From an uncultured Oscillospiraceae bacterium (lineage in GTDB: Bacteria; Bacillota; Clostridia; Oscillospirales; Ruminococcaceae): 64,000 bases of DNA. Made by a program: the position numbers and the translations under genes. Below are positions 1 through 64,000 of the stretch, piece by piece (position 1 is the stretch's first letter; every line of letters starts with the position of its first letter). The stretch lies in NCBI GenBank assembly GCA_949737515.1, contig CATJCP010000191.1, forward strand, positions 1-64,000, written 5' to 3'. The notes under the pieces were generated by a model that saw nothing but the letters and a program-made list of their open reading frames with translations, was not told where the DNA came from and made no database searches.

Positions 1-1500
1 GACAGCTGCGCCTATAAAATCCAGCAGCTTGTGCCGTCCGCGCGGATCGTCACCGCACATGGCAAAATGAACGAGGAACAGCGGTTCGGCGTGGCCCACA
101 AGGAGCGTTTGAAGGAGATGAAGCACAATGTGGACGTCCTCACCCTTTCCGCCACCCCCATCCCCCGGACCCTGAACATGGCCATGTCCGGCGTGCGGGA
201 TATGTCGGTCATTGAGGAGGCCCCTGCCAACCGCCATCCGGTTCAGACCTACGTGCTGGAACACGACTGGGGGATCCTGGCTGAGGCCATCCGCAGGGAG
301 CTGCGCCGGGGCGGGCAGGTGTTCTATCTCCACAACAACATCGCCACCCTGGAACGGTGCGCCAGCCAGATCGCCGGGCTGGTCCCTGACGCCAGAATCG
401 TCATTGCCCATGGGCGGATGGCGGAGGAGCAGCTTTCCAACACCTGGAAGATGCTCATGGACCACGAGGTGGATATCCTGGTCTGCACCACCATCATCGA
501 AACCGGGGTGGATGTGGCCAACTGCAACACCCTCATTGTGGAAAACGCCGACCACATGGGCCTTTCCCAACTCTACCAGCTCCGGGGACGGGTGGGCCGG
601 TCCAACCGCCGCGCCTTTGCCTATCTCACCTTCCAGCAGGGCAAGGAGATTTCGGAGATCTCTGCCAAGCGGCTGGCCGCCATCCGGGAATTTACCTCCT
701 TTGGCTCCGGCTTCCGCATCGCCATGCGGGATCTGGAGATCCGGGGGGCCGGGAACATCCTAGGGGCGCAGCAGCACGGGCACATGGAGTCGGTGGGATA
801 TGACATGTACGTGAAGATGCTCTCCGAAGCCGTCCAGGAGCAGAAAGGGGAAAAACCTGTTTCCTCCATTGAGGCGGAATGCCTCATCGACGTCCGGGTG
901 GGGGCCCATATCCCGGAATCCTACATCGGCAGCCTGTCCAACCGGATCGATATCTACAAAAAAATCGCGGGCATCCGCAACGAGGCCGACGCCATGGACG
1001 TTACCGACGAGCTGATCGACCGGTTTGGGGAGCCGCCCAAGGCGGTGAAGGGGCTGATCGACGTGGCCCTGATCCGGAACCTGGCCATCCAAATGGACAT
1101 TTACGAAATTTCCCAGGGGGAGGAACGGATCACATTCTATACCCACAGCCTGGACATGAACCGCATTGGGGCTCTGTCGGCCAAATACCCCGGCAGGGTT
1201 TCCGCCGGGGCGGTGGATAAGGCCTGCATTTACCTGGCCCTGGAGCGTTCGGAAACCATCCTGGAGCTGCTACGGGAGGCCCTGGTGTGTATGAAAGAGG
1301 CCCAGGACCGGATGGAGCAGGGGGAAGCCGGAGAGCAGGGGGAAGCCCCCCAGACGCCCCGCCGCGCCAAGCCTGTGGAGAAAAAAGCCACCTCCGCCAT
1401 GGAACGCGCCCTGGAAATGCAGAAGGCCATGACGGCCCAGAAACGCGCCTCAGCCCAACAGGCCGCCCAAAGGCAGGCCCGTACACCCCGGAAGGGATAA
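1..1500 (+). CDS. mfd: Transcription-repair coupling factor Mfd, C-terminal part (5'-partial)
   Basis: Mfd is a cytoplasmic SF2 translocase that removes stalled RNA polymerase from DNA lesions and recruits UvrA. The window holds the end of the gene, open from base 1. Visible are the helicase motif LTLSATPIPRTL, the second RecA-like domain with CTTIIETGVD and LYQLRGRVGRS (motif VI), then the C-terminal TRCF regulatory domain around residues 290-400 and a basic, Ala/Gln-rich tail. The first ~25 residues are odd: ARIVTAHGKMNEEQ resembles the segment ARIVIAHGRMAEEQ found again near residue 130, yet it is joined directly to RFGVAHKERLKE, which normally follows the Walker B region. Motifs I-II are therefore absent from the visible sequence. 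Family assignment is certain; integrity of the 5' edge is doubtful. Confidence 0.93.
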   Translation, partial: DSCAYKIQQLVPSARIVTAHGKMNEEQRFGVAHKERLKEMKHNVDVLTLSATPIPRTLNMAMSGVRDMSVIEEAPANRHPVQTYVLEHDWGILAEAIRRELRRGGQVFYLHNNIATLERCASQIAGLVPDARIVIAHGRMAEEQLSNTWKMLMDHEVDILVCTTIIETGVDVANCNTLIVENADHMGLSQLYQLRGRVGRSNRRAFAYLTFQQGKEISEISAKRLAAIREFTSFGSGFRIAMRDLEIRGAGNILGAQQHGHMESVGYDMYVKMLSEAVQEQKGEKPVSSIEAECLIDVRVGAHIPESYIGSLSNRIDIYKKIAGIRNEADAMDVTDELIDRFGEPPKAVKGLIDVALIRNLAIQMDIYEISQGEERITFYTHSLDMNRIGALSAKYPGRVSAGAVDKACIYLALERSETILELLREALVCMKEAQDRMEQGEAGEQGEAPQTPRRAKPVEKKATSAMERALEMQKAMTAQKRASAQQAAQRQARTPRKG

Positions 1501-1525
1501 AGCTTCCATAATTCCGCGCCAACGC

Positions 1526-1569
1526 AAAAGGCCGGAGAGTTCCCTGGGCTGGGACCTCTCCGGCCTTTT
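1526..1569. terminator. Bidirectional intrinsic terminator between mfd and the S9 peptidase
   Basis: A 14-bp perfect stem, AAAAGGCCGGAGAG paired with CTCTCCGGCCTTTT, lies between two convergent genes. It has A and T runs on both sides, so it can serve both transcripts. Confidence 0.88.
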
Positions 1570-1589
1570 CTATTGCGGCAGAACGCCCT

Positions 1590-3593
1590 TTATTTCAGGT
1601 AATGATCCATCCAGGCGGTGATCTCCGCCAGCCTCTTTTCCCGGTTGTCAGGCTTGCCGGACCGGGATAGCTCATGGTTTTCCCCGTGGAACAGCACCAT
1701 CCTGGAGTCCACCCCGTGGACTTTCAGGGCCGAGAAGATCTGGTACCCCTCCACGTCCGGGCAGCGGTGATCCTGGTCGGAGTGAATGACTAGGGTGGGG
1801 GTCTTCGCCTTGTCGAGATACTTCAGCGGAGAGTGGAACCACAGCTTTTCCGGATTGTCCCAGTTGTCGGCCGCCTGCTGGTCCGGCCCGAAGAAGTAGC
1901 CGATATCGCTGACATAGTTAAAGGCCAGCCAGTTGGCAATGGAGCGCTGGGTTGCCGCAGCGGCAAACCGCTGGGTGTGGCCGATGATCCAGTTGGTCAT
2001 AAACCCGCCGTAGCTCCCGCCGGTCACGCCCACCTTTGCCGGGTCGATGGCGGGATACTGCTCCAGCATCTTGTCGGTAAACATCATGATATCGTCGTAG
2101 TCGATGGTCCCGTACTTGCCCCGGACATCGGCAAATTCGTTGCCCTTGCCGTCGCCGCCCCGGGGGTTGCAGAACAGCACAAAGTACCCTTCGCTGGACC
2201 AGTACTGCATCTCGTGGAAGTACAGGTCCCCAAACAGGCTCTTGGGCCCGCCGTGAATGTCCAGGATGGCCGGATACCTTTTGCTGGGATCGTAATCCCT
2301 GGGCAGCAGCACCCATCCATCAATGGAAACGCCGTCCCCATCCACAAAGGGATGGTACTGGGGCGCGGCGATCTCCTTGCGGTTGAAGAAATCCTCATTA
2401 AAGGCGGAGAGCCTTGTTCTGCTCTTATCCCGGATGGCATAGACCTCTTGAAGCCGGTTCTCATAGAATCCCACCGCCAGAATGCCCTCCTCTGAAAGGG
2501 CGAACATATCCACGCAGCCGTCGTCAGTGGAGAGCAGCTCAATCTTCCCGGAATTCAAGTCCATCCGGTACAGGTTCCCGCAGAAATCCACAACAGAGGT
2601 AAAGTAGAGGAAATCCCCCTTTACCTGGAAGGAGGTCCCGCCGCCCAGACGGCAGTCCGAACCAACGGTGCTTCCCACAGAGTGGTCATATTCCGCCAGC
2701 TGGGAAACCTCCCCGGTTTTCAGGTCGCAGAGATAGAAGAAGGGATTCTCGTTGTTGCCGTACCGCTGGCAGAGGGAGGCGGCAAAGACAGCCTTTCCGT
2801 CCTTCCAGAAGTCAAAGGATCCCATCCGGTAAACGTCCTTGGTGACCGTCTTGGTCTCCCCGCTCTCAATGGAGTAAAGGTACAGGCCGTTTTTCATGGG
2901 CATCAGGCTGTCGTATTCCTTGGCGGTGTAGGCGATATATTTTCCGCAGGGGGAGGGATGGGAGACCGCCACATCCGCCATAGGCGCACTGACGCGGGTC
3001 AGCTTGTTCTGGGCGGAATCGTAGAGGTAGAGCTGGTGGCGGAGCTTATTGGTAAAGTGCCTGCCGTTGCTCCAATAGGGAAGCTCGTCGATGATCTGCC
3101 AGGCTTCGTGCTCCTTTTTGTACTGCCCCAGCAGCTTCTCCTTCTCCTCATCGGTCTTGCCGGAAAGGTCGGGGCGGTTGGTATCGACAGTTGCGTTGAC
3201 CAGGTAGAGGTTATCCCGATGGGGGATCTTCTCCAGGGAGCCCACCTTCAGGCCGATGGTAAAGGCCTCCTGGGCCTCGCCGCCGTCCAGGGAGAGCTTA
3301 TAATAGGTGGTCAGCTCCTCGCCCTTTTGAATGGCCTTCTGACGGTCCTCATCCCGCTGGGAGGCGAACAGCAGCGTTCGGTTGTCCAGCCAGAGGATGC
3401 CCTTCTCCTTGCCCTGGGAGGTCATTTTGACGAATCCCTGCTCCGGGCGGAAGGCCCAGATGTTGGAGTCATAGCCGTTCTTCTTGTTGGCCTGAGAGAC
3501 GACAAGGGCCGCGTTCTTTCCGTCAGGGGCGTATTTCAGCTCTGACAGGAATCGGTATTCCCGGAAATCGTTTAAAAGCACCTTTTCTTTCAT
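1590..3593 (-). CDS. S9 family serine peptidase (acylaminoacyl peptidase / prolyl oligopeptidase type)
   Basis: This is a 667-residue cytoplasmic peptidase of the S9C type, expected to cleave short peptides or N-acylated residues. The N-terminal two thirds are a WD40/propeller-like region (DPP-like repeats such as SPCGKYIAYTAKEYD), followed by an alpha/beta-hydrolase domain. The nucleophile lies in GVTGGSYGGFMTNW (Ser at about residue 527), the acid probably in HSDQDHRCP, and the His in HGENHELSRSG near the C terminus. No signal peptide is seen. The track ORF begins 13 residues earlier; I chose the ATG at 3593 because AAAGGAG sits 7 nt upstream. It is a stand-alone gene, convergent with mfd and divergent from the sulfatase cluster. 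Confidence 0.92.
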   Translation of the reverse strand: MKEKVLLNDFREYRFLSELKYAPDGKNAALVVSQANKKNGYDSNIWAFRPEQGFVKMTSQGKEKGILWLDNRTLLFASQRDEDRQKAIQKGEELTTYYKLSLDGGEAQEAFTIGLKVGSLEKIPHRDNLYLVNATVDTNRPDLSGKTDEEKEKLLGQYKKEHEAWQIIDELPYWSNGRHFTNKLRHQLYLYDSAQNKLTRVSAPMADVAVSHPSPCGKYIAYTAKEYDSLMPMKNGLYLYSIESGETKTVTKDVYRMGSFDFWKDGKAVFAASLCQRYGNNENPFFYLCDLKTGEVSQLAEYDHSVGSTVGSDCRLGGGTSFQVKGDFLYFTSVVDFCGNLYRMDLNSGKIELLSTDDGCVDMFALSEEGILAVGFYENRLQEVYAIRDKSRTRLSAFNEDFFNRKEIAAPQYHPFVDGDGVSIDGWVLLPRDYDPSKRYPAILDIHGGPKSLFGDLYFHEMQYWSSEGYFVLFCNPRGGDGKGNEFADVRGKYGTIDYDDIMMFTDKMLEQYPAIDPAKVGVTGGSYGGFMTNWIIGHTQRFAAAATQRSIANWLAFNYVSDIGYFFGPDQQAADNWDNPEKLWFHSPLKYLDKAKTPTLVIHSDQDHRCPDVEGYQIFSALKVHGVDSRMVLFHGENHELSRSGKPDNREKRLAEITAWMDHYLK

Positions 3594-3698
3594 TGTCTCT
3601 GCTCCTTTGGTGTATTTGGATCGAAAACCCATATGTTTAGTTTAGCACATTTACAGAAAACCGCAAGCAGGAATTAAAAACCCGCCCAAGGATATCGA

Positions 3699-3727
3699 TT
3701 GCTTTCCACCTGTTTCAATGCTATAAT
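3699..3727 (+). promoter_or_regulatory. Sigma-A-like promoter for the sulfatase/esterase genes
   Basis: TTGCTT and TATAAT are separated by 17 bp, 36 bases before the sulfatase start codon. This is the only good promoter-like sequence ahead of the three closely spaced genes. Confidence 0.6.
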
Positions 3728-3762
3728 GATAGAAATTCCAAAACACAAACAGGAGGTGCGTC

Positions 3763-5283
3763 ATGCCCGCTCAAAAACCCAATATCATCTTCCTCATGAC
3801 CGACCAGCAGCGCTGGGACTGTATGGGAAGGTTCAACGCGCAGATCAAGACCCCCGGCATTGATAAGCTAGCCGCCGACGGCGTCATCTTTGACCAGGGG
3901 GTCTGCCAGTGCCCCATGTGCGTCCCCAGCCGCAACTCTATGATGTTCGGTATGTACCCGTCACAGATCGGGGTGCGCACCAATGCGGGAGGCATCTTCG
4001 ATGAAGCCCGTCTCCCTTCTCTCCCCCTTCCTCAGCTGTTAAAGGACAACGGCTACTTTACGGCAGGGTTTGGAAAAACCCACTGGAACAACGGCTTTTT
4101 CACCGACAAGCCCTCCAAGAGGGGCTTTGATGTCAGGGCGGAGGGCCAGTCCAGCAAATCCGCCTGCTACGAATACGGGGCCGTCATGATGGACGACGAG
4201 GGCCAGGATCCAGAGGGCCTGAAGGCCTACGGCGAGGAGGTCCACGGCTGGGGCGGCGGCGAGGAAAACTACCTGGGCTATCTGGGCTGTACCAGCCGGC
4301 TGCCCAAGGAACACCACCGGGACGGCTTTATCTTCAAAAAATGCATGGAATTCCTCAACGGGCCGCTGCCGGAAAACCAGCCCCTGTTCCTATATCTATC
4401 CTTCATCAAACCCCACGCCGGGTTCAACGTCCCGCCGGAGTATGAATCCCAATACCGGCTGGAGGATATCCCAGACCTGGAAACGCCCCCCTGGGAGGAA
4501 GAACCGGACACCCACGTCCGGGCCATGTCCCAGGTGAGTGATGCCCTTCGCCGCTGCCATGAGGAGCTGAAATCCCACTGGAAGGAGCTTACCCCGGAGC
4601 AGCGGAAACGGTCCACCCTCCGCTACTGGGCCAACTGCACCTTCCTGGACGACTTTATCGGCCAGGCGGTGGAAAAAATGCGGGAACGGGGCCTGCTGGA
4701 CAACGCCCTGATCATCTTCACCTCCGACCACGGGGATATGATGGGGGAGCGGGACCACCGGTTCAGCAAATACTGCCTGTACGACGGGAGCGTCCGCGTC
4801 CCCATGGTGCTTTCCGGAAACCTGATCCCACCGGAGAAAAAAGGGACGGTGGACAGCCGTCCGGCGGAGCTGGTGGACTGGATCCCCACCATCTGCGACG
4901 CGGCGGGAATCGCCCCTGATCCCCGTCTTCCGGGGCTGAGCCTGCTGTCCGAAAGGGTCCGGAAAGGCGCTTTCAGTGAATTCCACGGCGGCGGCCCGGA
5001 GGATCCCCAGCCTGCCCCCTCCTGGATGTGGCGGAACAAGGACTATAAGCTGATCCTCTTCCGGGAAGGGACGGTTCTGGACGATACCCCCTTAAAGGGA
5101 GAGCTGTACGACCTGCAAAAGGATCCCCACGAATGGTACAACCAGTACTACAACCCCGAATACGCCGCTGTTAGGATGAGCATGATGGAGGAGCTTCTAT
5201 CCCACATCGCCTCCGCCTATGCCAAGGGACCGGCTTTCGGCGACGTCCGCGGCTTAGAGAAGATCACACCAAAAGAGACATAA
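3763..5283 (+). CDS. Cys-type sulfatase (alkaline-phosphatase superfamily)
   Basis: A 506-residue hydrolase expected to remove sulfate (possibly phosphonate) esters. The N-terminal metal site NIIFLMTDQQRWD and the later TSDHGDMMGERDH supply the calcium ligands. The catalytic residue sits in CVPSR (Cys53), the C-x-P-S-R signature that must be converted to formylglycine; in anaerobes that is usually done by the radical-SAM enzyme anSME, which is not in this window. No signal peptide is visible, so it is probably cytoplasmic. AGGAGG lies 6 nt before the ATG. Two esterases follow after 13 and 26 nt, which suggests one transcript acting on a sulfated and acylated substrate. The substrate cannot be read from sequence; a phosphonate monoester hydrolase is the main alternative. 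Confidence 0.92.
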   Translation: MPAQKPNIIFLMTDQQRWDCMGRFNAQIKTPGIDKLAADGVIFDQGVCQCPMCVPSRNSMMFGMYPSQIGVRTNAGGIFDEARLPSLPLPQLLKDNGYFTAGFGKTHWNNGFFTDKPSKRGFDVRAEGQSSKSACYEYGAVMMDDEGQDPEGLKAYGEEVHGWGGGEENYLGYLGCTSRLPKEHHRDGFIFKKCMEFLNGPLPENQPLFLYLSFIKPHAGFNVPPEYESQYRLEDIPDLETPPWEEEPDTHVRAMSQVSDALRRCHEELKSHWKELTPEQRKRSTLRYWANCTFLDDFIGQAVEKMRERGLLDNALIIFTSDHGDMMGERDHRFSKYCLYDGSVRVPMVLSGNLIPPEKKGTVDSRPAELVDWIPTICDAAGIAPDPRLPGLSLLSERVRKGAFSEFHGGGPEDPQPAPSWMWRNKDYKLILFREGTVLDDTPLKGELYDLQKDPHEWYNQYYNPEYAAVRMSMMEELLSHIASAYAKGPAFGDVRGLEKITPKET

Positions 5284-5296
5284 GGAGTGTTTGCAT

Positions 5297-6061
5297 ATGG
5301 CTTTGCTGCATATTCAAATGGAATCCAGGGCCCTGCATATGCCGGTGCCCCTGGACGTAATCCTCCCCCAGGAAGCCGGCGGGGCCTCCCGGCCCTATAA
5401 GGCCCTTTACCTACTCCACGGCTCCGGAGGGTGCCAAAGTGACTGGCTGCTCAATTCCAACCTATACCGGTATGTAAAACACCTGCCCTTGGCGGTGATT
5501 CTGCCGGCGGGGAACAACAGCATGTACGTCGACACCTGCGCTGGACAGGACTACACCGGCTACCTGGCCTGGGAACTCCCCGCCGTCTGCGAGGACTGGT
5601 TCCCCCTCTCCAGGTCCAGGGAGGACCGGTATATCGGCGGCTTCTCCATGGGAGGCTACGGGGCCTTCCACACTGCCATGACCTATCCGGAGCAGTTTTC
5701 CAGGGCAATCTCCCTCTCCGGTGCGGTGGACGGCTCCACCATCTACCACGACGACGAAGACCTCAGCGGGCAGGCCGTAAACTTACTGGGACCGGAATCA
5801 GAATTCTTTGGAGGGCCGAATGACCTGATGGCCCTGGCGGATAAACTGGCGGACCGTTCCCTGGACCAGCTGCCCCGGTTCCTCTCCCTGTGCGGGAACC
5901 AGGACTACCTGTTGGAGGACAACCTGATCTTCAACGAATACATGGAGCGCAGCGGTATCCCGCTGGAGTTTGAAAGCTGGGACGGCAGCCACAACTGGGA
6001 TTTCTGGGATAGCGCCATCTGCCGCGCCCTGGAATGGCTGGAAATCCCCGGACGGATCTGA
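5297..6061 (+). CDS. Esterase of the PF00756 (esterase D / tributyrin esterase) type, copy 1
   Basis: A 254-residue alpha/beta hydrolase without signal peptide. The nucleophile elbow is GFSMGGYGAFH (Ser117), and the C-terminal GSHNWDFWD supplies the His. YLLHGSGGCQSDWL near residue 35 forms the oxyanion-side loop. The family includes bacterial acetyl/feruloyl esterases and S-formylglutathione hydrolase. The ORF track starts at a TTG six bases earlier, but AAGGAG is only 3 nt from that TTG and 9 nt from the ATG at 5297, so I use the ATG. It lies 13 nt after the sulfatase and 26 nt before a second esterase of the same family, which implies joint deacylation of one substrate. Confidence 0.9.
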   Translation: MALLHIQMESRALHMPVPLDVILPQEAGGASRPYKALYLLHGSGGCQSDWLLNSNLYRYVKHLPLAVILPAGNNSMYVDTCAGQDYTGYLAWELPAVCEDWFPLSRSREDRYIGGFSMGGYGAFHTAMTYPEQFSRAISLSGAVDGSTIYHDDEDLSGQAVNLLGPESEFFGGPNDLMALADKLADRSLDQLPRFLSLCGNQDYLLEDNLIFNEYMERSGIPLEFESWDGSHNWDFWDSAICRALEWLEIPGRI

Positions 6062-6087
6062 TTTGAGCCAAAAGGAGTGAATGAATT

Positions 6088-6861
6088 ATGGCTTTTATGG
6101 AAGTTCAGTTTTATTCCGAGGTTCTCCATATGGAAATGGCGGCCTATGTCCTCATGCCCCAACCCAAGGATCCCGATGCCTCCGGAGAACCCTACAAAAC
6201 CCTCTGGCTCTACCACGGCGGCAGCGGCGACCACACCGGCTGGCTGCGGGAATCCCGCATTGAGGCCTACGCCAGGGAGCGGAATATTGCCGTCATCATG
6301 CCGGGCGTCCACAAGTCCTGCTTTATTAACATGAACATAGGGATGCGCTACGGCGATTTTGTGGGCAGGGAACTGGTGGAGATTATGCGGGGCTTCTTCC
6401 CTCGGCTGTCCCACCGCAGGGAGGACAACTTTGTTTCGGGGCTGTCCAACGGCGGTTACGGGTGTATCCATGTGGGGCTGTCCAACCCTGACATATACGG
6501 CGCCATAGGGGCTTTTTCCGCTGGGGACAAGGCGGATTCCGACTTTACCAACCGGCAGCGGGAAAAGGAGATCCTCTTTGGGGATATAGACCTGCACCAA
6601 AGCCCCTACTGCCTGAAATATGTGGGAAAAAAGCTGATGGAAAGCGGCCAGACCCCTCCGGTGGTATACCACGCCTGCGGGGCAAAGGACCCATGGCTGG
6701 CGCAGAACAACCTGATGCGGGACTTCTTTACCTCCTTCCCAGGAGACCCGTTCCATTACCACTACGACCTTCTGGAGGGATATGGACATCAGTGGGAGTT
6801 CTGGGATTTAGAGATCCAGAAGTTCCTGGATTATATGGGCGTCACGGCAAAGGAAAGATAA
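6088..6861 (+). CDS. Esterase of the PF00756 type, copy 2
   Basis: A 257-residue alpha/beta hydrolase paralogous to the preceding gene. The elbow is GLSNGGYGCIHVG (Ser120), with YHGGSGDHTGWLRES upstream and GYGHQWEFWD carrying the C-terminal His. AAAGGAG is placed 10 nt before the ATG. The two esterases differ considerably outside the motifs, so they are likely specialised rather than a recent duplication. A strong terminator follows, which makes this the last gene of the sulfatase-esterase unit. The substrate is unknown. Confidence 0.9.
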   Translation: MAFMEVQFYSEVLHMEMAAYVLMPQPKDPDASGEPYKTLWLYHGGSGDHTGWLRESRIEAYARERNIAVIMPGVHKSCFINMNIGMRYGDFVGRELVEIMRGFFPRLSHRREDNFVSGLSNGGYGCIHVGLSNPDIYGAIGAFSAGDKADSDFTNRQREKEILFGDIDLHQSPYCLKYVGKKLMESGQTPPVVYHACGAKDPWLAQNNLMRDFFTSFPGDPFHYHYDLLEGYGHQWEFWDLEIQKFLDYMGVTAKER

Positions 6862-6884
6862 CGGCGCTTTGAAACTGCAATCAT

Positions 6885-6915
6885 AAAGGACGCGCCGGAA
6901 ACAGCGCGTCCTTTT
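6885..6915. terminator. Intrinsic terminator after the esterase pair
   Basis: AAAGGACGCGC pairs with GCGCGTCCTTT (11 bp) around an 8-base loop and is followed by TTTT. It lies between convergent genes and has an A/T-rich flank on both sides, so it may also end the AraC-VOC transcript. Confidence 0.88.
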
Positions 6916-6958
6916 GCCCTTGAGCCCAAAACACATGCTGACGGATGTAGAGGCGCTG

Positions 6959-7750
6959 TCAAATCAGCTGGAAAAACCGGATGATACTGCCGTCCACGGT
7001 TGTCACCTGGCATTCCCTTGCGCCCCAGGGCTGCTCCTTAATTTCTCCGATCTTTTTCCAGCCGTTTCCCTTTACAAAGGCGCACAGGTTTTCAATGTCA
7101 TCCACCTGGATAAAGGCCGCTGTCCGTTGCTCCGGTTTTCCGTAAAACATATGCAGCCCGTTAAAGGGGATTTGAGCCAGGTTCTTTACTTCCCCCGGCA
7201 GGAATGTCGCGCAGCCGTACGTTCCCACACCGTTTTCATTTCTCTCATCTATCCCGGCATACCACCCCAAAACATCCTCAAACCACTTTGCGGTTTGGTC
7301 CATATCCAGGGTGTAGTACACCGCACCGTTTTCCTTGACAGAATATCCCCGTTTTTTCATTCTATCGAGCATTTGATTACCTCCTAAAATAGATTGGACT
7401 GAGATTTTGGGAATCGAACGGAGGGATCCCTTTTGGCTGCGCGCCGCCATTGGGGACAGGCCGTGGAAACGGGCAAAGGCACGGGAAAAGCTTTCCGGGG
7501 ATTCGTACCCGTATTTCAGGGCAATATCGATAATTTTAGCGTTCGATTGTTCTACCTCATCCCCCGCCAGGGTCAGCCGGCGGCTGCGGATATACTCCCC
7601 AAGGGAAACCCCGCACACCATGGAAAACAGGCGCTGAAAGTGATAGGCCGACAGATATGCCTGAGCTCCTATCTCCTTCGCGTCCAGCTCCTCCCCAAGG
7701 TGTTCTTCGATAAAATCAACGGCCTTTTGCATTCCCTTTACCATATCCAT
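6959..7750 (-). CDS. AraC-family regulator fused to a VOC (glyoxalase-fold) domain
   Basis: The N-terminal ~105 residues are a two-helix-turn-helix AraC/XylS DNA-binding domain (AYLSAYHFQRLFSMVCGVS, then YGYESPESFSRAFARFHGLSP). From about residue 135 a VOC fold follows (AVYYTLDMDQTAKWFEDVLGWY ... FIQVDDIENLCAF), a domain often used to bind small molecules or antibiotics. This is therefore probably a one-component sensor. AraC domains usually lie at the C terminus; here the order is reversed, as in Rob/SoxS-like GyrI fusions. The start is uncertain: GGGGGAG precedes ATGs at 7750 and 7744, while the track start at 7768 lacks an SD. A TATACT -10 element lies just upstream. It may control the neighbouring esterase/sulfatase genes, but no operator evidence supports this. 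Confidence 0.85.
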   Translation of the reverse strand: MDMVKGMQKAVDFIEEHLGEELDAKEIGAQAYLSAYHFQRLFSMVCGVSLGEYIRSRRLTLAGDEVEQSNAKIIDIALKYGYESPESFSRAFARFHGLSPMAARSQKGSLRSIPKISVQSILGGNQMLDRMKKRGYSVKENGAVYYTLDMDQTAKWFEDVLGWYAGIDERNENGVGTYGCATFLPGEVKNLAQIPFNGLHMFYGKPEQRTAAFIQVDDIENLCAFVKGNGWKKIGEIKEQPWGARECQVTTVDGSIIRFFQLI

Positions 7751-8793
7751 TCGCTCCCCCCTGTCCAATCATAGTATAGCATGTTCCGGCCATACCCGCA
7801 TGATATTTTCTGCCCTCCCCGGCTAAGAACGCTTTTGGAAGAGTATCTGCGCCATTGTGAAGTCTCGCCAGGCGTTAGCCTAGCGTCAGCCTGCCTTTAT
7901 CGAGCAAAGGTATCTTTATAAAAAATAATAACGGCCTGATCCAAAATGTTTACTGCATTTTGAATCAGGCCGTTATCTATTTTCTGGCGCTTCTATACGA
8001 TTACACCCTTTCTTATGTCAAGCAAGTCTACATACCCTTTTCTATATGATAAAGTCATGCATTACAAGAACATTTATCAAATGCCATGTTTCCCTGCTTA
8101 CGTTTGGCATTCAGCTTCTGCAAAACACATCTGTCCAGCCAGCCGCGGCCTTCTATTCTTTGGCACTTTATTTTTCGTATGGCGTTATCTTCCTTCTCCA
8201 GCGGTTCCTCTCTCCCTCGCTGTACGCGGGAATTGTTTCAGAACTGCCGCCGGGATTTAATTTTATGGCTTTTCCGATACGCTTCTGCCGAAAATGCTGC
8301 CTATGCTTTACAGGAGTTAATGTCAGGGTTAGTGTGCGTATGAGGTGAGGATAAATGTTCCCCTTCTGTTTTTACCTTTCCAAACCTGGGAATCTTTTTA
8401 GAAAAAATGACTGGAGGAATTTGGCTTCTTGATCCGGCTCTTGCTGAATCGTCTTTTCCTTCCGCCTGCGTTCATGCCTGATTGTTTTCCCCTGCAATGG
8501 TATCAGCTCCTTGTCAAATATTGACACATTGGATATGCTCCATCTTACATTCATTGCAGACACGCTTTGAACTGCGGGTTCTCTTTTCCTTGAAAAACTC
8601 TCCTCAATATGGAACTGCTCTGGGGAAACTCTCACTCATTAGGTCATCGGGTATCACCTCTCCTTTCTGTGGTTTTATAATACCACACTCTCCCCGAAAA
8701 CGCAATAGGTTTTTGATAAAATCGGCATTTTATTTCAATTTTGTTTGAAACTTATATATAATATATACAATAAAATACAACTAGATCCTGCTA
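7751..8793. other. Gene-poor stretch, probably decayed sequence
   Basis: About one kilobase with no convincing gene. It contains an orphan terminator hairpin (7931-7973), protein-like fragments in different + frames (for example FLSPSLYAGIVSELPPGF around 8190-8260 and NAAYALQELMSGL around 8290-8340), and a minus-strand ORF (8635 to 8372) whose good AAAGGAGAGGTGAT SD leads into ATG-ACC-TAA-TGA before a GTG restart. I recognise none of these. The pattern suggests the remains of deleted or frameshifted genes. Confidence 0.4.
7931..7973. terminator. Orphan terminator-like hairpin
   Basis: ACGGCCTGATCCAAAATG faces CATTTTGAATCAGGCCGT (18 bp, one mismatch) around a 7-base loop, flanked by AATAATA and TATCTATTTT. 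No gene ends near it on either strand, which suggests that the gene it served has been lost. Confidence 0.65.
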
Positions 8794-8933
8794 TTGGCAA
8801 TCCAGGTGAAATCGTGTATAATAGGCTTATACTTATATAAAATCCAGGGGCAGTTCCCTGAGAGCCCAAACAGGCTCTAAGAAAAGATGAAAGGACGCTG
8901 CAAAACCACAGCGCATCCGTGGGAGGACAACAC
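8794..8933 (+). promoter_or_regulatory. Promoter and structured leader of the NAD(P)HX repair gene
   Basis: TTGGCA and TATAAT are separated by 17 bp (8794-8822). The predicted ~100-nt leader holds two small hairpins, GAGCC-CAAACA-GGCTC (about 8860-8877) and GGACGCTG...CAGCGCATCC (about 8892-8917), directly before the GGAGG ribosome binding site. It does not match a riboswitch class I know. Confidence 0.5.
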
Positions 8934-10469
8934 ATGAAGATCGTAACAACCCAACAAATGAAGGCGATAGAGAGCGCGTCCATCGACCAGGGCCTCACCT
9001 TTCTCCAGCTCATGGAAAACGCCGGGGAAAGCGCGGCCAATATCATCCGCAAGGTGATCAAGGACCCCCAGGCCACCAAATGCCTAATCTTCTGCGGCAA
9101 GGGAAACAACGGCGGCGACGGATTTGTGGTGACCCGCCACCTGTTTAACGACGGCGTAAAGGTGGTGGCCGTGCTGACCGACGGCGTTCCCGTCACCAAC
9201 GAGGCCCAGTCCATGCTGGAGCAGCTGCTGGACCTTGGGGCCATGGTCATCGACTACGCGGGCCACGAGGACCAGGTCCGAGGCCTTGCCCAAAAAACAG
9301 ATATCATTGTGGACGCTGTTTACGGCACCGGTTATTCCGGAGAACCGGATGAGCCCCACAAGGAAATATTTCACCTGATCAACAGCTCTGTCTGCGCGGT
9401 ATTCTCCCTGGATGTTCCCAGCGGAATACGGGCGGATTCCTGTACCGACAGCCCCTATGCTGTCAGCGCCGACTTTACTATCTGCTTTGACAGTATGAAG
9501 CTGGCCCACGTTCTGGCCCCGGCCTCCAGCCGCTGCGGGCGGGTGTTCCAGGTGGAAATCGGCATCCCTCCGGAGTGCCGCAACGGAATCCTGCCGGATA
9601 CGGAAGTGCCGGAGACAGAGGAAATCTTCGCCTGCCTGCCGCCCCGCACTCCCAACTCCCACAAGGGGACTTACGGAAAATTCCTGAACATCGGCGGAAG
9701 CTTTGGGTACACCGGCGCAGCGGTGCTCTCCACCACAGCTGCTATGCGGTGCGGCGCAGGATACGTCACCCTGGCCACCCCGGACCCAGTGGGACGGGCC
9801 CTCTCCCCAACCCTCATTGAATCCACCATGATGCTGCTGGAGCCCAACGAGATGAACCAGATCTCCGCCTCCTGCATTCCGGATATCCTGGAGCGGGCCA
9901 AACGCTGCACTGCAGTTTTAGTGGGGTGCGGCTTGGGAAAATCCGACGATACCAGAGAACTGGTGGCAGCCCTGGTGCGCAACGTGGAGTGCCCGCTGAT
10001 TATCGACGCGGATGGGCTCAATGTCCTTGCCGCACAGCCGGAAATTCTGCTGGAACGCAAGGGCGACACCATTCTAACACCCCACACCGTTGAAATGTCC
10101 CGGCTGACCGGGAAACGGTTAAACGACATTTTAGCTGACCGGTATCTGACGGCAAAGTCCTTTGCCGCAGCTTATCATGTTGTGATGGTGCTGAAGGGGC
10201 CCAATACCATTATCACCGACGGTTCCAACACCTTCATCAACCCAACGGGAAATGCCGGACTGGCTAAGGCCGGGAGCGGGGACGTCCTGGCGGGGATGAT
10301 CGGGGCCTTTGCCGCACAAAAGGTCCTGCCTCTGAACGCCGCCAAGTGCGGGGTCTATCTCCACGGACTGGCGGCAGACCAGTGCGCCAAAAGGCTGTCC
10401 CAATACGGGATGCTGCCTTCTGACATTCTGTCGGATCTGTGCGAAATCTTTGTAGAGAACGGCAGGTAA
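8934..10469 (+). CDS. nnr: Bifunctional NAD(P)H-hydrate repair enzyme (epimerase + ADP-dependent dehydratase)
   Basis: A 511-residue cytoplasmic enzyme that repairs hydrated NADH and NADPH. The N-terminal ~210 residues are the YjeF_N epimerase domain (GKGNNGGDGFVVTRHL). The C-terminal half is the ribokinase-like dehydratase, with NPTGNAGLAKAGSGDVLAGM carrying the catalytic GSGD aspartate, and TPHTVEMSRLTG. The fused architecture and the length match bacterial Nnr. I moved the start from the track's GTG at 8919 to the ATG at 8934, because GGAGG lies 7 nt before the ATG and overlaps the region next to the GTG. The acpS gene often found beside nnr is absent here; a GH42 gene follows 49 nt later and may share the transcript. 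Confidence 0.95.
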   Translation: MKIVTTQQMKAIESASIDQGLTFLQLMENAGESAANIIRKVIKDPQATKCLIFCGKGNNGGDGFVVTRHLFNDGVKVVAVLTDGVPVTNEAQSMLEQLLDLGAMVIDYAGHEDQVRGLAQKTDIIVDAVYGTGYSGEPDEPHKEIFHLINSSVCAVFSLDVPSGIRADSCTDSPYAVSADFTICFDSMKLAHVLAPASSRCGRVFQVEIGIPPECRNGILPDTEVPETEEIFACLPPRTPNSHKGTYGKFLNIGGSFGYTGAAVLSTTAAMRCGAGYVTLATPDPVGRALSPTLIESTMMLLEPNEMNQISASCIPDILERAKRCTAVLVGCGLGKSDDTRELVAALVRNVECPLIIDADGLNVLAAQPEILLERKGDTILTPHTVEMSRLTGKRLNDILADRYLTAKSFAAAYHVVMVLKGPNTIITDGSNTFINPTGNAGLAKAGSGDVLAGMIGAFAAQKVLPLNAAKCGVYLHGLAADQCAKRLSQYGMLPSDILSDLCEIFVENGR

Positions 10470-10518
10470 ACGCCTTATCACTGACCGGCAATCAACAACC
10501 ACGAAAGGGGCGGTACTT

Positions 10519-12507
10519 ATGGCAGAACCCTTCTACTACGGCGCGGCCTACTATCCCGAGCTCTGGGACAGCGAGACAATCCGCCAGGATATTGAGGAGA
10601 TGAAGGCCCTTGGCATCAACTGCGTCCGCATCGGCGAATTCGCGTGGCACAGGATGGAGCCCCAGCCCGGCAAAATTGACCTGCGTTTTTTCCGGAACAT
10701 CATACAGCTTTTAAAATCCAACAACATAGACACCGTTCTCTGTACCCCCACCCCCACCCCTCCCCGGTGGCTGACCTACCAGCACCCGGAAACTGCCTTT
10801 GTCAATCAAGACTCTGTCGCCTACGAGCATGGCGCGAGGCAGCACATCTGCACCAACCATCCGCTGTTCCAAATGCATGCCTTCCAGATTGTAGAGGCCA
10901 TGGCAAAGGAGCTGGGCAATCTGCCTGGAGTGATTGCCTGGCAGCTGGACAACGAATTTAAATGCCATGTAAAGGAGTGCTACTGCCCTGTCTGCAAGGG
11001 GCTGTGGCACCAGTGGCTCCGGGTAAAGTACAATACCATTGAGGCGCTGAACGAGGCCTGGGGCACAGAGATCTGGAGCCAGTATTACTCCAGCTTTGAG
11101 GAGGTCCCTCAGCCGTCAGCGACCCCCTTTCTCCACAACCCCTCCCTGGTCCTGAATTACCGCAGGTTCTCCATGGAGAAAATCAACGAGTTTGCCCACC
11201 GCCAGACGCGGATTATCCGGCAGTATTCCAGCGCCCCTGTCACCCATAACACGGGCATGAGCTTTGGGCTGGACAACGAGGCGCTGTTTAAACCCCTGGA
11301 CTTTGTTTCCTTCGACTCTTACGCGCCTGCCCACAGCTTTTTAACGCTCCAGCTCCAGTATGACCGCTGGAGGGCCTTAAAGGGCGGCAAGCGGTTTTGG
11401 CTGATGGAAACCAGCCCCTCCCACTCCGGAAATGTCCGCAGCGCCCCTTCGCCCCATCCCCAGGGATATCTGCGGTGCGAGGCAGTCGCGGCGGCGGCCT
11501 GTGGCGCCCGAGGGTTCAACTACTGGCTGTGGCGGCAGCAGCGGACAGGCTGCGAAATCCCCCATGGCTCCGTTCTGTACAGCTGGGGCGGCCGCAACGT
11601 GGGATACAATAACGCCAAGGAAGTGGGAGAGATCTTTCGAAGGCTGGAGCCTGTGCTGTCGTCCACAGAAGTAGAGCAGGCCCAGGTTGGCCTTCTTTAT
11701 TCGGACCAGGCCAGAACCTTTTTTGAAGGAGAGCCCATGGCGGACGCCTCCTATCAGGGGGAAATCCGGCGCTTATACGATGTCCTGGTGGACATGGGGA
11801 TACACCGGGACGTCATCAGCGAAGGGGCGGAGCTCAGCCGGTACAAGCTGGTAATCATCCCCTTCCTGCCAGCCGTGGAGGACAGCTTCCTCCAGAAGCT
11901 GTACCGCTTTGCCGAACAGGGGGGAACGGTGGTAATCGGCCCCATGGCCGGATACCGCACCCCGGAGCACACGGTGCACACCAACCATGCCCTGGGGCGG
12001 CTGGAAGCCTTCTGCGGCGTCCGCGTGGCCCATTTCTACCGCGCCGATGATACCGACGGGATGATGAAGGGCTATGGGGTAGAATGCCGCCCGCTGCACT
12101 GGGCCGCCCCCTGCGAGCCTTTGGCGGAATCAGAGGAACTCGCCTCCTATCAGACCACCCTCCACCCCCAGGCCAGCGCGGCGGTCCGGCACAAGGCCGG
12201 ACAGGGGTATGTGTACACCTTGGCGGCCATGCCAGACTGTGAGGAAGGAGGCCGCTTCCTGAGGGAATTCCTTGGAGACGCGGCAAAACAGGCAGGGGTG
12301 AACCTGCGGTTTTGCACCAAGCTTTCGGTGCTCTCCGTCCCCCGTGTGGACGAAAAGGGAAACCGGTACCTAGTCCTGGTCAACATTGACGGAAAAGGGG
12401 ATACCGTTTCCCTGGACGGGAACTGGACCGACGCCTTTACCGGAGAACCCGCGCCAAAGAAAATCCTTCTTCCGCCCTATCAATACGCTGTGCTCCGGCA
12501 TAAATAA
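10519..12507 (+). CDS. GH42 beta-galactosidase
   Basis: A 662-residue intracellular glycosidase that releases terminal beta-galactose from oligosaccharides. It begins with the TIM-barrel signature GAAYYPELW and RIGEFAWHRMEP. The acid/base is in WQLDNEF (Glu146) and the nucleophile in FWLMETSPS (Glu297). CHVKECYCPVC just after the acid/base is the cysteine cluster that binds zinc in GH42 enzymes. A trimerisation domain (GLLYSDQ ... from ~395) and a small C-terminal beta domain follow, giving the family's full length. There is no signal peptide. AAAGGGG precedes the ATG. A strong hairpin terminator follows. Confidence 0.95.
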   Translation: MAEPFYYGAAYYPELWDSETIRQDIEEMKALGINCVRIGEFAWHRMEPQPGKIDLRFFRNIIQLLKSNNIDTVLCTPTPTPPRWLTYQHPETAFVNQDSVAYEHGARQHICTNHPLFQMHAFQIVEAMAKELGNLPGVIAWQLDNEFKCHVKECYCPVCKGLWHQWLRVKYNTIEALNEAWGTEIWSQYYSSFEEVPQPSATPFLHNPSLVLNYRRFSMEKINEFAHRQTRIIRQYSSAPVTHNTGMSFGLDNEALFKPLDFVSFDSYAPAHSFLTLQLQYDRWRALKGGKRFWLMETSPSHSGNVRSAPSPHPQGYLRCEAVAAAACGARGFNYWLWRQQRTGCEIPHGSVLYSWGGRNVGYNNAKEVGEIFRRLEPVLSSTEVEQAQVGLLYSDQARTFFEGEPMADASYQGEIRRLYDVLVDMGIHRDVISEGAELSRYKLVIIPFLPAVEDSFLQKLYRFAEQGGTVVIGPMAGYRTPEHTVHTNHALGRLEAFCGVRVAHFYRADDTDGMMKGYGVECRPLHWAAPCEPLAESEELASYQTTLHPQASAAVRHKAGQGYVYTLAAMPDCEEGGRFLREFLGDAAKQAGVNLRFCTKLSVLSVPRVDEKGNRYLVLVNIDGKGDTVSLDGNWTDAFTGEPAPKKILLPPYQYAVLRHK

Positions 12508-12524
12508 ACCCGCTGATATCAAAA

Positions 12525-12550
12525 TTGGGCCGCCCAGGAGGGCGGCCCAA
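12525..12550. terminator. Bidirectional GC-rich terminator
   Basis: TTGGGCCGCCC and GGGCGGCCCAA form an 11-bp perfect stem with a 4-base loop between the convergent GH42 and amidohydrolase genes. AAAA lies on the left and a T-poor TCCGTTTTG on the right. Confidence 0.85.
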
Positions 12551-12566
12551 TCCGTTTTGCCGAAAC

Positions 12567-13739
12567 TTAAAGGGTATTGTACTCAAACTGCCCGTCAATC
12601 ATTGTGGCCTGGCAGCGGGTAAAGTTGGAGAAGGGATGGCCGTCGAAAACAGCGATATCCGCATCCTTGCCAACCTCCAGGGAACCGATGCGGTCATCCA
12701 GCTTCAGAAGCCGTGCGGGACGGATGGTGACAGCTTCAAAGGCGGTTTTTTCGGAAAGCCCTCTGGCCATGCAGATGCCCACAAAAACGGGAAGCCATCT
12801 TGTGCCGGAGGAGGTGTCCTGGGTCAGGCAGAAGTTGATTCCGGCCTGTTCCATCACTGCGGGGGTATCCTGGCGGCAGCCCCAGATTTCCATCTTCATG
12901 GGGTCCATCAGCAGGGGGCCTACCACGCAGGTCACGTTTTTCTCCTTGAGCACCTTCAGAATCTTATAGCCCTCGGTGCCGTGCTCAATGGTGTAATCCA
13001 GATGGAACTCCTCCGCCACGCGGATGGCGGTGGTGATGTCGTCCGCCCGGTGGCAGTGGATGCGCACCCGCATCTCGCCCCGAACCACGGGAACCAGGGC
13101 TTCCAGCTTAAAGTTGGGCTGAGGGGCCTTGGAGGGGTCGGCTTCCGCCTCCTTCAGCTTGTCTGAGTAAACCTTGGCGTTGAACAACGTCTCGCGCAGG
13201 ATGGCCGCCACACCCATACGGGTCTGGGGGAACACCTTTTTGTTGCCGCCATAGCAGTTCTTGGGGTTTTCGCCCAAGGCCATTTTCATCTGGGCGGAGC
13301 CGGGGATCACAATGTCAAACAGGGATTCGCCCTTTTTGCACTTAAAGCTGACGCCCGTACCGCCGATCACGTTGGCGGAGCCTGGACCGGTATAACAGGT
13401 GGTAAAGCCAGCCTCCCGGGCTGCGGCAATGGCGATATCATAGGGGTTGATGGAGTCAACCGCCCGGAGATGGGCTGTGATCGGGTCGGTGATCTCGTTG
13501 CCGTCGCCGACATTGGGGCGGGGAGTGGGCTCGCTGAAGGTGGAAATATGGGTGTGGCAGTCGATCAAGCCGGGGGTCACCCATTTCCCTGTCACGTCTA
13601 CCACCTGCGCCTCCGCCGGGATGGACACCTGGCCGGCCTCGCCTACCGCCTTGATCTTCCCGTTCTCCACAAGGACAACGCCGTTTTCAATCGTACCGTT
13701 GGTCACGGTCACTACCTTTCCGCCTTTTAATGCAATCAT
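12567..13739 (-). CDS. Amidohydrolase (imidazolonepropionase-like metal-dependent hydrolase)
   Basis: A 390-residue member of the amidohydrolase superfamily. The N-terminal beta-sandwich (ALKGGKVVTVTNGTIE) is followed by the metal site LIDCHTHIST (HxH), a His in RVRIHCHRADD, TIEHGTE, and the late Asp in LTQDTSSGTRW. The C terminus KLDDRIGSLEVGKDADIAVFDG is typical of the family. The reaction may be hydrolysis of an amide, lactam or dipeptide such as in imidazolonepropionase or prolidase-like relatives; sequence does not decide. The track begins 33 residues earlier; I use the ATG at 13739 because CAGGAG lies 9 nt upstream. It is followed by a terminator and preceded by the PPK2 gene on the same strand. 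Confidence 0.9.
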   Translation of the reverse strand: MIALKGGKVVTVTNGTIENGVVLVENGKIKAVGEAGQVSIPAEAQVVDVTGKWVTPGLIDCHTHISTFSEPTPRPNVGDGNEITDPITAHLRAVDSINPYDIAIAAAREAGFTTCYTGPGSANVIGGTGVSFKCKKGESLFDIVIPGSAQMKMALGENPKNCYGGNKKVFPQTRMGVAAILRETLFNAKVYSDKLKEAEADPSKAPQPNFKLEALVPVVRGEMRVRIHCHRADDITTAIRVAEEFHLDYTIEHGTEGYKILKVLKEKNVTCVVGPLLMDPMKMEIWGCRQDTPAVMEQAGINFCLTQDTSSGTRWLPVFVGICMARGLSEKTAFEAVTIRPARLLKLDDRIGSLEVGKDADIAVFDGHPFSNFTRCQATMIDGQFEYNTL

Positions 13740-13841
13740 CGGTATCATCTCCTGATTCTGTCGTTTTTGGCGCTTTAAAGCACCTGCAGTTTTTATTTTA
13801 CTTCTTTTCCGCTGAAAACACAACAGTTTTTCCCACACCTG

Positions 13842-15314
13842 TCATGCGTCTCCCAGGGCCTTCTCAATCGCCTCAATCAAAATGCGCATGGCCTTGATCC
13901 TGGCATACCGCTTATCTTTGGACTCGATGATATACCAGGGAGCTGCCGCTGTGCTGGTTTTCTGCAGCATATCGTTTACAGCGATTTCGTACTGGGGCCA
14001 TTTTTCCCGGTTCCGCCAGTCCTCGTCAGTGATCTTCCACCTTTTTTCCGGGGTGTTCTGCCGGTTCTGGAACCGCTCCAGCTGGGTGTCGGAGTCAATG
14101 TGGATCCAATATTTTACGACCACCGCTCCCCAGTCCATCAGCTCCTGTTCAAACTCATTGATCTCCGTATACGCCCTTTTCCACTGCTCCTCAGTGCAGA
14201 AGCCTTCAATGCGCTCCACCATAACCCGGCCGTACCAGGTCCGGTCAAAGATGGCCACGTGTCCATCCTTGGGGAGCCTCTTCCAGAACCTCCACAGATA
14301 CTGATGGCGCAGTTCCTCCGGCGTCGGGCTGGCGATGGGCAGCACTTCAAAGCCCCTGGCGTCCAGGGCGTTGGCGATGCGGCGGATGTTCCCTCCTTTT
14401 CCTGCGGCGTCCCATCCCTCATAGGCGATGACCACCGGGATCCGCTTGCGGTAAATGCGGTTGTGGAGCTCTTTCAGCCGCTTCTGGCATTCCTTGAGCT
14501 GCCGGCGGTACTCCTTTTCCTCTATGGAGGGGGAGAGATCGACGGAGGAGATGGGCGGAGCGGGCAGCAGGGAGAACACACCTCCAGGATGGCCGGAGGC
14601 GGGCTTTTTCTGTATGGCCCCGTCGATAGCCTCGCTGAGAATGTGGGTGACCACAGGGAGGGCCTCTTTGGTGTCGGAGGCGTCAATGAGGTGCCAGGGA
14701 TGGTAAGGGGACTGGGTGGCTTCCAGAATTTCATCGTAGACCGCCTCGCACTCCTTGTAATGCTCGTTCTGCCACCGGTCGAACTCGGATACCCTCCAAA
14801 CAGTGTCCTTATTGGCCAGCAAGCGGTCAATCCGGCGCTTCTGCTCCTTGCGGGGAATGTTCAGGAAAAAGCGAACCACCAGATACCCATCGTCGCAGAG
14901 CTGGCGCTCAAATCTGCGGATGCTGTCCAGGCGCTTCTGGAACTGGGCTTTGTCCAGCCTGCCGCTGACCCGGTCCCGCATGGTCTGCTCCACCCAGCCG
15001 GAATCCAGGAATTCCAGCTTCCCGTATTCGGGGATGTGGGTAAAGTAGCGCCACAGCCAGGGGCGGCGGCTTTCGGTCTCGGTGGGGTTGTCAAAGGAAA
15101 TGACGTTGTAAAAGCGGGGATCCAGGTCGCGGATGAGCTTGCTGATGAGGCTTCCCTTCCCCGCCGCGCTCCATCCCTCGATGAGGACAATCACAGGGAG
15201 CTTGCTCTCCCGTACAGAAAGCTGCTGGGAGGAAAGCCGTTCCAGGGCTTGGGCGGTAAGCTGCTTGCGGAGGGCTTTGTCGGTGCCGGGGATTGGTTCC
15301 ATCTGATATAACAT
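13842..15314 (-). CDS. pap: Polyphosphate:AMP phosphotransferase (two-domain PPK2)
   Basis: A 490-residue protein with two tandem PPK2 domains, the architecture of class II PPK2 enzymes that phosphorylate AMP to ADP with polyphosphate. Each half has a P-loop: EGWSAAGKGSLISKL near residue 47 and EGWDAAGKGGNIRRI near 300. The lid regions are also kept (DPRFYNVISF and FDRTWYGRVMVER in the second half). In characterised two-domain enzymes the second domain is the active one, and here it retains the better-conserved FDRTWYGR. GAAAGGAG lies 8 nt before the ATG. It probably links stored polyphosphate to adenylate balance. Confidence 0.93.
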   Translation of the reverse strand: MLYQMEPIPGTDKALRKQLTAQALERLSSQQLSVRESKLPVIVLIEGWSAAGKGSLISKLIRDLDPRFYNVISFDNPTETESRRPWLWRYFTHIPEYGKLEFLDSGWVEQTMRDRVSGRLDKAQFQKRLDSIRRFERQLCDDGYLVVRFFLNIPRKEQKRRIDRLLANKDTVWRVSEFDRWQNEHYKECEAVYDEILEATQSPYHPWHLIDASDTKEALPVVTHILSEAIDGAIQKKPASGHPGGVFSLLPAPPISSVDLSPSIEEKEYRRQLKECQKRLKELHNRIYRKRIPVVIAYEGWDAAGKGGNIRRIANALDARGFEVLPIASPTPEELRHQYLWRFWKRLPKDGHVAIFDRTWYGRVMVERIEGFCTEEQWKRAYTEINEFEQELMDWGAVVVKYWIHIDSDTQLERFQNRQNTPEKRWKITDEDWRNREKWPQYEIAVNDMLQKTSTAAAPWYIIESKDKRYARIKAMRILIEAIEKALGDA

Positions 15315-15449
15315 AAGGACACTCCTTTCTCAAATCCGGCAATTGATATGTCCTTATTTTACCACAAAGTTTCCAAAATTTCATTCTTTTTTATGCAGTA
15401 TTTCAAAAGATTTTAAATTTCATTCTTTACAGTTATTCTGTTCGATTCT

Positions 15450-15484
15450 AGGACAAATCGTCCAATATGTCAATAGAATGTCCT
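15450..15484 (+). promoter_or_regulatory. Possible operator repeats ahead of the XRE gene
   Basis: AGGACAAATCGTCC and ATGTCAATAGAATGTCCT share GGAC/GTCC arms in an AT-rich region 30 to 65 bases before the small repressor. Their spacing resembles autoregulated repressor operators. Inferred only from symmetry. Confidence 0.3.
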
Positions 15485-15515
15485 GCTTCGATGTATCATA
15501 ATTCCGGTGATAAAA

Positions 15516-15731
15516 ATGGAGCTACGAATCCGCGACCTGCGGGAAGACGCTGACCTGACACAACGGCAAATCGCCGAATATTTGTTGTGCGACCAATCCC
15601 TGTATTCAAAATATGAGCGGGGAGAACGCGCCCTGCCCCTGGAATGCGCGGTAAAGCTGGCACAGTTTTACGGAACAAGCGTTGATTATCTGGTTGGGCT
15701 GACAAAGGATTCAACGCCATATCCAAAGTGA
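15516..15731 (+). CDS. Small XRE-family helix-turn-helix regulator
   Basis: A 71-residue single-domain DNA-binding protein. LRIRDLREDADLTQRQIAEYL, CDQSLYSKYERGERALPL and LAQFYGTSVDYLVGLT form the standard five-helix Cro/CI fold. No effector or peptidase domain is attached, so it probably acts as a simple repressor, perhaps of itself through the GGAC/GTCC repeats just upstream. The track start (GTG 15507) and the ATG at 15516 are both possible; the SD is weak for either. It lies between the polyphosphate kinase gene and the lysine-riboswitch module and shows no obvious link to them. Confidence 0.85.
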   Translation: MELRIRDLREDADLTQRQIAEYLLCDQSLYSKYERGERALPLECAVKLAQFYGTSVDYLVGLTKDSTPYPK

Positions 15732-15835
15732 ATATAATCCGGACCGGCGGGAGAGCTATCAGAATCAGAAAAAGAGGGAGTGGTGTATATCATTTCCTCT
15801 TTTTGTATAAATATAAAATTTTATCGGATTTTTTG

Positions 15836-15864
15836 TTTACAAACTGCCAACTTTCTGTTATGAT
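15836..15864 (+). promoter_or_regulatory. Promoter of the lysine-riboswitch transcript
   Basis: TTTACA and TATGAT are separated by 17 bp, about seven bases before the predicted first stem of the aptamer, which is the position expected for a riboswitch promoter. Confidence 0.7.
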
Positions 15865-15870
15865 AGTATA

Positions 15871-16039
15871 CAAGTTAGTAGAGGCGCAAAGGGAAATAGT
15901 ACCCGCCGGAGGAGACATCCCGGGAAGGCGGTGAAAGGGAACTTTGCCGAAGCGGCCGGCAGGTATGGCGGTCAGCTGGGACTTGTGGGAATACCGCAAG
16001 GACTCCTGTGCAAACACACAGAGGAGCTATTGATTGCAA
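15871..16039 (+). ncRNA. Lysine riboswitch (L-box) aptamer
   Basis: The ~168-nt leader carries the conserved lysine-aptamer core in order: TAGTAGAGGCGC, AATAGTA, GGAGGAGACATCC, TGAAAGGGA...GCCGAAG, AGCTGGGA, and the closing strand GGAGCTATTGATTG, which pairs with CAAGTTAGTAG to make P1. It is followed after ~25 nt by an intrinsic terminator, so lysine binding should stop transcription of the permease and peptidase downstream. The match is motif by motif; a covariance search with the Rfam Lysine family should give a high score. Confidence 0.93.
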
Positions 16040-16061
16040 CCTCCATAACCTGATGGAAACT

Positions 16062-16098
16062 AAGGGCTTGCATCATCAATAGATGCAAGCCCTTTTCT
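16062..16098 (+). terminator. Riboswitch expression-platform terminator
   Basis: AAGGGCTTGCAT and ATGCAAGCCCTT form a 12-bp perfect stem followed by TTTTCTAT, located between the lysine aptamer and the permease start codon. Confidence 0.92.
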
Positions 16099-16178
16099 AT
16101 TTGGAAGGCCATGGAATCAGGGCGGCTTGTGTGCCTGCGAACTAAAAAATGCGGAAAACGCAGAAAGAGGAGTTTTTT

Positions 16179-17606
16179 ATGTCCACCCAAAGCGGCTCTC
16201 CGGGAAACCCGGAAAAGAAGAAATTCAAATTAAAGTTTCCCCATCCAGTTGTACTCATGTTTGTCCTGGTTCTCATCCTGTCTGTTCTGAGCTGGATTAT
16301 TCCCGCTGGACAGTACGAAATGGTGCTGGATCCCAACAGCAACCGCATGGTCGTTGACCCCAACAGTTACACGATTGTGGAGAAAAATCCCATCACCCCC
16401 TTTAAGTTCCTCATGTCCTTCCCGGAGGGCATGGTAGCTGCCGCCGAGATTACCTTTTTCATTATGATGACCGGCGCGGCCTTTAACGTCATCACCTCGA
16501 CCGGGGCCATCAACGCCGGTATCGCCCGGCTGGCTTCCGCAGCCCGCAACATGGAATACTTTATGATCCCCCTTGTGGTGCTGGTATTCTCCATCGGCGG
16601 CGCAACCTTTGGCATGGCGGAGGAAAACATCGTGTTCGTCCCTATCGGCATTGCCCTTGCCACGGCCCTGGGGTTTGACGCCATGGTCGGTACGGCCATT
16701 GTTGTCATGGGCGCGGCTGTGGGCTTCTGCGCCGGATTTATGAACCCCTTTACCATCGGCGTCGCCCAGTCCATCGCGGAGCTGCCCATGTTCTCCGGCC
16801 TGCTGTACAGAGGCATTATCTGGGCCGTACTGTGGATCATCACCTCTGCGTTTATCATCCTTTACGCCAAAAAGGTAAAGGCAGACCCTACTAAGAGCAT
16901 TCTTTACGGCGACAATGTGGAAAGAGACCATGTAGACCTTGCCAACATTCCCCCCATGACCCTTCGCCAGAAGCTGGTGCTGCTCACCGTGGCTGCGGGA
17001 CTTGTTCTCTTGGTGCTGGGCGTTGTGCTGTGGGGCTGGTATATCATCGAAATCGCGGCCCTGTTCCTGGGAATGGGAATTCTTTCTGGAATTATTGCCG
17101 GTTACAATCCCACCGAGATCTGCAACCGCCTGTTGGCCGGCGTCACTGAGATTGCCACTGGCGCCATTATGTGCGGCATTGCCCGGGCCATCCTCTTTGT
17201 CATGGAGGAGAGCATGATCAAGGACACCATCATCCACGCCTTGGCGGAATCCATCTCCTTCCTGCCCAAATCCATTGCAGTCCTGGGGATGTACGCAGTA
17301 CAGCTGATCGTCAATTTCCTGATTCCCTCCGGCTCCGGACAGGCTGCCGCCACCATGCCCATTATGACCCCCATTTCCGATGTTCTGGGCATCAACCGTC
17401 AGGTTGCGGTCCTCTGCTTCCAGTTTGGCGACGGGTTTACCAACAACATCCTGCCGGTGTCCGGCACCCTGATGGCCGTCCTCTCTGTGGCGAAGATCTC
17501 CTATGAGAAGTGGTGCAAATTTGTTGGAAAGCTGGTCCTCCTCTGGATTGGGGCGGGAGCTATATTTGTACTGATCGCCAACGCAATCAACTACGGTCCG
17601 TTCTAA
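16179..17606 (+). CDS. YfcC-family permease under lysine-riboswitch control (putative lysine or lysyl-peptide transporter)
   Basis: A 475-residue, ~12-helix inner-membrane transporter of the YfcC/DcuC-like family (PF03606 type). FPHPVVLMFVLVLILSVLSW is the first helix. SIGGATFGMAEENIVF and NFLIPSGSGQAAATMPIMTP are the family's re-entrant-loop motifs. Members are usually called C4-dicarboxylate or basic amino-acid carriers, but few have a proven substrate. The lysine riboswitch directly upstream is the key evidence for lysine, or a lysine-yielding compound, as substrate. The track start at 16149 is replaced by the ATG at 16179, which has AGAGGAG 6 nt upstream. A peptidase of the M20 family follows 98 nt later behind a weak hairpin. 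Confidence 0.88.
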   Translation: MSTQSGSPGNPEKKKFKLKFPHPVVLMFVLVLILSVLSWIIPAGQYEMVLDPNSNRMVVDPNSYTIVEKNPITPFKFLMSFPEGMVAAAEITFFIMMTGAAFNVITSTGAINAGIARLASAARNMEYFMIPLVVLVFSIGGATFGMAEENIVFVPIGIALATALGFDAMVGTAIVVMGAAVGFCAGFMNPFTIGVAQSIAELPMFSGLLYRGIIWAVLWIITSAFIILYAKKVKADPTKSILYGDNVERDHVDLANIPPMTLRQKLVLLTVAAGLVLLVLGVVLWGWYIIEIAALFLGMGILSGIIAGYNPTEICNRLLAGVTEIATGAIMCGIARAILFVMEESMIKDTIIHALAESISFLPKSIAVLGMYAVQLIVNFLIPSGSGQAAATMPIMTPISDVLGINRQVAVLCFQFGDGFTNNILPVSGTLMAVLSVAKISYEKWCKFVGKLVLLWIGAGAIFVLIANAINYGPF

Positions 17607-17636
17607 ATTTCGTTCACCACAAGCAATATGATATGG

Positions 17637-17663
17637 ACAGCCTTTCCGTTTTGGAAGGGCTGT
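17637..17663 (+). terminator. Hairpin between permease and M20 peptidase genes
   Basis: ACAGCCTTTCC and GGAAGGGCTGT (11 bp, one G-T pair) are followed by TTTCAT. It could attenuate read-through or stabilise the upstream mRNA. No separate promoter was found for the peptidase. Confidence 0.55.
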
Positions 17664-17704
17664 TTCATCAGAGAGAATCTATAAAAGGAGCTGTATTCAT
17701 TATC

Positions 17705-18886
17705 ATGTCTGAAATCTTTACTTTAATTCAAAAAAATGCTGAAAACCTTGCCCCGGAACTGTCGGCGGTGAGCCGCGCCCTTTATGACCATCCCGAACTG
17801 GGCAAAGAGGAGGTTTTCGCTTCCGCCCAGCACTGTGCTCTTCTTGAAAAATATGGGTTTGCCGTTGAAAAGGGGATTATGGGAATCGACACTGCCTTTA
17901 AAGCGGTGAAAAAGTCTGTCAAGCCCGGCCCCACCATCGCCTTCCTGGCGGAATATGACGCGCTGCCGGATATTGGCCACGGCTGCGGCCACAACATCCT
18001 GGGGGCCGTCAGCGTCGGGGCCGGCATTGTGGCCGCCAAGATACTAGAGGATGTGGGCGGCGCCATTGAAGTATACGGCACCCCCGCCGAGGAAACCGAC
18101 GGGAGCAAGGCGGCCCTGGCAGACGGCGGGGCCTTTGACAATGTAGACGCGGCCATGATGACCCATCCCAGCGACGCCTACTATAGAAGCGGCTCCACCC
18201 TGGGCATTGTGCCGCTGCGGTTTGAATTTTTCGGGCGGACAGCCCATGCCGCCGCCTGCCCGGAGGAGGGGATCAACGCCCTTCACGCCTGCATCTCCCT
18301 GTTTAATAACATCAGCGCCCTGCGGGAGCACTTCCAGTCTGACGCAAGGGTCCACGGCGTTATCAAAGAAGGAGGAAAGGCGGCCAACGTCGTCCCCGAT
18401 TACACCATGGCGGAATTCTATGTCCGGGCGGAGAAAAAGAGCTATCTGGAAAAGCTGGTGGGACAGATAAAGTCCTGTGCGGAAGCTGCCGCCATGTCCA
18501 ACGGGGCCACGGTGAAGATCACCAACTTTGAGGCCTGCTATGACAATCTGATCACCAACCAGGCCCTTTCGGACCTGTTTACAGAGAATCTCCTCCAGAC
18601 CGGCGTGCCGGAGGTGGAAGGGGCCCGTCCCTCCAAGGGTTCATCGGACGCAGGGAATGTCAGCCAGAAGTGCCCCATGATCCATCCCCATTTCTCCATC
18701 AGCGACCACGGTAAGGTCCCGGGGCACACCAGGGATTTTGCCGCCTGCACCATCACCGATTACGCCAATGAGCAGATGATCCTGAACGTCCGCGCCTTTG
18801 CCATGACGGCATACCAGCTTGTGACCCAGCCGGAGCTGCTGGAAAAAATCAAGGCCGAGTTTAAAGCGGCCATGTCCGAGAAATAA
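17705..18886 (+). CDS. M20-family amidohydrolase/dipeptidase, PM20D2/AbgB-like
   Basis: A 393-residue cytoplasmic metallopeptidase. HGCGHNILGAVSVGAG holds metal ligands, and YGTPAEETDGSK holds the catalytic Glu pair. MTHPSD and a long dimerisation domain (GRTAHAAACPEEGINALHA) follow. The order and the motifs HAAACPEEGINAL and VHGVIKEGG closely resemble PM20D2-type enzymes; the mammalian member hydrolyses beta-alanyl-lysine and related dipeptides. Together with the lysine riboswitch and permease, this suggests intracellular release of lysine from an imported dipeptide or N-acyl-lysine. The ORF track starts 65 codons too early; the ATG at 17705 is preceded by AAAAGGAG, although 14 nt away, so an ATT/ATC start slightly upstream cannot be excluded. 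Confidence 0.9.
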   Translation: MSEIFTLIQKNAENLAPELSAVSRALYDHPELGKEEVFASAQHCALLEKYGFAVEKGIMGIDTAFKAVKKSVKPGPTIAFLAEYDALPDIGHGCGHNILGAVSVGAGIVAAKILEDVGGAIEVYGTPAEETDGSKAALADGGAFDNVDAAMMTHPSDAYYRSGSTLGIVPLRFEFFGRTAHAAACPEEGINALHACISLFNNISALREHFQSDARVHGVIKEGGKAANVVPDYTMAEFYVRAEKKSYLEKLVGQIKSCAEAAAMSNGATVKITNFEACYDNLITNQALSDLFTENLLQTGVPEVEGARPSKGSSDAGNVSQKCPMIHPHFSISDHGKVPGHTRDFAACTITDYANEQMILNVRAFAMTAYQLVTQPELLEKIKAEFKAAMSEK

Positions 18887-18894
18887 CCCGAAAA

Positions 18895-18928
18895 AATGGA
18901 GCGCCCTTTGAAAGGGTGCTTCATTTTG
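18895..18928 (+). terminator. Terminator of the lysine-module transcript
   Basis: AATGGAGCGCCCTTT pairs with AAAGGGTGCTTCATT (15 positions with a few wobbles) around a single base and is followed by TTTG, just after the M20 stop codon. Confidence 0.75.
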
Positions 18929-19330
18929 CCAGGCACCCAAGATCACATACAAGCGATAAGCCACAGTATAGATAAACCAAAAGCAAAGAAAAAGCTTTGT
19001 CAACTTTCCCGAAAGTTGCGGGGGTCCTGGGGAAAGAGCCCCCAGGTCGCGCTCGCAAGCGCGAAACTCTCCTACACAAACCAAATGCAGAATGAAAAAC
19101 CAAAAGAACTCCATCAAAAAAAGCCCGTCCTAGGCATTGTTCCGTTGGCGGAACCAGCTCCGACTTCATAAAAGGCGGAAAGGGAAAATAAGGCGGGCTT
19201 TTTCCCCCAGCGAAACATCTACTGTTTCGCGGACCGTCAGCTGGCGCCCAGAGCAAAGGATCTAGAGAAAATAACCCTCCTCGCTTCCCATCAAGCACAC
19301 GCAAAACCAAATTGTTTTCCACAAGGGGGA
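18929..19330. repeat. Hairpin-rich non-coding element
   Basis: About 400 bases without a gene but with at least five consecutive palindromes. These are CAACTTTCCCGAAAGTTG (19001), CCTGGGG-AAAGAG-CCCCAGG (19026), CGCGCTCGCAAGCGCG (19048), a ~90-base outer stem AAAGCCCG.CCT / AGG.CGGGCTTTTT (19116-19203) enclosing GTTCCGTTGGCGGAAC, and CGAAACATCTACTGTTTCG (19210). The order of short GC-rich hairpins resembles dispersed intergenic palindromic elements of Clostridia, but I cannot assign a named family. It could be a mobile palindromic element or a structured RNA. Confidence 0.6.
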
Positions 19331-19336
19331 ATCAAC

Positions 19337-19774
19337 ATTTTTACTTTATGGGAACCCTCCAAAGGGGAACTTACAAAATGCGCGGCGGCATACATCTCCG
19401 CCTATGGCACAGAGCCATGGAACGAAACATACGAAACGGAAAAAATCCAACGGTATCTGTCCGCCTTCTGCGGATGCGGCGGCAGGAAGTGCTTTGCGGC
19501 GGCAAAGGACGGGGAAATCATCGGAATCGCCCTAATCATTGTCATCCCCAGCATCGACGGACCGTACTGGCGGATGGAGGATTTCTGCATTTCAGCGGAA
19601 AACCAGGGAAAGGGCTATGGAACCATATTCCTGAGGAACATCTTTGAGGAAGCGTCAAAATCGGGCTGTGATTCCATCCTTTTAGGGACGCAGAGGGATT
19701 TTCCCTCCCATAGATTTTATCTGAAAAACGGCTTCTCTGAAATAGAGTCTGTGTTGTTATACCATTCGGTTTAG
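19337..19774 (+). CDS. GNAT acetyltransferase with apparent ATT start (ORF track shows only its 3' half)
   Basis: Reading the frame of the track ORF at 19574 backwards gives an uninterrupted GNAT protein: IFTLWEPSKGELTKCAAAYI, GTEPWNETYETEKIQRYLSA, CFAAAKDGEIIGIALI, then the acetyl-CoA loop ISAENQGKGYGTIFLRNIFE and FYLKNGFSEIESVLL. The full domain is about 145 residues, normal for the family. There is no in-frame ATG, GTG or TTG at the right place; AAGGGGGA is followed 7 nt later by ATT (19337), and ATC at 19331 may be a mutated ATG. So either ATT initiates or the gene has lost its start codon, possibly because of the palindromic element next door. Substrate unknown. Confidence 0.7.
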   Translation: MFTLWEPSKGELTKCAAAYISAYGTEPWNETYETEKIQRYLSAFCGCGGRKCFAAAKDGEIIGIALIIVIPSIDGPYWRMEDFCISAENQGKGYGTIFLRNIFEEASKSGCDSILLGTQRDFPSHRFYLKNGFSEIESVLLYHSV

Positions 19775-19832
19775 GGGGAATCTATCTCCGGCTACGGCTG
19801 GACGGAATGCCAGAATGTTTTTCACTCAACAC

Positions 19833-19861
19833 TTGAAAAAAAGCTTTCCATTTGTTACAAT
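19833..19861 (+). promoter_or_regulatory. Promoter of the paralogous membrane-protein pair
   Basis: TTGAAA and TACAAT are separated by 17 bp, 38 bases before the first start codon. Confidence 0.65.
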
Positions 19862-19898
19862 GTTAGTAGTACGATACATCATGAATGGAGGGTCATAG

Positions 19899-20516
19899 AT
19901 GAAAAAGGTCTGCGCGTTAATTTTTTGTACGCTGCTCAATGCCGCCTGCTTTGTATTTGGATGGTATCTAAGCCTGAACAATTATGGAAATACCTTTTTG
20001 TTCTATATTGGACCTGTTGTCTCTGTCCTGCTCTTTCTATTTCTGGGAAACCTTTTTTACAAGATCCTTCGTTTAAACCGAACAGCATTATGGATTACCA
20101 TGAATATTATGGGCGAGTATTTAGGATGGGTAGGGCTTTCATTCATGACAGAAGAAGCCCCTGCACTGCTGCCAAACTATTTTGGCTTTTTCCATGTTAT
20201 CTTTCTCCGGCTCTTTGTATTTCTTGTGGTTTGGGGTATTATATGGGCCGTTTCCCTGATCCTCCGCAGAATGCAGGAACGGGGCGTAAACCGTGCCAAG
20301 GTGCTTCTGAACTCTGCCGGGGTCCTGCTCTGCCTCCTGTCAGCGGCGGCAATGTGCTTCTCCCTCTTGTTTGACGGCATTTCCGAGGGGGAGGGCGCCA
20401 TCCTCCTCTTTCTTTCGGGAATCTATCTGATTGGTTATATCGCGTTTCAGGTACATAACAGGGAGCAGCGGAGAATTGGACAGGAGGAATACAGCGGATG
20501 GAGGAAGGCGGAATGA
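19899..20516 (+). CDS. Integral membrane protein, paralogue 1 (unknown function)
   Basis: A 205-residue membrane protein with about six hydrophobic segments: residues 5-22, 32-52, 63-84, 92-120, 136-152 and 166-184. It has no soluble domain and no motif I recognise. Its first ~85 residues are clearly homologous to the next gene: NAACFVFGWYL versus NAAFFVLGWYL, and YGNTFLFYIGP versus YGNTFLFYVNP. GGAGGGTCATAG precedes the ATG. Its stop overlaps the next start in the sequence ATGA, so the two are translationally coupled and probably form a heteromeric membrane complex. The function cannot be named. Confidence 0.8.
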   Translation: MKKVCALIFCTLLNAACFVFGWYLSLNNYGNTFLFYIGPVVSVLLFLFLGNLFYKILRLNRTALWITMNIMGEYLGWVGLSFMTEEAPALLPNYFGFFHVIFLRLFVFLVVWGIIWAVSLILRRMQERGVNRAKVLLNSAGVLLCLLSAAAMCFSLLFDGISEGEGAILLFLSGIYLIGYIAFQVHNREQRRIGQEEYSGWRKAE

Positions 20517-21493
20517 AAAAGATCTGCGCCGCCGCCTGTACAACCCTTCTCAACGCCGCCTTCTTTGTATTGGGGTGGTATCTGCTTCTGAAAGGATACG
20601 GCAATACCTTCTTGTTTTATGTCAACCCCATCCTAACTGCGGTTACATTTTTACTGTTGGGAAACTTGTTCCGCAGGCGCATTGGACTGAGCCGGGTGGC
20701 GCTGTGGTTTTCCATGAACCTGCTGGGGGAGATTTTAGGCTGGATTGGACTGTTCCTGCTGTCCCCGGAAATGCTGCGCAATCTGGCGGGAGTATTCTTC
20801 ATTATGTTCTTCCGGATCTTTATGTTTGCCATTGTCTGGGGGGCTGTGGGCATTCCCTGGATGCTCTTCCGGCTGCTGCGGAATTGGGGTGAAAGCCGGG
20901 ACCGGAAGATTGTCCAACAGTCCCTGGCGGAGGCCGCCAATCCCTCCCCAGCTTCCCGGCCGGCCCGCCAAAGGAACCTGGAAAAATGGAAGGAACTGCT
21001 GAAAACTGTGGGGATAGGCCTGTGCGGACTGTCGGTTTTGCTGATGGGCTTTTCCTTCTACTACTTCTATCAGGAGCGTCCCGCCGAGGCGTATGAGGAC
21101 AAGGGCATATACACCTTCCAGGCTAAAAACGTCTACCCCACTCAGGTAAAGAACACCACCAGCCGCTACAACCGCCGCCAAACCACCCGGACAGTTTATA
21201 TTGTCGAATACCGGGCAGCAGAACACAGCGGCTACCGCTGGAAGGAAGAGGCCCCCGCCCAGTCTGTTGGAAAGCAGTGGATCCGGGAGGGGAAAACAAC
21301 CCAGCGCAGGGTGCTTTCCATCAAGGACACCAATCAATACATCACCATCGATCCCCAATACACGGCGGAAACCTATGTCAGCCGCAACAAGTGGAGATAC
21401 GCCTGGATCCTTCTGGCCTCAGCGGCCTATCTCACCTTTTATTCCATCTATCAGGTCCAGAAGCGGGAGAGAAAGCGGCTGGAAGAAGCTTAA
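20513..21493 (+). CDS. Integral membrane protein, paralogue 2 with extracytoplasmic insert (unknown function)
   Basis: A 326-residue protein. The N-terminal half repeats the topology of the preceding paralogue. After a cytoplasmic Pro/Arg-rich loop (~145-160) and a further helix (~166-186), a ~115-residue soluble domain follows (YTFQAKNVYPTQVKN, TTRTVYIVEYRAAEHSGY, QYITIDPQYTAETYVSR), then a last helix. The insert looks like a beta-rich domain of the kind seen in DUF3592-like membrane proteins, but I do not recognise it with confidence. I chose the ATG at 20513 rather than 20498 because it matches the paralogue's MKK start, has GGAGG 8 nt upstream and gives the ATGA overlap. A strong terminator follows. 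Confidence 0.8.
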   Translation: MKKICAAACTTLLNAAFFVLGWYLLLKGYGNTFLFYVNPILTAVTFLLLGNLFRRRIGLSRVALWFSMNLLGEILGWIGLFLLSPEMLRNLAGVFFIMFFRIFMFAIVWGAVGIPWMLFRLLRNWGESRDRKIVQQSLAEAANPSPASRPARQRNLEKWKELLKTVGIGLCGLSVLLMGFSFYYFYQERPAEAYEDKGIYTFQAKNVYPTQVKNTTSRYNRRQTTRTVYIVEYRAAEHSGYRWKEEAPAQSVGKQWIREGKTTQRRVLSIKDTNQYITIDPQYTAETYVSRNKWRYAWILLASAAYLTFYSIYQVQKRERKRLEEA

Positions 21494-21510
21494 CCTGATC
21501 CAAGACACAA

Positions 21511-21550
21511 AAAATCCGCAAGCCTGCTTTACAGGCTCGCGGATTTTTTA
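21511..21550 (+). terminator. Terminator after the paralogous pair
   Basis: AATCCGC-AGCCTG and CAGGCT-GCGGATT form a 13-bp stem with one internal mismatch, flanked by A6 on the left and T6 on the right. It can work in both directions between convergent genes. Confidence 0.88.
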
Positions 21551-21559
21551 TAACGATAT

Positions 21560-22360
21560 CTAAGAAGGCTGAAACAAGCGGAACCAAACTGTCAGCACAA
21601 GGTATATAACCGGCTGGTGAACTACATAAATCAAAATCGTGCGCCTGCCGACAGCCGCCAGCGGCGGGATATGGGTTTGGTAGACAAACCCTGGGCACTT
21701 CCCAGCCCTCCAGATCCTTCCCCAAAACACACCGGCGAGGAAGAGAAAGAACCAGGGCAGCAGCGGATAGTAGTCAGAGGAAAAAAAGCTGGCGTTATGG
21801 AACCCCAGGGGAAACAAAAGGTTGGTCCGATAGAGAAAGGAGGGCAGGCCAACCGAAAACGCGCCAATCCCCAGCCTTCCCCATGAGATCCGGGAGGTCG
21901 CCGCAAATAAAAGGAGAGAGCCTGCGATACCGGCCCATGTAGGTATCCTTTCCAAAAGGGGATGCAGAACAGCGGCCAGTATCATGGACAGGCCCAAAAA
22001 GTGGAGGACGCCAAACAAAATGCGCTGCTCCGGCATGGCCAAAAGGGTGACGATGGTCATCCCCAAGGCCAGCGCAAAAACAATGATCCCCCGCCTCAGG
22101 TTGCTACGGGAGTAGGCGCAGGAGATACCGGAAATGACGATAAAGCTGTAGCCGATAAAACGCTGCAACAGAATGTAAAAGGGGGAGGAGAACAGGGGGA
22201 GCGGAACGCCGAATATGGCGTAAAGGTCATAGAAGGTGTGGTAAAGCAGCATACAGATCAGGGCAACACCCCGCCATTCATCCAAAAACCCCGCCCGCGG
22301 GGGCTTTTTTGGGGATTGCGGTGCTTTTGGATCCCCTTTCCGCCGGAACAGGCCGTCCAT
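21560..22360 (-). CDS. DUF1624 / HGSNAT-like membrane acetyltransferase-domain protein
   Basis: A 266-residue polytopic membrane protein. The N-terminal DEWRGVALICMLLYHTFYDL carries the Arg and His conserved in the acyltransferase-3/HGSNAT (DUF1624) group. About seven helices follow, with GVLHFLGLSMILAA, YPLLPWFFLFLAGVFWGR and GRRTILIYVVHQPVIY, the last a typical C-terminal signature. Such proteins are thought to transfer acetyl groups across the membrane to glycans; the bacterial substrate is unknown. The start was moved to the ATG at 22360, which has AAAGGAGG 8 nt upstream. It lies 69 nt after a DUF4358 lipoprotein on the same strand and may be co-transcribed. Confidence 0.82.
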   Translation of the reverse strand: MDGLFRRKGDPKAPQSPKKPPRAGFLDEWRGVALICMLLYHTFYDLYAIFGVPLPLFSSPFYILLQRFIGYSFIVISGISCAYSRSNLRRGIIVFALALGMTIVTLLAMPEQRILFGVLHFLGLSMILAAVLHPLLERIPTWAGIAGSLLLFAATSRISWGRLGIGAFSVGLPSFLYRTNLLFPLGFHNASFFSSDYYPLLPWFFLFLAGVFWGRIWRAGKCPGFVYQTHIPPLAAVGRRTILIYVVHQPVIYLVLTVWFRLFQPS

Positions 22361-22429
22361 AGGCACATCCTCCTTTCTCCTCCCTGCCTACCGTCAAATA
22401 CAATGCAGGGACATCCCCCCATGCCAACT

Positions 22430-22993
22430 TTAAAATCCCGTGGGAATGATCGGCCTGAGCAGTTCCATGACACGGTCTGAATCGGACATCATAATCAGCA
22501 CCACATAGTTGCCCACCTCTTCCACCTCCGCATTCTGGGCGATGGTCAGGGCGTCGTATACGTCGTACTGCTCAAATTCCTGGACCCGGCGCAGGCGGAG
22601 GTCCTCCAGCTCCCGCTTGACCTCATAGATTGAATCTGAGGCCGGTTTGATCACATACAGGTCAGCAAGGCCAAAAGAGCCGCTGGAATACCGGATATAT
22701 GCGTCGTCTATGGTGGAGGGGGTCAGCTTTAACACCTCTTCGATCTCCTCTTCAGTGGGCTCCGATATGCTCTCCATCAGCAGGTCGGGAACCTCCTCAT
22801 AGATTTCCTCTAAAACCTTGTCCATTGCGCTGGGGTCAATATAATATTCCTCAAATAGATCTGTTCCCTGGGAGGAGGCGCTGCTCTGAGATACCCCTTC
22901 CTCCGGCTTACTGGAACACCCAGCAAGAGGTGCAGCCAAAAATAAAGTCATCAATGCGGCCAGGAGGGCCGCTTTTATCCTTTTTCGATCCAT
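22430..22993 (-). CDS. DUF4358-type lipoprotein
   Basis: A 187-residue secreted lipoprotein. MDRKRIKAALLAALMTLFLA and APLAGCSS form a signal peptide with lipobox LAGC, so Cys25 (counting from the ATG at 22993) is the lipid anchor. A short Ser-rich linker follows. The domain from about residue 55 (VLKLTPSTIDDAYIRYSSGS, DLYVIKPA, VGNYVVLIMMSDSD) matches the DUF4358 pattern found in many Clostridia. The role is unknown. GAGGT lies 6 nt before the chosen ATG; the track ATG four codons earlier has no SD. It is placed upstream of the DUF1624 protein. Confidence 0.82.
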   Translation of the reverse strand: MDRKRIKAALLAALMTLFLAAPLAGCSSKPEEGVSQSSASSQGTDLFEEYYIDPSAMDKVLEEIYEEVPDLLMESISEPTEEEIEEVLKLTPSTIDDAYIRYSSGSFGLADLYVIKPASDSIYEVKRELEDLRLRRVQEFEQYDVYDALTIAQNAEVEEVGNYVVLIMMSDSDRVMELLRPIIPTGF

Positions 22994-23136
22994 TGCATAC
23001 CTCATTTCCGTGATTGGCGGCGTATATTTATGTCGTTTACTACCGTCCTCTACTAGAAAATACAGACTTCCCTTATAAAATTATAGCCATATTTCTAAAA
23101 CTGTCAAGATTCGAGAAGAATAGGGACTAAAAAACC

Positions 23137-23187
23137 ATTGCTCCCCCTCCTGAACAGCCGTACGGCAGCCCATGAAGGGGGAGCAAT
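23137..23187 (-). terminator. Terminator on the minus strand
   Basis: ATTGCTCCCCCTT and AGGGGGAGCAAT form a stem of ~12 bp around a 26-base loop (itself containing GCCGTACGGC) and, on the minus strand, are followed by GGTTTTTTAG. It ends the gene at 23208. Confidence 0.75.
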
Positions 23188-23207
23188 TTTCACATAATTG
23201 AAAGGAT

Positions 23208-23687
23208 TCAGGATTTCAAAAGCTCCTCAATCCGCCTCTCAGCGGCGCCGGCCAGGGAACAAAAGGACAGCCGGATCAAAAGCTGGCCTCCTGCCGCCAT
23301 TCCCCCGGAAGCCAGCGCCAGCGGCCATACGCCGGTTATCCCCAACGCCAACATCAAAAGCCCTATCAGGAAAATGAGCAGGACAACCCCCATCCATATC
23401 AGCGAAAACATGGCCGCAGCTGGACGAATCTCCATCCGAAGCGCTATTTCACAGCCGTTCCCCCTTGGGATCACCCTTCCCCTGATCACCGGGAGAAAGG
23501 AGCTTCGGCAGCTGACGCGCTGGCAGATGGAAAAGCCGCCCCTGTCCACTCTGCCGGTAAACTCACAATTTTCCAAAAAGGGGCTGTACCGCGGCTGGGT
23601 GACAGACTGCAAAACCGAGCATACCTCCTCCGGGGTCTTGGAGGTTTTCAACAAAAGCTCCCGGGAGGGAAGAAAAATCATTTTCAT
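23208..23687 (-). CDS. Hypothetical membrane protein with two helices
   Basis: A 159-residue protein not recognised as a family. The N-terminal half is soluble, with KTSKTPEEVCSVLQSVTQPR and RVSCRSSFLPVIRGRV. Two hydrophobic helices follow at about 93-115 and 118-137, and a short amphipathic C terminus RIEELLKS. The layout is like small Clostridial proteins that anchor a PH-like or DUF-type beta domain to the membrane, but that is a guess. It lies 39 nt downstream of a GNAT gene on the same strand and ends at a terminator, so it may be the last gene of the polA-fumAB-GNAT run. Confidence 0.6.
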   Translation of the reverse strand: MKMIFLPSRELLLKTSKTPEEVCSVLQSVTQPRYSPFLENCEFTGRVDRGGFSICQRVSCRSSFLPVIRGRVIPRGNGCEIALRMEIRPAAAMFSLIWMGVVLLIFLIGLLMLALGITGVWPLALASGGMAAGGQLLIRLSFCSLAGAAERRIEELLKS

Positions 23688-23726
23688 TTCCGGACATCCC
23701 TTGTGAAAGGCCGTACTCCGCCCCTC

Positions 23727-24482
23727 CTACTTTTTCTCTACGGTCTCGATTTCCACCCACGCAGGGGAAAAGCCGCACTTTAAAGCGATCTTCCATGACC
23801 CAAGGTTGGAAAGACTGGTCCCGTAAAACGGAATCGCCCCCCGCCGGAACACCTCATCCTTCAGCAGCCCCACCAGCGCAGCGCCGATGCCCCGCCTCCG
23901 GCAGCCGGGCAGCACGTCTATGCCGATCTGCCACATCTTAGGGGTATCCGCCGAACATCCCGCCAGGCCGATAATGGAATCCCCCTCCATGGCAGCGACT
24001 GCCAGCATGTCCGGGCGCTTGGGATTAAATTCTTTGCAGAGGGCATTGGAAAAGGCCGGGTTCCCGTAAAGGCCCATTATGTCCTTCTGCTCAAACCATT
24101 TTACCTCAAAGGAGGGTTTTATCTCCAAAAATTCCGGAGTTGGCAGGAACATGTGGTGGCTGTCCCGCAGCGTCTGGCCGTACCGGTTCAGCTCCCCCTC
24201 AAGCCTGCACAGGTTGGGATGTTCAAACAGCCAGAATCCCCTTTTATCCTGGATAAACCCCTCCAGGAAGGGGTGCAGCTGCTGGTCGGCCATGAGCACC
24301 GCGCCGTCCCCCAGCGTCACCATGGTAAAGAAATACTTCCCCGGCCGGTATTCACGCCTTCCCGGTACAACCTCCGAAAGGGTGACAATATTCTCCGAAC
24401 CGGAAAGTTCCTCCGGCGTGCAGTTGTATTCCAGGGCGAGCTGATGGATCAGCTCATCTTCTATCTCCCGTCTGGTGAACAT
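23727..24482 (-). CDS. GNAT-family N-acetyltransferase (two-part)
   Basis: A 251-residue protein. The C-terminal GNAT core has LAVAAMEGDSIIGLAGCSAD (beta4 region), the acetyl-CoA loop VLPGCRRRGIGAALVGLL and GTSLSNLGSWKIALKCGFSP. The N-terminal ~130 residues look like a degenerate second domain (LALEYNCTPEELSGSENIVT). Similar proteins are often annotated only as GNAT; the substrate is unknown. I replaced the track start with the ATG at 24482, which has AAAGGAG 9 nt upstream. It begins 29 nt after the fumarase beta subunit ends, probably in the same operon. Confidence 0.85.
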   Translation of the reverse strand: MFTRREIEDELIHQLALEYNCTPEELSGSENIVTLSEVVPGRREYRPGKYFFTMVTLGDGAVLMADQQLHPFLEGFIQDKRGFWLFEHPNLCRLEGELNRYGQTLRDSHHMFLPTPEFLEIKPSFEVKWFEQKDIMGLYGNPAFSNALCKEFNPKRPDMLAVAAMEGDSIIGLAGCSADTPKMWQIGIDVLPGCRRRGIGAALVGLLKDEVFRRGAIPFYGTSLSNLGSWKIALKCGFSPAWVEIETVEKK

Positions 24483-24511
24483 AGCGGTCCGCTCCTTTCG
24501 CCTGTATGTTG

Positions 24512-25057
24512 TCATCTCCGGCGGTATCTGCGGATGTTCTCCTCCTGGATGGTTCTGCCCTGGGCGTCAATCCCCACAACCACCTTGAAATCCTCCACAT
24601 AATACCGCTTGATGGATTCGGTCCCCAAATCGGGATAGGCCAGCTCCTCCACTTCCTTTACAGCGTTGGCGCACAGGGCGGCGGCCCCGCCCACCCCCAG
24701 GAGATACAGCCCCTTATACTTCCGGCACATCTCCGCCACATAGGGGGCCCGGTCCCCCTTGCCAATACAGGCGGCCATCCCCTGCTGGAACATCATCTCC
24801 ACATAGGGATCCATCCGCGCGCTGGTGGTGGGGCCCAGAGGCCCGATGATCCGCCCGGGACCGGCCGGGCAGGGACCGCAGTAAAAGATGGTCTTGTCTT
24901 TTAAGTCTATGGGCAGGGGCAGCCCCTGTTCCACGGCCTCCCGGATGCGCCCGTGGGCCGCGTCCCTGGCAGTGTAGATGTTGCCGGTCAGCTCCAGAAC
25001 ATCCCCGATCTTAACAGATTCCCGCATTTCCAACGTAAAAGGCAGCGTTATTTTCAT
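24512..25057 (-). CDS. fumB: Class I fumarate hydratase / L(+)-tartrate dehydratase, beta subunit
   Basis: A 181-residue subunit of the heteromeric iron-sulfur hydro-lyase that interconverts fumarate and malate (or dehydrates tartrate). DVLELTGNIYTARDAAHGR, FYCGPCPAGPGR, IGPLGPTTSARMDPYVE and the swivelling-domain motif LLGVGGAAAL are diagnostic of the C-terminal half of class I fumarases. It is encoded 28 nt after the alpha subunit. Fumarase and tartrate dehydratase cannot be separated by sequence alone; the pairing and anaerobic setting favour fumarase. The gene symbol is used in the sense of beta subunit, not E. coli FumB. Confidence 0.92.
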   Translation of the reverse strand: MKITLPFTLEMRESVKIGDVLELTGNIYTARDAAHGRIREAVEQGLPLPIDLKDKTIFYCGPCPAGPGRIIGPLGPTTSARMDPYVEMMFQQGMAACIGKGDRAPYVAEMCRKYKGLYLLGVGGAAALCANAVKEVEELAYPDLGTESIKRYYVEDFKVVVGIDAQGRTIQEENIRRYRRR

Positions 25058-25085
25058 ATGTATCTCCCATCCTTTCGGTTATGGC

Positions 25086-25928
25086 CTACAGCACAGCCTG
25101 GGCATGGCGGCAGGCGTGGCATTGGAAGGTTATGGCCAGGGGCAGGCAGGCGATGTGGGTGGGATACGCCTCGACGTGGACGTCCAGGGCAGTGACCGTC
25201 CCTCCCATTCCCAGGGCCCCGATGCCGGAGTCGTTGATCTCCTTCAAAAGCTCCTCCTCCAGCTCCGCCAGATGGGGCTGGGGATTCCGGTTCCCGATCT
25301 CCCGCCGGAGCGCCTGTTTGGAGAGGACGGCGGCCTTGTCCATGGTCCCGCCAATGCCAATGCCGATGACTAAGGGCGGGCAGGGCTTTCCGCCCGCGTA
25401 ATCCACCGCGTCCAGCACCGCCTTTTTAATGCCCTCCACTCCGTCGGCAGGGGTCAGCATAGACACATGGCACATGTTCTCGCTCCCCGCTCCCTTGGGC
25501 AGCACCGTTATGGTCACCTGGTCTCCGGGGACGATTTCAGTGTGGAGGACTGCCGGGGTGTTGTCCCTAGTGTTGACCCGCCGGATGGGGTCGGCCACCA
25601 CCGACTTGCGAAGATACCCGTCCTGATATCCCTGGCGGACACCCTCGTTGACCGCCTCCATCAGAGGCTCCCCTTCCCAGCAGACCTCTTGGCCGATCTC
25701 CATAAAGATGAGGGTCATACCAGTATCCTGGCAGCAGGCAAGGTTGTTCTTATCGGCGTAATCGGCATTTTCAATCAGCATATCCAGAATTTCCTGGCAG
25801 AGGGGGGACTCCTCCCGCCTGCGGGCGTCCTTTAAGGCATCCGTCACATTGGGGCTGAGGTGCTGGCACGCCTGAATACACAGCCCCCGTATCACCGGAA
25901 TCAGCTCCTTGGTGTTTAAAACTCTCAT
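25086..25928 (-). CDS. fumA: Class I fumarate hydratase / L(+)-tartrate dehydratase, alpha subunit
   Basis: A 280-residue subunit that carries the oxygen-sensitive [4Fe-4S] cluster. Conserved cysteines occur in NNLACCQDTGMTL, in ENMCHVSMLTPADG and in the C-terminal HIACLPLAITFQCHACRH. GIGIGGTMDKAAVLSKQAL is the family signature. I set the start at 25928, the second of two adjacent ATGs (AGGAGG lies 8 nt upstream); the track ORF is 29 residues too long. It begins only 17 nt after polA ends, and its SD lies at the end of the polA coding region, so polA-fumA-fumB are probably co-transcribed. That coupling has no obvious functional reason. Confidence 0.93.
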   Translation of the reverse strand: MRVLNTKELIPVIRGLCIQACQHLSPNVTDALKDARRREESPLCQEILDMLIENADYADKNNLACCQDTGMTLIFMEIGQEVCWEGEPLMEAVNEGVRQGYQDGYLRKSVVADPIRRVNTRDNTPAVLHTEIVPGDQVTITVLPKGAGSENMCHVSMLTPADGVEGIKKAVLDAVDYAGGKPCPPLVIGIGIGGTMDKAAVLSKQALRREIGNRNPQPHLAELEEELLKEINDSGIGALGMGGTVTALDVHVEAYPTHIACLPLAITFQCHACRHAQAVL

Positions 25929-25944
25929 CATCTTTTCCTCCTGG

Positions 25945-28587
25945 TCATTTGGATTCATACCATGTCTTTCCGGTTTTGGCGGATACCTCCATGGGAACCG
26001 CCAGATGCACCGCATCCTCCATTTCCTCTTTCAGCAAGGCCTTTACCTGCTCCGCCTCTTCCAGCGGCGCCTCCACAATCAGCTCGTCATGGACCTGGAG
26101 CAGCAGCCGGGACTTCAGCCCTTCCTTTTTCAGCCGGCGGTAGACCCGCACCATTGCAATCTTGATGATATCCGCCGCCGTCCCCTGGATGGGAGTGTTC
26201 ATGGCCACCCGCTCCCCAAAGGCCCGGGTGTTCCGGTTGGAGGCAGTCAGCTCCGGGAGATACCTGCGGCGGTGGAACAAGGTGGTCACATACCCCTGTT
26301 TCTTCGCCAGCTCCTTGGTATCCTCCATATACTTTTTAACGCCGGAATAGGTTTTCAGGTAGTTTTTAATATACTGATCCGCCTCAGCCACCGAAACGCC
26401 GATATCATTGGAGAGGGAGTAAGCCCCAATCCCGTAGACGATTCCGAAGTTGACGGCCTTCGCCCTGCTGCGCATCAGGGGGGTGACAAAGAGGGGCGGC
26501 TGGTTGAACACCTGGGAGGCGGTGGTAGTGTGGATATCCTCGCCGTTGAGAAAGGCGTCGATCATATTTTGGTCCTTGGAGATGGAGGCCAGCACCCGCA
26601 GCTCAATTTGGGAATAATCCGCGTCCGCCAACAGGCATCCCTCCTTTGCCCGGAAAAATTTGCGCAGGTTGCTCCCCAACTCGGTCCGGACAGGGATGTT
26701 CTGCATATTGGGCTCAGCGGAGCTGATCCGTCCAGTGCGGGTTTCAGTTTGGTTGAAGGAGGAGTGGACCCTGCCGTCAGCTGCCACTACCTTTAAAAGG
26801 CCCTCCACATAGGTGGACTTCAGCTTGGTGAGCTGCCGGTACTGGAGGATCTTTTCAACGATGGGGTGCTCCCTCCGCAGCCCGTCCAAAACCTCGGCGT
26901 TGGTGGAGTACCCGCTCTTGGTCTTTTTCCCCGACGGGAGCCCCAGCTTGATGAACAGCACATCCCCCAGCTGCTTGGGGGAGTTGATGTTGAACTCATA
27001 CCCGGCGTCCTCCCAAATGGACTCCTGCAGCCCGGCGATGTCGGTATCCAGCTGTTCTCCGAACTGGGCGATCCCCTGGGCGTCCAGCTCAAATCCAATC
27101 AGTTCCATAGAGGCCAGCACCTCGGAAAGGGGGATCTCTATGGTGTGGAGCAGATCCTCCTGGTCATTGCGGCGTATCTGTTCCGTCAGCTTTTCGCACA
27201 GGCTGGGGAAGGCCGCGCACTGGCGGGCAAAGTCCCCTGCTCCCTCCGGAATATCCCCGGAAATGGTCCCGCACTCCGTATGATATTGGCTTAAAAGCTT
27301 GTCCACCGGGTATTCGGTGGAGTTGGGGCTGAGAAGATAAGCTGCCAGCGCCGCGTCAAAGGAGATCTCCCCCAGCTCCAGATTATGCAGCATGGCGAAG
27401 CGGTAAAGGCCCTTGCAGTTGTGGGTCTGAATGGGGACAGACAGCTCCGCAGCCTTGCCCAACAGGGACAGCAGCTGTTCCGAGGCGTTCTCCCGGATAT
27501 TATAAATGGTATCACCGGCTGTAAAGCCAAAGAGCTCCGGAACATCCTCCCGAAACTGTACCAGGAGAGAGAGGCGCCGCCCATCCCCGCCCTTCAGGGG
27601 TTCCAACGCACTGGAAATTTCCTTCTGGGAGGGATGGAAAACCGCCTTCCATTCCCGGCTTACCGGCGCTTCCTCTGGAGAATCGCCGGTGGACACATGG
27701 CTGAGGGCCGCGTCCTCCGCTGTAAAGCCCAGACGCTTGACCAGGGTGTACATCTCCAGACGGTTTAGGATGGCGTATGCTTTCGCTTTGTCCTGGGGAC
27801 GGCGGGCCAGCTCCTCTATGGTGCAGGGGATCGGGGAATCCTGGTTGATCTCCGCCAACCGATAGGAAAGATAAGCCTTTTCCTTATCAGCCTCCAGCTT
27901 TTTTCGGACAGCGGGGCGAAGCTTGTCAGAATCCAAATGGCTGTATACCCCATCCAGGCTTTGGAATTTCTGGATCAGGTCCAGGGCAGTCTTTTCCCCC
28001 ACCCCAGCCACGCCGGGGATATTGTCGGAGCTGTCCCCCATCAGGGCCTTTACATCAATCAGCTGCCGGGGGGTTACGCCGTATTTCTCCTGGATCGCCT
28101 CCGGGGTAAAGGGGGTGTATTCCGCCTTCCCCGCCTTAGAGGAGGCCAGCACCACCGTCACCCGGTCGGAGACCAGCTGAAACATATCCCGGTCGCCGCT
28201 GGCGATATAGCAGTCATTCCCCGCCTCGGCGCACCGCTTGCCCAAGGTGCCCAGAACGTCGTCCGCCTCATAGCCCTCCAGCTCCACAATGGGGTAGCCA
28301 AGGGCGGTGATCAAGTCCTTTAAAAAGGGGAGCTGCATCCCCAGCTCGTCGGGCATTCCCTTACGGTTTCCCTTGTAATCCTCGTACATCTTGTGGCGGA
28401 AGGTGGGGGCGGGCAGGTCAAAGGCAAAGGCCACCGCGTCCGGCTTCAGCTCGCTTTCCAGCTTTAAAAATATCCCGAAAAACCCAAAGATGCCGTTGGT
28501 AAAGACGCCTTCCTTGTTGGTCAGCGGCCTTACGCCGTAAAAGCCCCGGTTCAATATACTGTTGGAATCCACAATCAGCAGCTTCAT
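25945..28587 (-). CDS. polA: DNA polymerase I
   Basis: An 880-residue repair and Okazaki-fragment polymerase. Residues 1-290 are the 5'-3' flap nuclease (ELEGYEADDVLGTL, ASGDRDMFQLVSDRV, GVAGVGEKTALDLI). The middle domain folds like a 3'-5' exonuclease, but the DxE motif is missing (LLVQFREDVPELFGF), so proofreading is probably absent, as in many Gram-positive enzymes. The C-terminal polymerase has motif A ADYSQIELRVLA, the O-helix RAKAVNFGIVYGIGAY and motif C LLQVHDELIVEAP. The start is the ATG at 28587, giving MKLLIVDSNSILNRGFYG, with AGGA upstream. It heads the polA-fumAB cluster. Confidence 0.97.
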   Translation of the reverse strand: MKLLIVDSNSILNRGFYGVRPLTNKEGVFTNGIFGFFGIFLKLESELKPDAVAFAFDLPAPTFRHKMYEDYKGNRKGMPDELGMQLPFLKDLITALGYPIVELEGYEADDVLGTLGKRCAEAGNDCYIASGDRDMFQLVSDRVTVVLASSKAGKAEYTPFTPEAIQEKYGVTPRQLIDVKALMGDSSDNIPGVAGVGEKTALDLIQKFQSLDGVYSHLDSDKLRPAVRKKLEADKEKAYLSYRLAEINQDSPIPCTIEELARRPQDKAKAYAILNRLEMYTLVKRLGFTAEDAALSHVSTGDSPEEAPVSREWKAVFHPSQKEISSALEPLKGGDGRRLSLLVQFREDVPELFGFTAGDTIYNIRENASEQLLSLLGKAAELSVPIQTHNCKGLYRFAMLHNLELGEISFDAALAAYLLSPNSTEYPVDKLLSQYHTECGTISGDIPEGAGDFARQCAAFPSLCEKLTEQIRRNDQEDLLHTIEIPLSEVLASMELIGFELDAQGIAQFGEQLDTDIAGLQESIWEDAGYEFNINSPKQLGDVLFIKLGLPSGKKTKSGYSTNAEVLDGLRREHPIVEKILQYRQLTKLKSTYVEGLLKVVAADGRVHSSFNQTETRTGRISSAEPNMQNIPVRTELGSNLRKFFRAKEGCLLADADYSQIELRVLASISKDQNMIDAFLNGEDIHTTTASQVFNQPPLFVTPLMRSRAKAVNFGIVYGIGAYSLSNDIGVSVAEADQYIKNYLKTYSGVKKYMEDTKELAKKQGYVTTLFHRRRYLPELTASNRNTRAFGERVAMNTPIQGTAADIIKIAMVRVYRRLKKEGLKSRLLLQVHDELIVEAPLEEAEQVKALLKEEMEDAVHLAVPMEVSAKTGKTWYESK

Positions 28588-28661
28588 TTTTCCTGCACTC
28601 CCCCTTATCGGAATCATTCGTTATTTTAGCAAAATATGCCCATCTCCGAAAGACTGTCAGG

Positions 28662-29648
28662 TTATTCCTCGTCGTTCAAAAGCCGGTCGATGATAAACCG
28701 GGGACGCTGCTTAACCTCTGCATAGATTTTCCCCACATACTCCCCGATAATCCCCAGGCACAAAAGCTGAATCCCACCGATCATCCAGATGGACCCCATC
28801 AAGGTGGTCCAGCCCTGTACCGTGTAGCCGAACAGCTTCTGAATCAGCAGCGCCAGCAGCATGATAATGCTGGCAAGGAAGATCACCACCCCCAGCCAGG
28901 TGATCAGCCGGATGGGCTTGACGCTGAAGGAGGTAATGCCGTCAAAGGCAAAGGCAAGCATCTTTTTCAGTGGATATTTGGATTCCCCTGCAAACCGTTC
29001 GTGCCGTTCATAGGTGACAATGGCGGAGGGAAACCCGACCAGCGGCACCACCCCCCGCAGAAATAGATTGACTTCCCTGTATTGGGAAAGAGCCTCCAGG
29101 GCCCGGCGGCTCATCAGGCGGTAGTCGGCATGGTTGTCCACAATGTCCACCCCCAAGGCCTGCATGAACTTGTAAAATCCTTGGGCGGTTCCCCGCTTAA
29201 AGGCGGTATCGGTGGCGCGGGAGCTCCTCACCCCATAGACTACATCGGATCCCCTGTAATATTCCTCCACAAACCGGTCGATGGCGTCCACGTCGTCCTG
29301 GAGGTCGGCGTCAAGGGAGATCACCATGTCCGCGTACTGTTTGGCGGTCATCAGCCCTGCCAGCAGCGCGTTTTGGTGCCCCCGGTTGCGGGAGAGCTTC
29401 AGGCCGCTGAATTTTGTATTTTCCCTGTGGAGCCCTTCAATCAGCTCCCAGGTTTTATCTTTACTGCCGTCATCCACAAAGAGGATGCGGCTCTTCCCAG
29501 AGACCAGGCCCGTCTTTTCCATCTTCTCCAGCTTCTCCGCCAGGCGGCGGCTGGTCTCCGGGAGAACGGCCTCCTCATTATAACAGGGAACCACCAGGTA
29601 CAGGGTCTCTCCTGCCCGTTTCTCCTGGTTTTCCGGCTTATCAAACAT
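28662..29648 (-). CDS. GT2 glycosyltransferase, bactoprenol-sugar synthase type
   Basis: A 328-residue membrane-attached glycosyltransferase like GtrB/DPM1, which transfers a sugar from a nucleotide donor to undecaprenyl phosphate. The catalytic domain has LVVPCYNEEAVLPE, ILFVDDGSKDKTWEL, the donor-metal site VISLDADLQDDVDAI and NHADYRLMSRRAL. Two C-terminal helices follow (GVVIFLASIIMLLALLI and IQLLCLGIIGEYVGKI). It overlaps the end of the YfhO gene by 8 nt, so the two are translationally coupled; the lipid-linked sugar is probably used by the YfhO protein. The start was moved 56 codons downstream to ATG 29648, which has AAAGGAGG 9 nt before it. Confidence 0.93.
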   Translation of the reverse strand: MFDKPENQEKRAGETLYLVVPCYNEEAVLPETSRRLAEKLEKMEKTGLVSGKSRILFVDDGSKDKTWELIEGLHRENTKFSGLKLSRNRGHQNALLAGLMTAKQYADMVISLDADLQDDVDAIDRFVEEYYRGSDVVYGVRSSRATDTAFKRGTAQGFYKFMQALGVDIVDNHADYRLMSRRALEALSQYREVNLFLRGVVPLVGFPSAIVTYERHERFAGESKYPLKKMLAFAFDGITSFSVKPIRLITWLGVVIFLASIIMLLALLIQKLFGYTVQGWTTLMGSIWMIGGIQLLCLGIIGEYVGKIYAEVKQRPRFIIDRLLNDEE

Positions 29649-32196
29649 GGCCGTCATCCTCCTTTTCCGGTGGGGATTCCTGCTGCGCTGCTGGTTTTTC
29701 CCCAACGGCTTTCTCAATGAATTCTTCTTTGGCCGCATCATCAGCCTGTCCATCCAGCTTGGAAAAAACGCCATACAGAAAATCGTCGTCATCTGTGCTG
29801 CCGCTTTCCTCCTCACCGGAGAACTGGTCGGGGACTACCTGCCCCACTTCTATTTCCGTCCTGCGGCCCATAATCCGGCGCACGCCGAACAGGGCAAGAT
29901 ACCCTGCCAGCATCGCCAGCCCCCCAAGGGAGAGGATGATCCCCCAGATCAGCCCAGGGGTCATATACTGGAAGCGGATGTCGCACTCCCCTTCCGGGCA
30001 GCGCACCGCCATAAACCCGATGTTGGCCCGCACCACCTCCGCAGGCTCCCCGTTGACGGTAACGCTCCACCCCTTTTCATAGGGGACCGAGAAAAACACC
30101 AGATTTTCCCTGCTCAAATTGATGTGGGCGGAAAAGCCCCGGTTATCTTTGGAGAAATCATCGGTGCACTGGGTGCGGCGGTCCTTTACATCCTCGGTAA
30201 AATCGTCGTAGCCAAAGCCGCAGTTGGATTCGTCCAGCTCCCACAGGATATCGCTGTGGGCCTCCGCCTCCTCTTCATCCAGGACAATGGCCTTTAACAG
30301 CAGCTTGGACTTGGCGGAGGTAGCCGCATTGTCAAACTCTTCCCTTGGCATATAGTAGTCGTAGGCAAATCCCATGGGGAGAAAATTCTCATTTTCATAG
30401 AGGTTAAAGGTATTTTGGTTATCCACATAGCGGAAACCGGGCATGGGGTTCTGCTCCTCCTTCCCCTCCTCGATAAATAACCACTTCACTGACAGGAAGG
30501 CGCGCAGGGCATAGTAATCTGTAGAGGGCTTGCTGGAAACGTCACGCTTAACCCCCACCTCAGGGTAAAATTCCATAATGGACACTGGCACAATGCTGTG
30601 AAAGGCTTGGATGTTAGGCAGCTGCCAGAACATCCCCATGTTGTCCATGGCGTCGTAAAAGTCATAGCGTGCAAACTCGCTGTCGGGAATCTCCAGACGG
30701 TCCTTGCCGTCAAGGGCGATGTCCACGATCCAGTCTCCCTTGGGGGAGTTGAGAACTTTGCCCATGGTCAGGAAGGTGGCGCCGGAAACCAGGATAATGG
30801 CGGAGACCACAGCGGAGGTCACCTTCAGGAACCGTTCCTCCCCCTCCTCCCGGATATGGTCTACCACAATATGGGTGATCACCAGGCAGGCAAGGGCGAT
30901 GACGCTGACAATGGCATACCTGGCCCAATTGTCCACCAGTCCGATGGACCACTTTTCGTCCTGATAGATGGGGGTAAGGCCCATGGCCAGAATAAAGGCA
31001 ATGGTAATGACAGCGGTCCACCTCTGCCCCCGGCGCAGGTCGATCTCCCGGTCCTCCAGAGAACGCACAGTGGCAAGGCACATCATCAGCACCGGCATAT
31101 AAAACCACCGGGCGTAATAGGACTGGTTCATCATGACAAATAAGCTGTTAAAGCCAGGGATCATAGCCATGAGCAGAGAGGCCGCCAAAATCTTTTTCAG
31201 CCAGTCCTTCTGACGGCACTGTACATAGGCGATCACCCCAGACATGGAGAATAGAGGCAGCCAGGCGCTGAGGGAGGACCACTTGGCCGCCTGGTCGGTA
31301 AACAAGAAGGAGTTGTACACCAGGTCCGGCGGAAAGAACATATTGTACAGGATCTCCATAGGGCGGCGTTCCTGCCAGTACACCCAGATATTCCAGCCGT
31401 TCTGGAGGCTGTCCAGGCCTGTCCTGGGGTTACCCAGGAGGGCCAGCACCGAGGGCAGCAGCACCGAGGCGGCGATGAGTACCCCGAACACCGACTCCAG
31501 GGCCACAAGGCCGAACTTTGCCAAACTCATGGGGAAATTTTCCCTGTCCGTGCAGCGGATGACAAAGTAGATGACGACAAACACCACCTCGCCGATGAAA
31601 AACCAGTAGTTCACAAAGGCGTTGAGGAACACCGCCGCCGCAAAGAGGCCCTTGCGGTTGTTCTGCACCAACTCCTCCAGGCCCACCAGAATCAAGGGAA
31701 AAAAGACAACGACCTCTAAAAAGTGGTTAAAAAAGGTGTTGTAGATACAATAACCGGAAAAACCGTAGAGAATGCTCCCCAGCATGGCGTACCGGACATC
31801 CTTGGTAAACCGTTTCAGAAAACAGAATCCGGTCAGGGAGGCGCAGGCCAGCTTTAAGATCAGCAGCGGCCCCATGAGCATGGGGACCATGTGGTTGGGG
31901 AAGGGCAGAGTCAGCCAGAAAAAGGGGCTGGTGATCAGATAAAAGCTGTAGGACCCGATAAAGTTCGCCCCCAGGTCCGTCTCCCAGTTCCAGAACCAAT
32001 CCCCGCTGCGGACCGCCTGATGGGCCAGCTTGTAGAAGGGCACCTGCTGGACATTGAAATCGCCTGTGAAAAAATAATATCCCTTCTCCCAGATGATAAA
32101 GGGAAGAAACAGCAGTGTGGATAACAGCAGCGCGTAGAGGAAGATTTGAAGATAATGATTCTTCAGCAGCTTCGGCTGTGTCAGCTTTTTAAACAA
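29641..32196 (-). CDS. YfhO-family membrane glycosyltransferase
   Basis: An 851-residue GT-C-type membrane protein. The N-terminal half has about twelve helices with YYFFTGDFNVQQVPFY and DLGANFIGSYSFY after the first, the acidic first-loop motif of GT-C enzymes. The C-terminal half is an extracellular beta-rich domain (residues ~500-760), then two helices and an acidic tail. In Listeria and Bacillus, YfhO/YfhO-like proteins glycosylate lipoteichoic acid using a lipid-linked sugar made by a GtrB-like partner. The coupled GT2 gene just downstream fits that scheme. The start is TTG at 32196 (GAGGTG 6 nt upstream); the track used an earlier TTG. Confidence 0.9.
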   Translation of the reverse strand: MFKKLTQPKLLKNHYLQIFLYALLLSTLLFLPFIIWEKGYYFFTGDFNVQQVPFYKLAHQAVRSGDWFWNWETDLGANFIGSYSFYLITSPFFWLTLPFPNHMVPMLMGPLLILKLACASLTGFCFLKRFTKDVRYAMLGSILYGFSGYCIYNTFFNHFLEVVVFFPLILVGLEELVQNNRKGLFAAAVFLNAFVNYWFFIGEVVFVVIYFVIRCTDRENFPMSLAKFGLVALESVFGVLIAASVLLPSVLALLGNPRTGLDSLQNGWNIWVYWQERRPMEILYNMFFPPDLVYNSFLFTDQAAKWSSLSAWLPLFSMSGVIAYVQCRQKDWLKKILAASLLMAMIPGFNSLFVMMNQSYYARWFYMPVLMMCLATVRSLEDREIDLRRGQRWTAVITIAFILAMGLTPIYQDEKWSIGLVDNWARYAIVSVIALACLVITHIVVDHIREEGEERFLKVTSAVVSAIILVSGATFLTMGKVLNSPKGDWIVDIALDGKDRLEIPDSEFARYDFYDAMDNMGMFWQLPNIQAFHSIVPVSIMEFYPEVGVKRDVSSKPSTDYYALRAFLSVKWLFIEEGKEEQNPMPGFRYVDNQNTFNLYENENFLPMGFAYDYYMPREEFDNAATSAKSKLLLKAIVLDEEEAEAHSDILWELDESNCGFGYDDFTEDVKDRRTQCTDDFSKDNRGFSAHINLSRENLVFFSVPYEKGWSVTVNGEPAEVVRANIGFMAVRCPEGECDIRFQYMTPGLIWGIILSLGGLAMLAGYLALFGVRRIMGRRTEIEVGQVVPDQFSGEEESGSTDDDDFLYGVFSKLDGQADDAAKEEFIEKAVGEKPAAQQESPPEKEDDGHV

Positions 32197-32214
32197 TGTT
32201 TTCACCTCGAACAA

Positions 32215-32670
32215 GTTTTATGTTTTGGAGTACTCGACTATTATACCATAGAACGCAGTGAAATGGTATCATTCGCCATGTTTTCCGGTTGCCCTGATAG
32301 GGGCGAGGAAAACGGCGCCGAAATCTATAATAATCGCTTCGCGATTATTATTCCATGGAGCGCAGCGAAATGGAATAATTCGCCATGTTTTCCGGTTGCC
32401 CCGGCAGGGGCGAGGAAAACGGCACTGAAATCTATAATAATCGCTTCGCGATTATTATACCATAATTTAGTGAAAAAAAAAGAAATATCTCCCCTTTTCC
32501 TGTGAAAATATGTACTTGGACGGAAGAAACGCCGCAATTTTCCAGTCCTTTTACATAGAGTGGACAGATCTCCGTCCTTTTTTGCGCTTTTTTCAGCAAA
32601 AACTTTTCTATTTTTGGGGTTTGTGGTATACTGAAATGCATTCTTTATCTTTCTAAGGGGTGATCTTCTT
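32215..32670. repeat. Palindromic repeat of 107-bp period (two full copies plus a partial), and flanking leader
   Basis: From 32239 to 32460 a unit is repeated with a period of 107 bases (GCCATGTTTTCCGG at 32275 and again at 32382). Each unit contains palindromes: ATAATAATCGCTTCGCGATTATTAT, CCAT...CGCAG.GAAATGG, and GTTTTCCGGTTGCCC...GGGGCGAGGAAAAC. Copies differ at a few bases, some compensated within a stem. This looks like a REP/BIME-type intergenic element between divergent genes. No coding sequence is seen. The remaining bases to 32670 are AT-rich and hold a TATACT element near 32629 that may be the -10 of the GNAT-dus transcript. Confidence 0.75.
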
Positions 32671-33546
32671 ATGGTGACATTCTATCAAACTGTCAACAGC
32701 TTTCTGGAACAGAACGAAAAAGCCATGCTGGCCAACGAGTCCGCCTCCTGCCTGGTGCTGGGCAACGCCAAAGCCGAGCGGGACAAGCTGTGCGTCCCGT
32801 CCCGAATGTTCGGGAACGTCCAAGATGGAGCGGGGAATATTCTCCTCATCTTCTGCAACTACCATCCCTTTAACCTGTGCATCTACGCCCATACCCCGGA
32901 TCGGGAGCTCCAGAAGTGGGCAGCGGCAGAGCTGGCCCATACCTTGACAGAACAGAACCCCTTTCCGTTCAACGGCCTTACCGCGAACCGAACCGTCTGT
33001 GACGCCTTCTTCGAGATCTACCGCGCTCCGGATGATGCGCCGGTGTTCCTGGCCTCCCCCATGGACATCATGGAACTGACCGGGCTTAGCCCAATAACCC
33101 TAGCCCCCGGCTTCCAGCGGGAGGCGGAGGAGGCGGACGTCCCTCTGCTGACCCGTTGGAACCAAGAGTTTGAATGGGAAGCTCTGAAGGAACGGCGGAG
33201 CACGGAGGCTGCGGAAAAAAGCGTCCGCCGCGCGATAAAATCAGGGTTTTACCTTTACTGTGAGGAGGGCAGCGGCCAGCCGGTCTCTGGTGCAAGTACA
33301 ACCCGGAAAATGGAGACCACCGTTACCATCAACCACGTCTACACTCCCCCCTCTTTTCGGGGAAAAGGGTATGCTCAGTCCAATGTCTATCTGGCGTGCA
33401 GAAGGGTTTTAGAAAGCGGATATCAGAAATGCGCCCTATTCGTGTCCCAGACCAATCCCATTTCCAACCGGGTGTATGAGAAAATCGGCTTTAAAATCAC
33501 AGAAGACCAGTACGACTATCGTTTCAAACGGAGGAAATTGGATTGA
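32671..33546 (+). CDS. GNAT-family acetyltransferase
   Basis: A 291-residue protein. The C-terminal GNAT core has INHVYTPPSFRGKGYAQSNV (acetyl-CoA loop RGKGYA) and LFVSQTNPISNRVYEKIGFK. The N-terminal ~125 residues form a less conserved second lobe (SFLEQNEKAMLANESASCLV). The arrangement resembles Clostridial FR47-like GNATs of unknown substrate. GGGGTGATC lies before the ATG. The stop overlaps the TTG start of the dihydrouridine synthase by 4 nt (TTGA), so the two genes are translationally coupled. A tRNA-modification role is possible from context only. Confidence 0.85.
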   Translation: MVTFYQTVNSFLEQNEKAMLANESASCLVLGNAKAERDKLCVPSRMFGNVQDGAGNILLIFCNYHPFNLCIYAHTPDRELQKWAAAELAHTLTEQNPFPFNGLTANRTVCDAFFEIYRAPDDAPVFLASPMDIMELTGLSPITLAPGFQREAEEADVPLLTRWNQEFEWEALKERRSTEAAEKSVRRAIKSGFYLYCEEGSGQPVSGASTTRKMETTVTINHVYTPPSFRGKGYAQSNVYLACRRVLESGYQKCALFVSQTNPISNRVYEKIGFKITEDQYDYRFKRRKLD

Positions 33547-34529
33547 AATTAGGACAGCTTGAGATAAACGAAACCGCCGCCCTCGCCCCTATGGCGGGGG
33601 TGGCGGACACCGCTTTCCGGCTGATCTGCCGGGAATATGGGGCGGCCTATGTGGTGGGGGAATTGGTCAGCGCCAAGGGCATGACCTACCACAGCAAAAA
33701 CTCGGCAAAGCTGCTGGAAATCACCGAGGCAGAGCGGCCCATGGCGGTGCAGCTTTTCGGCGGGGAGCCGGAGACCATGGCGGAGGCAGCCAGAATGTCC
33801 CTAGAAAACGCCCCGGACGTGATAGACATCAATATGGGCTGTCCTGCGCCCAAGGTTACGGCTACAGGGGCGGGCAGCTCCCTAATGAAGGACCTGCCCA
33901 GGGCGTCCCGGATCATTGAAGCGGTGCGGGCAGCAGTTCCCCCTCATATCCCGGTGACGGTGAAGTTCCGCAAGGGCTGGGACAGCAATTCGGTCAACGG
34001 GGTGGAATTCGCCAGAATGGCGGAGCAGAGCGGCGCAGCGGCGGTGACAATCCATGGCCGGACGCGGGAGCAGATGTACGCCCCCTCCGCCGACTGGGAG
34101 ATCATACGAAGCGTAAAGGAAGCGGTCTCCATCCCGGTGATCGGCAACGGGGATGTGGACAGCCCCCAGTCGGCGGCGGAGATGTACCGCCAAACCGGGG
34201 TTGACCTGGTGATGGTGGGCCGGGGGGCGCTGGGAAGGCCCTGGCTGTTCGCCCAAATCCAGGCCTTTTTAAGGGATGGAACCCTTCTTCCGGACCCTCC
34301 CCTGGAGGAGCGCATGGAGGTGATGCTCCGCCACATCCGCCTTGTGGCGGAGCTGAAAGGGGAACATGTGGCGCTGCGGGAATCCCGTAAGCACATTGCC
34401 TGGTACTTAAAGGGGGTACGCGGGGCGGCTAAGTTCCGCAATGCTTCGGGGAGCGTGTCCACGGTTGCGGAGGCTGAGGCCCTGGCCCGGGAGGTGGTCA
34501 GGCAGAACCGGGAGCCGGCAGAAATATAA
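33543..34529 (+). CDS. dusB: tRNA-dihydrouridine synthase (DusB-like)
   Basis: A 328-residue FMN enzyme that reduces specific uridines in tRNA. ALAPMAGVADTAFR is the N-terminal flavin-binding stretch. VIDINMGCPAPKVT carries the catalytic Cys of the Dus signature, then GAGSSLM. TVKFRKGWD, HGRTREQMY and PVIGNGDVDSP are the remaining flavin/tRNA motifs. The length matches DusB. Initiation is from TTG, with GGAGG 8 nt upstream and the start overlapping the GNAT stop (TTGA). A terminator follows. Assignment to DusB rather than DusA/C is by resemblance to Gram-positive members, not proven. Confidence 0.95.
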   Translation: MKLGQLEINETAALAPMAGVADTAFRLICREYGAAYVVGELVSAKGMTYHSKNSAKLLEITEAERPMAVQLFGGEPETMAEAARMSLENAPDVIDINMGCPAPKVTATGAGSSLMKDLPRASRIIEAVRAAVPPHIPVTVKFRKGWDSNSVNGVEFARMAEQSGAAAVTIHGRTREQMYAPSADWEIIRSVKEAVSIPVIGNGDVDSPQSAAEMYRQTGVDLVMVGRGALGRPWLFAQIQAFLRDGTLLPDPPLEERMEVMLRHIRLVAELKGEHVALRESRKHIAWYLKGVRGAAKFRNASGSVSTVAEAEALAREVVRQNREPAEI

Positions 34530-34533
34530 GGGA

Positions 34534-34567
34534 AAGGGAGGAGCGGTATTCAAAACGCTCCTCCCTT
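34534..34567. terminator. Terminator after dusB
   Basis: AAGGGAGGAGCG and CGCTCCTCCCTT form a 12-bp perfect stem with a 10-base loop, followed by GTTTTTG. It lies between convergent genes. Confidence 0.9.
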
Positions 34568-34583
34568 GTTTTTGAGTATACTG

Positions 34584-35678
34584 TCAGAACAGCAGGCCGG
34601 TGGCCATCAAGCCGGTGACAAATTCGGTATAGGTGTCCTCCAACGCCTTGATCTGGCTGGTGTATTCCTCTATCTGCCTCTCCAGGAACTCTTTGGCTTC
34701 TGTCTCATCCGGGTCATCTGGACCGGCTTCATATCTATATGTATATGTGCTTTCATTGTAGTGGTCCAGCTGGGCCTGGACCACCAGCCGGGAGAGATAC
34801 AACCCGCTCAGCTCCCGGATGACAGACTTTGCCTCCTGTTCGTTGACACTGGAGTCCACAGCCCCAAGCCGTCCGCTGAGGCCTGTGCGCTTGGCGGAGC
34901 TCTGTTCCTTATCGTAATCGATCAGGCCCTGGTCCTTGGCGTATTCCAGCAGAAGGGCCTCCAGACGAATGCGGCAGTCGTTGAGCTCCATATTGAATTC
35001 CAGCTGGGTATACTGCCCCTCCGCATTGGAACGCACCAGCTGGAGAAGATCGCTACGCAGAAGCCTGACCCTGGACTCAAAGCTGGAAACAGGCTTTTGG
35101 CTTCCGTCGCCGCTGTCCGGCTGGATAACGTCCTCCACCCTGAAATATGTTACATCCCTGTCTATGGTATAAGTATTGTAGTGGGAACCGCCTTGACCGC
35201 CGCTGTCCAGAAGGTTCCTGCCATCCCGGTTTACCAAAATCAGGCCGTCTGGAATGGAAAGCTCTATCTCGGCGGAATTCACAAACATCCGGATCAGGTA
35301 GTCCCAAAGGTCGCTAGGGGAATCCAGCAATGAGAGGAAATTCAGCGAACCGTACTTTATGGACAGGGTGATGTTGGCGGTATCGCCCTGGACAGAGGAT
35401 TCTACCGATAAATCCCCCTGGGAGAGCTGGCTGGATTTTACAATGATCTCCCTGTTTTCACTGCGGGTAATATGGACCCCCGCCGCCGAATCCAGGGAAA
35501 GGGTGGTGATGCTGTCGTCCAGTGGAAACACCTCTACCGGCTGAACCGCTTTCAGCTGCTGATAGCGCGGGATAATGGTGTTGGCCAGATCCCGCACGGC
35601 AAAGGGCGTCAGCGGGATAATAGCGAGGACACAGACAGCTGTCAGGACAGCAAAGACAACGGTTATTTTTTTAATCAT
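34584..35678 (-). CDS. DUF4097-like membrane-anchored protein of a PadR/HAAS operon
   Basis: A 364-residue protein. One N-terminal helix (ITVVFAVLTAVCVLAIIPLT) anchors a predicted extracytoplasmic region. Residues ~55-220 are beta-rich (SLDSAAGVHITRSENREIIV, SVQGDTANITLS), resembling the DUF4097 adhesin-like fold. The C-terminal ~130 residues are helical and charged (LDHYNESTYTYRY, EAKEFLERQIEEYTSQIKAL), probably a coiled coil. The ATG at 35678 overlaps the preceding gene's TAA by 8 nt and has GAGGAGG 9 nt upstream; the track ORF includes 53 spurious residues. PadR-DUF1700-DUF4097 operons are common in Firmicutes, but their function is not established. Confidence 0.75.
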   Translation of the reverse strand: MIKKITVVFAVLTAVCVLAIIPLTPFAVRDLANTIIPRYQQLKAVQPVEVFPLDDSITTLSLDSAAGVHITRSENREIIVKSSQLSQGDLSVESSVQGDTANITLSIKYGSLNFLSLLDSPSDLWDYLIRMFVNSAEIELSIPDGLILVNRDGRNLLDSGGQGGSHYNTYTIDRDVTYFRVEDVIQPDSGDGSQKPVSSFESRVRLLRSDLLQLVRSNAEGQYTQLEFNMELNDCRIRLEALLLEYAKDQGLIDYDKEQSSAKRTGLSGRLGAVDSSVNEQEAKSVIRELSGLYLSRLVVQAQLDHYNESTYTYRYEAGPDDPDETEAKEFLERQIEEYTSQIKALEDTYTEFVTGLMATGLLF

Positions 35679-36294
35679 GAGCGTGCACCTCCTCAATGAC
35701 GGCAATGGACTGCTCCTCCGGCTTGGCGGAAGGGGTCTTGTCCGGGCGGACAATCGCCTTTGCAAAAAGCCCGATGATCCAGCGGACAAACCCGCGCACC
35801 ATCCGCACCGCCAGCAGAAGGACCACCGCCGAGGCAAACAGCGCCGCCAGGGCGATCACCACCGCCAGGCCGGCGGCGGAAGGGGGCAGCGCGCTGATAA
35901 AGAGCAGCAGGCCGGTGAAGATGACCAGGGAAGCGGCCACCAGCACCCCAAAGGCGGCAACCAGGAGAAGGAAGATAACAGCCACCGCCATGATCAGCGG
36001 GATGGACAGGACAAAGGCGGCGGCGGAAAAAGCCTTTACCGCTGCCCGCGCCTTAAAGAGGTTTTTGACCGTGGGGGCGGTTTGGGCCTGGTCTATATAG
36101 GATTCCGCCACAATCTGGACCGCCACCTCCCGGGGATCCCCCAGCCGTTCGGCAGTCTGGGCTTCCTCCTCGTTCTGCAGGGCGCCGTCCTCAAAAAACT
36201 CCCGGTAATCCCGGATAATCTCACTGATTTCCTCCTTGGCCAGATGCCCGTTCAGGTTCCCAGCCAAAGCCTTTAAGTACTCACTTTTCGTCAT
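35671..36294 (-). CDS. HAAS/DUF1700-domain membrane protein
   Basis: A 207-residue protein. The N-terminal ~65 residues form the cytoplasmic HAAS domain (TKSEYLKALAGNLNGHLAKE, IIRDYREFFEDGAL, RLGDPREVAVQIV). Three to four long hydrophobic helices follow between residues 92 and 190, and a short tail. HAAS domains are typically encoded next to PadR-type regulators and are thought to signal membrane state. It overlaps padR by 14 nt and the next gene by 8 nt. I chose ATG 36294 because TGGAGG lies 8 nt before it. Confidence 0.88.
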   Translation of the reverse strand: MTKSEYLKALAGNLNGHLAKEEISEIIRDYREFFEDGALQNEEEAQTAERLGDPREVAVQIVAESYIDQAQTAPTVKNLFKARAAVKAFSAAAFVLSIPLIMAVAVIFLLLVAAFGVLVAASLVIFTGLLLFISALPPSAAGLAVVIALAALFASAVVLLLAVRMVRGFVRWIIGLFAKAIVRPDKTPSAKPEEQSIAVIEEVHAHD

Positions 36295-36607
36295 TCTCTT
36301 CGCCTCCAAGTATTGAATTCACGATCTGGGACAAGGACCGCCATTCCCCCTTTAAGGATTCCAGATGTTTTTTTCCCTTTGCTGTTATCTGGTAGTACTT
36401 CCTCGCCGGTCCGTGGGGGCTTTCCACCAAATAGGTGGATACATATTCCTCCTGGGTCAGCCGCCGCAGGATGGGATACACTGTCCCCTCGTTGATCTCG
36501 GTATACCGGCCGATGGCCTGCACCAGCTCATAACCATACCTTTCCCGGCTGCTGATCAGCGCCAGGATACACATTTCTATGGCCCCTTTTCGGAACTGGG
36601 TGTTCAT
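36281..36607 (-). CDS. PadR-family transcriptional regulator
   Basis: A 108-residue winged-helix repressor. RKGAIEMCILALISSRERYGYEL starts the DNA-binding domain, EINEGTVYPILRRLTQEEYV is the recognition helix, GPARKYYQITAKGKKHLESL is the wing, and the C-terminal helix makes the dimer. The track ORF starts 33 codons early; GAGGGAG lies 7 nt before the ATG at 36607. It heads a three-gene overlapping operon and most likely represses its own promoter, which contains repeated AGTACT and GTATAC palindromes. Confidence 0.93.
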   Translation of the reverse strand: MNTQFRKGAIEMCILALISSRERYGYELVQAIGRYTEINEGTVYPILRRLTQEEYVSTYLVESPHGPARKYYQITAKGKKHLESLKGEWRSLSQIVNSILGGEENDEK

Positions 36608-36664
36608 GGAAACACTCCCTCGTTTGCGTCTGTTCGACTGTTTTCGTTTTTCTTTTCTATTAGC

Positions 36665-36693
36665 AGTATACCACAGTACTTTGTAATACACAA
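36665..36693 (-). promoter_or_regulatory. Promoter/operator of the padR operon
   Basis: On the minus strand TTGTGT and TATACT are separated by 17 bp. The spacer and flanks hold AGTACT twice (36677 and 36709) and TATTAC, dyad elements suitable for PadR binding. Confidence 0.6.
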
Positions 36694-36792
36694 TACCTTT
36701 TTTCAAATAGTACTTGGAAAATAGATGAATTTTTAGGAAACGGGGGAGTTGAACCGTATAGGGGAGAGCGGAAGGGCTGTTGACGAAAAGGG

Positions 36793-36821
36793 TTGCCTTT
36801 TTGGGGCTCCATTGCTACAAT
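36793..36821 (+). promoter_or_regulatory. Promoter of the C39-like gene
   Basis: TTGCCT and TACAAT are separated by 17 bp, 32 bases before the TTG start codon. Confidence 0.6.
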
Positions 36822-36853
36822 GAAAAAAGAATTCCTGTGAGGGGGGAGCAGAT

Positions 36854-37474
36854 TTGAAGGCGTGCCACAGCTGCGGGACGATCCGCCAGCATTTAACATT
36901 CAGGTCAGGCATTTTTTCCAGGATTGCGCGGAAAAACCAGGCCTTTAACCAGCAATTCGAGGTAAAAGGCCTGGTCAACGGCCAGGGGCTGCCCCCTGTG
37001 GCGGATATGCGCTACGGCGCGGCGAACGTCAGGCGGTCCGGCTGCGGCCTAATCGCGGTGTACAACGCGCTTATCCTTCTGGGGAACCCTCAGCCGCTTG
37101 GGGACGTTATCGCATGGGGAGATCTGAAGGGCTCCCGGCTGCTGGGGCTGCTGGGCACCTCCCCGAGAAGAACCAAAAAGCTTCTGCAGAAACTGGGGTA
37201 CAACGTAAAAGCAGTGAGGAGTCCAAAGGAGTTCGCTGCCCAGGCCCGGGACGTCCCTGTCTGCCTGTTTACCTTCTGGAACCAAAGGGGCAGCATCCTC
37301 CGCGGAATGCACACTGTATGCCTCCGGTGCAATGCAGAGGGCCTTGAAGTGTATAACCTGTACAATTCCTCCTCTCATACAGAGAGGATCGCCTCCTTTG
37401 AGGAATGGAGGTCCAAGGGGATCGGGCCAGTGGTTTTGTATTGCATCAGCTTAGGTGAAGGAATGAAAGCCTGA
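36854..37474 (+). CDS. Putative papain-fold (C39-like) cysteine peptidase homologue
   Basis: A 206-residue protein of no named family. A CxxC pair (ACHSCGTIR) opens the sequence. Around residue 60, VRRSGCGLIAVYNALILLGN has the Cys-plus-helix pattern of papain-like and C39 peptidases. RGMHTVCLRCNAEGLEVYNL near residue 155 supplies the His, and the following YNSSS may give the third residue. There is no signal peptide. Translation starts at TTG with GGGGGGAG 5 nt upstream. It sits beside an FtsX/MacB-type ABC exporter (convergent), and C39 domains often process exported peptides, so a link is possible but unproven. It may instead be a standalone C39_2-like protein. Confidence 0.6.
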   Translation: MKACHSCGTIRQHLTFRSGIFSRIARKNQAFNQQFEVKGLVNGQGLPPVADMRYGAANVRRSGCGLIAVYNALILLGNPQPLGDVIAWGDLKGSRLLGLLGTSPRRTKKLLQKLGYNVKAVRSPKEFAAQARDVPVCLFTFWNQRGSILRGMHTVCLRCNAEGLEVYNLYNSSSHTERIASFEEWRSKGIGPVVLYCISLGEGMKA

Positions 37475-37495
37475 GAGCCTCAAATTCCGCCCGTT

Positions 37496-40000
37496 TTACT
37501 CTGCTGCCTCAATAGAATCCACAATGCTGAGTTTCGCTATCCTTTTTAAGGGCACTGCAGTGGCCAGCAGGCAGGCCAGCACCGACGCCCCGGAGGCTTC
37601 CGCCATGGCCGCCAGGGGCGGGAACACCAGGGAGATCTCATTGGAGGCAGCGGCACTCACCAGTATGGTGCAGAGATACCCTGCAATACATCCGATTGCC
37701 GCGGCGATGAGGCCGTAAAAAACCCCCTCCCACAAAAAGGTTTGATACAAGCTTCCCGCACTCATACCAATGGCCCGCTGCGTGCCAATCTCCCTGATTC
37801 GGGTGTGGATGTTGGTGTAAACCGTGTTGACGATGTTCAGTATCCCAATCAGCCCGATGAACAGGATCAGCCCCCAGCCAAGGAGCCTGATCTGCGCTTC
37901 GCTCTCCCGGAGCTGCCGGTCGGTCTGCTCATAGGAAACCGCCGTCGTGCCGGGAACCCGCTGGCAGAACTGATCCAGCGCTGAATCAAAGGCCTCCCGG
38001 TCCGCGCCGTCAGCCAGGATAGGGCGCAGTTCAGCGTAGCCGGCGCTTCCGGTCAACTCCGGATAGATGGCGCTGGAGACAATCACTTCAATGCCGTTGG
38101 AAAATCCCTCGTTCCCCACGCTGAGATAGGGGTCGTATCTGTCCCAGGCCAGCAGCACTGGAAGCTTTTTCACGGCAATGGTGAGGACGGCCCCCTCCTC
38201 AATGCGGTTGGTAAAAATCTCTGTATCCCCATAGGTCATGGGAATGGGGTTGCGGACAACACAGCCTTCACCGGCCTTCAGGGCCTCCAGCTTTTCCCCT
38301 GTGAGCCAGTTGGGGAACTCGTAATCCATCCACCTGTCATTCAGGCCGAAAATCTGGAAGGTCTCCCCTGCGTCCAAGGGAAAGTCCGTCTCCACCCCCA
38401 CTGGGTAGAATTCCTCGTCCAGATCGTATTTGATATTCTGCAGGGTCCCTATGCCCTCTATGGATGCATGTTCCCCCAGGGCCTCCGCTTCCTCTGGGGA
38501 AATCCCGGAAACCTGGTTGACAATGGAGTAATCCCCCAAACGCTCCGGCACCGTCCCGCTTATGCTTAACAGGGAGACGGCCCTCTGAAGGGCAATAAAC
38601 ACCGTTATGCTCATGACCAAGGACAGGATGGTAATCGCTGTGCGGCCCTTGTTGCGGTTCAGGTTCAAGCGGGCATAGTACCGTTCAAAGCTGCCGGTTT
38701 TCCCAGTCCGGCGGTTTTTCCGCTGGATCCTGACGTTTGTCCCGGACATAGCCGCAACCGGGGAAACCCTTGCCGCAAAACGCGCGGCAGGGACTGCCGC
38801 CAGGAAGGCAGACAACAGCGTGATGACCGCGCTCAACAGCAGGTATGCCCATTTGCCGGAGCTGTTGGCCGCAATCAACTCCTTGAGCTGGGCGAAATCC
38901 CGGGCCAAAAACATTTCTGGAGAAAGCTGGCCCAACGCTGCAGTCAAAATCCCCTCTGCCGAAAGTCTCCCCAGGACTAGACCCGCAGGAATCCCCACTC
39001 CGCACAGCAGAAGCACCTCGACGGCAACAATGGTATACAGCTGCCCCCTTTTTGCACCGATGGCCCGCAGCGCGCCATATTGGCGGATCCGCCGGGAAAC
39101 CGCTATTTTCAGGATGTTGTAGATCACCAATCCAGCCGCCAGCAGAATCAGCGCCGCCACTAGAATCCCGGCGGCGATCAGGTAGGGGAAGCCTTCGCTG
39201 TCCAGCAGCATATCCGTATCAGCGGCGTTTTTATCATAGCGGATTCCTGCGGCGTCGAGATAGAGGACATTATAAAGGCAGTCCAGTTCATGGATGTTCA
39301 GCGCCGCGCACAGCCCGTCCATAACCGCCTGAAAGCTGCCCTTGTCCGCCATCCGCATATCCATGTTGTAGTAGATGTACGATTGGGGCAGAACCTTTTC
39401 GGCTGTCCCCTTCCCGGCAAGGCCGAGAATATGTCCCCCAGTATAATTTAAAAAGTTGCTTTCTGTGATTCCAACCAGTGTGAATTCGCCGGTATAATCG
39501 TAGGCTTCCACCTCAATCCCATGGCGGAGGGCCTTGGAGAGGGGCAGGGAAATTGTATCGCCGGTCTTCCCCGTAAAGCCGAGAAACTGAAGGGCATCCT
39601 CCGGCAGGGCGATCTCCAGGGGCGCTTGGGGAAGGCGTCCTTCTTTGAGCCGTGAACAGGAGGGCTGGAGGGCGGTCACGTCGCACCAATATTCCGTTAC
39701 GCTCAGGCTGAGGACGTCGTTGATCTCCATGGTTCCCAGTGGGATATAGCGCCCAGTATAGGAAAGGCGTGGATCTTCTTCCAGGAGGGAAGCCTGCTCC
39801 CCGGTGAGCTGGACAAAGGTGGAATACCGGTTTCCCCCAATGGCAATGGCCTGCTGCTCCCGCATGGCGGCGAGAACCCCCACTGACTGGCCAACAGCGG
39901 CGGTCATTGTGGTGGAAAGGATGACGGCGGCCAAGATCAAAAAAGAAGTGACCTTCTGGGCAAAAAGCTCCCGAAGGGCCAGGATGCGGTAGCTTTTCAT
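37496..40000 (-). CDS. ABC transporter permease with two FtsX/MacB domains
   Basis: An 834-residue membrane protein. A helix at the N terminus (VTSFLILAAVILSTTMTAAV) is followed by a large extracytoplasmic domain. Three helices come next (~282-405, with ILKIAVSRRIRQYGALRAIG as the coupling region), then a second copy: helix near 460, extracytoplasmic domain, and final helices with NIVNTVYTNIHTRIREIGTQ. This is the eight- to ten-helix Gram-positive layout of BceB/YtrF-like exporters. Its ATP-binding partner is encoded 4 nt upstream. GGAGGAGG lies 10 nt before the ATG. The substrate could be a peptide, lipid or antimicrobial; not determinable here. Confidence 0.92.
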   Translation of the reverse strand: MKSYRILALRELFAQKVTSFLILAAVILSTTMTAAVGQSVGVLAAMREQQAIAIGGNRYSTFVQLTGEQASLLEEDPRLSYTGRYIPLGTMEINDVLSLSVTEYWCDVTALQPSCSRLKEGRLPQAPLEIALPEDALQFLGFTGKTGDTISLPLSKALRHGIEVEAYDYTGEFTLVGITESNFLNYTGGHILGLAGKGTAEKVLPQSYIYYNMDMRMADKGSFQAVMDGLCAALNIHELDCLYNVLYLDAAGIRYDKNAADTDMLLDSEGFPYLIAAGILVAALILLAAGLVIYNILKIAVSRRIRQYGALRAIGAKRGQLYTIVAVEVLLLCGVGIPAGLVLGRLSAEGILTAALGQLSPEMFLARDFAQLKELIAANSSGKWAYLLLSAVITLLSAFLAAVPAARFAARVSPVAAMSGTNVRIQRKNRRTGKTGSFERYYARLNLNRNKGRTAITILSLVMSITVFIALQRAVSLLSISGTVPERLGDYSIVNQVSGISPEEAEALGEHASIEGIGTLQNIKYDLDEEFYPVGVETDFPLDAGETFQIFGLNDRWMDYEFPNWLTGEKLEALKAGEGCVVRNPIPMTYGDTEIFTNRIEEGAVLTIAVKKLPVLLAWDRYDPYLSVGNEGFSNGIEVIVSSAIYPELTGSAGYAELRPILADGADREAFDSALDQFCQRVPGTTAVSYEQTDRQLRESEAQIRLLGWGLILFIGLIGILNIVNTVYTNIHTRIREIGTQRAIGMSAGSLYQTFLWEGVFYGLIAAAIGCIAGYLCTILVSAAASNEISLVFPPLAAMAEASGASVLACLLATAVPLKRIAKLSIVDSIEAAE

Positions 40001-40004
40001 TCTA

Positions 40005-40670
40005 TTATACCTCCTCCAGAACGCCGTCCATGATGGTCAGCCTGCGCCGGGCCATTTCCGCGATCCGGCCGTCATGGGTGATGACGATCAGCGTCTTCTT
40101 CATGTTTTGGTGGATCCCCTTCAGAAGCTCCATAACCTCTCCCCCACTGCGGCTGTCCAGGTTGCCGGTGGGCTCATCGGCAAAGATCACCTCCGGCTGG
40201 GCAATGAGGGAACGGGCAATGGCCACCCGCTGCTGCTGGCCCCCGGAAAGTTCATGGGGAAGGTGGGAAAGACGGTCCCTAATGCCCAGAAGATCTGATA
40301 ACCGGTCCAGATAGCCCTCATCGGGCTGTTTTTTGTCCAGAAGAAGGGGCATGAGGATATTTTCCTTTGCTGTCAGCACTGGCAGAAGGTTGAACTGCTG
40401 GAAGATAAATCCAATTCGTCTGCGGCGGAAGGCGGAAAGTTCCCGGTCCGTCAGGGAATATATCTCCCTTCCGTCGTAGGTGAGGCTGCCGGAGGTGGGA
40501 CGGTCCAGGCCGGAAAGCAGGTGGAGCAAGGTGCTTTTCCCGCTGCCGGAGGGCCCCATGATGGAGATAAAATCCCCCTGGGCAATATCCAGGCTGGCTT
40601 TGTTTAGGGCAATGACCCGGTTTTCTCCGCTGCCATAGATTTTCGACAGCTTCTTGGCTTGTATTTGCAT
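40005..40670 (-). CDS. ABC transporter ATP-binding protein, LolD/MacB type
   Basis: A 221-residue ATPase that powers the adjacent FtsX-type permease. Walker A is GPSGSGKSTLLHLL, the Q-loop is FIFQQFNLLPVLTA, the signature is LSGGQQQRVAIAR, and Walker B is VIFADEPTGNLDS, followed by the H-loop VITHD. The start was moved to ATG 40670 (AAGGAG 9 nt upstream), nine residues after the track start. It lies 4 nt before the permease, forming a two-gene operon. Confidence 0.95.
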   Translation of the reverse strand: MQIQAKKLSKIYGSGENRVIALNKASLDIAQGDFISIMGPSGSGKSTLLHLLSGLDRPTSGSLTYDGREIYSLTDRELSAFRRRRIGFIFQQFNLLPVLTAKENILMPLLLDKKQPDEGYLDRLSDLLGIRDRLSHLPHELSGGQQQRVAIARSLIAQPEVIFADEPTGNLDSRSGGEVMELLKGIHQNMKKTLIVITHDGRIAEMARRRLTIMDGVLEEV

Positions 40671-40912
40671 AAAAACACTCTCCTTACAAATGTGCATTCC
40701 GGTGGCCGGAAGCTGTATTTGGTAAGAAGAGTATAAAGGGCAAATCTCAAAAAAGTCTCAAGATTTTGCCCCAAAGACAGGAAAGCGCCATAATTTCCAG
40801 TGGGGCTTGACCTGATATGTTGGCTGCGGATATAATGGGATTATAAAGACCCCGAAATTATCACCCCAAAACAAACCATATATTTTTGCTTGCCGGGAGG
40901 TCATGAAAGAGA

Positions 40913-41950
40913 ATGTATGACGTAATTGTAATAGGGGCCGGACCGGCGGGATGCACCGCGGCAAAGGCTCTGGCGGAAAAGGGGTTCCGGGTGCTGCTGG
41001 CGGAAAAATGCAGAATGCCCCGGTATAAATCCTGTTCCGGTCAACTGATTCAAAAATCCATAGATTTGGTGCAGAGATATTTTGACAGGGAGGTCCCCCG
41101 CTCCGCTATGTGTACCCCAACGGAAAACCGGGGGATGATCTTTACCAGCGACAGGAGGAAGGAATACCGTTTCCAGCAGGAGGGCCTGAACATATGGCGC
41201 AGCTCCTTTGACCATTGGCTGGCGGAAAGGGCGGAGGAGGCAGGCGCAGAGGTTCGGGATGGCGCTGCCGCCATTTCCTGCACCCAGGACAGCAAAACGG
41301 CAATGGTAACCCTTCGCAGCGGAAAAGTCTATACAGAAACGGCAAGATATCTGATAGACTGCGAGGGGGTTGTTGGAACGCTGAAGCGGAAGCTTCTCCT
41401 CACTGACGGCACACCCCCGTACATAATGACCTTTCAGACCTATAACCGGGGCAGGATAGACCTGGACCACCATTATTTCCACGCCTACCTCCAGCCGGAG
41501 CTGTCCCAGTACGACGCATGGTTCAACGTAAAGGATGAAATGCTGGTGCTGGGGGTATCGGTCCCGGTAAAGGACAGGGGCAAAATAGCGCCCTATTACC
41601 AAAGGTTTATTGACTACATGGAAAAGAACCACTGCCTGAAGATCGGCCAGCAGCTCAAAACCGATCAATGGCTTATGCCGCATATCCTTCCCGGCTGCCC
41701 CATTGATTATGGCATTGGGCGGGTGCTGTTTGCAGGGGAGGCAGCAGGGTTCCTCAATCCAATGGGAGAGGGAATTTCTGCGGGGCTGGAAAGCGGGTAC
41801 TGCGCCGCCCAGGCGGTCATGGAGCATTTTGACAGCATGGAGACCGTCCTGCCGGGCTATCGAGAAAGGACGGCCCCTCTGCACGATTATATGAAAAGGC
41901 AGTGGCGTTTTGTTGCCGGGATTGCGGATACATTCAGCCATATGAAGTAA
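40913..41950 (+). CDS. Geranylgeranyl-reductase-family FAD-dependent oxidoreductase
   Basis: A 345-residue flavoprotein of the p-hydroxybenzoate-hydroxylase fold. YDVIVIGAGPAGCTAAKALA is the FAD dinucleotide-binding motif. YKSCSGQLIQKS near residue 43 matches the substrate-side loop of geranylgeranyl reductases. VLFAGEAAGFLNPMGEGISA is the second FAD motif. The family reduces isoprenoid double bonds or acts as a halogenase/hydroxylase. It is shorter than archaeal enzymes (~390) and lacks their C-terminal extension. GGGAGG lies 12 nt before the ATG. No terpenoid genes are nearby. Confidence 0.82.
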   Translation: MYDVIVIGAGPAGCTAAKALAEKGFRVLLAEKCRMPRYKSCSGQLIQKSIDLVQRYFDREVPRSAMCTPTENRGMIFTSDRRKEYRFQQEGLNIWRSSFDHWLAERAEEAGAEVRDGAAAISCTQDSKTAMVTLRSGKVYTETARYLIDCEGVVGTLKRKLLLTDGTPPYIMTFQTYNRGRIDLDHHYFHAYLQPELSQYDAWFNVKDEMLVLGVSVPVKDRGKIAPYYQRFIDYMEKNHCLKIGQQLKTDQWLMPHILPGCPIDYGIGRVLFAGEAAGFLNPMGEGISAGLESGYCAAQAVMEHFDSMETVLPGYRERTAPLHDYMKRQWRFVAGIADTFSHMK

Positions 41951-41954
41951 AATA

Positions 41955-41982
41955 AAAACTCCCTATGCGGGAGTTTTTATTG
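41955..41982. terminator. Short terminator between convergent genes
   Basis: AAAACTCCC and GGGAGTTTTT bracket a 5-base loop and are followed by ATTG. AAAATAAAAA on the other side allows bidirectional use. Confidence 0.75.
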
Positions 41983-41994
41983 ATGCGGAGCGTA

Positions 41995-42450
41995 TCAGGC
42001 CTGTGTCAGCGGTTCAAATACCCACTCCTGTTTTTTGCTGTTGCGTTCCAGAGGCTGCCAGGTACAGCTGCTGGTCCCGGAGACGGTGTTTGCGGTCAGG
42101 TACAGCTTTTTATTGGTCAGCTTGATGCGGTAGACCTGTTTCTTTTCGGAGACCGGCTCCATGGTCAGCAGCTGATTGACGGGGTCGTTGTTGTCGTAAA
42201 TATCCGCGTAATTTGCGCTGGTATCCAGGCGGTCGAGACACTTTTTCTCCCTGCCGCTGTTGTCCTGCGTCCCTATGTACAGGCGGTTGTGGGCATAGTT
42301 CCAGGTTTGCTCCGGGCTACCGTCCAGCTTTTGGGTATAGACCCTTGTGCCATTCGCGGTCTTGCCCCGGTCCGGATACAGGACATTTTTACATTTGCCT
42401 GTCTTATTGTAGCAACTGTGGATACGGTAGGTTCCCTTTGCAAGCGCCAT
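41995..42450 (-). CDS. Ricin B-type beta-trefoil lectin, single domain, no signal peptide
   Basis: A 151-residue protein made of one beta-trefoil. Three related repeats can be seen: KGTYRIHSCYNKTGKCKNVL, PEQTWNYAHNRLYIGTQDNS...CLDRLDTSANYADIY, and QVYRIKLTNKKLYLTANTVS...EWVFEPL. The pattern (YRI, CLD, W/F at the repeat ends) fits RICIN-like carbohydrate-binding modules. Fused catalytic domains and export signals are absent, so it would be cytoplasmic or exported by another route. The start is ATG 42450 (AAAGGGG 8 nt upstream). It lies alone between two terminators. Sugar specificity is unknown. Confidence 0.72.
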   Translation of the reverse strand: MALAKGTYRIHSCYNKTGKCKNVLYPDRGKTANGTRVYTQKLDGSPEQTWNYAHNRLYIGTQDNSGREKKCLDRLDTSANYADIYDNNDPVNQLLTMEPVSEKKQVYRIKLTNKKLYLTANTVSGTSSCTWQPLERNSKKQEWVFEPLTQA

Positions 42451-42581
42451 ATGAAAAACCCCTTTCATAAGATTTTTTAAAGCATTTGTCCTTGAATTAC
42501 TGTAAAAAAATAATATCGCATTTCGAGAATTTTGTCAACCCTATTTTGTGAATTTTAGGATTGTTTTTTAAAAAGTTTCAA

Positions 42582-42621
42582 GGCAACAGAAGCCGTCTCA
42601 AATGAGACGGCTTCTGTTGCC
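42582..42621 (-). terminator. Perfect 18-bp hairpin terminator of the DAHP synthase gene
   Basis: GGCAACAGAAGCCGTCTC and GAGACGGCTTCTGTTGCC are exact complements with a 4-base loop. On the minus strand they are followed by TTGAAACTTTTTA. Confidence 0.88.
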
Positions 42622-42657
42622 TGCGGGAAGCGGCCATTCAATCCTCGTTAAGAAATC

Positions 42658-43692
42658 TTAAAGCTGCTCTGCAATGTCGAAGATCAAACGGTAGGTCTTT
42701 TCCCATCCCAGGCAGGGATCGGTGATGGACTTGCCATAAACGCCCTCCCCGATCTTCTGGCTTCCGTCCTCAATGTAGCTCTCCACCATAAAGCCCTTTA
42801 CCATCCGGGCAATGTCTTTGGAATGCCTCATGCTGGAAAGGACGTCCTTGCAGATGCGGATCTGCTCCAGGGGCTGCTTGTTGGAATTGGAATGGTTGGC
42901 GTCCACAATCAGGCCCATGTTTTTCAGCTTCTTCTCGCTGTACATTTCGTATAAACGGACCAGGTCCTCATAATGGTAGTTGGGAATAGACTGCCCATGC
43001 TTGTTCACCGATCCCCGCAGAATGGCGTGGGCGCAATCGTTGCCCTCAGTACGCACCTCCCAGCCCCGGTAAATAAAGGTGTGGGAGTGCTGGGCCGCTA
43101 GGATCCCGTTGAGCATCACCGCGTAATCCCCGCTGGTGGGGTTTTTCATCCCCACCGGGATGCCGATGCCGCTTGCCGTCAGCCGGTGCTGCTGGTCCTC
43201 CACCGACCGCGCCCCCACTGCCACATAGGAGAGCAGGTCGGAAAGGTACATATGGTTTTCCGGGTAAAGCATTTCGTCGGCACAGGTAAATCCCGTCTCT
43301 GTAACCGCCCGCAGGTGGATGTGGCGGATGGCGATAATCCCCTTTAACATATCCGCCTCGTGGGAGGGATCCGGCTGGTGGACCATCCCCTTGTACCCCT
43401 CGCCGTTGGTGCGGGGCTTATTGGTGTATATCCGGGGGATGATCAGCAGCTTGTCCTTGACCTCCTCCTGGACCCGGACCAGCCGGGAGATGTAGTCCAA
43501 CACCGGCTCCTCCGAGTCCGCCGAGCAGGGCCCGATGATCAGCAGCAGCCGGTTGGATTTTCCTGTAAGAATCTCTCGGATCTCTTCATCCCGCCGGGCC
43601 TTGTGCGCAGCCAGCTCTGCGCTGAGGGGATACTGTTCCTTGATCTCGTCCGGATGGGGAAGGGCGCGTATCTGTTCCATTTTCATGTCCAT
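42658..43692 (-). CDS. aroF: 3-deoxy-7-phosphoheptulonate synthase (class I DAHP synthase)
   Basis: A 344-residue enzyme that joins PEP and erythrose-4-phosphate in the first step of the shikimate pathway. RLLLIIGPCSADSEEPVLDY, IPRIYTNKPRTNGEGYKGMV, SYVAVGARSVEDQQHRLTASG, GMKNPTSGDY and VDANHSNSNKQP are the AroF/G/H motifs. The length and the N-terminal extension match the feedback-regulated class I-alpha enzymes, so inhibition by an aromatic amino acid is expected; which one cannot be read. No T-box or other leader is seen in the short upstream region. It stands alone and ends at a strong hairpin. Confidence 0.95.
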   Translation of the reverse strand: MDMKMEQIRALPHPDEIKEQYPLSAELAAHKARRDEEIREILTGKSNRLLLIIGPCSADSEEPVLDYISRLVRVQEEVKDKLLIIPRIYTNKPRTNGEGYKGMVHQPDPSHEADMLKGIIAIRHIHLRAVTETGFTCADEMLYPENHMYLSDLLSYVAVGARSVEDQQHRLTASGIGIPVGMKNPTSGDYAVMLNGILAAQHSHTFIYRGWEVRTEGNDCAHAILRGSVNKHGQSIPNYHYEDLVRLYEMYSEKKLKNMGLIVDANHSNSNKQPLEQIRICKDVLSSMRHSKDIARMVKGFMVESYIEDGSQKIGEGVYGKSITDPCLGWEKTYRLIFDIAEQL

Positions 43693-43787
43693 GGCTTCTT
43701 TATCCTTTCAATATAGAATCGCTGTCTGAAAGCAGCGGGAGCAAAATATCCATTTCCCGTCCGCCACGCTTTATGGGATGAAAGCGC

Positions 43788-44306
43788 TTAGCGCCTGGCC
43801 TTTTGGAAAAACTTCACTCTGACAATCCATCCGGCTACAAAGAAAATCCACACATTCAAAACCGGAAAAAACGCCGCAACGGAAACCGGTATGTGGAAGA
43901 AAACCCTGGAAAACATCTTCTGTGTCATCAAAAATGGCCATTGGAACAACAAAAGCGAAAATTCGTACAGAAATCCGCCAAAGCCGTGGGAAAGATCCCT
44001 TCCGTTGGTGATCCAGAACAGGATCCCCGGTATGACCGCGCAGGCGGAAGCCATTGCCGGGAAGCTGATGCGCTGCCAGAATCCGTTGCAGAATCCCAGC
44101 CACATGGCAGTAAAGCCAAACAAAAACGCCAGCCCCACCCGGGCAAGGGGCATGACCTTTTCAAGACGGGGAATATAAATCGAAAAGAATCCACTGGTCA
44201 GCAAAATGGCAAAGTAAATGGTCATATCCCGGTAAACAGGCACATAGAACCGGTCCATCCAAAGGCCGAACCATCGAAGGATGGGGGAATATTTTCTGGG
44301 CGGCAT
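43788..44306 (-). CDS. Integral membrane protein next to EpsG (unknown function)
   Basis: A 172-residue protein with about five helices: residues ~28-46, 54-72, 78-96, 108-125 and 142-163. MDRFYVPVYRDMTIYFAILL and ALFLFGFTAMWLGFC-type stretches show no motif I know; it may be the shortened end of a polysaccharide-associated acyltransferase. AAGGAGG lies 9 nt before the ATG. It begins 20 nt after the EpsG gene ends, so the two are probably one operon concerned with surface polysaccharide. Confidence 0.65.
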   Translation of the reverse strand: MPPRKYSPILRWFGLWMDRFYVPVYRDMTIYFAILLTSGFFSIYIPRLEKVMPLARVGLAFLFGFTAMWLGFCNGFWQRISFPAMASACAVIPGILFWITNGRDLSHGFGGFLYEFSLLLFQWPFLMTQKMFSRVFFHIPVSVAAFFPVLNVWIFFVAGWIVRVKFFQKARR

Positions 44307-44326
44307 AATACTGGTACCTCCTTCGA

Positions 44327-45427
44327 TCAGTAAATTTCGGCAATGGTACGATAGGGCACCACACCGTTGTAGTTAATATGGAGCAAGTAAGCATAATAGA
44401 CGGTCATGGCCAGCAGCAGCAGAACATATACTACCGCCTGGGTGATATAGGGGTAACGTCCCCCGTATTTGGTTCCCTGGGCCGCAGTGGTCATAACCTT
44501 GGCCAGGTCGCTGACCAGCAGGATGATGGCGGGGGTCATAAACAACACAGCAACCCGGGAGACAATGTGGTATTTAATTCCCAACAGTTCAAAGAAGGTC
44601 CCGTAATACAGGCAGTTGATCAGGATGTTGTTAAAAGGGTTCTTCTTGACCAGCTCCGGACGCCAGAGAAGGCAGAAGAGGAGCAGCGTCACAAAACCCA
44701 GAGCGGGCCAGGGCAGCACGCCCAGGGACTCCGGCGACGAAACCGGACGCTGATAGTACAGCCTGGCGGCCAGCATATAAAATTCATCGGAGAAGCCGTA
44801 GAGCAGCATCCCAACTAAAGAGAAAAGGGGGAGCGTCACACGGTTCAGCGGGATCTTCAAAATAATGAAAAAGGGGAGAAAGATGAGGGCGGAAAGGTGG
44901 AAGGTGGAGGCCAGCAGAACCAAAATCACAAACCGCAGGGGACGGTTCTCCTTGATATCAATCAGGGCCCATATGAGGATGACCGTAGCGGTATACTGGC
45001 GCAAAAAGCAGAAAGAATTAAACAGCAGTCCGAAACATAAAAAGGCGGCGACGCTCATCCATGGAGTGGAGGAATAGCGGTGGATAAACCACATTACGCT
45101 CACTGCATACGCCAGCCCAAAGAAGGTGAAGATGACAAATCCCTCCATAGTAAAGTTGGCGAAAAGACGGTTTACCATTACATATCCTCTTTCCAGCCGG
45201 ACCAAGTCGGGGGAAAGATCATACCAGTCCAGATGATAGGTTTGCGTAAAAATAGGCCAATAGCTGGCATAGTCATACCCTGTAAGATACCGTATACCGG
45301 CCAGGACCGTAAAGATCAGGCCCATGGAAAGGGTGTAGATGGGCTTACCCCATTTGTTTTTCCAAACTGTGCACAGCCCGAATCCTCCCACCACGGCCAC
45401 GCCCAGCAGCAGATAATAAATTGCCAT
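44327..45427 (-). CDS. epsG: EpsG-family polysaccharide polymerase-like membrane protein
   Basis: A 366-residue protein of ~10 helices. The early LAGIRYLTGYDYASYWPIF and LRQYTATVILIWALIDIKEN match EpsG, the membrane protein required for exopolysaccharide assembly in Bacillus, probably as a Wzy-type polymerase. HLSALIFLPFFI is the conserved His-containing helix. Only one further membrane protein accompanies it; the rest of an eps cluster is not in this window. The ATG is preceded by GAGAGGA at an unusually long distance (~14 nt). Confidence 0.82.
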   Translation of the reverse strand: MAIYYLLLGVAVVGGFGLCTVWKNKWGKPIYTLSMGLIFTVLAGIRYLTGYDYASYWPIFTQTYHLDWYDLSPDLVRLERGYVMVNRLFANFTMEGFVIFTFFGLAYAVSVMWFIHRYSSTPWMSVAAFLCFGLLFNSFCFLRQYTATVILIWALIDIKENRPLRFVILVLLASTFHLSALIFLPFFIILKIPLNRVTLPLFSLVGMLLYGFSDEFYMLAARLYYQRPVSSPESLGVLPWPALGFVTLLLFCLLWRPELVKKNPFNNILINCLYYGTFFELLGIKYHIVSRVAVLFMTPAIILLVSDLAKVMTTAAQGTKYGGRYPYITQAVVYVLLLLAMTVYYAYLLHINYNGVVPYRTIAEIY

Positions 45428-45646
45428 TGTGTATGAACCAATCCTCTCTGTTTTATCTTTTTACGGATTACGGAAATTTTTATGATGTTACCATGATACC
45501 GCCAGTTGAACCAAAAATCAACCTTCTTTCTCCCTGCCGCAGCAAAAAATAGATATTTTGTCGGAGAGAATAGAAATCCATGGCAGGCAGTTGCATCTTT
45601 CTGTTGAAAATAATATAATAATAGATATGTTTTTTCTTGTATCATA

Positions 45647-45688
45647 TTTCAGCATCCCTGTGGGAGCTTTCAGCGTCCCCGCAGGGGC
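45647..45688 (+). repeat. Tandem 21-bp hairpin repeat in the chromate-transporter leader
   Basis: TTTCAGCATCCCTGTGGGAGC is followed immediately by TTTCAGCGTCCCCGCAGGGGC. Each forms a stem of four to six base pairs, and the differences preserve pairing. The repeat ends 4 nt before the AAAAGGAG ribosome binding site. Confidence 0.55.
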
Positions 45689-45707
45689 TTAAAAGGAGTG
45701 TTTTGAA

Positions 45708-46289
45708 ATGCCGGACCAGCGGGAGACAGGCCTGTCAAAATACTGGAAGCTGTTTACCTCCACCTTCTATCTCAGCGCCTTTACCTTTGGCGGCGGATTT
45801 GTAATCATCCCCCTGATGAAGAAAAAATTTGTGGATGAGCTCCACTGGATGGAGGAGGACGAAATGCTCAACATCGCCGCCATCGCCCAGTCATCCCCCG
45901 GCTCTGTTGCCGTCAACGCCTCTATCTTTATCGGGTACCGCATCGGCGGGATACCAGGGGCCGCGGTTACCATTTTGGGCACGGTCCTCCCTCCCTTCCT
46001 GATTATCTCCGTTATTTCCATGTTTTACGCCGCTTTCCGTTCCAACGCCATTGTCAGCGCAGTGCTGAAGGGGATGCAGTCCGGCATCGCCGCCGTGATC
46101 GCCGATGTTGTGGTCTCCATGAGCGGGAAGATTGTAAAGCAGAGAAAATGGGTTCCTGTTGTCACTATGCTGGGGGCATTTATTGCCACATGGTATTTTA
46201 GTATCAACGTTGTATTTATCATTCTCTTCTGCGGTGTGGTAGGTGCTTTTACCACCCTATATGAACTGAAGCATTCTCCGGAACAGTGA
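45708..46289 (+). CDS. chrA: Chromate transporter half-protein, subunit 1
   Basis: A 193-residue membrane protein with one CHR domain. TFYLSAFTFGGGFVIIPLMK and IAAIAQSSPGSVAVNASIFI are the two CHR signatures (FGGG and PGP-like, here PGS). About six helices are present. It belongs to the short-chain CHR type, which is functional only as a pair. AAAAGGAG lies 8 nt before the ATG, and the partner gene starts 13 nt after the stop. Physiological substrate in anaerobes is unclear (chromate or sulfate-like anions). Confidence 0.9.
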   Translation: MPDQRETGLSKYWKLFTSTFYLSAFTFGGGFVIIPLMKKKFVDELHWMEEDEMLNIAAIAQSSPGSVAVNASIFIGYRIGGIPGAAVTILGTVLPPFLIISVISMFYAAFRSNAIVSAVLKGMQSGIAAVIADVVVSMSGKIVKQRKWVPVVTMLGAFIATWYFSINVVFIILFCGVVGAFTTLYELKHSPEQ

Positions 46290-46302
46290 GAGGAGGCTCT
46301 AT

Positions 46303-46872
46303 ATGAAACTACTGCAGCTCTGCTGGAGTTTTTTCCAGATCGGACTGTTCAGCATTGGCGGAGGTTATGCCGCCATGCCCCTAATTCAGGAGCAGGTGGT
46401 GGAAAAGCAGGCCTGGCTCTCTATGACCGAGTTTACAGACCTGATCACCATTGCGGAGATGACCCCCGGCCCTATTGCCATCAATGCCGCTACCTTTGTC
46501 GGCATACAAGTCGGCGGGGTGGTGGGTGCAATAGCCGCCACTCTGGGCTGCATTCTTCCATCCTGTATCATTATGTCTATTATGGCCTATCTATACTTTA
46601 AGTACAGCAATCTGAAGCTGATACAGGGGATCCTGGGAGGGCTGCGCCCGGCGGTGGTTGCCATGATCGCCTCGGCAGGGGTTTCCATTGCGTCTCTGGC
46701 CTTTTTTGGAGAAAAGGGGAGCGTTCACTGGGACCACCTGAACCCAATTGCAGTTGCCCTGTTTGCGGCAGCGTTTTTGGTGCTGCGGAAATGGAAGACA
46801 TCTCCGGTCCTGGTGATGCTGGGAAGCGGCGCTGTAGGAGGCGCTTTATATCTGGTGTTTGGGATGGCATAG
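46303..46872 (+). CDS. chrA: Chromate transporter half-protein, subunit 2
   Basis: A 189-residue single-CHR protein that pairs with the preceding gene. SFFQIGLFSIGGGYAAMPLI and LITIAEMTPGPIAINAATFV carry the canonical GGGYAAMP and PGP motifs. Six helices are seen. The split arrangement replaces the two-domain ChrA of Proteobacteria, with the two halves inserted in opposite orientation. AGAGGAG lies ~9 nt before the ATG. Only 7 nt separate it from the convergent hemW stop codon, and no terminator is visible there. Confidence 0.9.
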   Translation: MKLLQLCWSFFQIGLFSIGGGYAAMPLIQEQVVEKQAWLSMTEFTDLITIAEMTPGPIAINAATFVGIQVGGVVGAIAATLGCILPSCIIMSIMAYLYFKYSNLKLIQGILGGLRPAVVAMIASAGVSIASLAFFGEKGSVHWDHLNPIAVALFAAAFLVLRKWKTSPVLVMLGSGAVGGALYLVFGMA

Positions 46873-46879
46873 GACAGCT

Positions 46880-48037
46880 TTAAAAGAGCAGCTTTCCAAT
46901 CAGTGCGTTGGATACCAGAAACCCCCTGGGAGTAAGGGCAATGAAACCGCCCTCTGGATCAGGGGAGAGGGAAAGCAGGCCAGCCTGTTTGAAGGGCAGA
47001 GCCTTCCGGCAAAGCTCTTCCCAGCATCCGGCTGAGGGATACCGGCGGTTCAGCTCCGACGCCCGCACCCCCTCGGCCAGCCGAAGGCGGAGCATAAGGT
47101 ACTCCTCCAAGGTCCCTCCTTCCCCTTCATCCTCCAGGATACCGGCAAGGGAGGGTGCGGCCAGATAGTTCTTTAAGTCCCTGGGAATGGAATACCGCCG
47201 CCCCGCCCAGTAGGAATGGGCCCCTGGACCGATCCCAAGGTATTCTGTCCCCTCCCAGTATTTCAGGTTGTGGAGGGCGTACTGCCCATCCCTGGCAAAG
47301 TTGGAGATTTCGTACTGCCGGAACCCCCTCTCCTCCAGGCCTTCCACTGCCGCCAGGTAAAGGTCTGCCTGCCCGTCCTCCCCAGGGCACAGGTTCTGTA
47401 CCTGGCGGCGGAAAAACGGGGTGTTGGGTTCGATTTTCAGAAGGTAGGCAGACAGATGGTCAGCAGGGGTAGAGACGCAGAAATCCAGTGAGCGGGCAAG
47501 GGTTTCCCTGGTTTGCCCGGCAAGCCCCAGCATCAGATCAAGGGAGATGTGGGGAAAGCCGGCTTCCCATGCCCATTGTACTGCCTGCCGGCTGTCCCCG
47601 GCAGTGTGCCTGCGCCCCAGAAAGGCGAGCTCGGAAGCTTCCGCCGACTGCACGCCAAAGGAGATGCGGTTGAAGCCTCCTTGCCGGAGGGTGCGGAGCA
47701 TGGAAAAGTCCACAGTTCCGGGATTTGCCTCCAGGGTGATTTCACCGTCCGCGGGAATCCGGAGGACCTCCGATGCAGTTTCCAGAATCCGAAGCAGGCC
47801 CTCCGCCCCCAAAAGGGAGGGGGTTCCTCCTCCCAAATATAAGGTATCCGGGGAAAAGCCGGGAAATTCCTCCGGCAGATGGCGGATTATGCGGCAGGTT
47901 TGGGTGAGATACGCCTCCCTGCCAGAGGCGTAAGCCGAGAGAGGCACAGAGTAAAAATCGCAGTAAGGACATTTGGCGGCGCAAAACGGGACATGTATGT
48001 AGAGCCCCGGCCTTTGCCGGATGGCGTTGACGGTCAT
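46880..48037 (-). CDS. hemW: HemW-like radical SAM protein (heme chaperone / coproporphyrinogen-III-oxidase-like)
   Basis: A 385-residue radical SAM protein. GLYIHVPFCAAKCPYCDFYS contains the CxxxCxxC cluster site. LGGGTPSLL, LEANPGTVD and NRISFGVQSA are core SAM-barrel motifs. LHNLKYWEGTEYLGIGPGAH contains the HNxxYW motif that marks HemW rather than HemN. HemW binds heme and inserts it into haem proteins, although it is widely kept in bacteria with little haem synthesis. The start was moved to the ATG at 48037 (AAAGGAGG 7 nt upstream), 14 codons after the track start. Confidence 0.93.
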   Translation of the reverse strand: MTVNAIRQRPGLYIHVPFCAAKCPYCDFYSVPLSAYASGREAYLTQTCRIIRHLPEEFPGFSPDTLYLGGGTPSLLGAEGLLRILETASEVLRIPADGEITLEANPGTVDFSMLRTLRQGGFNRISFGVQSAEASELAFLGRRHTAGDSRQAVQWAWEAGFPHISLDLMLGLAGQTRETLARSLDFCVSTPADHLSAYLLKIEPNTPFFRRQVQNLCPGEDGQADLYLAAVEGLEERGFRQYEISNFARDGQYALHNLKYWEGTEYLGIGPGAHSYWAGRRYSIPRDLKNYLAAPSLAGILEDEGEGGTLEEYLMLRLRLAEGVRASELNRRYPSAGCWEELCRKALPFKQAGLLSLSPDPEGGFIALTPRGFLVSNALIGKLLF

Positions 48038-48113
48038 AGGCGCTCCTCCTTTTAAAACGGCTGCTGATGTGCGCTTCACTGTATCAGCCGGCTGTTTCCA
48101 CTTTCAGAACAGA

Positions 48114-48154
48114 ACAGACTGCCGCAGATTCATCATATGCGGCAGTCTGTTTTT
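48114..48154. terminator. Hairpin terminator between the M23 and hemW genes
   Basis: ACAGACTGCCGCA and TGCGGCAGTCTGT form a 13-bp perfect stem with an 11-base loop. The T run is better on the + strand, but flanking genes are both on the minus strand, where TTCTGTTCTG follows. Confidence 0.7.
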
Positions 48155-48173
48155 CGTTCTGGGCCAAGGGCGG

Positions 48174-49040
48174 TTACTGGATGGCCTTGCCCATGGCAGC
48201 GATGGGGTCAACCCAGTTTCCATCCTGTTTCAGTCCGAAGTGGATGTGCTCCTCCAGGGAAATCTCCGAAAGGATGGAACCGACCACTCCGATGGTGTCC
48301 TCAATGCGGACAGTGTCCCCCTGCTTTACCGCAACGGCGGGGTCAAGGCCGCTGGTGACGGAGGTCAGTCCCCCGGCATGGGAGATCTCCACCACAGTCC
48401 CCCACATGGGGTCGTGGTAGACCCGGGATACAACCCCGTCGGCAATGGCGCGGACCGGGGAGCCCTTATCGGCACGAATGTCAATGCCGTCATGGGTTCG
48501 CCATTCCCCCAGAGTGACATTGCGCACCAGTTCGCCCTGGGAATAGTTACCAAACACCTCGCCGTCAATGGGCATGGTGAAAGCCAGGGGCTCCTGTGTA
48601 GCAAAAAGGGCCTCGTCAACGGCAATATCCTCCACCGGAACGGCCACATCCTGGAGCTCACCCTCAGCCTCGTCAACAACCTCTGCTGAGGCGACTTCCT
48701 CGTCGGTGATATTTTCAATCACAGGGGAGCTGCTGACCGCAGAACTTGCAGAAGACGCCGCCTGACTGACAGAGGGTCCCGCCTGGGATGCTTGAGAACC
48801 CAAAGAACGGGATGAGGCCGGCCCGCTGGACGAGCTGATCCGGGACGTGCTGCCAGACGACCGGGATATTTGGGAACTGCTGATTTGGGAACTGCCATCC
48901 TCCAAGATTGCGTTTTGGGTGGAATCGATGGCGACCCAAGCCGCCGTCGCCGTACCAATCAAACATACGGCTAACGCCACATAAAACCCTTTCCCAGAGA
49001 GAAAACGGGAGAATTTGCTGTCGTGGTTCTGATTATCCAT
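48174..49040 (-). CDS. spoIIQ: SpoIIQ-like M23 peptidase-domain membrane protein
   Basis: A 288-residue protein with a short cytoplasmic N terminus, one helix (GFYVALAVCLIGTATAAWVA), a Ser-rich linker (~50-105) and an extracytoplasmic LytM/M23 domain. EWRTHDGIDIRADKGSPV has the HxxxD zinc site and EEHIHFGLKQDG the HxH pair, so the metal ligands are intact, as in Clostridial SpoIIQ and unlike the Bacillus protein. SpoIIQ is made in the forespore and joins SpoIIIAH across the engulfment space. No spoIID or spoIIIA genes are nearby, so a general M23 endopeptidase is the alternative. Confidence 0.75.
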   Translation of the reverse strand: MDNQNHDSKFSRFLSGKGFYVALAVCLIGTATAAWVAIDSTQNAILEDGSSQISSSQISRSSGSTSRISSSSGPASSRSLGSQASQAGPSVSQAASSASSAVSSSPVIENITDEEVASAEVVDEAEGELQDVAVPVEDIAVDEALFATQEPLAFTMPIDGEVFGNYSQGELVRNVTLGEWRTHDGIDIRADKGSPVRAIADGVVSRVYHDPMWGTVVEISHAGGLTSVTSGLDPAVAVKQGDTVRIEDTIGVVGSILSEISLEEHIHFGLKQDGNWVDPIAAMGKAIQ

Positions 49041-49174
49041 ACTTTGTTTACACCTCCGATTCTATTCTGCTACCGGAGGTAGGGGATTATACCAGATGTG
49101 AGGAAAGAAAACTGGGATTCTTTTATTTTTTTAGCGGATGCAGGAAATGAGACGAAACTTCCCCCTACATGCGG

Positions 49175-50236
49175 CTAACGGCCCGGCGCCGGAAAGGGAA
49201 TTGCGTCCTGTCCAAAAATCTCCCCATACCGCTTCAAAATGGTTTCGTTGGAATAGGAGTTGTATCCATCCAGGGCATCCTGCAGCCTTTGAAAGTCCAG
49301 CCGTGCAGACACCACATGGCCCTTGCCGTCCGCTGGGGCCTCTGCGATTACACCGTGCTCCCCCTTTGCGCTGGGGTAGGGTCCATAGATCCCCGCATGG
49401 TCGTTGAGCCGTTCCCCGGTCACATACCTTCCAACCATTGCCGACCGAACGCAGAATACGCCCCATTCAAAGGCCCTGGCGGCAATGGTCCCCATAGAGC
49501 GGAACTTATCCGGCCTGCCCCGATAGGCGGCAGAAAAGGCCACCATATCCGCCCCGGAGAGAGAGGCGATCTTAAAGGGCTCACAGTACTCGTCGTCCTG
49601 TCCCACCAGCATCGCCAGACCGCCCAGAGGGGTTTCCGCCACCTGAACGGTCTCCCCGCCCACCATTCCCATATCCAGTTCCTCGCCGGAGGGGAACAGC
49701 TTATCCTGCCAGATGACCTCTTTCCCAGAGGGATCGTAAAGGAAAGCACGGTTTCTCAGCGCATCGTCCTCATAAAGGTAGATGCTTCCCGCCGCAATGT
49801 ACACCCGGTGGGCAGCAGCCAACTGGGAAAAAAGGGTGCTGTACACCTCATAGAAGTAATCGATCAGCGCATCAGAAACCTCCTCCATAGCCTCCGCCTT
49901 TTCCTCCTGCACGGCCCCCTTCAGGCGGTTGCGGACGCTGGAATAAAGGGGAACCAGGGAGAGGCTGGAAAAACCCATCCCCTCCGGAAAAACCACCAGC
50001 TGGGCCCCGCCCTTGACTGCTTCCTCCACATATTCGTTGACATCCGCCACATAGTCCCGCAGGTTTTCATAGGTTTTCAGCTCGTACTGCACTGCCGCAA
50101 CCTTAACGGCGCGGCGGTCAATAAAGCCCATATTGGAAGAGCGCTGTATCCCCAAAGATTCCACCGCCTTCTGGATCTTCTTCTGCGTCACGGTGATCGA
50201 CGCCAAAAACGCCGACATCTGAAGTGACATATCCAT
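49175..50236 (-). CDS. Nitrilase-fold protein lacking the catalytic cysteine
   Basis: A 353-residue member of the carbon-nitrogen hydrolase superfamily with a ~45-residue N-terminal extension. The Glu (QLVVFPEGMG) and Lys (VIWQDKLFPSGEE) of the Glu-Lys-Cys triad are kept. However, the nucleophile position, normally xICYDxxFPE, reads MLVGQDDEYCEP: Cys is Gly and the following Pro is Cys. Catalysis by the usual route should be impossible unless the displaced Cys is used. AGGGGGA lies 7 nt before the ATG. It starts 12 nt after a second nitrilase-like gene that is even more degenerate, so the pair forms an operon. It may bind an amide or act as a scaffold. Confidence 0.82.
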   Translation of the reverse strand: MDMSLQMSAFLASITVTQKKIQKAVESLGIQRSSNMGFIDRRAVKVAAVQYELKTYENLRDYVADVNEYVEEAVKGGAQLVVFPEGMGFSSLSLVPLYSSVRNRLKGAVQEEKAEAMEEVSDALIDYFYEVYSTLFSQLAAAHRVYIAAGSIYLYEDDALRNRAFLYDPSGKEVIWQDKLFPSGEELDMGMVGGETVQVAETPLGGLAMLVGQDDEYCEPFKIASLSGADMVAFSAAYRGRPDKFRSMGTIAARAFEWGVFCVRSAMVGRYVTGERLNDHAGIYGPYPSAKGEHGVIAEAPADGKGHVVSARLDFQRLQDALDGYNSYSNETILKRYGEIFGQDAIPFPAPGR

Positions 50237-50248
50237 GGCTATTTCCCC

Positions 50249-50947
50249 CTACTTTTCCAAAAGATTCCGGTTGTGGTGCAGGCAGCCGCACCCCAAAAGG
50301 TCGTCCATCAGCGCATGGCGGAGGATAGATGCATCCTCCCAGTCAAATTCAACTGCCTGATCCCTGCCAGAAGGATAGGCGAGAAAACCGCTGCCGTCTT
50401 CCGTCAGCCCCGGCGGACACACCACTGCCGACGAAAAGGGGGTGGTGTGGACAATGTGGACCCGGTTTGCCGCCGCCGCGCTTCTGATCCCAAAGAGGAT
50501 CCTGTCATCGTGAAAGTCCACCATAGGGAACATCTGGCTGGATATGATAAAATCGCATTCGTTGAAAATCGCCAGGCGCAGGACCTCCGGATGATATATG
50601 TCAACATCTACTGCCAAAAATATCTTTCCCAAGGGCGTTGAAATAATTTCTACCTCGTCATAGGGCTCCAGCTCGTCCAGCCAGCGCAGATTGATGTGGG
50701 TCGCCTGCTGGACTCCCATCATCTCCCCATCGGGGGAGAACAGCGCCATACACAGCCTATTCCCATCCTGGTATAATCCAGTGGCAAGATGTACCTTATA
50801 TTTTTGCGCATATCGCTGGCAGGAGGTGAGAAACAGCTCCGAAAGATCCGGGGGAACGACCGACTCGCCGTTTTTAAATACAACCAAATGACAGCCCTTC
50901 TCCTCCAAAGGCGTAAATGGCTTCACTAAACAGACTTTCAGGTTCAC
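50249..50947 (-). CDS. Nitrilase-fold pseudoenzyme lacking Glu, Lys and Cys
   Basis: A 232-residue protein that aligns along its length with the nitrilase fold, but all three catalytic positions are changed. HLVVFKNGESV stands where xLVVxPEx is expected, GVQQATHIN replaces the YRKTHL lysine, and FLAVDVDIYHPEVLR replaces xxICYDxxFPE (Cys to Asp). Structural residues, including DIYHPEVLR, remain, so the gene is under selection and not random decay. It is intact, starts with GTG (AAGGAAG 7 nt upstream) and lies first in a two-gene operon with the other pseudo-nitrilase. A heteromer is likely. Confidence 0.72.
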   Translation of the reverse strand: MNLKVCLVKPFTPLEEKGCHLVVFKNGESVVPPDLSELFLTSCQRYAQKYKVHLATGLYQDGNRLCMALFSPDGEMMGVQQATHINLRWLDELEPYDEVEIISTPLGKIFLAVDVDIYHPEVLRLAIFNECDFIISSQMFPMVDFHDDRILFGIRSAAAANRVHIVHTTPFSSAVVCPPGLTEDGSGFLAYPSGRDQAVEFDWEDASILRHALMDDLLGCGCLHHNRNLLEK

Positions 50948-51791
50948 AGGTTCACTTCCTTTTCAATTCCGGTAAATCATGTATCATGCTCATATGCCAA
51001 TATGTCCGGCTTATGCAGGCGGTTCCGTCTATTGTGGCCATGGGATTATTATATCGCAAAATCAGACACAATACAAATATTCTTTTTAAAAAAGACACAG
51101 GATATCTGGGTAGGATGGCGTTATGCAATTGACCGGTTATTGGTGTAAGAAAGTAAAAGTCACATTTTTTTCATGATTTCTCCCTATTTCCCCCAAATTT
51201 CCAACATCATTACATATTGTAAAGGATTCAATAGTTATCAACAATTTCCACAGACTTATCAACCGACAAAAAGGATTTTACCAGAGATCAGTTGAATACA
51301 GTCGGTTTTTCCCGCCGTCGAAAGTGTGTTCTGAATGTTGAATTTTCGTCGATTAAAGAGGTTTATACAAATAGTAAATCTATTTCATAAAGAGTTACAA
51401 ACAATATCAACTGAATTTTCAACCATAAAAGGGGGATTTCCTCTGGTTTTAGCGGAGAAGAGGGATGTTTTCCACAATTTAAGAGAATATCTGCTGCAGG
51501 AGAGCGAAAAGCATACAAGGATACATTGATATACAAAAAAAGAGCGATCCGCCGAAGCGAACCGCCAATAAAAAGAAGGAGAAAATGAAAAAATGGTTAA
51601 AAAGAAGGGGATTGACTGAAAACATCACTGTCTTCATTTATTATTATACCAGATTTTCCGTAAATAATTGTTAAGAAAATATGAACAGAAGAATGTTTGC
51701 CAATGATTCACAGCAAAAAGGGTCTGAAACGGGAAAAAAACAGCTAAATCAACAATAGCGGGACAAAAAAAGCGGTTCCGGCCGGCAAAGG
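50948..51791. other. AT-rich non-coding stretch with DnaA-box-like sites
   Basis: No recognisable gene in 844 bases. Between 51235 and 51476 there are several sequences close to the DnaA box: TTATCAACA (51235), ATTTCCACA (51244), TTATCAACC (51256) and TTTTCCACA (51468), in very AT-rich DNA. A 29-codon ORF (51585-51674, MKKWLKRRGLTENITVFIYY start) has AAGGAG, but only 3 nt before its ATG. A 64-codon + ORF (51335-51529) lacks an SD. All three are weak. Confidence 0.4.
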
Positions 51792-52253
51792 TCAAGCCCG
51801 GAGGCCTTGAAAAAACTGTTCCAGCAGCTGGGAGCACTCCTGTTCCAAAACAGGGGCGGTGATGGCGGTTTGATGGGGAAGCTCCAAAGCCAACAGATTG
51901 ATCAGCGATCCGCAACAGCCCCCCTTGGGATCAAAGGCGCCGTAGACCAGCCGCTGGATTCGGGCGTTTACAATAGCTCCAGCGCACATGGGACAGGGCT
52001 CCAAAGTGACATAGAGGGAGCAACCAGTCAGCCGCCAACTGTTTAAGGCGCGGCTGGCCTCCTGGATGGCGATGAGTTCGGCATGGGCCAGAGGGGAACG
52101 TAAAACTTCCCTTTGATTGTAGCCCCGCCCGATGATCTGGCCTTCCCTGACCACCACCGCGCCTACTGGAATTTCCCCCATGCAGCCGGCCTGGCGGGCA
52201 AGCTCCAGGGCAGAACGCATAAAGGACTCATCCTCTGCGGTGCGGAAAAACAT
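51792..52253 (-). CDS. tadA: tRNA-specific adenosine-34 deaminase
   Basis: A 153-residue zinc enzyme that converts the wobble adenosine of tRNA-Arg(ACG) to inosine. The active site is PLAHAELIAIQEA (HAE) and LEPCPMCAGAIVNARI (PCxxC), with VYGAFDPKGGCCGS following. Length and motifs match TadA. I use the ATG at 52253, with AAAGGGGG 8 nt upstream, instead of the track GTG three codons earlier, which touches the SD. It lies 18 nt after the CPBP protease gene on the same strand and is probably co-transcribed with it. Confidence 0.95.
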   Translation of the reverse strand: MFFRTAEDESFMRSALELARQAGCMGEIPVGAVVVREGQIIGRGYNQREVLRSPLAHAELIAIQEASRALNSWRLTGCSLYVTLEPCPMCAGAIVNARIQRLVYGAFDPKGGCCGSLINLLALELPHQTAITAPVLEQECSQLLEQFFQGLRA

Positions 52254-52271
52254 CGACGGCACCCCCTTTGT

Positions 52272-53345
52272 TCAGTACAGCGAGGAGATGTTGAGAACCG
52301 CCATGACACCGTAAATTGCGCAAACCGCCAGCATGCCGCCGCTGAAAAAGAAGGCCTTCAGCTTGGCGGGCTCGTTTAACAGGGTCTGGGACCGCTTGAT
52401 GCGAAACATGTCCCGGCGGGTGCAGGTGAGATATACCAGGGAGACCAGCCCCAGGAGCAGATACAGAATATTGACAAGGGAATCGGTGAGGAGCATCCAT
52501 TCGTAAGGGACAATGGAATAGAGCTCATTGAGAAAAATGCTCATGCCATTATAACAAAAGTGGACAATAATCCCGGTCCAGAGGGAACCGGTGCGCACCA
52601 CAAAATAGCTGATGCACAAACCGACAGCCAAGGCGATGGGGAAGACGATAATGTTGCCATGGGCGGCCGCAAACAGGACAGAGGAGATCAAGATGGCAAA
52701 ACTGTCCCCAAACCGGCGCAGAGAATGGAGGATGATTCCTCGGAATATAAACTCCTCCAAAAAAGCCGGGAGCAGGACAGAATTGACCAGATACAGGATC
52801 GTGGTGGTGCGGCCAGCAGGCATTGGCTCCACATTGCCCGGGGCAAAGAGGCCAATATTGGACAAAACAGCCTGTATGACGGAGCTGCTGGCAGAGGCCA
52901 CAGTAGAGGTTCCCAGACAGATAAACACTGCCGGAAGCACAATGGAAAGCTCTGGCATCCGCAGGGGAACGGCACGCCTGACAGGGATATGGATGCTGGC
53001 GGCATAGATGGCAAAGGGAATCCCCATGGCCAAGATAGTGGTAAAAAAAGTAATGCCCTGGTAAAGGGTGTCCGGCAGGAAGGAGCCGCTGTTAAAGTAA
53101 CGGAACTGGGGAAAATAGACGGTGATCAGGGAGGCCATCAGGCTGGGCAGAACGGCGGCCAGGGCCAGGTAGCCGATAAACGCAATGCCGATGGAGTTGG
53201 CACAGCGGCGCAGGGAATGACGTTCCCGAATGACTGCGGGAAGAGGGGTAAAGCCCAGTCCATGGACATAGGTGTATTCATGAGGATTGTAGACATGGGG
53301 GGCGGGTTCAGCAGAGGCGGAGGGATCATAATGGTCATTGTACAT
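52272..53345 (-). CDS. CPBP-family intramembrane metalloprotease
   Basis: A 357-residue membrane protein. A ~55-residue cytoplasmic N terminus rich in Pro, Tyr and His (ASAEPAPHVYNPHEYTYVHG) precedes about eight helices. The CPBP (CAAX protease and bacteriocin-processing) signatures are FLEEFIFRGIIL (motif 1, two Glu and Arg), VLFAAAHGN (motif 2 His) and WTGIIVHFCYNGM (motif 3 His and Asn). Such proteins cleave substrates in the membrane or give bacteriocin immunity; the target here is unknown. AGGTGA lies 7 nt before the ATG. Confidence 0.9.
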   Translation of the reverse strand: MYNDHYDPSASAEPAPHVYNPHEYTYVHGLGFTPLPAVIRERHSLRRCANSIGIAFIGYLALAAVLPSLMASLITVYFPQFRYFNSGSFLPDTLYQGITFFTTILAMGIPFAIYAASIHIPVRRAVPLRMPELSIVLPAVFICLGTSTVASASSSVIQAVLSNIGLFAPGNVEPMPAGRTTTILYLVNSVLLPAFLEEFIFRGIILHSLRRFGDSFAILISSVLFAAAHGNIIVFPIALAVGLCISYFVVRTGSLWTGIIVHFCYNGMSIFLNELYSIVPYEWMLLTDSLVNILYLLLGLVSLVYLTCTRRDMFRIKRSQTLLNEPAKLKAFFFSGGMLAVCAIYGVMAVLNISSLY

Positions 53346-53553
53346 AGGGCATCACCTTTGATAAGAAGAAATGGATATTTTCCACAGGGGCTGCTTGTAT
53401 CGTTTAAGCCAGACCCAGATCCTTGGAAAGAGGATTTACATGTAGTCGACAAGGGAATTATAGCATACATCTTTTAGAAAGAATACAAGGGTTTTGTAAA
53501 CATTTCGGTCAAAGGCTGCAAACAGGGTGGGATAAAGAAGATTTGTGGAAAAA

Positions 53554-53587
53554 TCTGCCGCCCAGCGGCCAACAGCCAGGCGGCAGA
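53554..53587 (-). terminator. Terminator of the 1205-residue protein gene
   Basis: TCTGCCGCC and GGCGGCAGA form a 9-bp stem with a 16-base loop and are followed by TTTTTCC on the minus strand, 29 bases after the stop codon. Confidence 0.85.
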
Positions 53588-53615
53588 AGTTACTGAAAGT
53601 CATATTTTCTTGGGC

Positions 53616-56600
53616 TCAATACCCGATCCTCTTCAGATTTTGGGGGATGACAACAATGTTGTTGGCCCTGGTGATCTCATGGAGGTTGTTTTCCGGGTCA
53701 ATTTCTACTGTCCATCCCGCCAGATCCTGGGGCAGCCCGTAAACGGGAATGGGAACCTCCCAGTGGATGGGGAAAAGCTGCTCGGGAGCTGGCAGCCCCC
53801 GGATGGGAGCGGTTCTCACAATTTCACCCTGAGGATTGCGCAAAGCGACAACGGTATCAGCGGACTCCTTGGCTCCCAAGCTGTGGATCCTGACCTGGAG
53901 CCCATGAGGCATCATTGTCAGGTCCTCCTCAGTGATCCCCAGGTCACACCGCTCAAAGTAGGGGGTGCCCTCTTTTTTCAGTTTAAGGCTCAGAATGGTG
54001 TAGACCTTTGGCGGGAAGGTAACTGTCACCGGCAGTTCCCGCTCAAAGGCAACATCCCGAGAGAAGATCTCCTTGTCCGGCAGATCGTCTCCATCGGTAT
54101 CGACGCCTTGGATAAAGGTCCAGGTCCCCGGCAGAATCTCCCCACCGATCACGTCTGCAGTAATGGGCTTATCGGAGATATTAAAGGCCACGATCTTGAT
54201 CTCCTGATCACAGCAGTAGGGAACAACCACCGCCAGCTGTTCCACTTCATCATCAGTGTGGAACTTCCAGGAGATGCCGTTTTCCGGATAGTAGCAGTAG
54301 AAACGGGTGTTGTACATCCCACCCATGCGGTCCGCCTGGATATCGAACATGTTGTAGGTAATCCGGTCAATCCAGGGATGGCCTAAGGTATTGATGTATT
54401 CCCGGTTCCAGGCTCCCTCCACCATCCAACTGTACCGGTCTGCCAGCTTATCTTTGTCGGTGACCTCCCGGCTCAGGCGTTCATAGCTGGGGCGAGGCGG
54501 GATGATATCCTTATACATCCGGTTGCCGGTAAGACGGTAGGCAGGCATGAGGATGGACTCCGCCCCATGGGAACGACCCTTCTTGGGGTCCAGCTCCTCA
54601 TCGGTCTCGTAGACGATGTAGTGATGAAGAACGCCGTCGTGGTAGTGGGCGGCCAAGCCGTCCGCCAGCTCCAGGAGTATTTTTTTCAGGATAGGGGTTC
54701 CGTTAAACCGGGCCAAGGTTACGCAGGGGGAAAGGGCATAGAAGGAAACCTGATCGGTCACGCCCCAAGGCCATTCGGTGGCCATTTTTGCCCCATTGTA
54801 GTAGGAAGACCTGATGTGCCGGTGCCCTGCGCAGTTGACCCCTGTGATCCACCAGAGGGCGCGGCTGGTCTCCATGGCCTTTTCCAGATATTTGGGGTTG
54901 GAGGGATCCAGACATAGACACTGGTTGACGGAAATCAGCCCCTCCTCTGAGGAGTGGAGCTGGTCTGTCTGAAGGGAGGGCAGACCATTGGTAAACATCC
55001 CCTGGTCATAGAAAGCGTCGCAGTTGCGGAACAGGGAGCGTTTGACCTTTTCCGGCTTGATGCCCATAGCGGCGCCAGAAGCCCAGATGGTGGTAAAATC
55101 CCCGTCGTCGGAGAGGCCGCCGCCCAACTCGCCGTTTTCGATCTGCCGCTCATCGATAAAGAAGTCCAGCAGGCGGCGCATATATCCCATAAACTCGCAC
55201 TGCCGGAAGGCCCAAAGGGGCACATCTTCCGGGCAGGGGGTGGGGTTCCAATGGGGCTTGAACTTATCCCCCCGGAATTCCTGAACATATTTTTTGGTGG
55301 TGTTAAAGTAATCGTTGTAATAGAAGCGGGCAATCTCATTTTCCGGGTCGTATTCCAGCACATCCATCAGGTCGGCGTACAGCCGGTTGAACATGTCAAA
55401 TTCTTTGTGGCGGGGCCCCTCCTCCAGAATATTGGCATAGTTGTCCCGGACCTGGGTCACGCGGTCGGCGATGTGCTCCTTCAGGGCCTCTTCCGCCGGC
55501 TTCATCACCAGGCGCAGGGAAGCTCCCTCCAAAGCCCCAGGGGTAAAACTTACTGACGAACAGGAAATGATAAGATAAAGGCAGCGGTCCTTGGGCAGGA
55601 TACGGTCCCGGGTGTCAAACCACAGCACCGGCTTCTCACCGGCCCGGACAGTAAAGTTGAAGTGGGCCAGGTTGCGGTAATACCAAAGGGGATCCCGGAT
55701 CTGCACCGAAAGGCAGGCGTCCTCCGGCAGGGGAGGAAGGGAAAGCTCTATCCCGTCCAGACCCAGGGAGGGATCATACTCGTAGGGGACGGCAATGTTC
55801 ATAATTGGGAAGCCGCCGTCCGGGTCCAGCTCCGGGGCGGGGAGACGGTCAGGAGCCGTCCCCTCGGGAAGGGCCGTCATAATGTGGCGCTCATAGAGGG
55901 GAAACCTTCCGTTGATAAAACGGCGCAGCTCCCCTATTTCGACCCTATCCCCCTGATACAGCCCCGGGTAAAGGGTATAGGAGCGAGAGGGGGACGACGT
56001 TGGGGCACCCCCTTCTTTCAGATAAAATACGCTCAAATCCCCGATAGGCTCCTCCTGTACCTGGTTGGTAAAGCGAATACGCCTGCCGGCATGGTTTTGG
56101 ACCTGATGAAAGCTCCGCTCCCTCCCCTGGGGGCGGTCAAAAAGGGACTCTAAGGGCTGCCCGTTTTCGTCAACCACCTCCATCCTGCCCCAGGCGGAAC
56201 CGCTGATCTCCACATGGTTCCAAGGCTCCTCCGGCAGATGGAAGGTAATGGCCTTTCCGGACAGGGAGTAGCAGTCCCAATCGGGCAGCATAAAGTAATC
56301 GCTGCGGCCTTTCAGCTTGGATCGATTGTACACGCCTGGCCAGGTGGTCTCCCGGATGCCGTCGCAGCCCTTCCACCACCACCGCTTTAAATCATATGCA
56401 TCATGGATTTCCACTTTGCGGACACTGGCCCTTTCAGAGGGCAGCAGAGGGGGGAGCAGTCCAGGGTTATCCCAGCCGTTGCGCTGGAGCCATTCTTGGC
56501 AAAAAACCGGATCGTTCAGGCTTATTGTCAGTTTGGAAAGGTTTTGAGGGAACCGGCCCTGGGAGAGGGTCTGAACCTGCTCATCGTCCAGCATCCGGTC

Positions 56601-57233
56601 AAAGATGGAGATATGGGCGATGTCCCCGCCCCGGATATAGTTGTAGGCGCTGGAGACGTTCCAGGTCCCTACAATGCGGGAATGGGGACCGAACTGGTCC
56701 AATCCAGTGCTGTAGACCCCGGGGCGCTCCTCACAGGCAGCCAGACGGCCGTTTATGTACAGCTTGATCCCATAGGTTTCATCCCAGGCCACAGAGAGAA
56801 AAGTCCACTGGTTGGGGGCCGGGAAGGGATCAACTTTGGCGGATACCCGGGCACGGGACAGATTGATATCAGTGATAAACGCCTCAAAGCCGCTGCCGTT
56901 GTAATCCACCCGCAGCCAAACCTGCTCCCAGCTGGAATGGTCCGCAAAGGACACCCGGAAGATGGGGAACTCGGTGGGACCGACGGGGTAACGGGAGCGC
57001 CAGAAAAAACTGAGGGTTCCCCGCTGGGCATAAATGTTGCCGGGGGCCTTATAGGCGAACCTCTGGCGATCGTCGCATTCAAAGAACTGGCCCAGCTTGG
57101 GGTCGGGGCGGATTTCAACGCCCCCGATAAAGGTGGTATCCGGCCGGCCGGAGGCCAGGTCTGCGGTAAAGCCCCCAGCCCCAGAGGCATAGAACAGCAG
57201 TCCCTCCGGTTTGGAGGCGGTATATTCAAACAT
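53616..57233 (-). CDS. Very large LamG/CARDB-type protein, possible cytoplasmic glycan-active enzyme
   Basis: A 1205-residue protein with no signal peptide, no membrane helix and no LPxTG or dockerin. Residues ~60-240 form a LamG/concanavalin-like jelly roll (YAQRGTLSFFWRSR, GIKLYINGRLAAC, GGDIAHISIFDRML). The middle (~250-560) looks like further beta domains (PWNHVEISGSAWGRM). Residues ~580-980 are helical with WAFRQCEFMGYMRRLLDFF, NGELGGGLSDDGDF and YSWMVEGAWNREYINTLGHP, suggestive of an (alpha/alpha) barrel as in glycan lyases or glucuronyl hydrolases. The C terminus (~1095-1200) looks like a CARDB domain (IDPENNLHEITRANNIVVI). AAAGGA lies 6-7 nt before the ATG. The activity cannot be assigned with confidence. 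Confidence 0.65.
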   Translation of the reverse strand: MFEYTASKPEGLLFYASGAGGFTADLASGRPDTTFIGGVEIRPDPKLGQFFECDDRQRFAYKAPGNIYAQRGTLSFFWRSRYPVGPTEFPIFRVSFADHSSWEQVWLRVDYNGSGFEAFITDINLSRARVSAKVDPFPAPNQWTFLSVAWDETYGIKLYINGRLAACEERPGVYSTGLDQFGPHSRIVGTWNVSSAYNYIRGGDIAHISIFDRMLDDEQVQTLSQGRFPQNLSKLTISLNDPVFCQEWLQRNGWDNPGLLPPLLPSERASVRKVEIHDAYDLKRWWWKGCDGIRETTWPGVYNRSKLKGRSDYFMLPDWDCYSLSGKAITFHLPEEPWNHVEISGSAWGRMEVVDENGQPLESLFDRPQGRERSFHQVQNHAGRRIRFTNQVQEEPIGDLSVFYLKEGGAPTSSPSRSYTLYPGLYQGDRVEIGELRRFINGRFPLYERHIMTALPEGTAPDRLPAPELDPDGGFPIMNIAVPYEYDPSLGLDGIELSLPPLPEDACLSVQIRDPLWYYRNLAHFNFTVRAGEKPVLWFDTRDRILPKDRCLYLIISCSSVSFTPGALEGASLRLVMKPAEEALKEHIADRVTQVRDNYANILEEGPRHKEFDMFNRLYADLMDVLEYDPENEIARFYYNDYFNTTKKYVQEFRGDKFKPHWNPTPCPEDVPLWAFRQCEFMGYMRRLLDFFIDERQIENGELGGGLSDDGDFTTIWASGAAMGIKPEKVKRSLFRNCDAFYDQGMFTNGLPSLQTDQLHSSEEGLISVNQCLCLDPSNPKYLEKAMETSRALWWITGVNCAGHRHIRSSYYNGAKMATEWPWGVTDQVSFYALSPCVTLARFNGTPILKKILLELADGLAAHYHDGVLHHYIVYETDEELDPKKGRSHGAESILMPAYRLTGNRMYKDIIPPRPSYERLSREVTDKDKLADRYSWMVEGAWNREYINTLGHPWIDRITYNMFDIQADRMGGMYNTRFYCYYPENGISWKFHTDDEVEQLAVVVPYCCDQEIKIVAFNISDKPITADVIGGEILPGTWTFIQGVDTDGDDLPDKEIFSRDVAFERELPVTVTFPPKVYTILSLKLKKEGTPYFERCDLGITEEDLTMMPHGLQVRIHSLGAKESADTVVALRNPQGEIVRTAPIRGLPAPEQLFPIHWEVPIPVYGLPQDLAGWTVEIDPENNLHEITRANNIVVIPQNLKRIGY

Positions 57234-57297
57234 GGATTTTCCTTCCTTTCCTGTGCTGCGGAAATATTCTGCCGCTTTTTAAAGTTTTATTGGTTTT

Positions 57298-57327
57298 ATT
57301 ATACAAAATCACAGGGGCTGATTGCAA
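57298..57327 (-). promoter_or_regulatory. Promoter of the 1205-residue protein gene
   Basis: On the minus strand TTGCAA and TATAAT are separated by 18 bp, about 65 bases before the start codon. An AAAACG...CGTTTT dyad with repeated ACGTTTT (57357-57387) just upstream may be an operator. Confidence 0.5.
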
Positions 57328-57413
57328 TGCTTTTTATGGGAAGTCTATATGATATAAAACGTTTTTCGTATGACAGTATACGTTTTGGGGGCAGAGGGAG
57401 GGCTGGAGATTTT

Positions 57414-57445
57414 CTGAATCTTAAATGTTGGATTCAGCGTTTTTT
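57414..57445 (+). terminator. Orphan terminator-like hairpin upstream of glnS
   Basis: CTGAATC and GATTCAG form a 7-bp stem with a 10-base loop and are followed by CGTTTTTTC on the + strand. No + strand gene ends here. It may end a short unannotated transcript or be incidental. Confidence 0.4.
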
Positions 57446-57544
57446 CATGTTTTAAGAGTACAGACACGGTGGGCTCTCCTTTTATAAACTGGGCCATATC
57501 TATCTACACCACAGAAGATTATTCCATATTTTCTGTCCAGAGTA

Positions 57545-57573
57545 TTGAAAAAATGTTAAAGACCGGGTAAAAT
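57545..57573 (+). promoter_or_regulatory. Promoter of glnS
   Basis: TTGAAA and TAAAAT are separated by exactly 17 bp, 64 bases before the start codon. No T-box motif is found in the leader. Confidence 0.7.
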
Positions 57574-57637
57574 AATAACTTATGGACGGGTTTGCCAAAA
57601 TGACCTGATCCCCAAACAAAGAATGGAGTGAGAGAGT

Positions 57638-59302
57638 ATGGAAGAAAAAATGAGCAACTTTTTGACGGAAATCGTTGAAGCCGATCTCGCGGAGGGGAAG
57701 GTCCAGCAAATCCACACCAGATTTCCGCCGGAGCCCAACGGATACCTGCACATCGGCAGCGCCAAGGCCATTTACATCAACTGGAGCATCGCCAACGCCT
57801 ACGGCGGCAAATTCAACCTGCGGTACGATGATACCAACCCTGTCCGGGAAGGGGAAGAGTTTGTCCGCTCTATTGAAGAGGACCTGCGCTGGCTGGGGGC
57901 CATCCCCGACGGGGGGATCTTCTACGGGTCCGATTACTTTGAGCAGTGCTATGAATACGCAGAAAAACTGATCAGGGAGGGGAAGGCCTATGTCTGCGAC
58001 CTGACGGCGGAGCAGATGCGGGAATACCGGGGCACCCTCACCGAGCCGGGACGGGAAAGCCCCTGGCGCAACCGCACCCCAGAGGAAAACCTGGACTTGT
58101 TCCGCCGGATGCGCGCTGGAGAATTCCCCGACGGCAGCCGCACCCTCCGGGCAAAGATCGACATGGCCTCTCCCAATATGAATATGCGCGACCCAGCCAT
58201 TTACCGGATTGTCCGGGCAGAGCATCACCGGCAGGGAAACAAGTGGTGCATCTATCCCCTTTACGATTACGCCCATCCCATTCAGGACGCCATTGAGGGC
58301 ATTACCCATTCCATGTGTTCCCTGGAGTTTGAAAACCACCGGCCGTTATACGACTGGGTGGTCAACAACATCGGCTTTGAAAAGAAGCCCCATCAATACG
58401 AGTTCGCCCGGCTCAATGTCACCAACACAGTGATGAGCAAGCGCTACCTGCGGGAACTGGTGGAAACAGGGCTGGTGGACGGCTGGGACGATCCCCGTAT
58501 GCCCACCCTCTGCGGCCTGCGCCGCCGGGGATATACCCCTTCCTCCATCTTCGAGTTTGTCCGCAAGGCCGGGGTTGCGAAAACCTACAGCATTGTGGAC
58601 AGCCGCCTGCTGGAATACTGCATCAGGACAGAGCTGGGGCCGGTGGTACAGCGGCGTATGGCGGTGACCGATCCCTTAAAGGTGGTTATCACCAATTACC
58701 CCGAAGACCAAACCGAATACTTTGAGGTGGGCAACAACCCGGAAGATCCCAACGCAGGGACCCGGAAGGTCCCCTTTACCCGGGAGATCTGGATCGAAAA
58801 AGCCGACTTCGCCCAAGTGCCGCCGCCCAAGTTCCAGAGGCTGAAGCCCGGCGGAGAGGTTCGCCTCATGGGGGCCTATCTGATCCGCTGTGACGAGGTT
58901 GTCACCGATGAAACGGGAGAACCGGTTGAGCTCCGCTGCACCTGTGATATGGAAACCAAAAACGGGATGCCCGCAGATGGGAGAAAGGTCCGCGGGACCA
59001 TCCACTGGGTATCCGCCGCCCATGCTGTGGACGCGGAAATCCGCCTTTATGAGAACCTGTTCACTTTGGAGGATGTGTCGGCGATTCCAGAGGGAAAAAC
59101 CTACAAGGATTTCCTCAACCCCAACTCCCTCACCTGCCTGAAAAACGCCAAGGTAGAGGAGTCCTTAAAGGACGTTCCCGCCGGAGAGCGGTTCCAGTTT
59201 GTACGGATGGGGTACTTCTGCGCAGACAGCAGGCATCCCGGCGTGTTTAACCGGATTGTCACACTGAAAGACAGTTTTGCGAAGACCTTAGAAAAGAAGT
59301 AA
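57638..59302 (+). CDS. glnS: Glutaminyl-tRNA synthetase
   Basis: A 554-residue class I synthetase that charges tRNA-Gln directly. RFPPEPNGYLHIGSAKAIYI contains the HIGH motif, LNVTNTVMSKRYLRELVETG the KMSKS motif, and YDDTNP and FRRMRAGEF are GlnRS-specific. The C-terminal anticodon-binding beta barrels are complete, ending at about the family's normal length. Many Firmicutes use Glu-tRNA(Gln) amidotransferase instead; GlnRS in some Clostridia is believed to have been acquired horizontally. GGAGTGAGAG lies before the ATG, and the gene stands alone with its own promoter and terminator. Confidence 0.96.
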   Translation: MEEKMSNFLTEIVEADLAEGKVQQIHTRFPPEPNGYLHIGSAKAIYINWSIANAYGGKFNLRYDDTNPVREGEEFVRSIEEDLRWLGAIPDGGIFYGSDYFEQCYEYAEKLIREGKAYVCDLTAEQMREYRGTLTEPGRESPWRNRTPEENLDLFRRMRAGEFPDGSRTLRAKIDMASPNMNMRDPAIYRIVRAEHHRQGNKWCIYPLYDYAHPIQDAIEGITHSMCSLEFENHRPLYDWVVNNIGFEKKPHQYEFARLNVTNTVMSKRYLRELVETGLVDGWDDPRMPTLCGLRRRGYTPSSIFEFVRKAGVAKTYSIVDSRLLEYCIRTELGPVVQRRMAVTDPLKVVITNYPEDQTEYFEVGNNPEDPNAGTRKVPFTREIWIEKADFAQVPPPKFQRLKPGGEVRLMGAYLIRCDEVVTDETGEPVELRCTCDMETKNGMPADGRKVRGTIHWVSAAHAVDAEIRLYENLFTLEDVSAIPEGKTYKDFLNPNSLTCLKNAKVEESLKDVPAGERFQFVRMGYFCADSRHPGVFNRIVTLKDSFAKTLEKK

Positions 59303-59328
59303 ACATTTGATATTTCATAGAACCTGCA

Positions 59329-59370
59329 AAGAGCCATAGGGAAGCGAATGACGCTTCTCCTATGGCTCTT
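59329..59370 (+). terminator. Terminator after glnS
   Basis: AAGAGCCATAGG and CCTATGGCTCTT form a 12-bp perfect stem. An inner AAGCG/CGCTT stem is also present. AGTTTCC follows. Confidence 0.85.
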
Positions 59371-59528
59371 AGTTTCCGGAAGGCACAGGGTCAATCCCTG
59401 CTCTCAGCCAGATTAACCACCGGTCATTTCCCCGGTAAAATGACTCAATATTCTCCATTTCCGCCCCCTTCACTCCATATGCCCTTCCGACAGATAAAAC
59501 ATTACAAAGAAACCCCATTTTTAAGAAA

Positions 59529-59569
59529 AAAGCGTCTGAGGGAATGAAACGGTTTGCCCCAGACGCTTT
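59529..59569 (-). terminator. Terminator of the Ser-rich lipoprotein gene
   Basis: AAAGCGTCTG and CAGACGCTTT form a 10-bp stem, extended by GGG/CCC, and on the minus strand are followed by TTTC and T-rich sequence. It lies 29 bases after the stop codon. Confidence 0.85.
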
Positions 59570-59597
59570 CTATTTTTCAGTCTTGGTCCTTATATCA

Positions 59598-60827
59598 TTA
59601 CGCCCCAGCGTTCAAGTTAGAGGCCTCCTCCGGTTTGTCAGATGATCCAGACTCCGGAGATGAACTCCCTTCCGCAGAAGCGACCGGGGAATTCTCAGAG
59701 GCTACGGGCTGCGGGCTTTCCGGTTGAGGAGGTTCTTCAGCAGCTGGAGCGTCCATCGGGACGTTCTCCGGCGGACTGCTCTCAGGTTCCCTCTGCTCCA
59801 GGCTTTCCACAAGCGTAAACGGCGCGTAATAGGTGTTCCTGGCCATGGTTTTTACCAAACGGTATTCTCCCGGCTCCAGGGGCCAGAAGGGAACCAAGAA
59901 AAAGGATTCCCGCATCACCCCCCGGGGCTCCACAATAATGATAAAGTCCGGTCCACCACTTCCCTCGTACCGTTTCCATACATCTCCTTCCAGGCGCTCT
60001 AAAACGCACCGGTAGGAAAAGGACAGCTCCTGGTCCGTCTTGTTGATCACTTCATAGTCCACGCTTTCGCTGGCCGTCAAATAGACGTCCTTTAAGGTGT
60101 GTATCTCGTAAAGAGAAGTATCCTCTGCCAGAGGGTCTTCCTGGATCTCAAAGGGGGCGGTACGCCAATAGTGCTGGTTGATATAGACGCGGAGGCGGTA
60201 ATAGCCCGCCGGGATGCGGTTATCCCCATACCGCTCGTTGGGTTCCTGGAGCCATTCCACAGGCACCCCTACCAGACGGCTTTTCCCAGGCTCCACCGCA
60301 TACTGGATGGACTGAGAGTCCAATCGGTGGCTCCCCCCGATTGGGGTCCACTGTCCCCCTACCAGCCTTTCCATTTCGTAGTCCCGCATGATGTACATGG
60401 CCTCCTGGCTCTGGTTGGTCAGGCGGAAATAGATTCGTGTGGACTCTGCGCCGTATACCATTTTTTCCAGCGCCACATCCGCCAGCTGCCACAGGGACGG
60501 CTCCTGGGATTCAGGGGTGGAAGGCACATCAGTACCCCCTCCTGGTTCCGAACCTCCTGGTTCCGAAGAGGTTGTTTCAGCAGACAAAGAGCTGGATGAA
60601 GAGGAAGGCGGAGAAAGGGACGAAACAGACTGGGAAGAACTGCTCTGGGAGGTTGAAGGCAGGGAAACAGAACTTTGGGAGGAGGAGGATGACGGCTGAG
60701 ATGAAACAGAGACTTGGGATATGCTCTGGGAGGACAAGTCCCCTTGCCCCTGGCACCCTGCTAATAACGCCGCACAAAAAATACCCGCCAGCATTGCCAG
60801 CGCCTCCTGATACAATCCGACCCGCAT
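59598..60827 (-). CDS. Ser-rich lipoprotein with two Ig-like domains
   Basis: A 409-residue secreted lipoprotein. The signal ends in the lipobox LLAGC (Cys25 from the track start). A ~70-residue Ser/Gln/Pro linker spans the wall (VSVSSQPSSSSSQ and similar). Two Ig-like repeats follow: SLWQLADVALEKMVYGAEST, YIMRDYEMERLVGGQWTPIG; and DVYLTASESVDYEVINKTDQ, YRCVLERLEGDVWKRYEGSG. The pattern matches the Big_14-type domain in Clostridia. A Pro/Glu/Ser tail ends the protein. Translation may start at ATG 60794 (AGGAGG 8 nt upstream) instead of 60827 (no SD), giving a shorter signal peptide with no basic residue; this is unresolved. Confidence 0.8.
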   Translation of the reverse strand: MRVGLYQEALAMLAGIFCAALLAGCQGQGDLSSQSISQVSVSSQPSSSSSQSSVSLPSTSQSSSSQSVSSLSPPSSSSSSLSAETTSSEPGGSEPGGGTDVPSTPESQEPSLWQLADVALEKMVYGAESTRIYFRLTNQSQEAMYIMRDYEMERLVGGQWTPIGGSHRLDSQSIQYAVEPGKSRLVGVPVEWLQEPNERYGDNRIPAGYYRLRVYINQHYWRTAPFEIQEDPLAEDTSLYEIHTLKDVYLTASESVDYEVINKTDQELSFSYRCVLERLEGDVWKRYEGSGGPDFIIIVEPRGVMRESFFLVPFWPLEPGEYRLVKTMARNTYYAPFTLVESLEQREPESSPPENVPMDAPAAEEPPQPESPQPVASENSPVASAEGSSSPESGSSDKPEEASNLNAGA

Positions 60828-61276
60828 TCAGTTCTACCCCATTTCTTTTTTCCTGCTCTCCAGTTCTGGTTTCCGGTTATCCCAGGGCCCAAGGCGTTTG
60901 CGCTCTATGCCGCGCCTTAAGCCTGCCACCCAGGGGAGCTTTATCAAAATCCAGATAAAAAACATCTTTCAGGCGAAAACCAATCATGCTAAATGTCAGG
61001 AATGAAATCATACATCTACTTGTCATTATACTGTAACAAAGTATCGAAAATAAAGCAGATTTACTACCAATTTGTGAATACTTTTTTTCTTTGCACAAAA
61101 AAGAAAGGAAACAGACAAAAAATTGTTCCATTTGACCAACGGTACAATTCGTTTGTCCGTTTCCTTTCAGAAACGCTATCCCTACCAAGTAGGGATATGG
61201 CCCATCCTTTTAAGATGCTCCGCCTCAGTCGCACAGCGGGCTCCTCCTTAATGCAGGAAGCGCAACGACATGTTTC
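60828..61276. other. Non-coding region with a long imperfect hairpin
   Basis: No gene is seen. A 66-base hairpin (61103-61168) pairs GAAAGGAAACAGACAAA with TTTGTCCGTTTCCTTTC and has an inner AATTGT/ACAATT stem. On the minus strand it runs into TTTCTTTTTT, so it could terminate queT. Beside it TATCCCTACCAAGTAGGGATA (61177-61197) is a perfect 9-bp hairpin. Confidence 0.55.
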
Positions 61277-61843
61277 TCAAAGACTTCCTTGACGGGAGGC
61301 CTGTCCGGCCTTTGGGTAAGGGAACAGCTTTTTGGTTACGCCCGTCTTTTCCAGGAGCCACACCAAAGGGAGGCCCAGGGCAAAACAGGAGACCAATTCC
61401 CCAACCCCCACGCTGAGGGCCTGAACCGCGAAGATGTCCCACTGGAAACGGCCCGCGAATAAAAAGGTCAGTTCCCCTCCGATAATAGCGGCATTGAGCA
61501 GCACAGGGGGGACTGCAGCCAGCACCGGAAGTCCCTTAAAGCGTATATTTCTCAGCCAATAGGAGAGAACGGCGGCAATGACGGTGGCCAATGTGCCAAA
61601 GGGGATATCCAGCCAGCCCAAGATGTCTGCGCCGGTAAAAAAGCCGACTGTATTGGTGACAAGGCATCCCAGGGATACCCCCACAATCATAACCGGGTCA
61701 AAGACTGGCAGGAGGGTGAGGGCCTCCGCCACCCGCATCTGCACCGTTCCAAAGGAAATAGGCGCCAGCGCCAGGCTGACAGCCGAGTACATGGCCGCAA
61801 TCATAGCAGCCAAGGCCATTTGGTAGGCTTTGCTCTGTTTCAT
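61277..61843 (-). CDS. queT: QueT family ECF-transporter substrate-binding subunit (queuosine precursor uptake)
   Basis: A 188-residue integral membrane protein, the S component of an energy-coupling factor transporter for preQ0/preQ1-type queuosine precursors. ALAAMIAAMYSAVSLALAPI and SFGTVQMRVAEALTLLPVFD are the characteristic first helix and loop. GVSLGCLVTNTVG and PPVLLNAAIIGGELTF follow, in about six helices. The shared EcfA/EcfT parts are not in this window. AAAGGA lies 9 nt before the ATG. The leader contains a possible preQ1 aptamer, and a terminator separates it from the upstream tRNA. Confidence 0.92.
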   Translation of the reverse strand: MKQSKAYQMALAAMIAAMYSAVSLALAPISFGTVQMRVAEALTLLPVFDPVMIVGVSLGCLVTNTVGFFTGADILGWLDIPFGTLATVIAAVLSYWLRNIRFKGLPVLAAVPPVLLNAAIIGGELTFLFAGRFQWDIFAVQALSVGVGELVSCFALGLPLVWLLEKTGVTKKLFPYPKAGQASRQGSL

Positions 61844-61850
61844 GTTTTTT

Positions 61851-61895
61851 GTCCTTTCGTAGTATAGTTTAAAGTCAGGAAGTTGCGACTGACTG
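61851..61895 (-). promoter_or_regulatory. Possible preQ1-I-like riboswitch in the queT leader
   Basis: On the minus strand AGTCAG-TCGCAACTTC-CTGACT forms a short stem with a UCGCA-containing loop, followed by an A/T-rich tail TTTAAACTATACTACG and then AAAGGAC, whose SD could pair with the loop TTCC as in an H-type pseudoknot. This resembles the small preQ1-I class (loop UCGCAGU in the Thermoanaerobacter example), but the tail is longer than usual. Context with queT supports it. Confidence 0.45.
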
Positions 61896-61936
61896 CCGGA
61901 AATCCCCCGCCCGAGCCTGGCTGGCCACAGACCGCA

Positions 61937-61963
61937 GAAAAGCCGCCCGCACAGCGGACGGCT
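61937..61963 (-). terminator. Terminator of the tRNA-Arg gene
   Basis: On the minus strand AGCCGTCCGC-TGT-GCGGGCGGCT (10 bp, one G-T pair) is followed by TTTTCT, 24 bases after the tRNA. Confidence 0.88.
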
Positions 61964-61987
61964 CCCCTCTCGGTCCCATGAAAATAG

Positions 61988-62061
61988 TGCGCCTGAAGGG
62001 ATTTGAACCCCCGGCTTCGTCCTTAGGAGGGACGCACTCTATCCAGCTGAGTTACAGACGC
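61988..62061 (-). tRNA. tRNA-Arg, anticodon CCT
   Basis: A 74-nt cloverleaf on the minus strand. The acceptor is GCGTCTG/CAGGCGC, the D arm contains AACTCAGCTGGATAGAGT, the anticodon stem is CGTCC/GGACG with loop CTCCTAA (anticodon CCT, reading AGG), and the T arm is GGGGGTTCAAATCCC-like. The discriminator is A and CCA is not encoded. A consensus promoter and a terminator flank it. Confidence 0.95.
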
Positions 62062-62081
62062 ATGGATTTCATAGCTTATTT

Positions 62082-62110
62082 ATTTTACTACCCTGGGCCG
62101 GTTTTGTCAA
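62082..62110 (-). promoter_or_regulatory. Promoter of tRNA-Arg
   Basis: On the minus strand TTGACA and TAAAAT are separated by 17 bp, ~20 bases before the tRNA 5' end. Confidence 0.85.
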
Positions 62111-62333
62111 GCCTGACGTCCACTTTTTTGGAATAACATCCTTCCGCGGGGAAAAGCTAATGGGGATATGGGCAAAACGCCGGGAGAGACACGGAAAAAT
62201 TTATTGTACCACAGGCCTCCCCCTTCCCCCGCGTTCTTCTTTATGTTATAATGAAGCTAATTTGACAGTTTCTAAACGTCAATACAAAATACAGCCGCAT
62301 CCGAAACGCTAAGGACAGGAGTTGAAAGCCAAT

Positions 62334-62780
62334 ATGCTCAAACGGGAAAAATCATGCGGGGCACTGGTGTACCGCAGACTGGAGGAAGGGAAGCGACTCC
62401 AATTTCTTCTGATCAAGCATCGGTCGGACGGGCATTGGTCCTTTCCCAAGGGCCATGTGGAGCTGGGGGAAACAGAGGTACAGACCGCCCTGCGGGAGGT
62501 CCGGGAAGAAACGGGGCTGCGGATACAGTTGTTAAAGGGCTTTCGCCACAGTGTGGAGTACTATCCCAAGCCAAATATCCGCAAACAGGTGATCTACTTT
62601 TTGGGGAATACCCAGGACGAGAGCATAACACCCCAGGAGGAGGAGGTCAGCGAAGCCCGCTGGCTGGACTTGGAGGAAGCCTACCGCCAGGTAACTTTTG
62701 ACAATGACAGGCACCTCCTTGACCGGGCCGCCGCCTTTTTGTCATCCCCCGAATCCAGCATCCAGGGCAGCGGGCAATAG
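62334..62780 (+). CDS. Nudix hydrolase (Ap4A-hydrolase-like)
   Basis: A 148-residue pyrophosphatase. SCGALVYRR and FLLIKHRSDGHWSFPKGHVE, continuing with the Nudix box GHVELGETEVQTALREVREE, are typical of bis(5'-nucleosyl)-tetraphosphatase-like proteins (MutT fold). RKQVIYFLG and EEEVSEARWLDLEEAY follow. The enzyme probably cleaves Ap4A or other damaged nucleotides; the substrate is not certain. The ATG at 62334 has AGGAG 12 nt upstream; the track uses TTG 12 bases earlier. It ends 55 nt before a strong bidirectional terminator. Confidence 0.9.
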   Translation: MLKREKSCGALVYRRLEEGKRLQFLLIKHRSDGHWSFPKGHVELGETEVQTALREVREETGLRIQLLKGFRHSVEYYPKPNIRKQVIYFLGNTQDESITPQEEEVSEARWLDLEEAYRQVTFDNDRHLLDRAAAFLSSPESSIQGSGQ

Positions 62781-62834
62781 GGGAAGGTTGATATATATTC
62801 TTTCCTTTATCGAATATCGAACGTCATAAAATCA

Positions 62835-62882
62835 AAAAAGAAATAACCGTTCTGCCCCCCAGCTTACGGTTATTTCTTTTTT
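62835..62882. terminator. Terminator after the Nudix gene
   Basis: AAAAAGAAATAACCGT and ACGGTTATTTCTTTTT form a 16-bp perfect stem with a 15-base loop, then TTGTTA. Confidence 0.88.
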
Positions 62883-63126
62883 GTTACTGGGGAAATCCGC
62901 CGTCTTACGAATTTCCCCATCTATTTTTTATTATACTGGATTTCCTATTTTTGTCAAGCAAAAAGTGAATTAAAAACATGGAAATATTTATAAGTCAAAA
63001 TAAAAGTATAACTTATTTGGAAAATTTTCTCTATATGGAGCTACACTCCCCTTCCAAAGGAAGAAAATTCCCCCTTTTTCTGGGTCTTTGCAATTTGTCC
63101 GCACTGTGAATATTTTTTGAATTTAT

Positions 63127-63175
63127 CGTTTTTCGATAAAATAATATTGCATTTCGATAAAATATATTTTATAAT
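63127..63175 (+). promoter_or_regulatory. Promoter with repeated TTTCGATAAAAT operator-like boxes
   Basis: TTGCAT (63147) and TATAAT (63170) are 17 bp apart. TTTCGATAAAAT occurs at 63131 and 63152, exactly 21 bp (two turns) apart, and the first copy forms a TATCG...CGATA palindrome. It lies 31 bases upstream of a DUF2975/HTH gene pair and is probably the HTH protein's own operator. Confidence 0.6.
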
Positions 63176-63205
63176 AATGTCAAGTCATTTCAAGGAGGCC
63201 AAATC

Positions 63206-63655
63206 ATGTGGGATGAAAAAAAGTCCATCGCCTTGTCTAAGCTTGGAGTTCTTATATTTATGCTGCTGATATTGGCTGCGGCTGTCTTTGCCCCATGGCT
63301 GGTAGACTGGCTGGTCAATTTCAGCCAGGCCCATTTGGCGGGGAAGGAGCCCTTGTTTTATATCACCCTTTATACCGGCTGTATCCCCGCCATGCTGCTG
63401 CTGTATGAGCTTTACCAGCTGCTCCAGCGCATCAGCAGAGGAGAGGTATTTGTGCCGAAAAACGTAACAAGCCTGCGGCGGATTTCGTGGTACGCCTTTC
63501 TGGGCGGCGGGATCTGCCTGGGGTCGGCGCTGTACTACATTCTCTTTTTGCTGATCGCCTTTGCAGCAGCCTTTGCGGGGATTGTCGTGCGGGTGGTCAA
63601 GAACGTGTTTGCCCAGGCGGTGGAGCTGAAACAGGAAATGGATTATACGGTATAA
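63206..63655 (+). CDS. DUF2975-family membrane protein
   Basis: A 149-residue protein with four predicted helices (residues ~14-34, 50-66, 88-107, 108-130). The pattern KLGVLIFMLLILAAAVFAPW and LISRGEVFVPKNVTSLRRIS-like (LQRISRGEVF, NVTSLRRISW) matches DUF2975, whose genes are almost always paired with a small YozG-like HTH gene, as here. AAGGAGG lies 7 nt before the ATG. Its role is not established. Confidence 0.88.
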   Translation: MWDEKKSIALSKLGVLIFMLLILAAAVFAPWLVDWLVNFSQAHLAGKEPLFYITLYTGCIPAMLLLYELYQLLQRISRGEVFVPKNVTSLRRISWYAFLGGGICLGSALYYILFLLIAFAAAFAGIVVRVVKNVFAQAVELKQEMDYTV

Positions 63656-63699
63656 CATCATTCTTTGTAGATTCATATAAAGCAAGGGGGCGCGAAATA

Positions 63700-63906
63700 T
63701 TGCCGATCATTGTAAACCTGGATGTGATGATGGCGAAGCGGAAAATATCCAGCGGGGAATTGGCCCAGCGGATCGGCATCACGCCGGCAAACCTGTCCAT
63801 TTTAAAGAACAACAAGGCAAAGGCCATACGCTTCTCCACTTTGGAGGCCATCTGCCGGGAGCTGGACTGCCAGCCATCGGATCTGTTGAGATATGAAGAA
63901 ATATAA
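63700..63906 (+). CDS. YozG-like small XRE regulator
   Basis: A 68-residue helix-turn-helix protein. IIVNLDVMMAKRKISSGELA, RIGITPANLSILKNNKAKAI and RFSTLEAICRELDCQPSDLL are the near-invariant YozG-like sequence. The ORF track joins it to an unrelated 5' extension (63487); the real start is TTG 63700, with AAGGGGG 9 nt upstream. It begins 44 nt after the DUF2975 gene and likely represses the promoter with the TTTCGATAAAAT boxes. DUF2975-YozG pairs are widespread in Firmicutes without a known signal. Confidence 0.92.
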   Translation: MPIIVNLDVMMAKRKISSGELAQRIGITPANLSILKNNKAKAIRFSTLEAICRELDCQPSDLLRYEEI

Positions 63907-63940
63907 AGCATGTATACATAAATGAAGGGAGCGAATATCC

Positions 63941-64000
63941 ATGGATGAAAACAGAGAAAAGGGTCTGCCGGAACAGCCTTCGGAGCAGGAGACTCCGACA
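63941..64000 (+). CDS. Start of an unidentified gene, cut by the window end
   Basis: ATG at 63941 with GAAGGGAG upstream opens a Glu/Gln/Pro-rich frame of at least 20 codons (MDENREKGLPEQPSE start). It follows the YozG-like gene by 34 nt and is probably in the same operon. Nothing more can be said from the visible part. Confidence 0.6.
   Translation, partial: MDENREKGLPEQPSEQETPT

Follow-up and report, generated by a model that had tools for sequence, protein, structure and literature searches.

We propose that the yfcC-M20D locus in the window, the 64,000-nucleotide stretch of an uncultured Oscillospiraceae contig analysed here, is a lysine-repressed lysine-acquisition operon in which YfcC takes up lysine and the M20D protein serves as an accessory hydrolase. 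We give this reading a probability of about one half. At high cytoplasmic lysine the aptamer would close P1, the terminator would form and transcription would stop, while at low lysine the 3′ strand of P1 would pair into the terminator and yfcC and the M20 gene would be transcribed. YfcC, a relative of ArcE within the IT superfamily, would import L-lysine as such, with exchange or ion coupling as the probable mechanism, and M20D, as a cytosolic enzyme, would split small peptides or N-acyl-lysine to release lysine; both proteins would thereby raise the lysine pool. The features of the locus are listed in Table 1.

Table 1 Features of the L-box-yfcC-M20D locus, in positions of the window
Feature	Position	Strand	Basis
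Promoter-like TTTACA-17-TATGAT with extended TG	15836..15864	+	Consensus scan; position only
Lysine riboswitch aptamer (L-box)	15871..16037	+	RF00168, 76.6 bits, E = 3e-18, full length
Variant junction J4/5-P5-J5/1	16002..16029	+	ACUCC(P5)GAGGnGCUA in place of ACUG(P5)AGnGCUA; 25 distinct loci
3′ strand of P1, also 5′ arm of the antiterminator	16027..16039	+	Folds; pairing conserved in relatives
Intrinsic terminator hairpin, then TTCTATTT	16062..16094	+	Folding
yfcC, IT-superfamily permease, 475 aa	16179..17606	+	PF03606, 331 bits; start from Shine-Dalgarno sequence and homologues
12-bp intercistronic hairpin, weak T tail	17636..17664	+	Folding
M20D amide hydrolase, HmrA/PM20D2-like, 393 aa	17705..18886	+	PF07687, TIGR01891, PDB matches, conserved residues
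16-bp hairpin	18893..18927	+	z = −4.85

The L-box is not a chance match. In a covariance-model search its score lies far above the gathering score of 30 bits and the alignment covers all 182 of the 182 model positions (1-182); the core motifs AGAGG, AGUA, GAAAGG, GCCGAA and CUGG are all intact. The terminator consists of a 13-bp hairpin followed by a T-run (−22 kcal/mol, z = −6.8), so that both RNA elements named by the sequence-only reading, aptamer and terminator, are borne out. When the 3′ arm of the terminator was withheld from folding, the P1 3′ strand CUAUUGAUUGCAA paired with UUGCAUCAUCAAUAG (16068-16082). This antiterminator pairing is retained in the three nearest relatives with compensatory changes, and its duplex energy is matched by at most 1% of shuffled sequences. 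An intrinsic terminator also lies within 70 nt of the aptamer in all 25 of the 25 L-box-yfcC leaders examined. The leader thus reads as an OFF switch, a polarity with which the terminator and antiterminator anatomy is consistent. Congeners of the host, that is, members of its genus, carry canonical L-boxes upstream of asd-dapA-dapB, which means that such genomes do control lysine supply by L-box. Lysine is the presumed ligand, stated with this reserve because, close to the presumed ligand pocket, the window aptamer differs from the consensus, which also counts as a point against the lysine-uptake reading. The upstream promoter-like element is placed by its position only, since matches as good as TTTACA-17-TATGAT are no commoner in the real sequence than in shuffles.

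To our knowledge, YfcC, annotated as a “putative basic amino acid antiporter”, has no assigned substrate in most bacteria. The window protein belongs to this group, as the sequence-only reading had claimed: it matches PF03606 (DcuC) with 331.5 bits against a gathering score of 23.1, over model positions 1-459 of 461. Its start is set by a Shine-Dalgarno sequence together with the alignment of homologues, by which the first ATG, at 16149, is too early. Membership in NhaC/LysW was rejected because Pfam gives DcuC; the NCBI label “NhaC family” is found on some homologues that are 37-45% identical to the window protein. No equivalog cut-off is reached (NF008611, 343 bits against a cut-off of 500). 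Identity to E. coli YfcC is 32%, and to the YfcC of an E. coli plasmid arc operon 33% over 448 aa (260 bits), which is sufficient for homology to the ArcE type (TC 2.A.118, IT superfamily), electroneutral exchange of basic amino acids being only presumed. ArcE is a YfcC-type exchanger of free arginine and ornithine with high affinity for lysine (PMC5300872), and in streptococci arcD(E) is co-transcribed with arcT, a predicted dipeptidase gene (PMC4129364). These systems resemble the window locus in joining a YfcC-type permease to a predicted hydrolase gene, arcT being likened here by its description and not by sequence, but they belong to the arginine deiminase pathway and have no lysine riboswitch. 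Known L-box transporters, like yfcC in the window, are uptake genes under lysine-riboswitch control and comprise LysP/GabP, LysW (NhaC), YvsH and LysXY; YfcC is absent from this list (PMC5584792, Table 2). If our reading is correct, YfcC would represent a further class of lysine-regulated transporters beyond LysP, LysW, YvsH and LysXY.

The arrangement itself is not new. In C. difficile, CD3100-CD3099 is described as an L-box, yfcC and M20D amidohydrolase gene, together an apparent operon without a known function (PMC11477304), with the same regulator class, permease family, M20D family and gene order as in the window. That review gives no substrate, survey or aptamer analysis, and the variant junction discussed below is a feature of the window. 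We surveyed genomes widely with a regular expression for the L-box core and checked the matches by cmscan. The strict form gave 0 false positives in the loci tested this way; a second, looser expression produced false matches and was left out. In this way 31 distinct L-box-yfcC loci were collected, confirmed by cmscan and with further close members added by motif. On the YfcC tree they form nine clades composed of L-box loci only, with at least nine state changes, and yfcC has therefore been placed under lysine riboswitches repeatedly and apparently independently. The sequence-only reading would have been refuted by YfcC genes under unrelated riboswitches, yet among the many YfcC loci scanned with cmscan none had a riboswitch of another class immediately before yfcC; the TPP and FMN elements near such loci lie far off or on the opposite strand. 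Through this recurrence, lysine or one of its derivatives becomes a concrete substrate that can be tested for YfcC, and for the CD3100-3099 operon as well.

The trio of L-box, YfcC and M20 that the sequence-only reading proposed to look for recurs in other lineages. A PM20D2/HmrA-like M20 gene follows L-box-yfcC in 24 of the 31 loci and a different M20 in two (L119 and L256, a single L-box clade in which the other type replaces M20D), so that an M20 of some type adjoins 26/31; no M20 adjoins yfcC in the remaining five, which include the Aerococcaceae loci L235, L237, L239 and L240. In the window clade and most other L-box clades, from distant families, the M20 gene directly adjoins yfcC, is read in the same direction and lies no more than about 100 nt away, and the survey supports the linkage of the two genes. 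An M20 adjoins yfcC in 24/31 loci with an L-box against 41/222 without, and a simple Fisher test yields p = 1e-6 to 1e-10, but this association is not significant when tested on the tree (4.4 versus 0 independent pairs, median p = 0.125), which speaks against the lysine-uptake reading. Three of the five genomes with a solo L-box-yfcC (G834, G836 and G838) have no close M20 homologue anywhere in the genome. Hydrolysis is thus not obligatory and the permease appears useful by itself. Taken together with ArcE, which carries free arginine, ornithine and lysine beside a dipeptidase neighbour, the solo loci suggest by analogy that lysine itself is most likely the substrate of YfcC and that the M20 protein is an optional partner. 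Solo genomes could rely on other peptidases, a point against the lysine-uptake reading.

The M20 protein matches PF07687 and TIGR01891 (198 bits, cut-off 154). Residues C94, H96, E129, E130, H154 and H341, which we take to be the metal and catalytic residues of the M20 family, are at least 95% conserved in the 24 L-box-linked homologues. Among PDB structures HmrA (3ram) scores highest with 267 bits, ahead of PM20D2, the beta-alanyl-lysine dipeptidase, entered there as an “Xaa-Arg dipeptidase” (7yh4, 212 bits). The earlier description of the protein as resembling PM20D2 therefore stands as to the M20D family and a relationship to PM20D2, but HmrA is the closer relative of known structure. HmrA and PM20D2 share the sequence family and the presumed catalytic residues with the window protein; they differ from it as cellular peptidases for which other substrates are reported and which have no tie to lysine regulation. 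As HmrA is reported to be a Met-X carboxydipeptidase, according to the title of Jamdar 2015, a paper cited in PMC11511702, a specificity for beta-Ala-Lys does not follow from the similarity.

The substrate of the M20 protein bears on a tentative alternative, in which YfcC would import a lysine dipeptide or N-acyl-lysine that M20D cleaves inside the cell. AbgT and AbgAB are understood to act in this manner, by uptake of p-aminobenzoyl-glutamate and its subsequent cleavage in the cell. The window resembles that system in its M20D hydrolase and in the predicted fold of YfcC, which is AbgT-like with the AbgT-family YdaH/MtrF as best match (TM ~0.68); it differs in substrate and regulation, and YfcC scores only 42.6 bits to PF03806, above the Pfam AbgT cut-off of 27. 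Since the solved AbgT-fold structures among the matches listed are described as efflux pumps or as transporters of unusual topology, the fold gives no direction of transport. An imported conjugate would agree with the M20 gene beside 26 of 31 L-box-yfcC genes and with the L119/L256 clade, where a different M20 stands in as though a hydrolase were required. Unrelated amide hydrolases of several folds are often neighbours of YfcC, a hint of conjugate substrates. YfcC genes that lack an L-box adjoin genes for ArgE-like proteins and amidohydrolases, and those of enterococci adjoin fructoselysine genes (fructoselysine 6-kinase). Transport of free amino acids by ArcE despite its dipeptidase neighbour, the five solo loci and the other specificity reported for HmrA argue in the opposite direction. 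The salvage route of the sequence-only reading is thus possible but not required, and uptake of lysine itself remains the reading that we prefer.

It is unlikely that the M20 gene is a downstream passenger that serves as a general dipeptidase or in metabolite repair, partly insulated from yfcC by the intercistronic hairpin. This hairpin is a possible partial attenuator or processing site, and the solo loci, the lack of a significant association on the tree and further HmrA/PM20D2-like genes elsewhere in the window genome would also suit a passenger; the close, same-strand placement in distant families does not. The hairpin behind the M20 gene probably ends the transcription unit. The host is a gut-type bacterium.

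At its J4/5-P5-J5/1 junction the window aptamer reads ACUCCUG...CAGAGGnGCU where the consensus is ACUGuCA...UGgAGnGCU. This consensus is typical of RF00168 but stands outside the curated threshold, above which the whole-model score still lies well. The variant is common to the 25 loci of Table 1 (the window clade and 21 others); all 25 can form the first three base pairs of P5, with two-sided changes among them. It lies only upstream of genes for APC permeases, NhaC-like proteins, YfcC and amidohydrolases. Lysine biosynthesis genes follow it in 0 of 25 loci, whereas of about 69 canonical L-boxes at least 44 precede such genes, in a comparison uncorrected for phylogeny and with a canonical sample skewed to high-scoring matches. 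In a class-wide search, matches outside the window's family were found in two genomes only, at least one of which is unable to form the variant P5. These data suggest a subclass almost confined to this bacterial family and placed only before transport and amide-hydrolase genes. We consider it improbable that this subclass has some lysine conjugate or a different basic amino acid as its ligand in place of lysine, and that YfcC-M20 forms a pathway devoted to taking up and cleaving that compound. A change of ligand to a basic amino acid other than lysine or to one of its derivatives, or an altered affinity for lysine, with the operon handling the compound sensed, would fit these targets and the congeners that carry both L-box types with the canonical one on asd-dapA, but is quite improbable, as the core motifs are intact and orthologous yfcC-M20 and NhaC genes stand under canonical L-boxes in other lineages, which makes the same ligand the simplest reading. 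The variant junction, limited to transport-type targets, offers a test of drift in ligand specificity or affinity among lysine riboswitches.

The lysine riboswitch (L-box) and terminator that the sequence-only reading had placed before yfcC were confirmed. When the 3' arm of the terminator is withheld from the fold, the 3' strand of P1 (CUAUUGAUUGCAA, 16027-16039) pairs with UUGCAUCAUCAAUAG (16068-16082) as an antiterminator. The three nearest relatives keep this pairing despite letter changes (window, CUAUUGAU with AUCAAUAG; genome G004, CUAUCGAUG with CAUCGAUGG), and its duplex energy was matched by shuffled terminator sequences in at most 1% of trials. Together, aptamer, terminator and antiterminator are built like an OFF switch acting on transcription, a polarity that we infer. 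The yfcC start at 16179 is supported by an AGGAG at 8-nt spacing and by homologue starts, which rule out 16149. The intercistronic hairpin is a possible attenuator or processing site, and a 16-bp hairpin lies 3' of the M20 gene.

Features of the predicted L-box-yfcC-M20D operon
Feature	Position	Strand	Details
Lysine riboswitch aptamer, full length	15871-16037	+	cmscan, 76.6 bits, E=3e-18
Strong intrinsic terminator, 3' of aptamer	16062-16094		13 bp, -22 kcal/mol, z=-6.8
Strong hairpin between yfcC and M20 gene	17636-17664		12 bp
M20D hydrolase gene, second in operon	17705-18886		393 aa

In C. difficile, a lysine riboswitch likewise precedes a yfcC and an M20D amidohydrolase gene (CD3100-3099), an apparent operon of uncharacterised function according to a 2024 riboswitch review (PMC11477304). 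YfcC goes unmentioned in a 2017 lysine riboswitch survey, which gives LysP/GabP, LysW (NhaC), YvsH and LysXY as transporters (PMC5584792). The arrangement is thus missing from the usual lists of transporters, yet already known to science.

The window YfcC is a DcuC/YfcC-family permease (PF03606, 331 bits) that also passes the Pfam AbgT cut-off (42.6 vs 27 bits) and falls below the NCBI YfcC equivalog cut-off (343 vs 500). Its AlphaFold2 model, built from 47 homologues (mean pLDDT 88, pTM 0.84), best matches the AbgT-family proteins YdaH and MtrF (TM about 0.68), which supports a predicted IT-superfamily fold. Several homologues with 37-45% identity (database matches H2, H3 and H6) are labelled 'Na+/H+ antiporter NhaC family' by NCBI; therefore, L-box surveys by gene name may miss YfcC members concealed among 'NhaC/LysW' entries.

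The survey drew YfcC homologues from the window's family (Ruminococcaceae) and class, from three other groups and from 80 named genome loci. L-boxes were detected by a core-motif regular expression, followed by an Infernal check on the main sets. The 31 distinct L-box-yfcC loci belong to the window clade, one more genome of its family, Aerococcaceae (including Ruoffia and Vaginisenegalia), a clade around an Erysipelotrichaceae genome, Peptostreptococcales-type genomes and others; in the YfcC tree they fall into nine clades made up of L-box members alone, and at least nine state changes are required. Within Ruminococcaceae an L-box on yfcC is rare (5 of 199 genomes), some lysine riboswitch being present in 170. 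An HmrA/PM20D2-like M20 gene comes next in 24 of the 31 loci, a different M20 type in two (L119, L256) and no adjoining M20 in five, compared with 41 HmrA/PM20D2-like neighbours among 222 YfcC genes without L-box. Although the uncorrected counts associate L-box and M20 strongly (p about 1e-10), the M20 excess is suggestive only, because phylogenetically independent pairs (4.4 vs 0) give a median p of 0.125.

We give a probability of about 0.5 to the reading that YfcC carries free lysine itself. It is favoured by the five L-box-yfcC loci without adjoining M20, of which four are in Aerococcaceae genomes and the fifth is in a Peptostreptococcales-type genome; three such genomes (G834, G836, G838) lack any close homologue of the window M20 altogether. 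For free arginine and ornithine, which it exchanges, the characterised YfcC-type protein ArcE has micromolar affinity, and its affinity for lysine is high too (PMC5300872), an analogy pointing the same way. Like the window yfcC, the ArcE-type gene of S. suis, there named arcD, has a peptidase partner, being co-transcribed with arcT for a predicted Xaa-His dipeptidase (PMC4129364); therefore, a dipeptidase neighbour alone does not prove a conjugate carrier. The first interpretation as a whole is partly supported; for the import of a dipeptide or N-acyl-lysine that it proposed, we regard a lysine conjugate as a less probable substrate than lysine itself. The conjugate reading draws on the ArgE-like deacylases and amidohydrolases adjoining non-L-box YfcC genes, the analogy with AbgT-AbgAB, one L-box clade in which a second M20 type replaces M20D, and the fructoselysine 6-kinase and deglycase-like genes beside enterococcal YfcC genes, while the M20-less loci and ArcE's free substrates, its dipeptidase neighbour notwithstanding, speak against it.

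The YfcC of an E. coli plasmid arc operon is 33% identical to that of the window. YfcC homologues occur on 240 E. coli plasmid records; the inspected one, pRCS52 (L230), carries a YfcC-family exchanger within an arcA-arcC-argF-yfcC-argR cluster. On plasmids of E. faecium (L229) and E. raffinosus (L234), yfcC follows genes for fructoselysine 6-kinase, a SIS-domain deglycase-like protein, a GntR regulator and an amidohydrolase; these YfcC proteins are candidate transporters of fructoselysine, a modified lysine.

The best solved relatives of the window M20 enzyme are HmrA (267 bits), termed Met-X carboxydipeptidase in a 2015 title (cited in PMC11511702), and, more distantly, PM20D2 (212 bits), a beta-alanyl-lysine dipeptidase (Veiga-da-Cunha 2014, as cited in PMC13311154). 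In 24 L-box-linked homologues, the residues presumed to bind metal or act in catalysis show at least 95% conservation. The suggested likeness to PM20D2 holds as far as membership of M20D; since HmrA is closer, similarity does not fix a lysine substrate, for which the riboswitch is the better argument.

The aptamer itself is an unexpected variant. The canonical L-box junction is ACUG(P5)AGnGCUA, also in the asd-dapA L-boxes of congeners, whereas the yfcC L-boxes of the window clade (16002-16029 in the window), L119 and L256 have ACUCC(P5)GAGGnGCUA. The search yielded 25 distinct variant aptamers (window, L295-L324, L338, L343, L345, L361, L364, L119, L256), all forming the first three P5 pairs, with two-sided changes between loci. 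They precede genes for APC permeases (12), NhaC-like proteins (3), amidohydrolases (4) and YfcC (6), and none of the 25 precedes a biosynthesis gene; at least 44 of roughly 69 sampled canonical L-boxes precede asd or dapA, and the others NhaC-like, ABC (LysXY-like) and one yfcC gene. The raw Fisher p, about 1e-8, ignores kinship and was computed on sampling that favoured high-scoring canonical hits. Variant matches are very rare outside Ruminococcaceae, and some genomes carry both types. Because yfcC and NhaC genes are found under both, lysine is the likeliest ligand of the variant, although its junction lies close to where the ligand presumably binds.

At L312, L313, L314 and L343, a lysine-type riboswitch directly precedes an amidohydrolase-like gene (about 460 aa, YtcJ-like by eye) that is absent from the published list of lysine riboswitch transporter targets; on contig C53 of genome G102, the variant L-box of L313 is about 2.5 kb from a canonical L-box-yfcC-M20 locus (L228). 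Downstream of the window operon, an overlapping tandem pair (19899-20516 and 20498-21493) encodes similar small membrane proteins with like N-terminal halves, the first without an NCBIfam match. The divergent upstream neighbour (13842-15314, minus strand) encodes a two-domain PPK2, polyphosphate:AMP phosphotransferase (TIGR03708, 582 bits).

Follow-up and report, generated by a model that had tools for sequence, protein, structure and literature searches.

Two adjacent proteins assigned to the nitrilase fold and lacking the catalytic cysteine in an uncultured Oscillospiraceae bacterium

Introduction

Enzymes of the nitrilase superfamily perform their chemistry using a catalytic triad (PMC3537687). 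Two neighboring genes, here called A and B, were predicted from the DNA letters alone to encode nitrilase-fold proteins that both lack the Cys of this triad. They are located in a 64,000-nucleotide stretch from an uncultured Oscillospiraceae bacterium (assembly GCA_949737515.1, contig CATJCP010000191.1, positions 1 to 64,000 of the forward strand), which is referred to as the window. Is the loss of the Cys real, how did such a pair arise, and what could it do without the usual chemistry? We addressed these questions by comparing the pair with solved structures, with the genomes of relatives, and with related loci across the phylum.

Results

Identification of the gene pair

Genes A and B are adjacent on the minus strand of the window in the order B-A, with 12 bases between them. 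The genes and the codons at their former active-site positions are listed below.

49175..50236, minus strand: gene A (353 aa); nitrilase fold by its CN_hydrolase match, Gly212 in place of the Cys
49601..49603, minus strand: codon of A Gly212, catalytic Cys position by structure-profile alignment (Cys in 0/23 family members)
49700..49702, minus strand: codon of A Lys179, catalytic Lys position, retained (Lys in 21/23 of the family)
49982..49984, minus strand: codon of A Glu85, catalytic Glu position (Glu present in the window and in 16/23 of the family)
50249..50947, minus strand: gene B (232 aa); pseudo-subunit, shortened, probably of the nitrilase fold
50600..50602, minus strand: codon of B Asp116, two residues past the Cys position (Asp in 23/23; conservation rank 2 in B)
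50606..50608, minus strand: codon of B Asp114, catalytic Cys position, aligned to the Cys of 6mg6 (Asp in 22/23)
50702..50704, minus strand: codon of B Ala82, catalytic Lys position (Ala in 22/23)

A was assigned to the nitrilase fold by its match to the Pfam CN_hydrolase profile (2.3e-18, 66.9 bits, cut-off 23.2). The protein has an N-terminal extension of approximately 40 residues and a long insertion C-terminal to the Glu position. B begins with a GTG codon preceded by AGGAAG. Only 22 residues, versus 42, separate its start from the strand that formerly carried the Glu, indicating that the first helix is missing. The window's B scored 17.9 bits with the same Pfam profile (0.0021), below the cut-off, and the B of an intermediate genome described below (G294), which is of the same type, exceeded it (28.4 bits).

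When single A or B proteins were compared with solved structures using phmmer, no match was obtained; profiles of the two families did match. The A family profile matched 32 solved sequences, nearly all of them nitrilase-fold, including Nit2 (2w1v, 1.3e-14), and in the alignments to 2w1v and 6ypa the catalytic Lys corresponded to Lys179 and the catalytic Cys to Gly212. The B family profile matched the nitrilase-fold structure 6mg6 (3.5e-4), with Ala82 at the Lys and Asp114 at the Cys. As the window's B alone was below the Pfam cut-off, its probable assignment to the nitrilase fold is based on this profile match. AlphaFold models of A and B, computed with three homologues as input, were uninformative (pLDDT 36 and 38). 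Both reading frames are at the predicted coordinates on the minus strand, and their alignments to solved structures agree that neither carries the catalytic Cys.

The pair shares its fold profile, its motif positions and the Lys of A with the nitrilase superfamily (Pfam PF00795; Nit2, PDB 2w1v; PH0642, PDB 1j31). It differs in that A and B lack the catalytic Cys, and in that B has none of the triad residues and no first helix. Apolipoprotein N-acyltransferase (Lnt) also contains a nitrilase-fold domain, but neither A nor B of the window matched Lnt.

Conservation of the former active sites

We searched 100 and then 346 genomes of relatives for the pair. B and A were adjacent on the same strand in 23 genomes, namely that of the window and 22 others, all of the window's own family (f1). 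The pair is patchy, as 30 of the 346 relatives had an A-profile match and a few of these are ordinary nitrilases. It can also be broken: in genus g51, G053 has B without A, and G900 has A without an adjacent B.

The catalytic Cys was consistently absent from the f1 homologues (0/23 for A and 0/22 for B), and no close orthologue with an intact Cys was found in this family. Across the A alignment (23 proteins), the Cys column contained Gly (18), Glu (3) or Ala (2), the Lys column contained Lys in 21, and the Glu column contained Glu (16), His (3), Gln (2), Lys (1) or Ala (1). The original prediction that A keeps Glu and Lys with Gly at the Cys position therefore stands for Lys179 and Gly212 but not for Glu85, which is present in the window's protein and not conserved in the family. 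The B alignment consisted of 22 f1 proteins and the B of G294. Here, the Cys column contained Asp in 22 and Gly in one, and the Lys column contained Ala in 22 and Gly in one. The predicted absence of Glu, Lys and Cys from B was borne out, with the refinement that the replacements are non-random. A complete Glu-Lys-Cys triad is thus absent family-wide, A being without Cys and B without all three residues.

The former active-site columns of B are among its most conserved, with Asp116 at rank 2 and Asp114 at rank 8 of 237. Lys179 and Asp214 of A rank 17 and 20 of 357. These columns argue that the old pockets may still serve a purpose, of which binding would be the simplest. Lys179 of A and the conserved Asp that follows it would fit residual chemistry as well. 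We consider that there is a small but real chance that the pair is still catalytic, with a different nucleophile or acid-base chemistry in a shared site composed of Lys179 and Asp214 of A (21/23 and 20/23) and Asp114-x-Asp116 of B (22/23 and 23/23). Against such a site, Glu85 of A is free to drift, the former Cys of A is replaced by Gly, Glu or Ala, and the nucleophile has not been consistently replaced by another polar residue; an Asp at the place of Asp116 is moreover a normal part of the nitrilase motif. New chemistry on the nitrilase fold, one of the functions originally suggested, gained no positive support.

Promoter and genomic neighborhood

Two features flanking the pair are relevant to its regulation and context.

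51048..51053, minus strand: TATAAT, -10 box of a promoter of the sigma-A type 5' of gene B (TATAAT in 14/22 genomes)
48174..49040, minus strand: SpoIIQ-like M23 peptidase, downstream neighbor (NCBIfam SpoIIQ 3.5e-16, far below its cut-off)

TATAAT was located upstream of B in 14 of the 22 genomes, compared with 1.4 expected in shuffled sequence (maximum 4). A sigma-70 scanner gave no promoter upstream of B because the -35 box is weak. A simple consensus for sigma-F, sigma-G or sigma-E was detected in none of the 22 upstream regions. In G001, G003 and G029, too, the SpoIIQ-like gene directly follows A.

Genes for SpoIIQ-like proteins, spoVAC-AD-AE, gpr, spoIIP and ypeB are frequent neighbors of the pair, which would be expected if it were a sporulation component, in a forespore or spore-coat complex. 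In addition to the four genomes in which the SpoIIQ-like gene adjoins A, spoVAC-AD adjoins or is near the pair in G007, G055, G053, G035, G842, G932 and G756, YpeB adjoins it in G009, and SpoVAD is present in nearly all hosts of the pair. However, SpoVAD is present in 92 of 100 relatives, most of which lack the pair, and the neighbors appear to belong to a shared synteny block in which tadA and the CPBP gene are adjacent also in genomes without the pair. Because of the sigma-A-type promoters and this general synteny, we did not class the pair as sporulation genes. A role in sporulation is unlikely, and the neighborhood is best explained by shared synteny. The SpoIIQ-like gene is a matter of synteny only and is outside the pair's system.

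Other observations were made around the pair. A CPBP intramembrane protease homologue and tadA (window 51792-53345, minus strand) are adjacent across much of the order, and a functional link of the pair to them was rejected, since they are adjacent across the order without the pair. A 1205-aa protein encoded at 53616-57233 (minus strand) contains a Laminin_G_3 domain and no other Pfam family, and is conserved in G001. In G055 (L053:8172-9469) and G842 (L132:3060-4382), spoVAC is divergent beside the pair, and the shared intergenic region might couple the expression of both in these genomes.

A phylum-wide tandem in which one partner keeps the triad

When the B profile was applied to the whole class, nitrilase pairs in tandem came to light in other families. 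In these pairs, A carries the full triad (FPE, QxK and CMDATYFE) and the partner carries none of it. For the phylum, a profile was built from six Cys-bearing A proteins and used on an even sample of 359 genomes. A Cys-bearing relative of A was found in 68 of them, about one in five. As this profile also matched the Cys-less A of the window (3.6e-49), Cys-less A proteins elsewhere would have shown up.

We read 60 of these loci. B directly preceded A in 52, the two were fused in four, and A was alone in three; L204 has a probable B-A fusion interrupted by the contig end. The full triad was present in 59 of 60 A proteins outside f1 and in 0 of 56 B proteins, in which the Lys position was occupied by Gln in 55. 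The exception among the A proteins (L227:5483-6658, family f183) keeps Glu and Lys and has Gly at the Cys position, and may represent an independent loss of catalysis. The fusion proteins are 732-833 aa long.

L200:5122-7320: B-A fusion, B-type domain followed by an A-type domain with the full triad
L202:5777-8278: B-A fusion, same arrangement
L207:5415-7625: B-A fusion, same arrangement
L220:4576-7020: B-A fusion, same arrangement

In the fused B domains of L200, L202 and L207, a Cys is present (ICED or VCED), and Glu and Lys are absent.

The tandem (for example L171, L090 and L200) shares with the window homologous A and B in the order B-A. It differs in that its A keeps Glu-Lys-Cys whereas the f1 A lacks the Cys, and in that it is found in a cassette and is sometimes fused, whereas the window pair has no GH125-like gene. 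The fusions elsewhere and the near-strict co-conservation make a physical B-A heteromer likely in the window's species. That the adjacent pseudoenzymes form an obligate pair is supported by their adjacency in 23 f1 genomes and by the four fusions in related loci.

A regulatory role could also be directed at a third protein, if the pair acted on another active nitrilase of the same cell through mixed oligomers. The window's genome encodes three other CN_hydrolase proteins, nitrilases oligomerize, and heteromeric nitrilases exist in plants (PMC3537687). However, no active nitrilase gene is located beside the pair in f1 and B is paired with its own A throughout the phylum, and we regard such cross-regulation as improbable.

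When the neighboring genes were clustered, a GH125-like hydrolase gene was identified in 35 of the 68 loci and a gene for an MFS_2 sugar-type transporter in 20 of the 68; for both, the median distance to the pair was one gene. The cassette GH125-like hydrolase-B-A-MFS_2 was found in L171, L172, L173, L090 and approximately 30 other loci, and a PIG-L deacetylase gene in six (L216, L217, L219, L222, L224 and L225). This cassette is possibly an undescribed glycan-amide pathway. The window's genome has no GH125-like gene; including it, seven of the eight f1 pair genomes tested lacked the gene, and the eighth had a weak partial match on another contig.

Intermediates and the order of losses

Two genomes combine a B of the f1 type with a Cys-bearing A. 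In G1222 (L176), B scored 213 bits with the f1 profile versus 64 with the ordinary B profile and has the motifs DID and QQATH, and GH125-like and MFS_2 genes are present. In G294 (L092), B has the motif DVD, A has the motif CMDATYFE, and the GH125-like gene is absent. The A of G294 weakly matches the Lnt profile TIGR00546 (2.3e-6, below the cut-off).

An IQ-TREE phylogeny of 30 A proteins separated those with and without Cys by a single branch (support 100/99), and a FastTree phylogeny of 90 sequences grouped all 23 f1 A proteins together. When midpoint-rooted, f1 was not nested within the Cys-bearing group in either tree. As these trees are only midpoint-rooted, the direction of loss is deduced from the near-universal triad elsewhere and from the intermediates. 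G1222 and G294 indicate that B died before A: B was dead first, was then reshaped with loss of its first helix, and A was dead last. By this comparison, the f1 pair is a derived form of the common pair of an active A and a pseudoenzyme B, rather than a de novo invention of two dead subunits.

Selection on the pair

The pN/pS values among three congeneric genomes, left uncorrected since synonymous sites were saturated for corrected dN/dS, were 0.17-0.21 for A and 0.19-0.27 for B. Those of the flanking SpoIIQ, TadA and CPBP genes were at the same level (0.16-0.29). Judged by these ratios, the pair is maintained by purifying selection. The genome was assembled as a fragmented draft (448 contigs, 85% complete), but the chance of a sequencing error, a frameshift or an ordinary nitrilase operon in the course of decay is negligible: the catalytic loss is neither error nor decay, because all 23 family homologues lack the same residues (Cys in all 23 A and 22 B) and pN/pS is as low as in the neighboring genes.

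Discussion

We read homology, the residue losses and their order, co-conservation, the fusions elsewhere, purifying selection and the promoter type from sequence. Taken as a whole, these data are best explained if A and B are two subunits of an obligate nitrilase-fold heteromer that is now a non-hydrolytic binding or regulatory complex, and we consider this explanation probable. In the ancestral state, still represented across the phylum, A would have acted as an amidase or nitrilase with a Glu-Lys-Cys triad, and B would have been its dedicated pseudo-subunit, shaping, stabilizing or regulating it. This ancestral pair would have shared a glycan-related cassette with genes for a GH125-like hydrolase and a sugar-type transporter. 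In f1, the first helix of B would have been lost, and Asp and Ala would have become fixed where B once had the Cys and the Lys. The Cys of A would have been lost after these changes in B, and the cassette partners would have vanished from most of the genomes tested. The remaining pair would be cytosolic and constitutively expressed, with amide hydrolysis gone, and would bind a small ligand or a protein via its old pockets and interface. Since the Cys has been lost in both A and B, the usual covalent chemistry of the superfamily should be impossible in f1; we infer from this loss and from the conserved pockets that hydrolysis has given way to a binding role.

The Poaceae nitrilases NIT4A and NIT4B are two nitrilase-fold paralogues that form an obligate heteromer and hydrolyze nitriles (PMC3537687, PMC5154151). 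The window pair resembles them as two nitrilase-fold paralogues in a predicted heteromer. In contrast to this active plant complex, both members of the window pair lack the catalytic Cys, and they are encoded in a bacterial operon.

No description of a bacterial pseudo-nitrilase pair or of a GH125-nitrilase cassette was found in the open-access literature, subscription journals being mostly outside the scope of the search. The parent system of GH125-like hydrolase, pseudo-nitrilase, nitrilase and transporter appears to be undescribed, and a new non-catalytic function of the f1 pair is a credible proposal. We would give about an even chance to a more specific version of it: the pair would be a nitrilase-fold heterodimer devoid of any catalysis, would have a new function in ligand sensing or protein regulation, and would have evolved from a widespread and undescribed bacterial glycan-amide system of an enzyme plus a pseudo-subunit, its two subunits losing catalysis one after the other.

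Nitrilase-fold proteins are usually treated and annotated as hydrolases, and the label "carbon-nitrogen hydrolase" would mislead for A. The loci compared here would form a natural series. At one end is an active enzyme accompanied by its dedicated pseudo-subunit, and at the other a double pseudoenzyme still under selection. Pairs of the G1222 and G294 type would be living intermediates of this series, and make the transition from an enzyme complex to a non-catalytic complex testable. The parent cassette, whose nitrilase occurs in about one-fifth of the sampled phylum genomes, may encode a new glycan-amide pathway.
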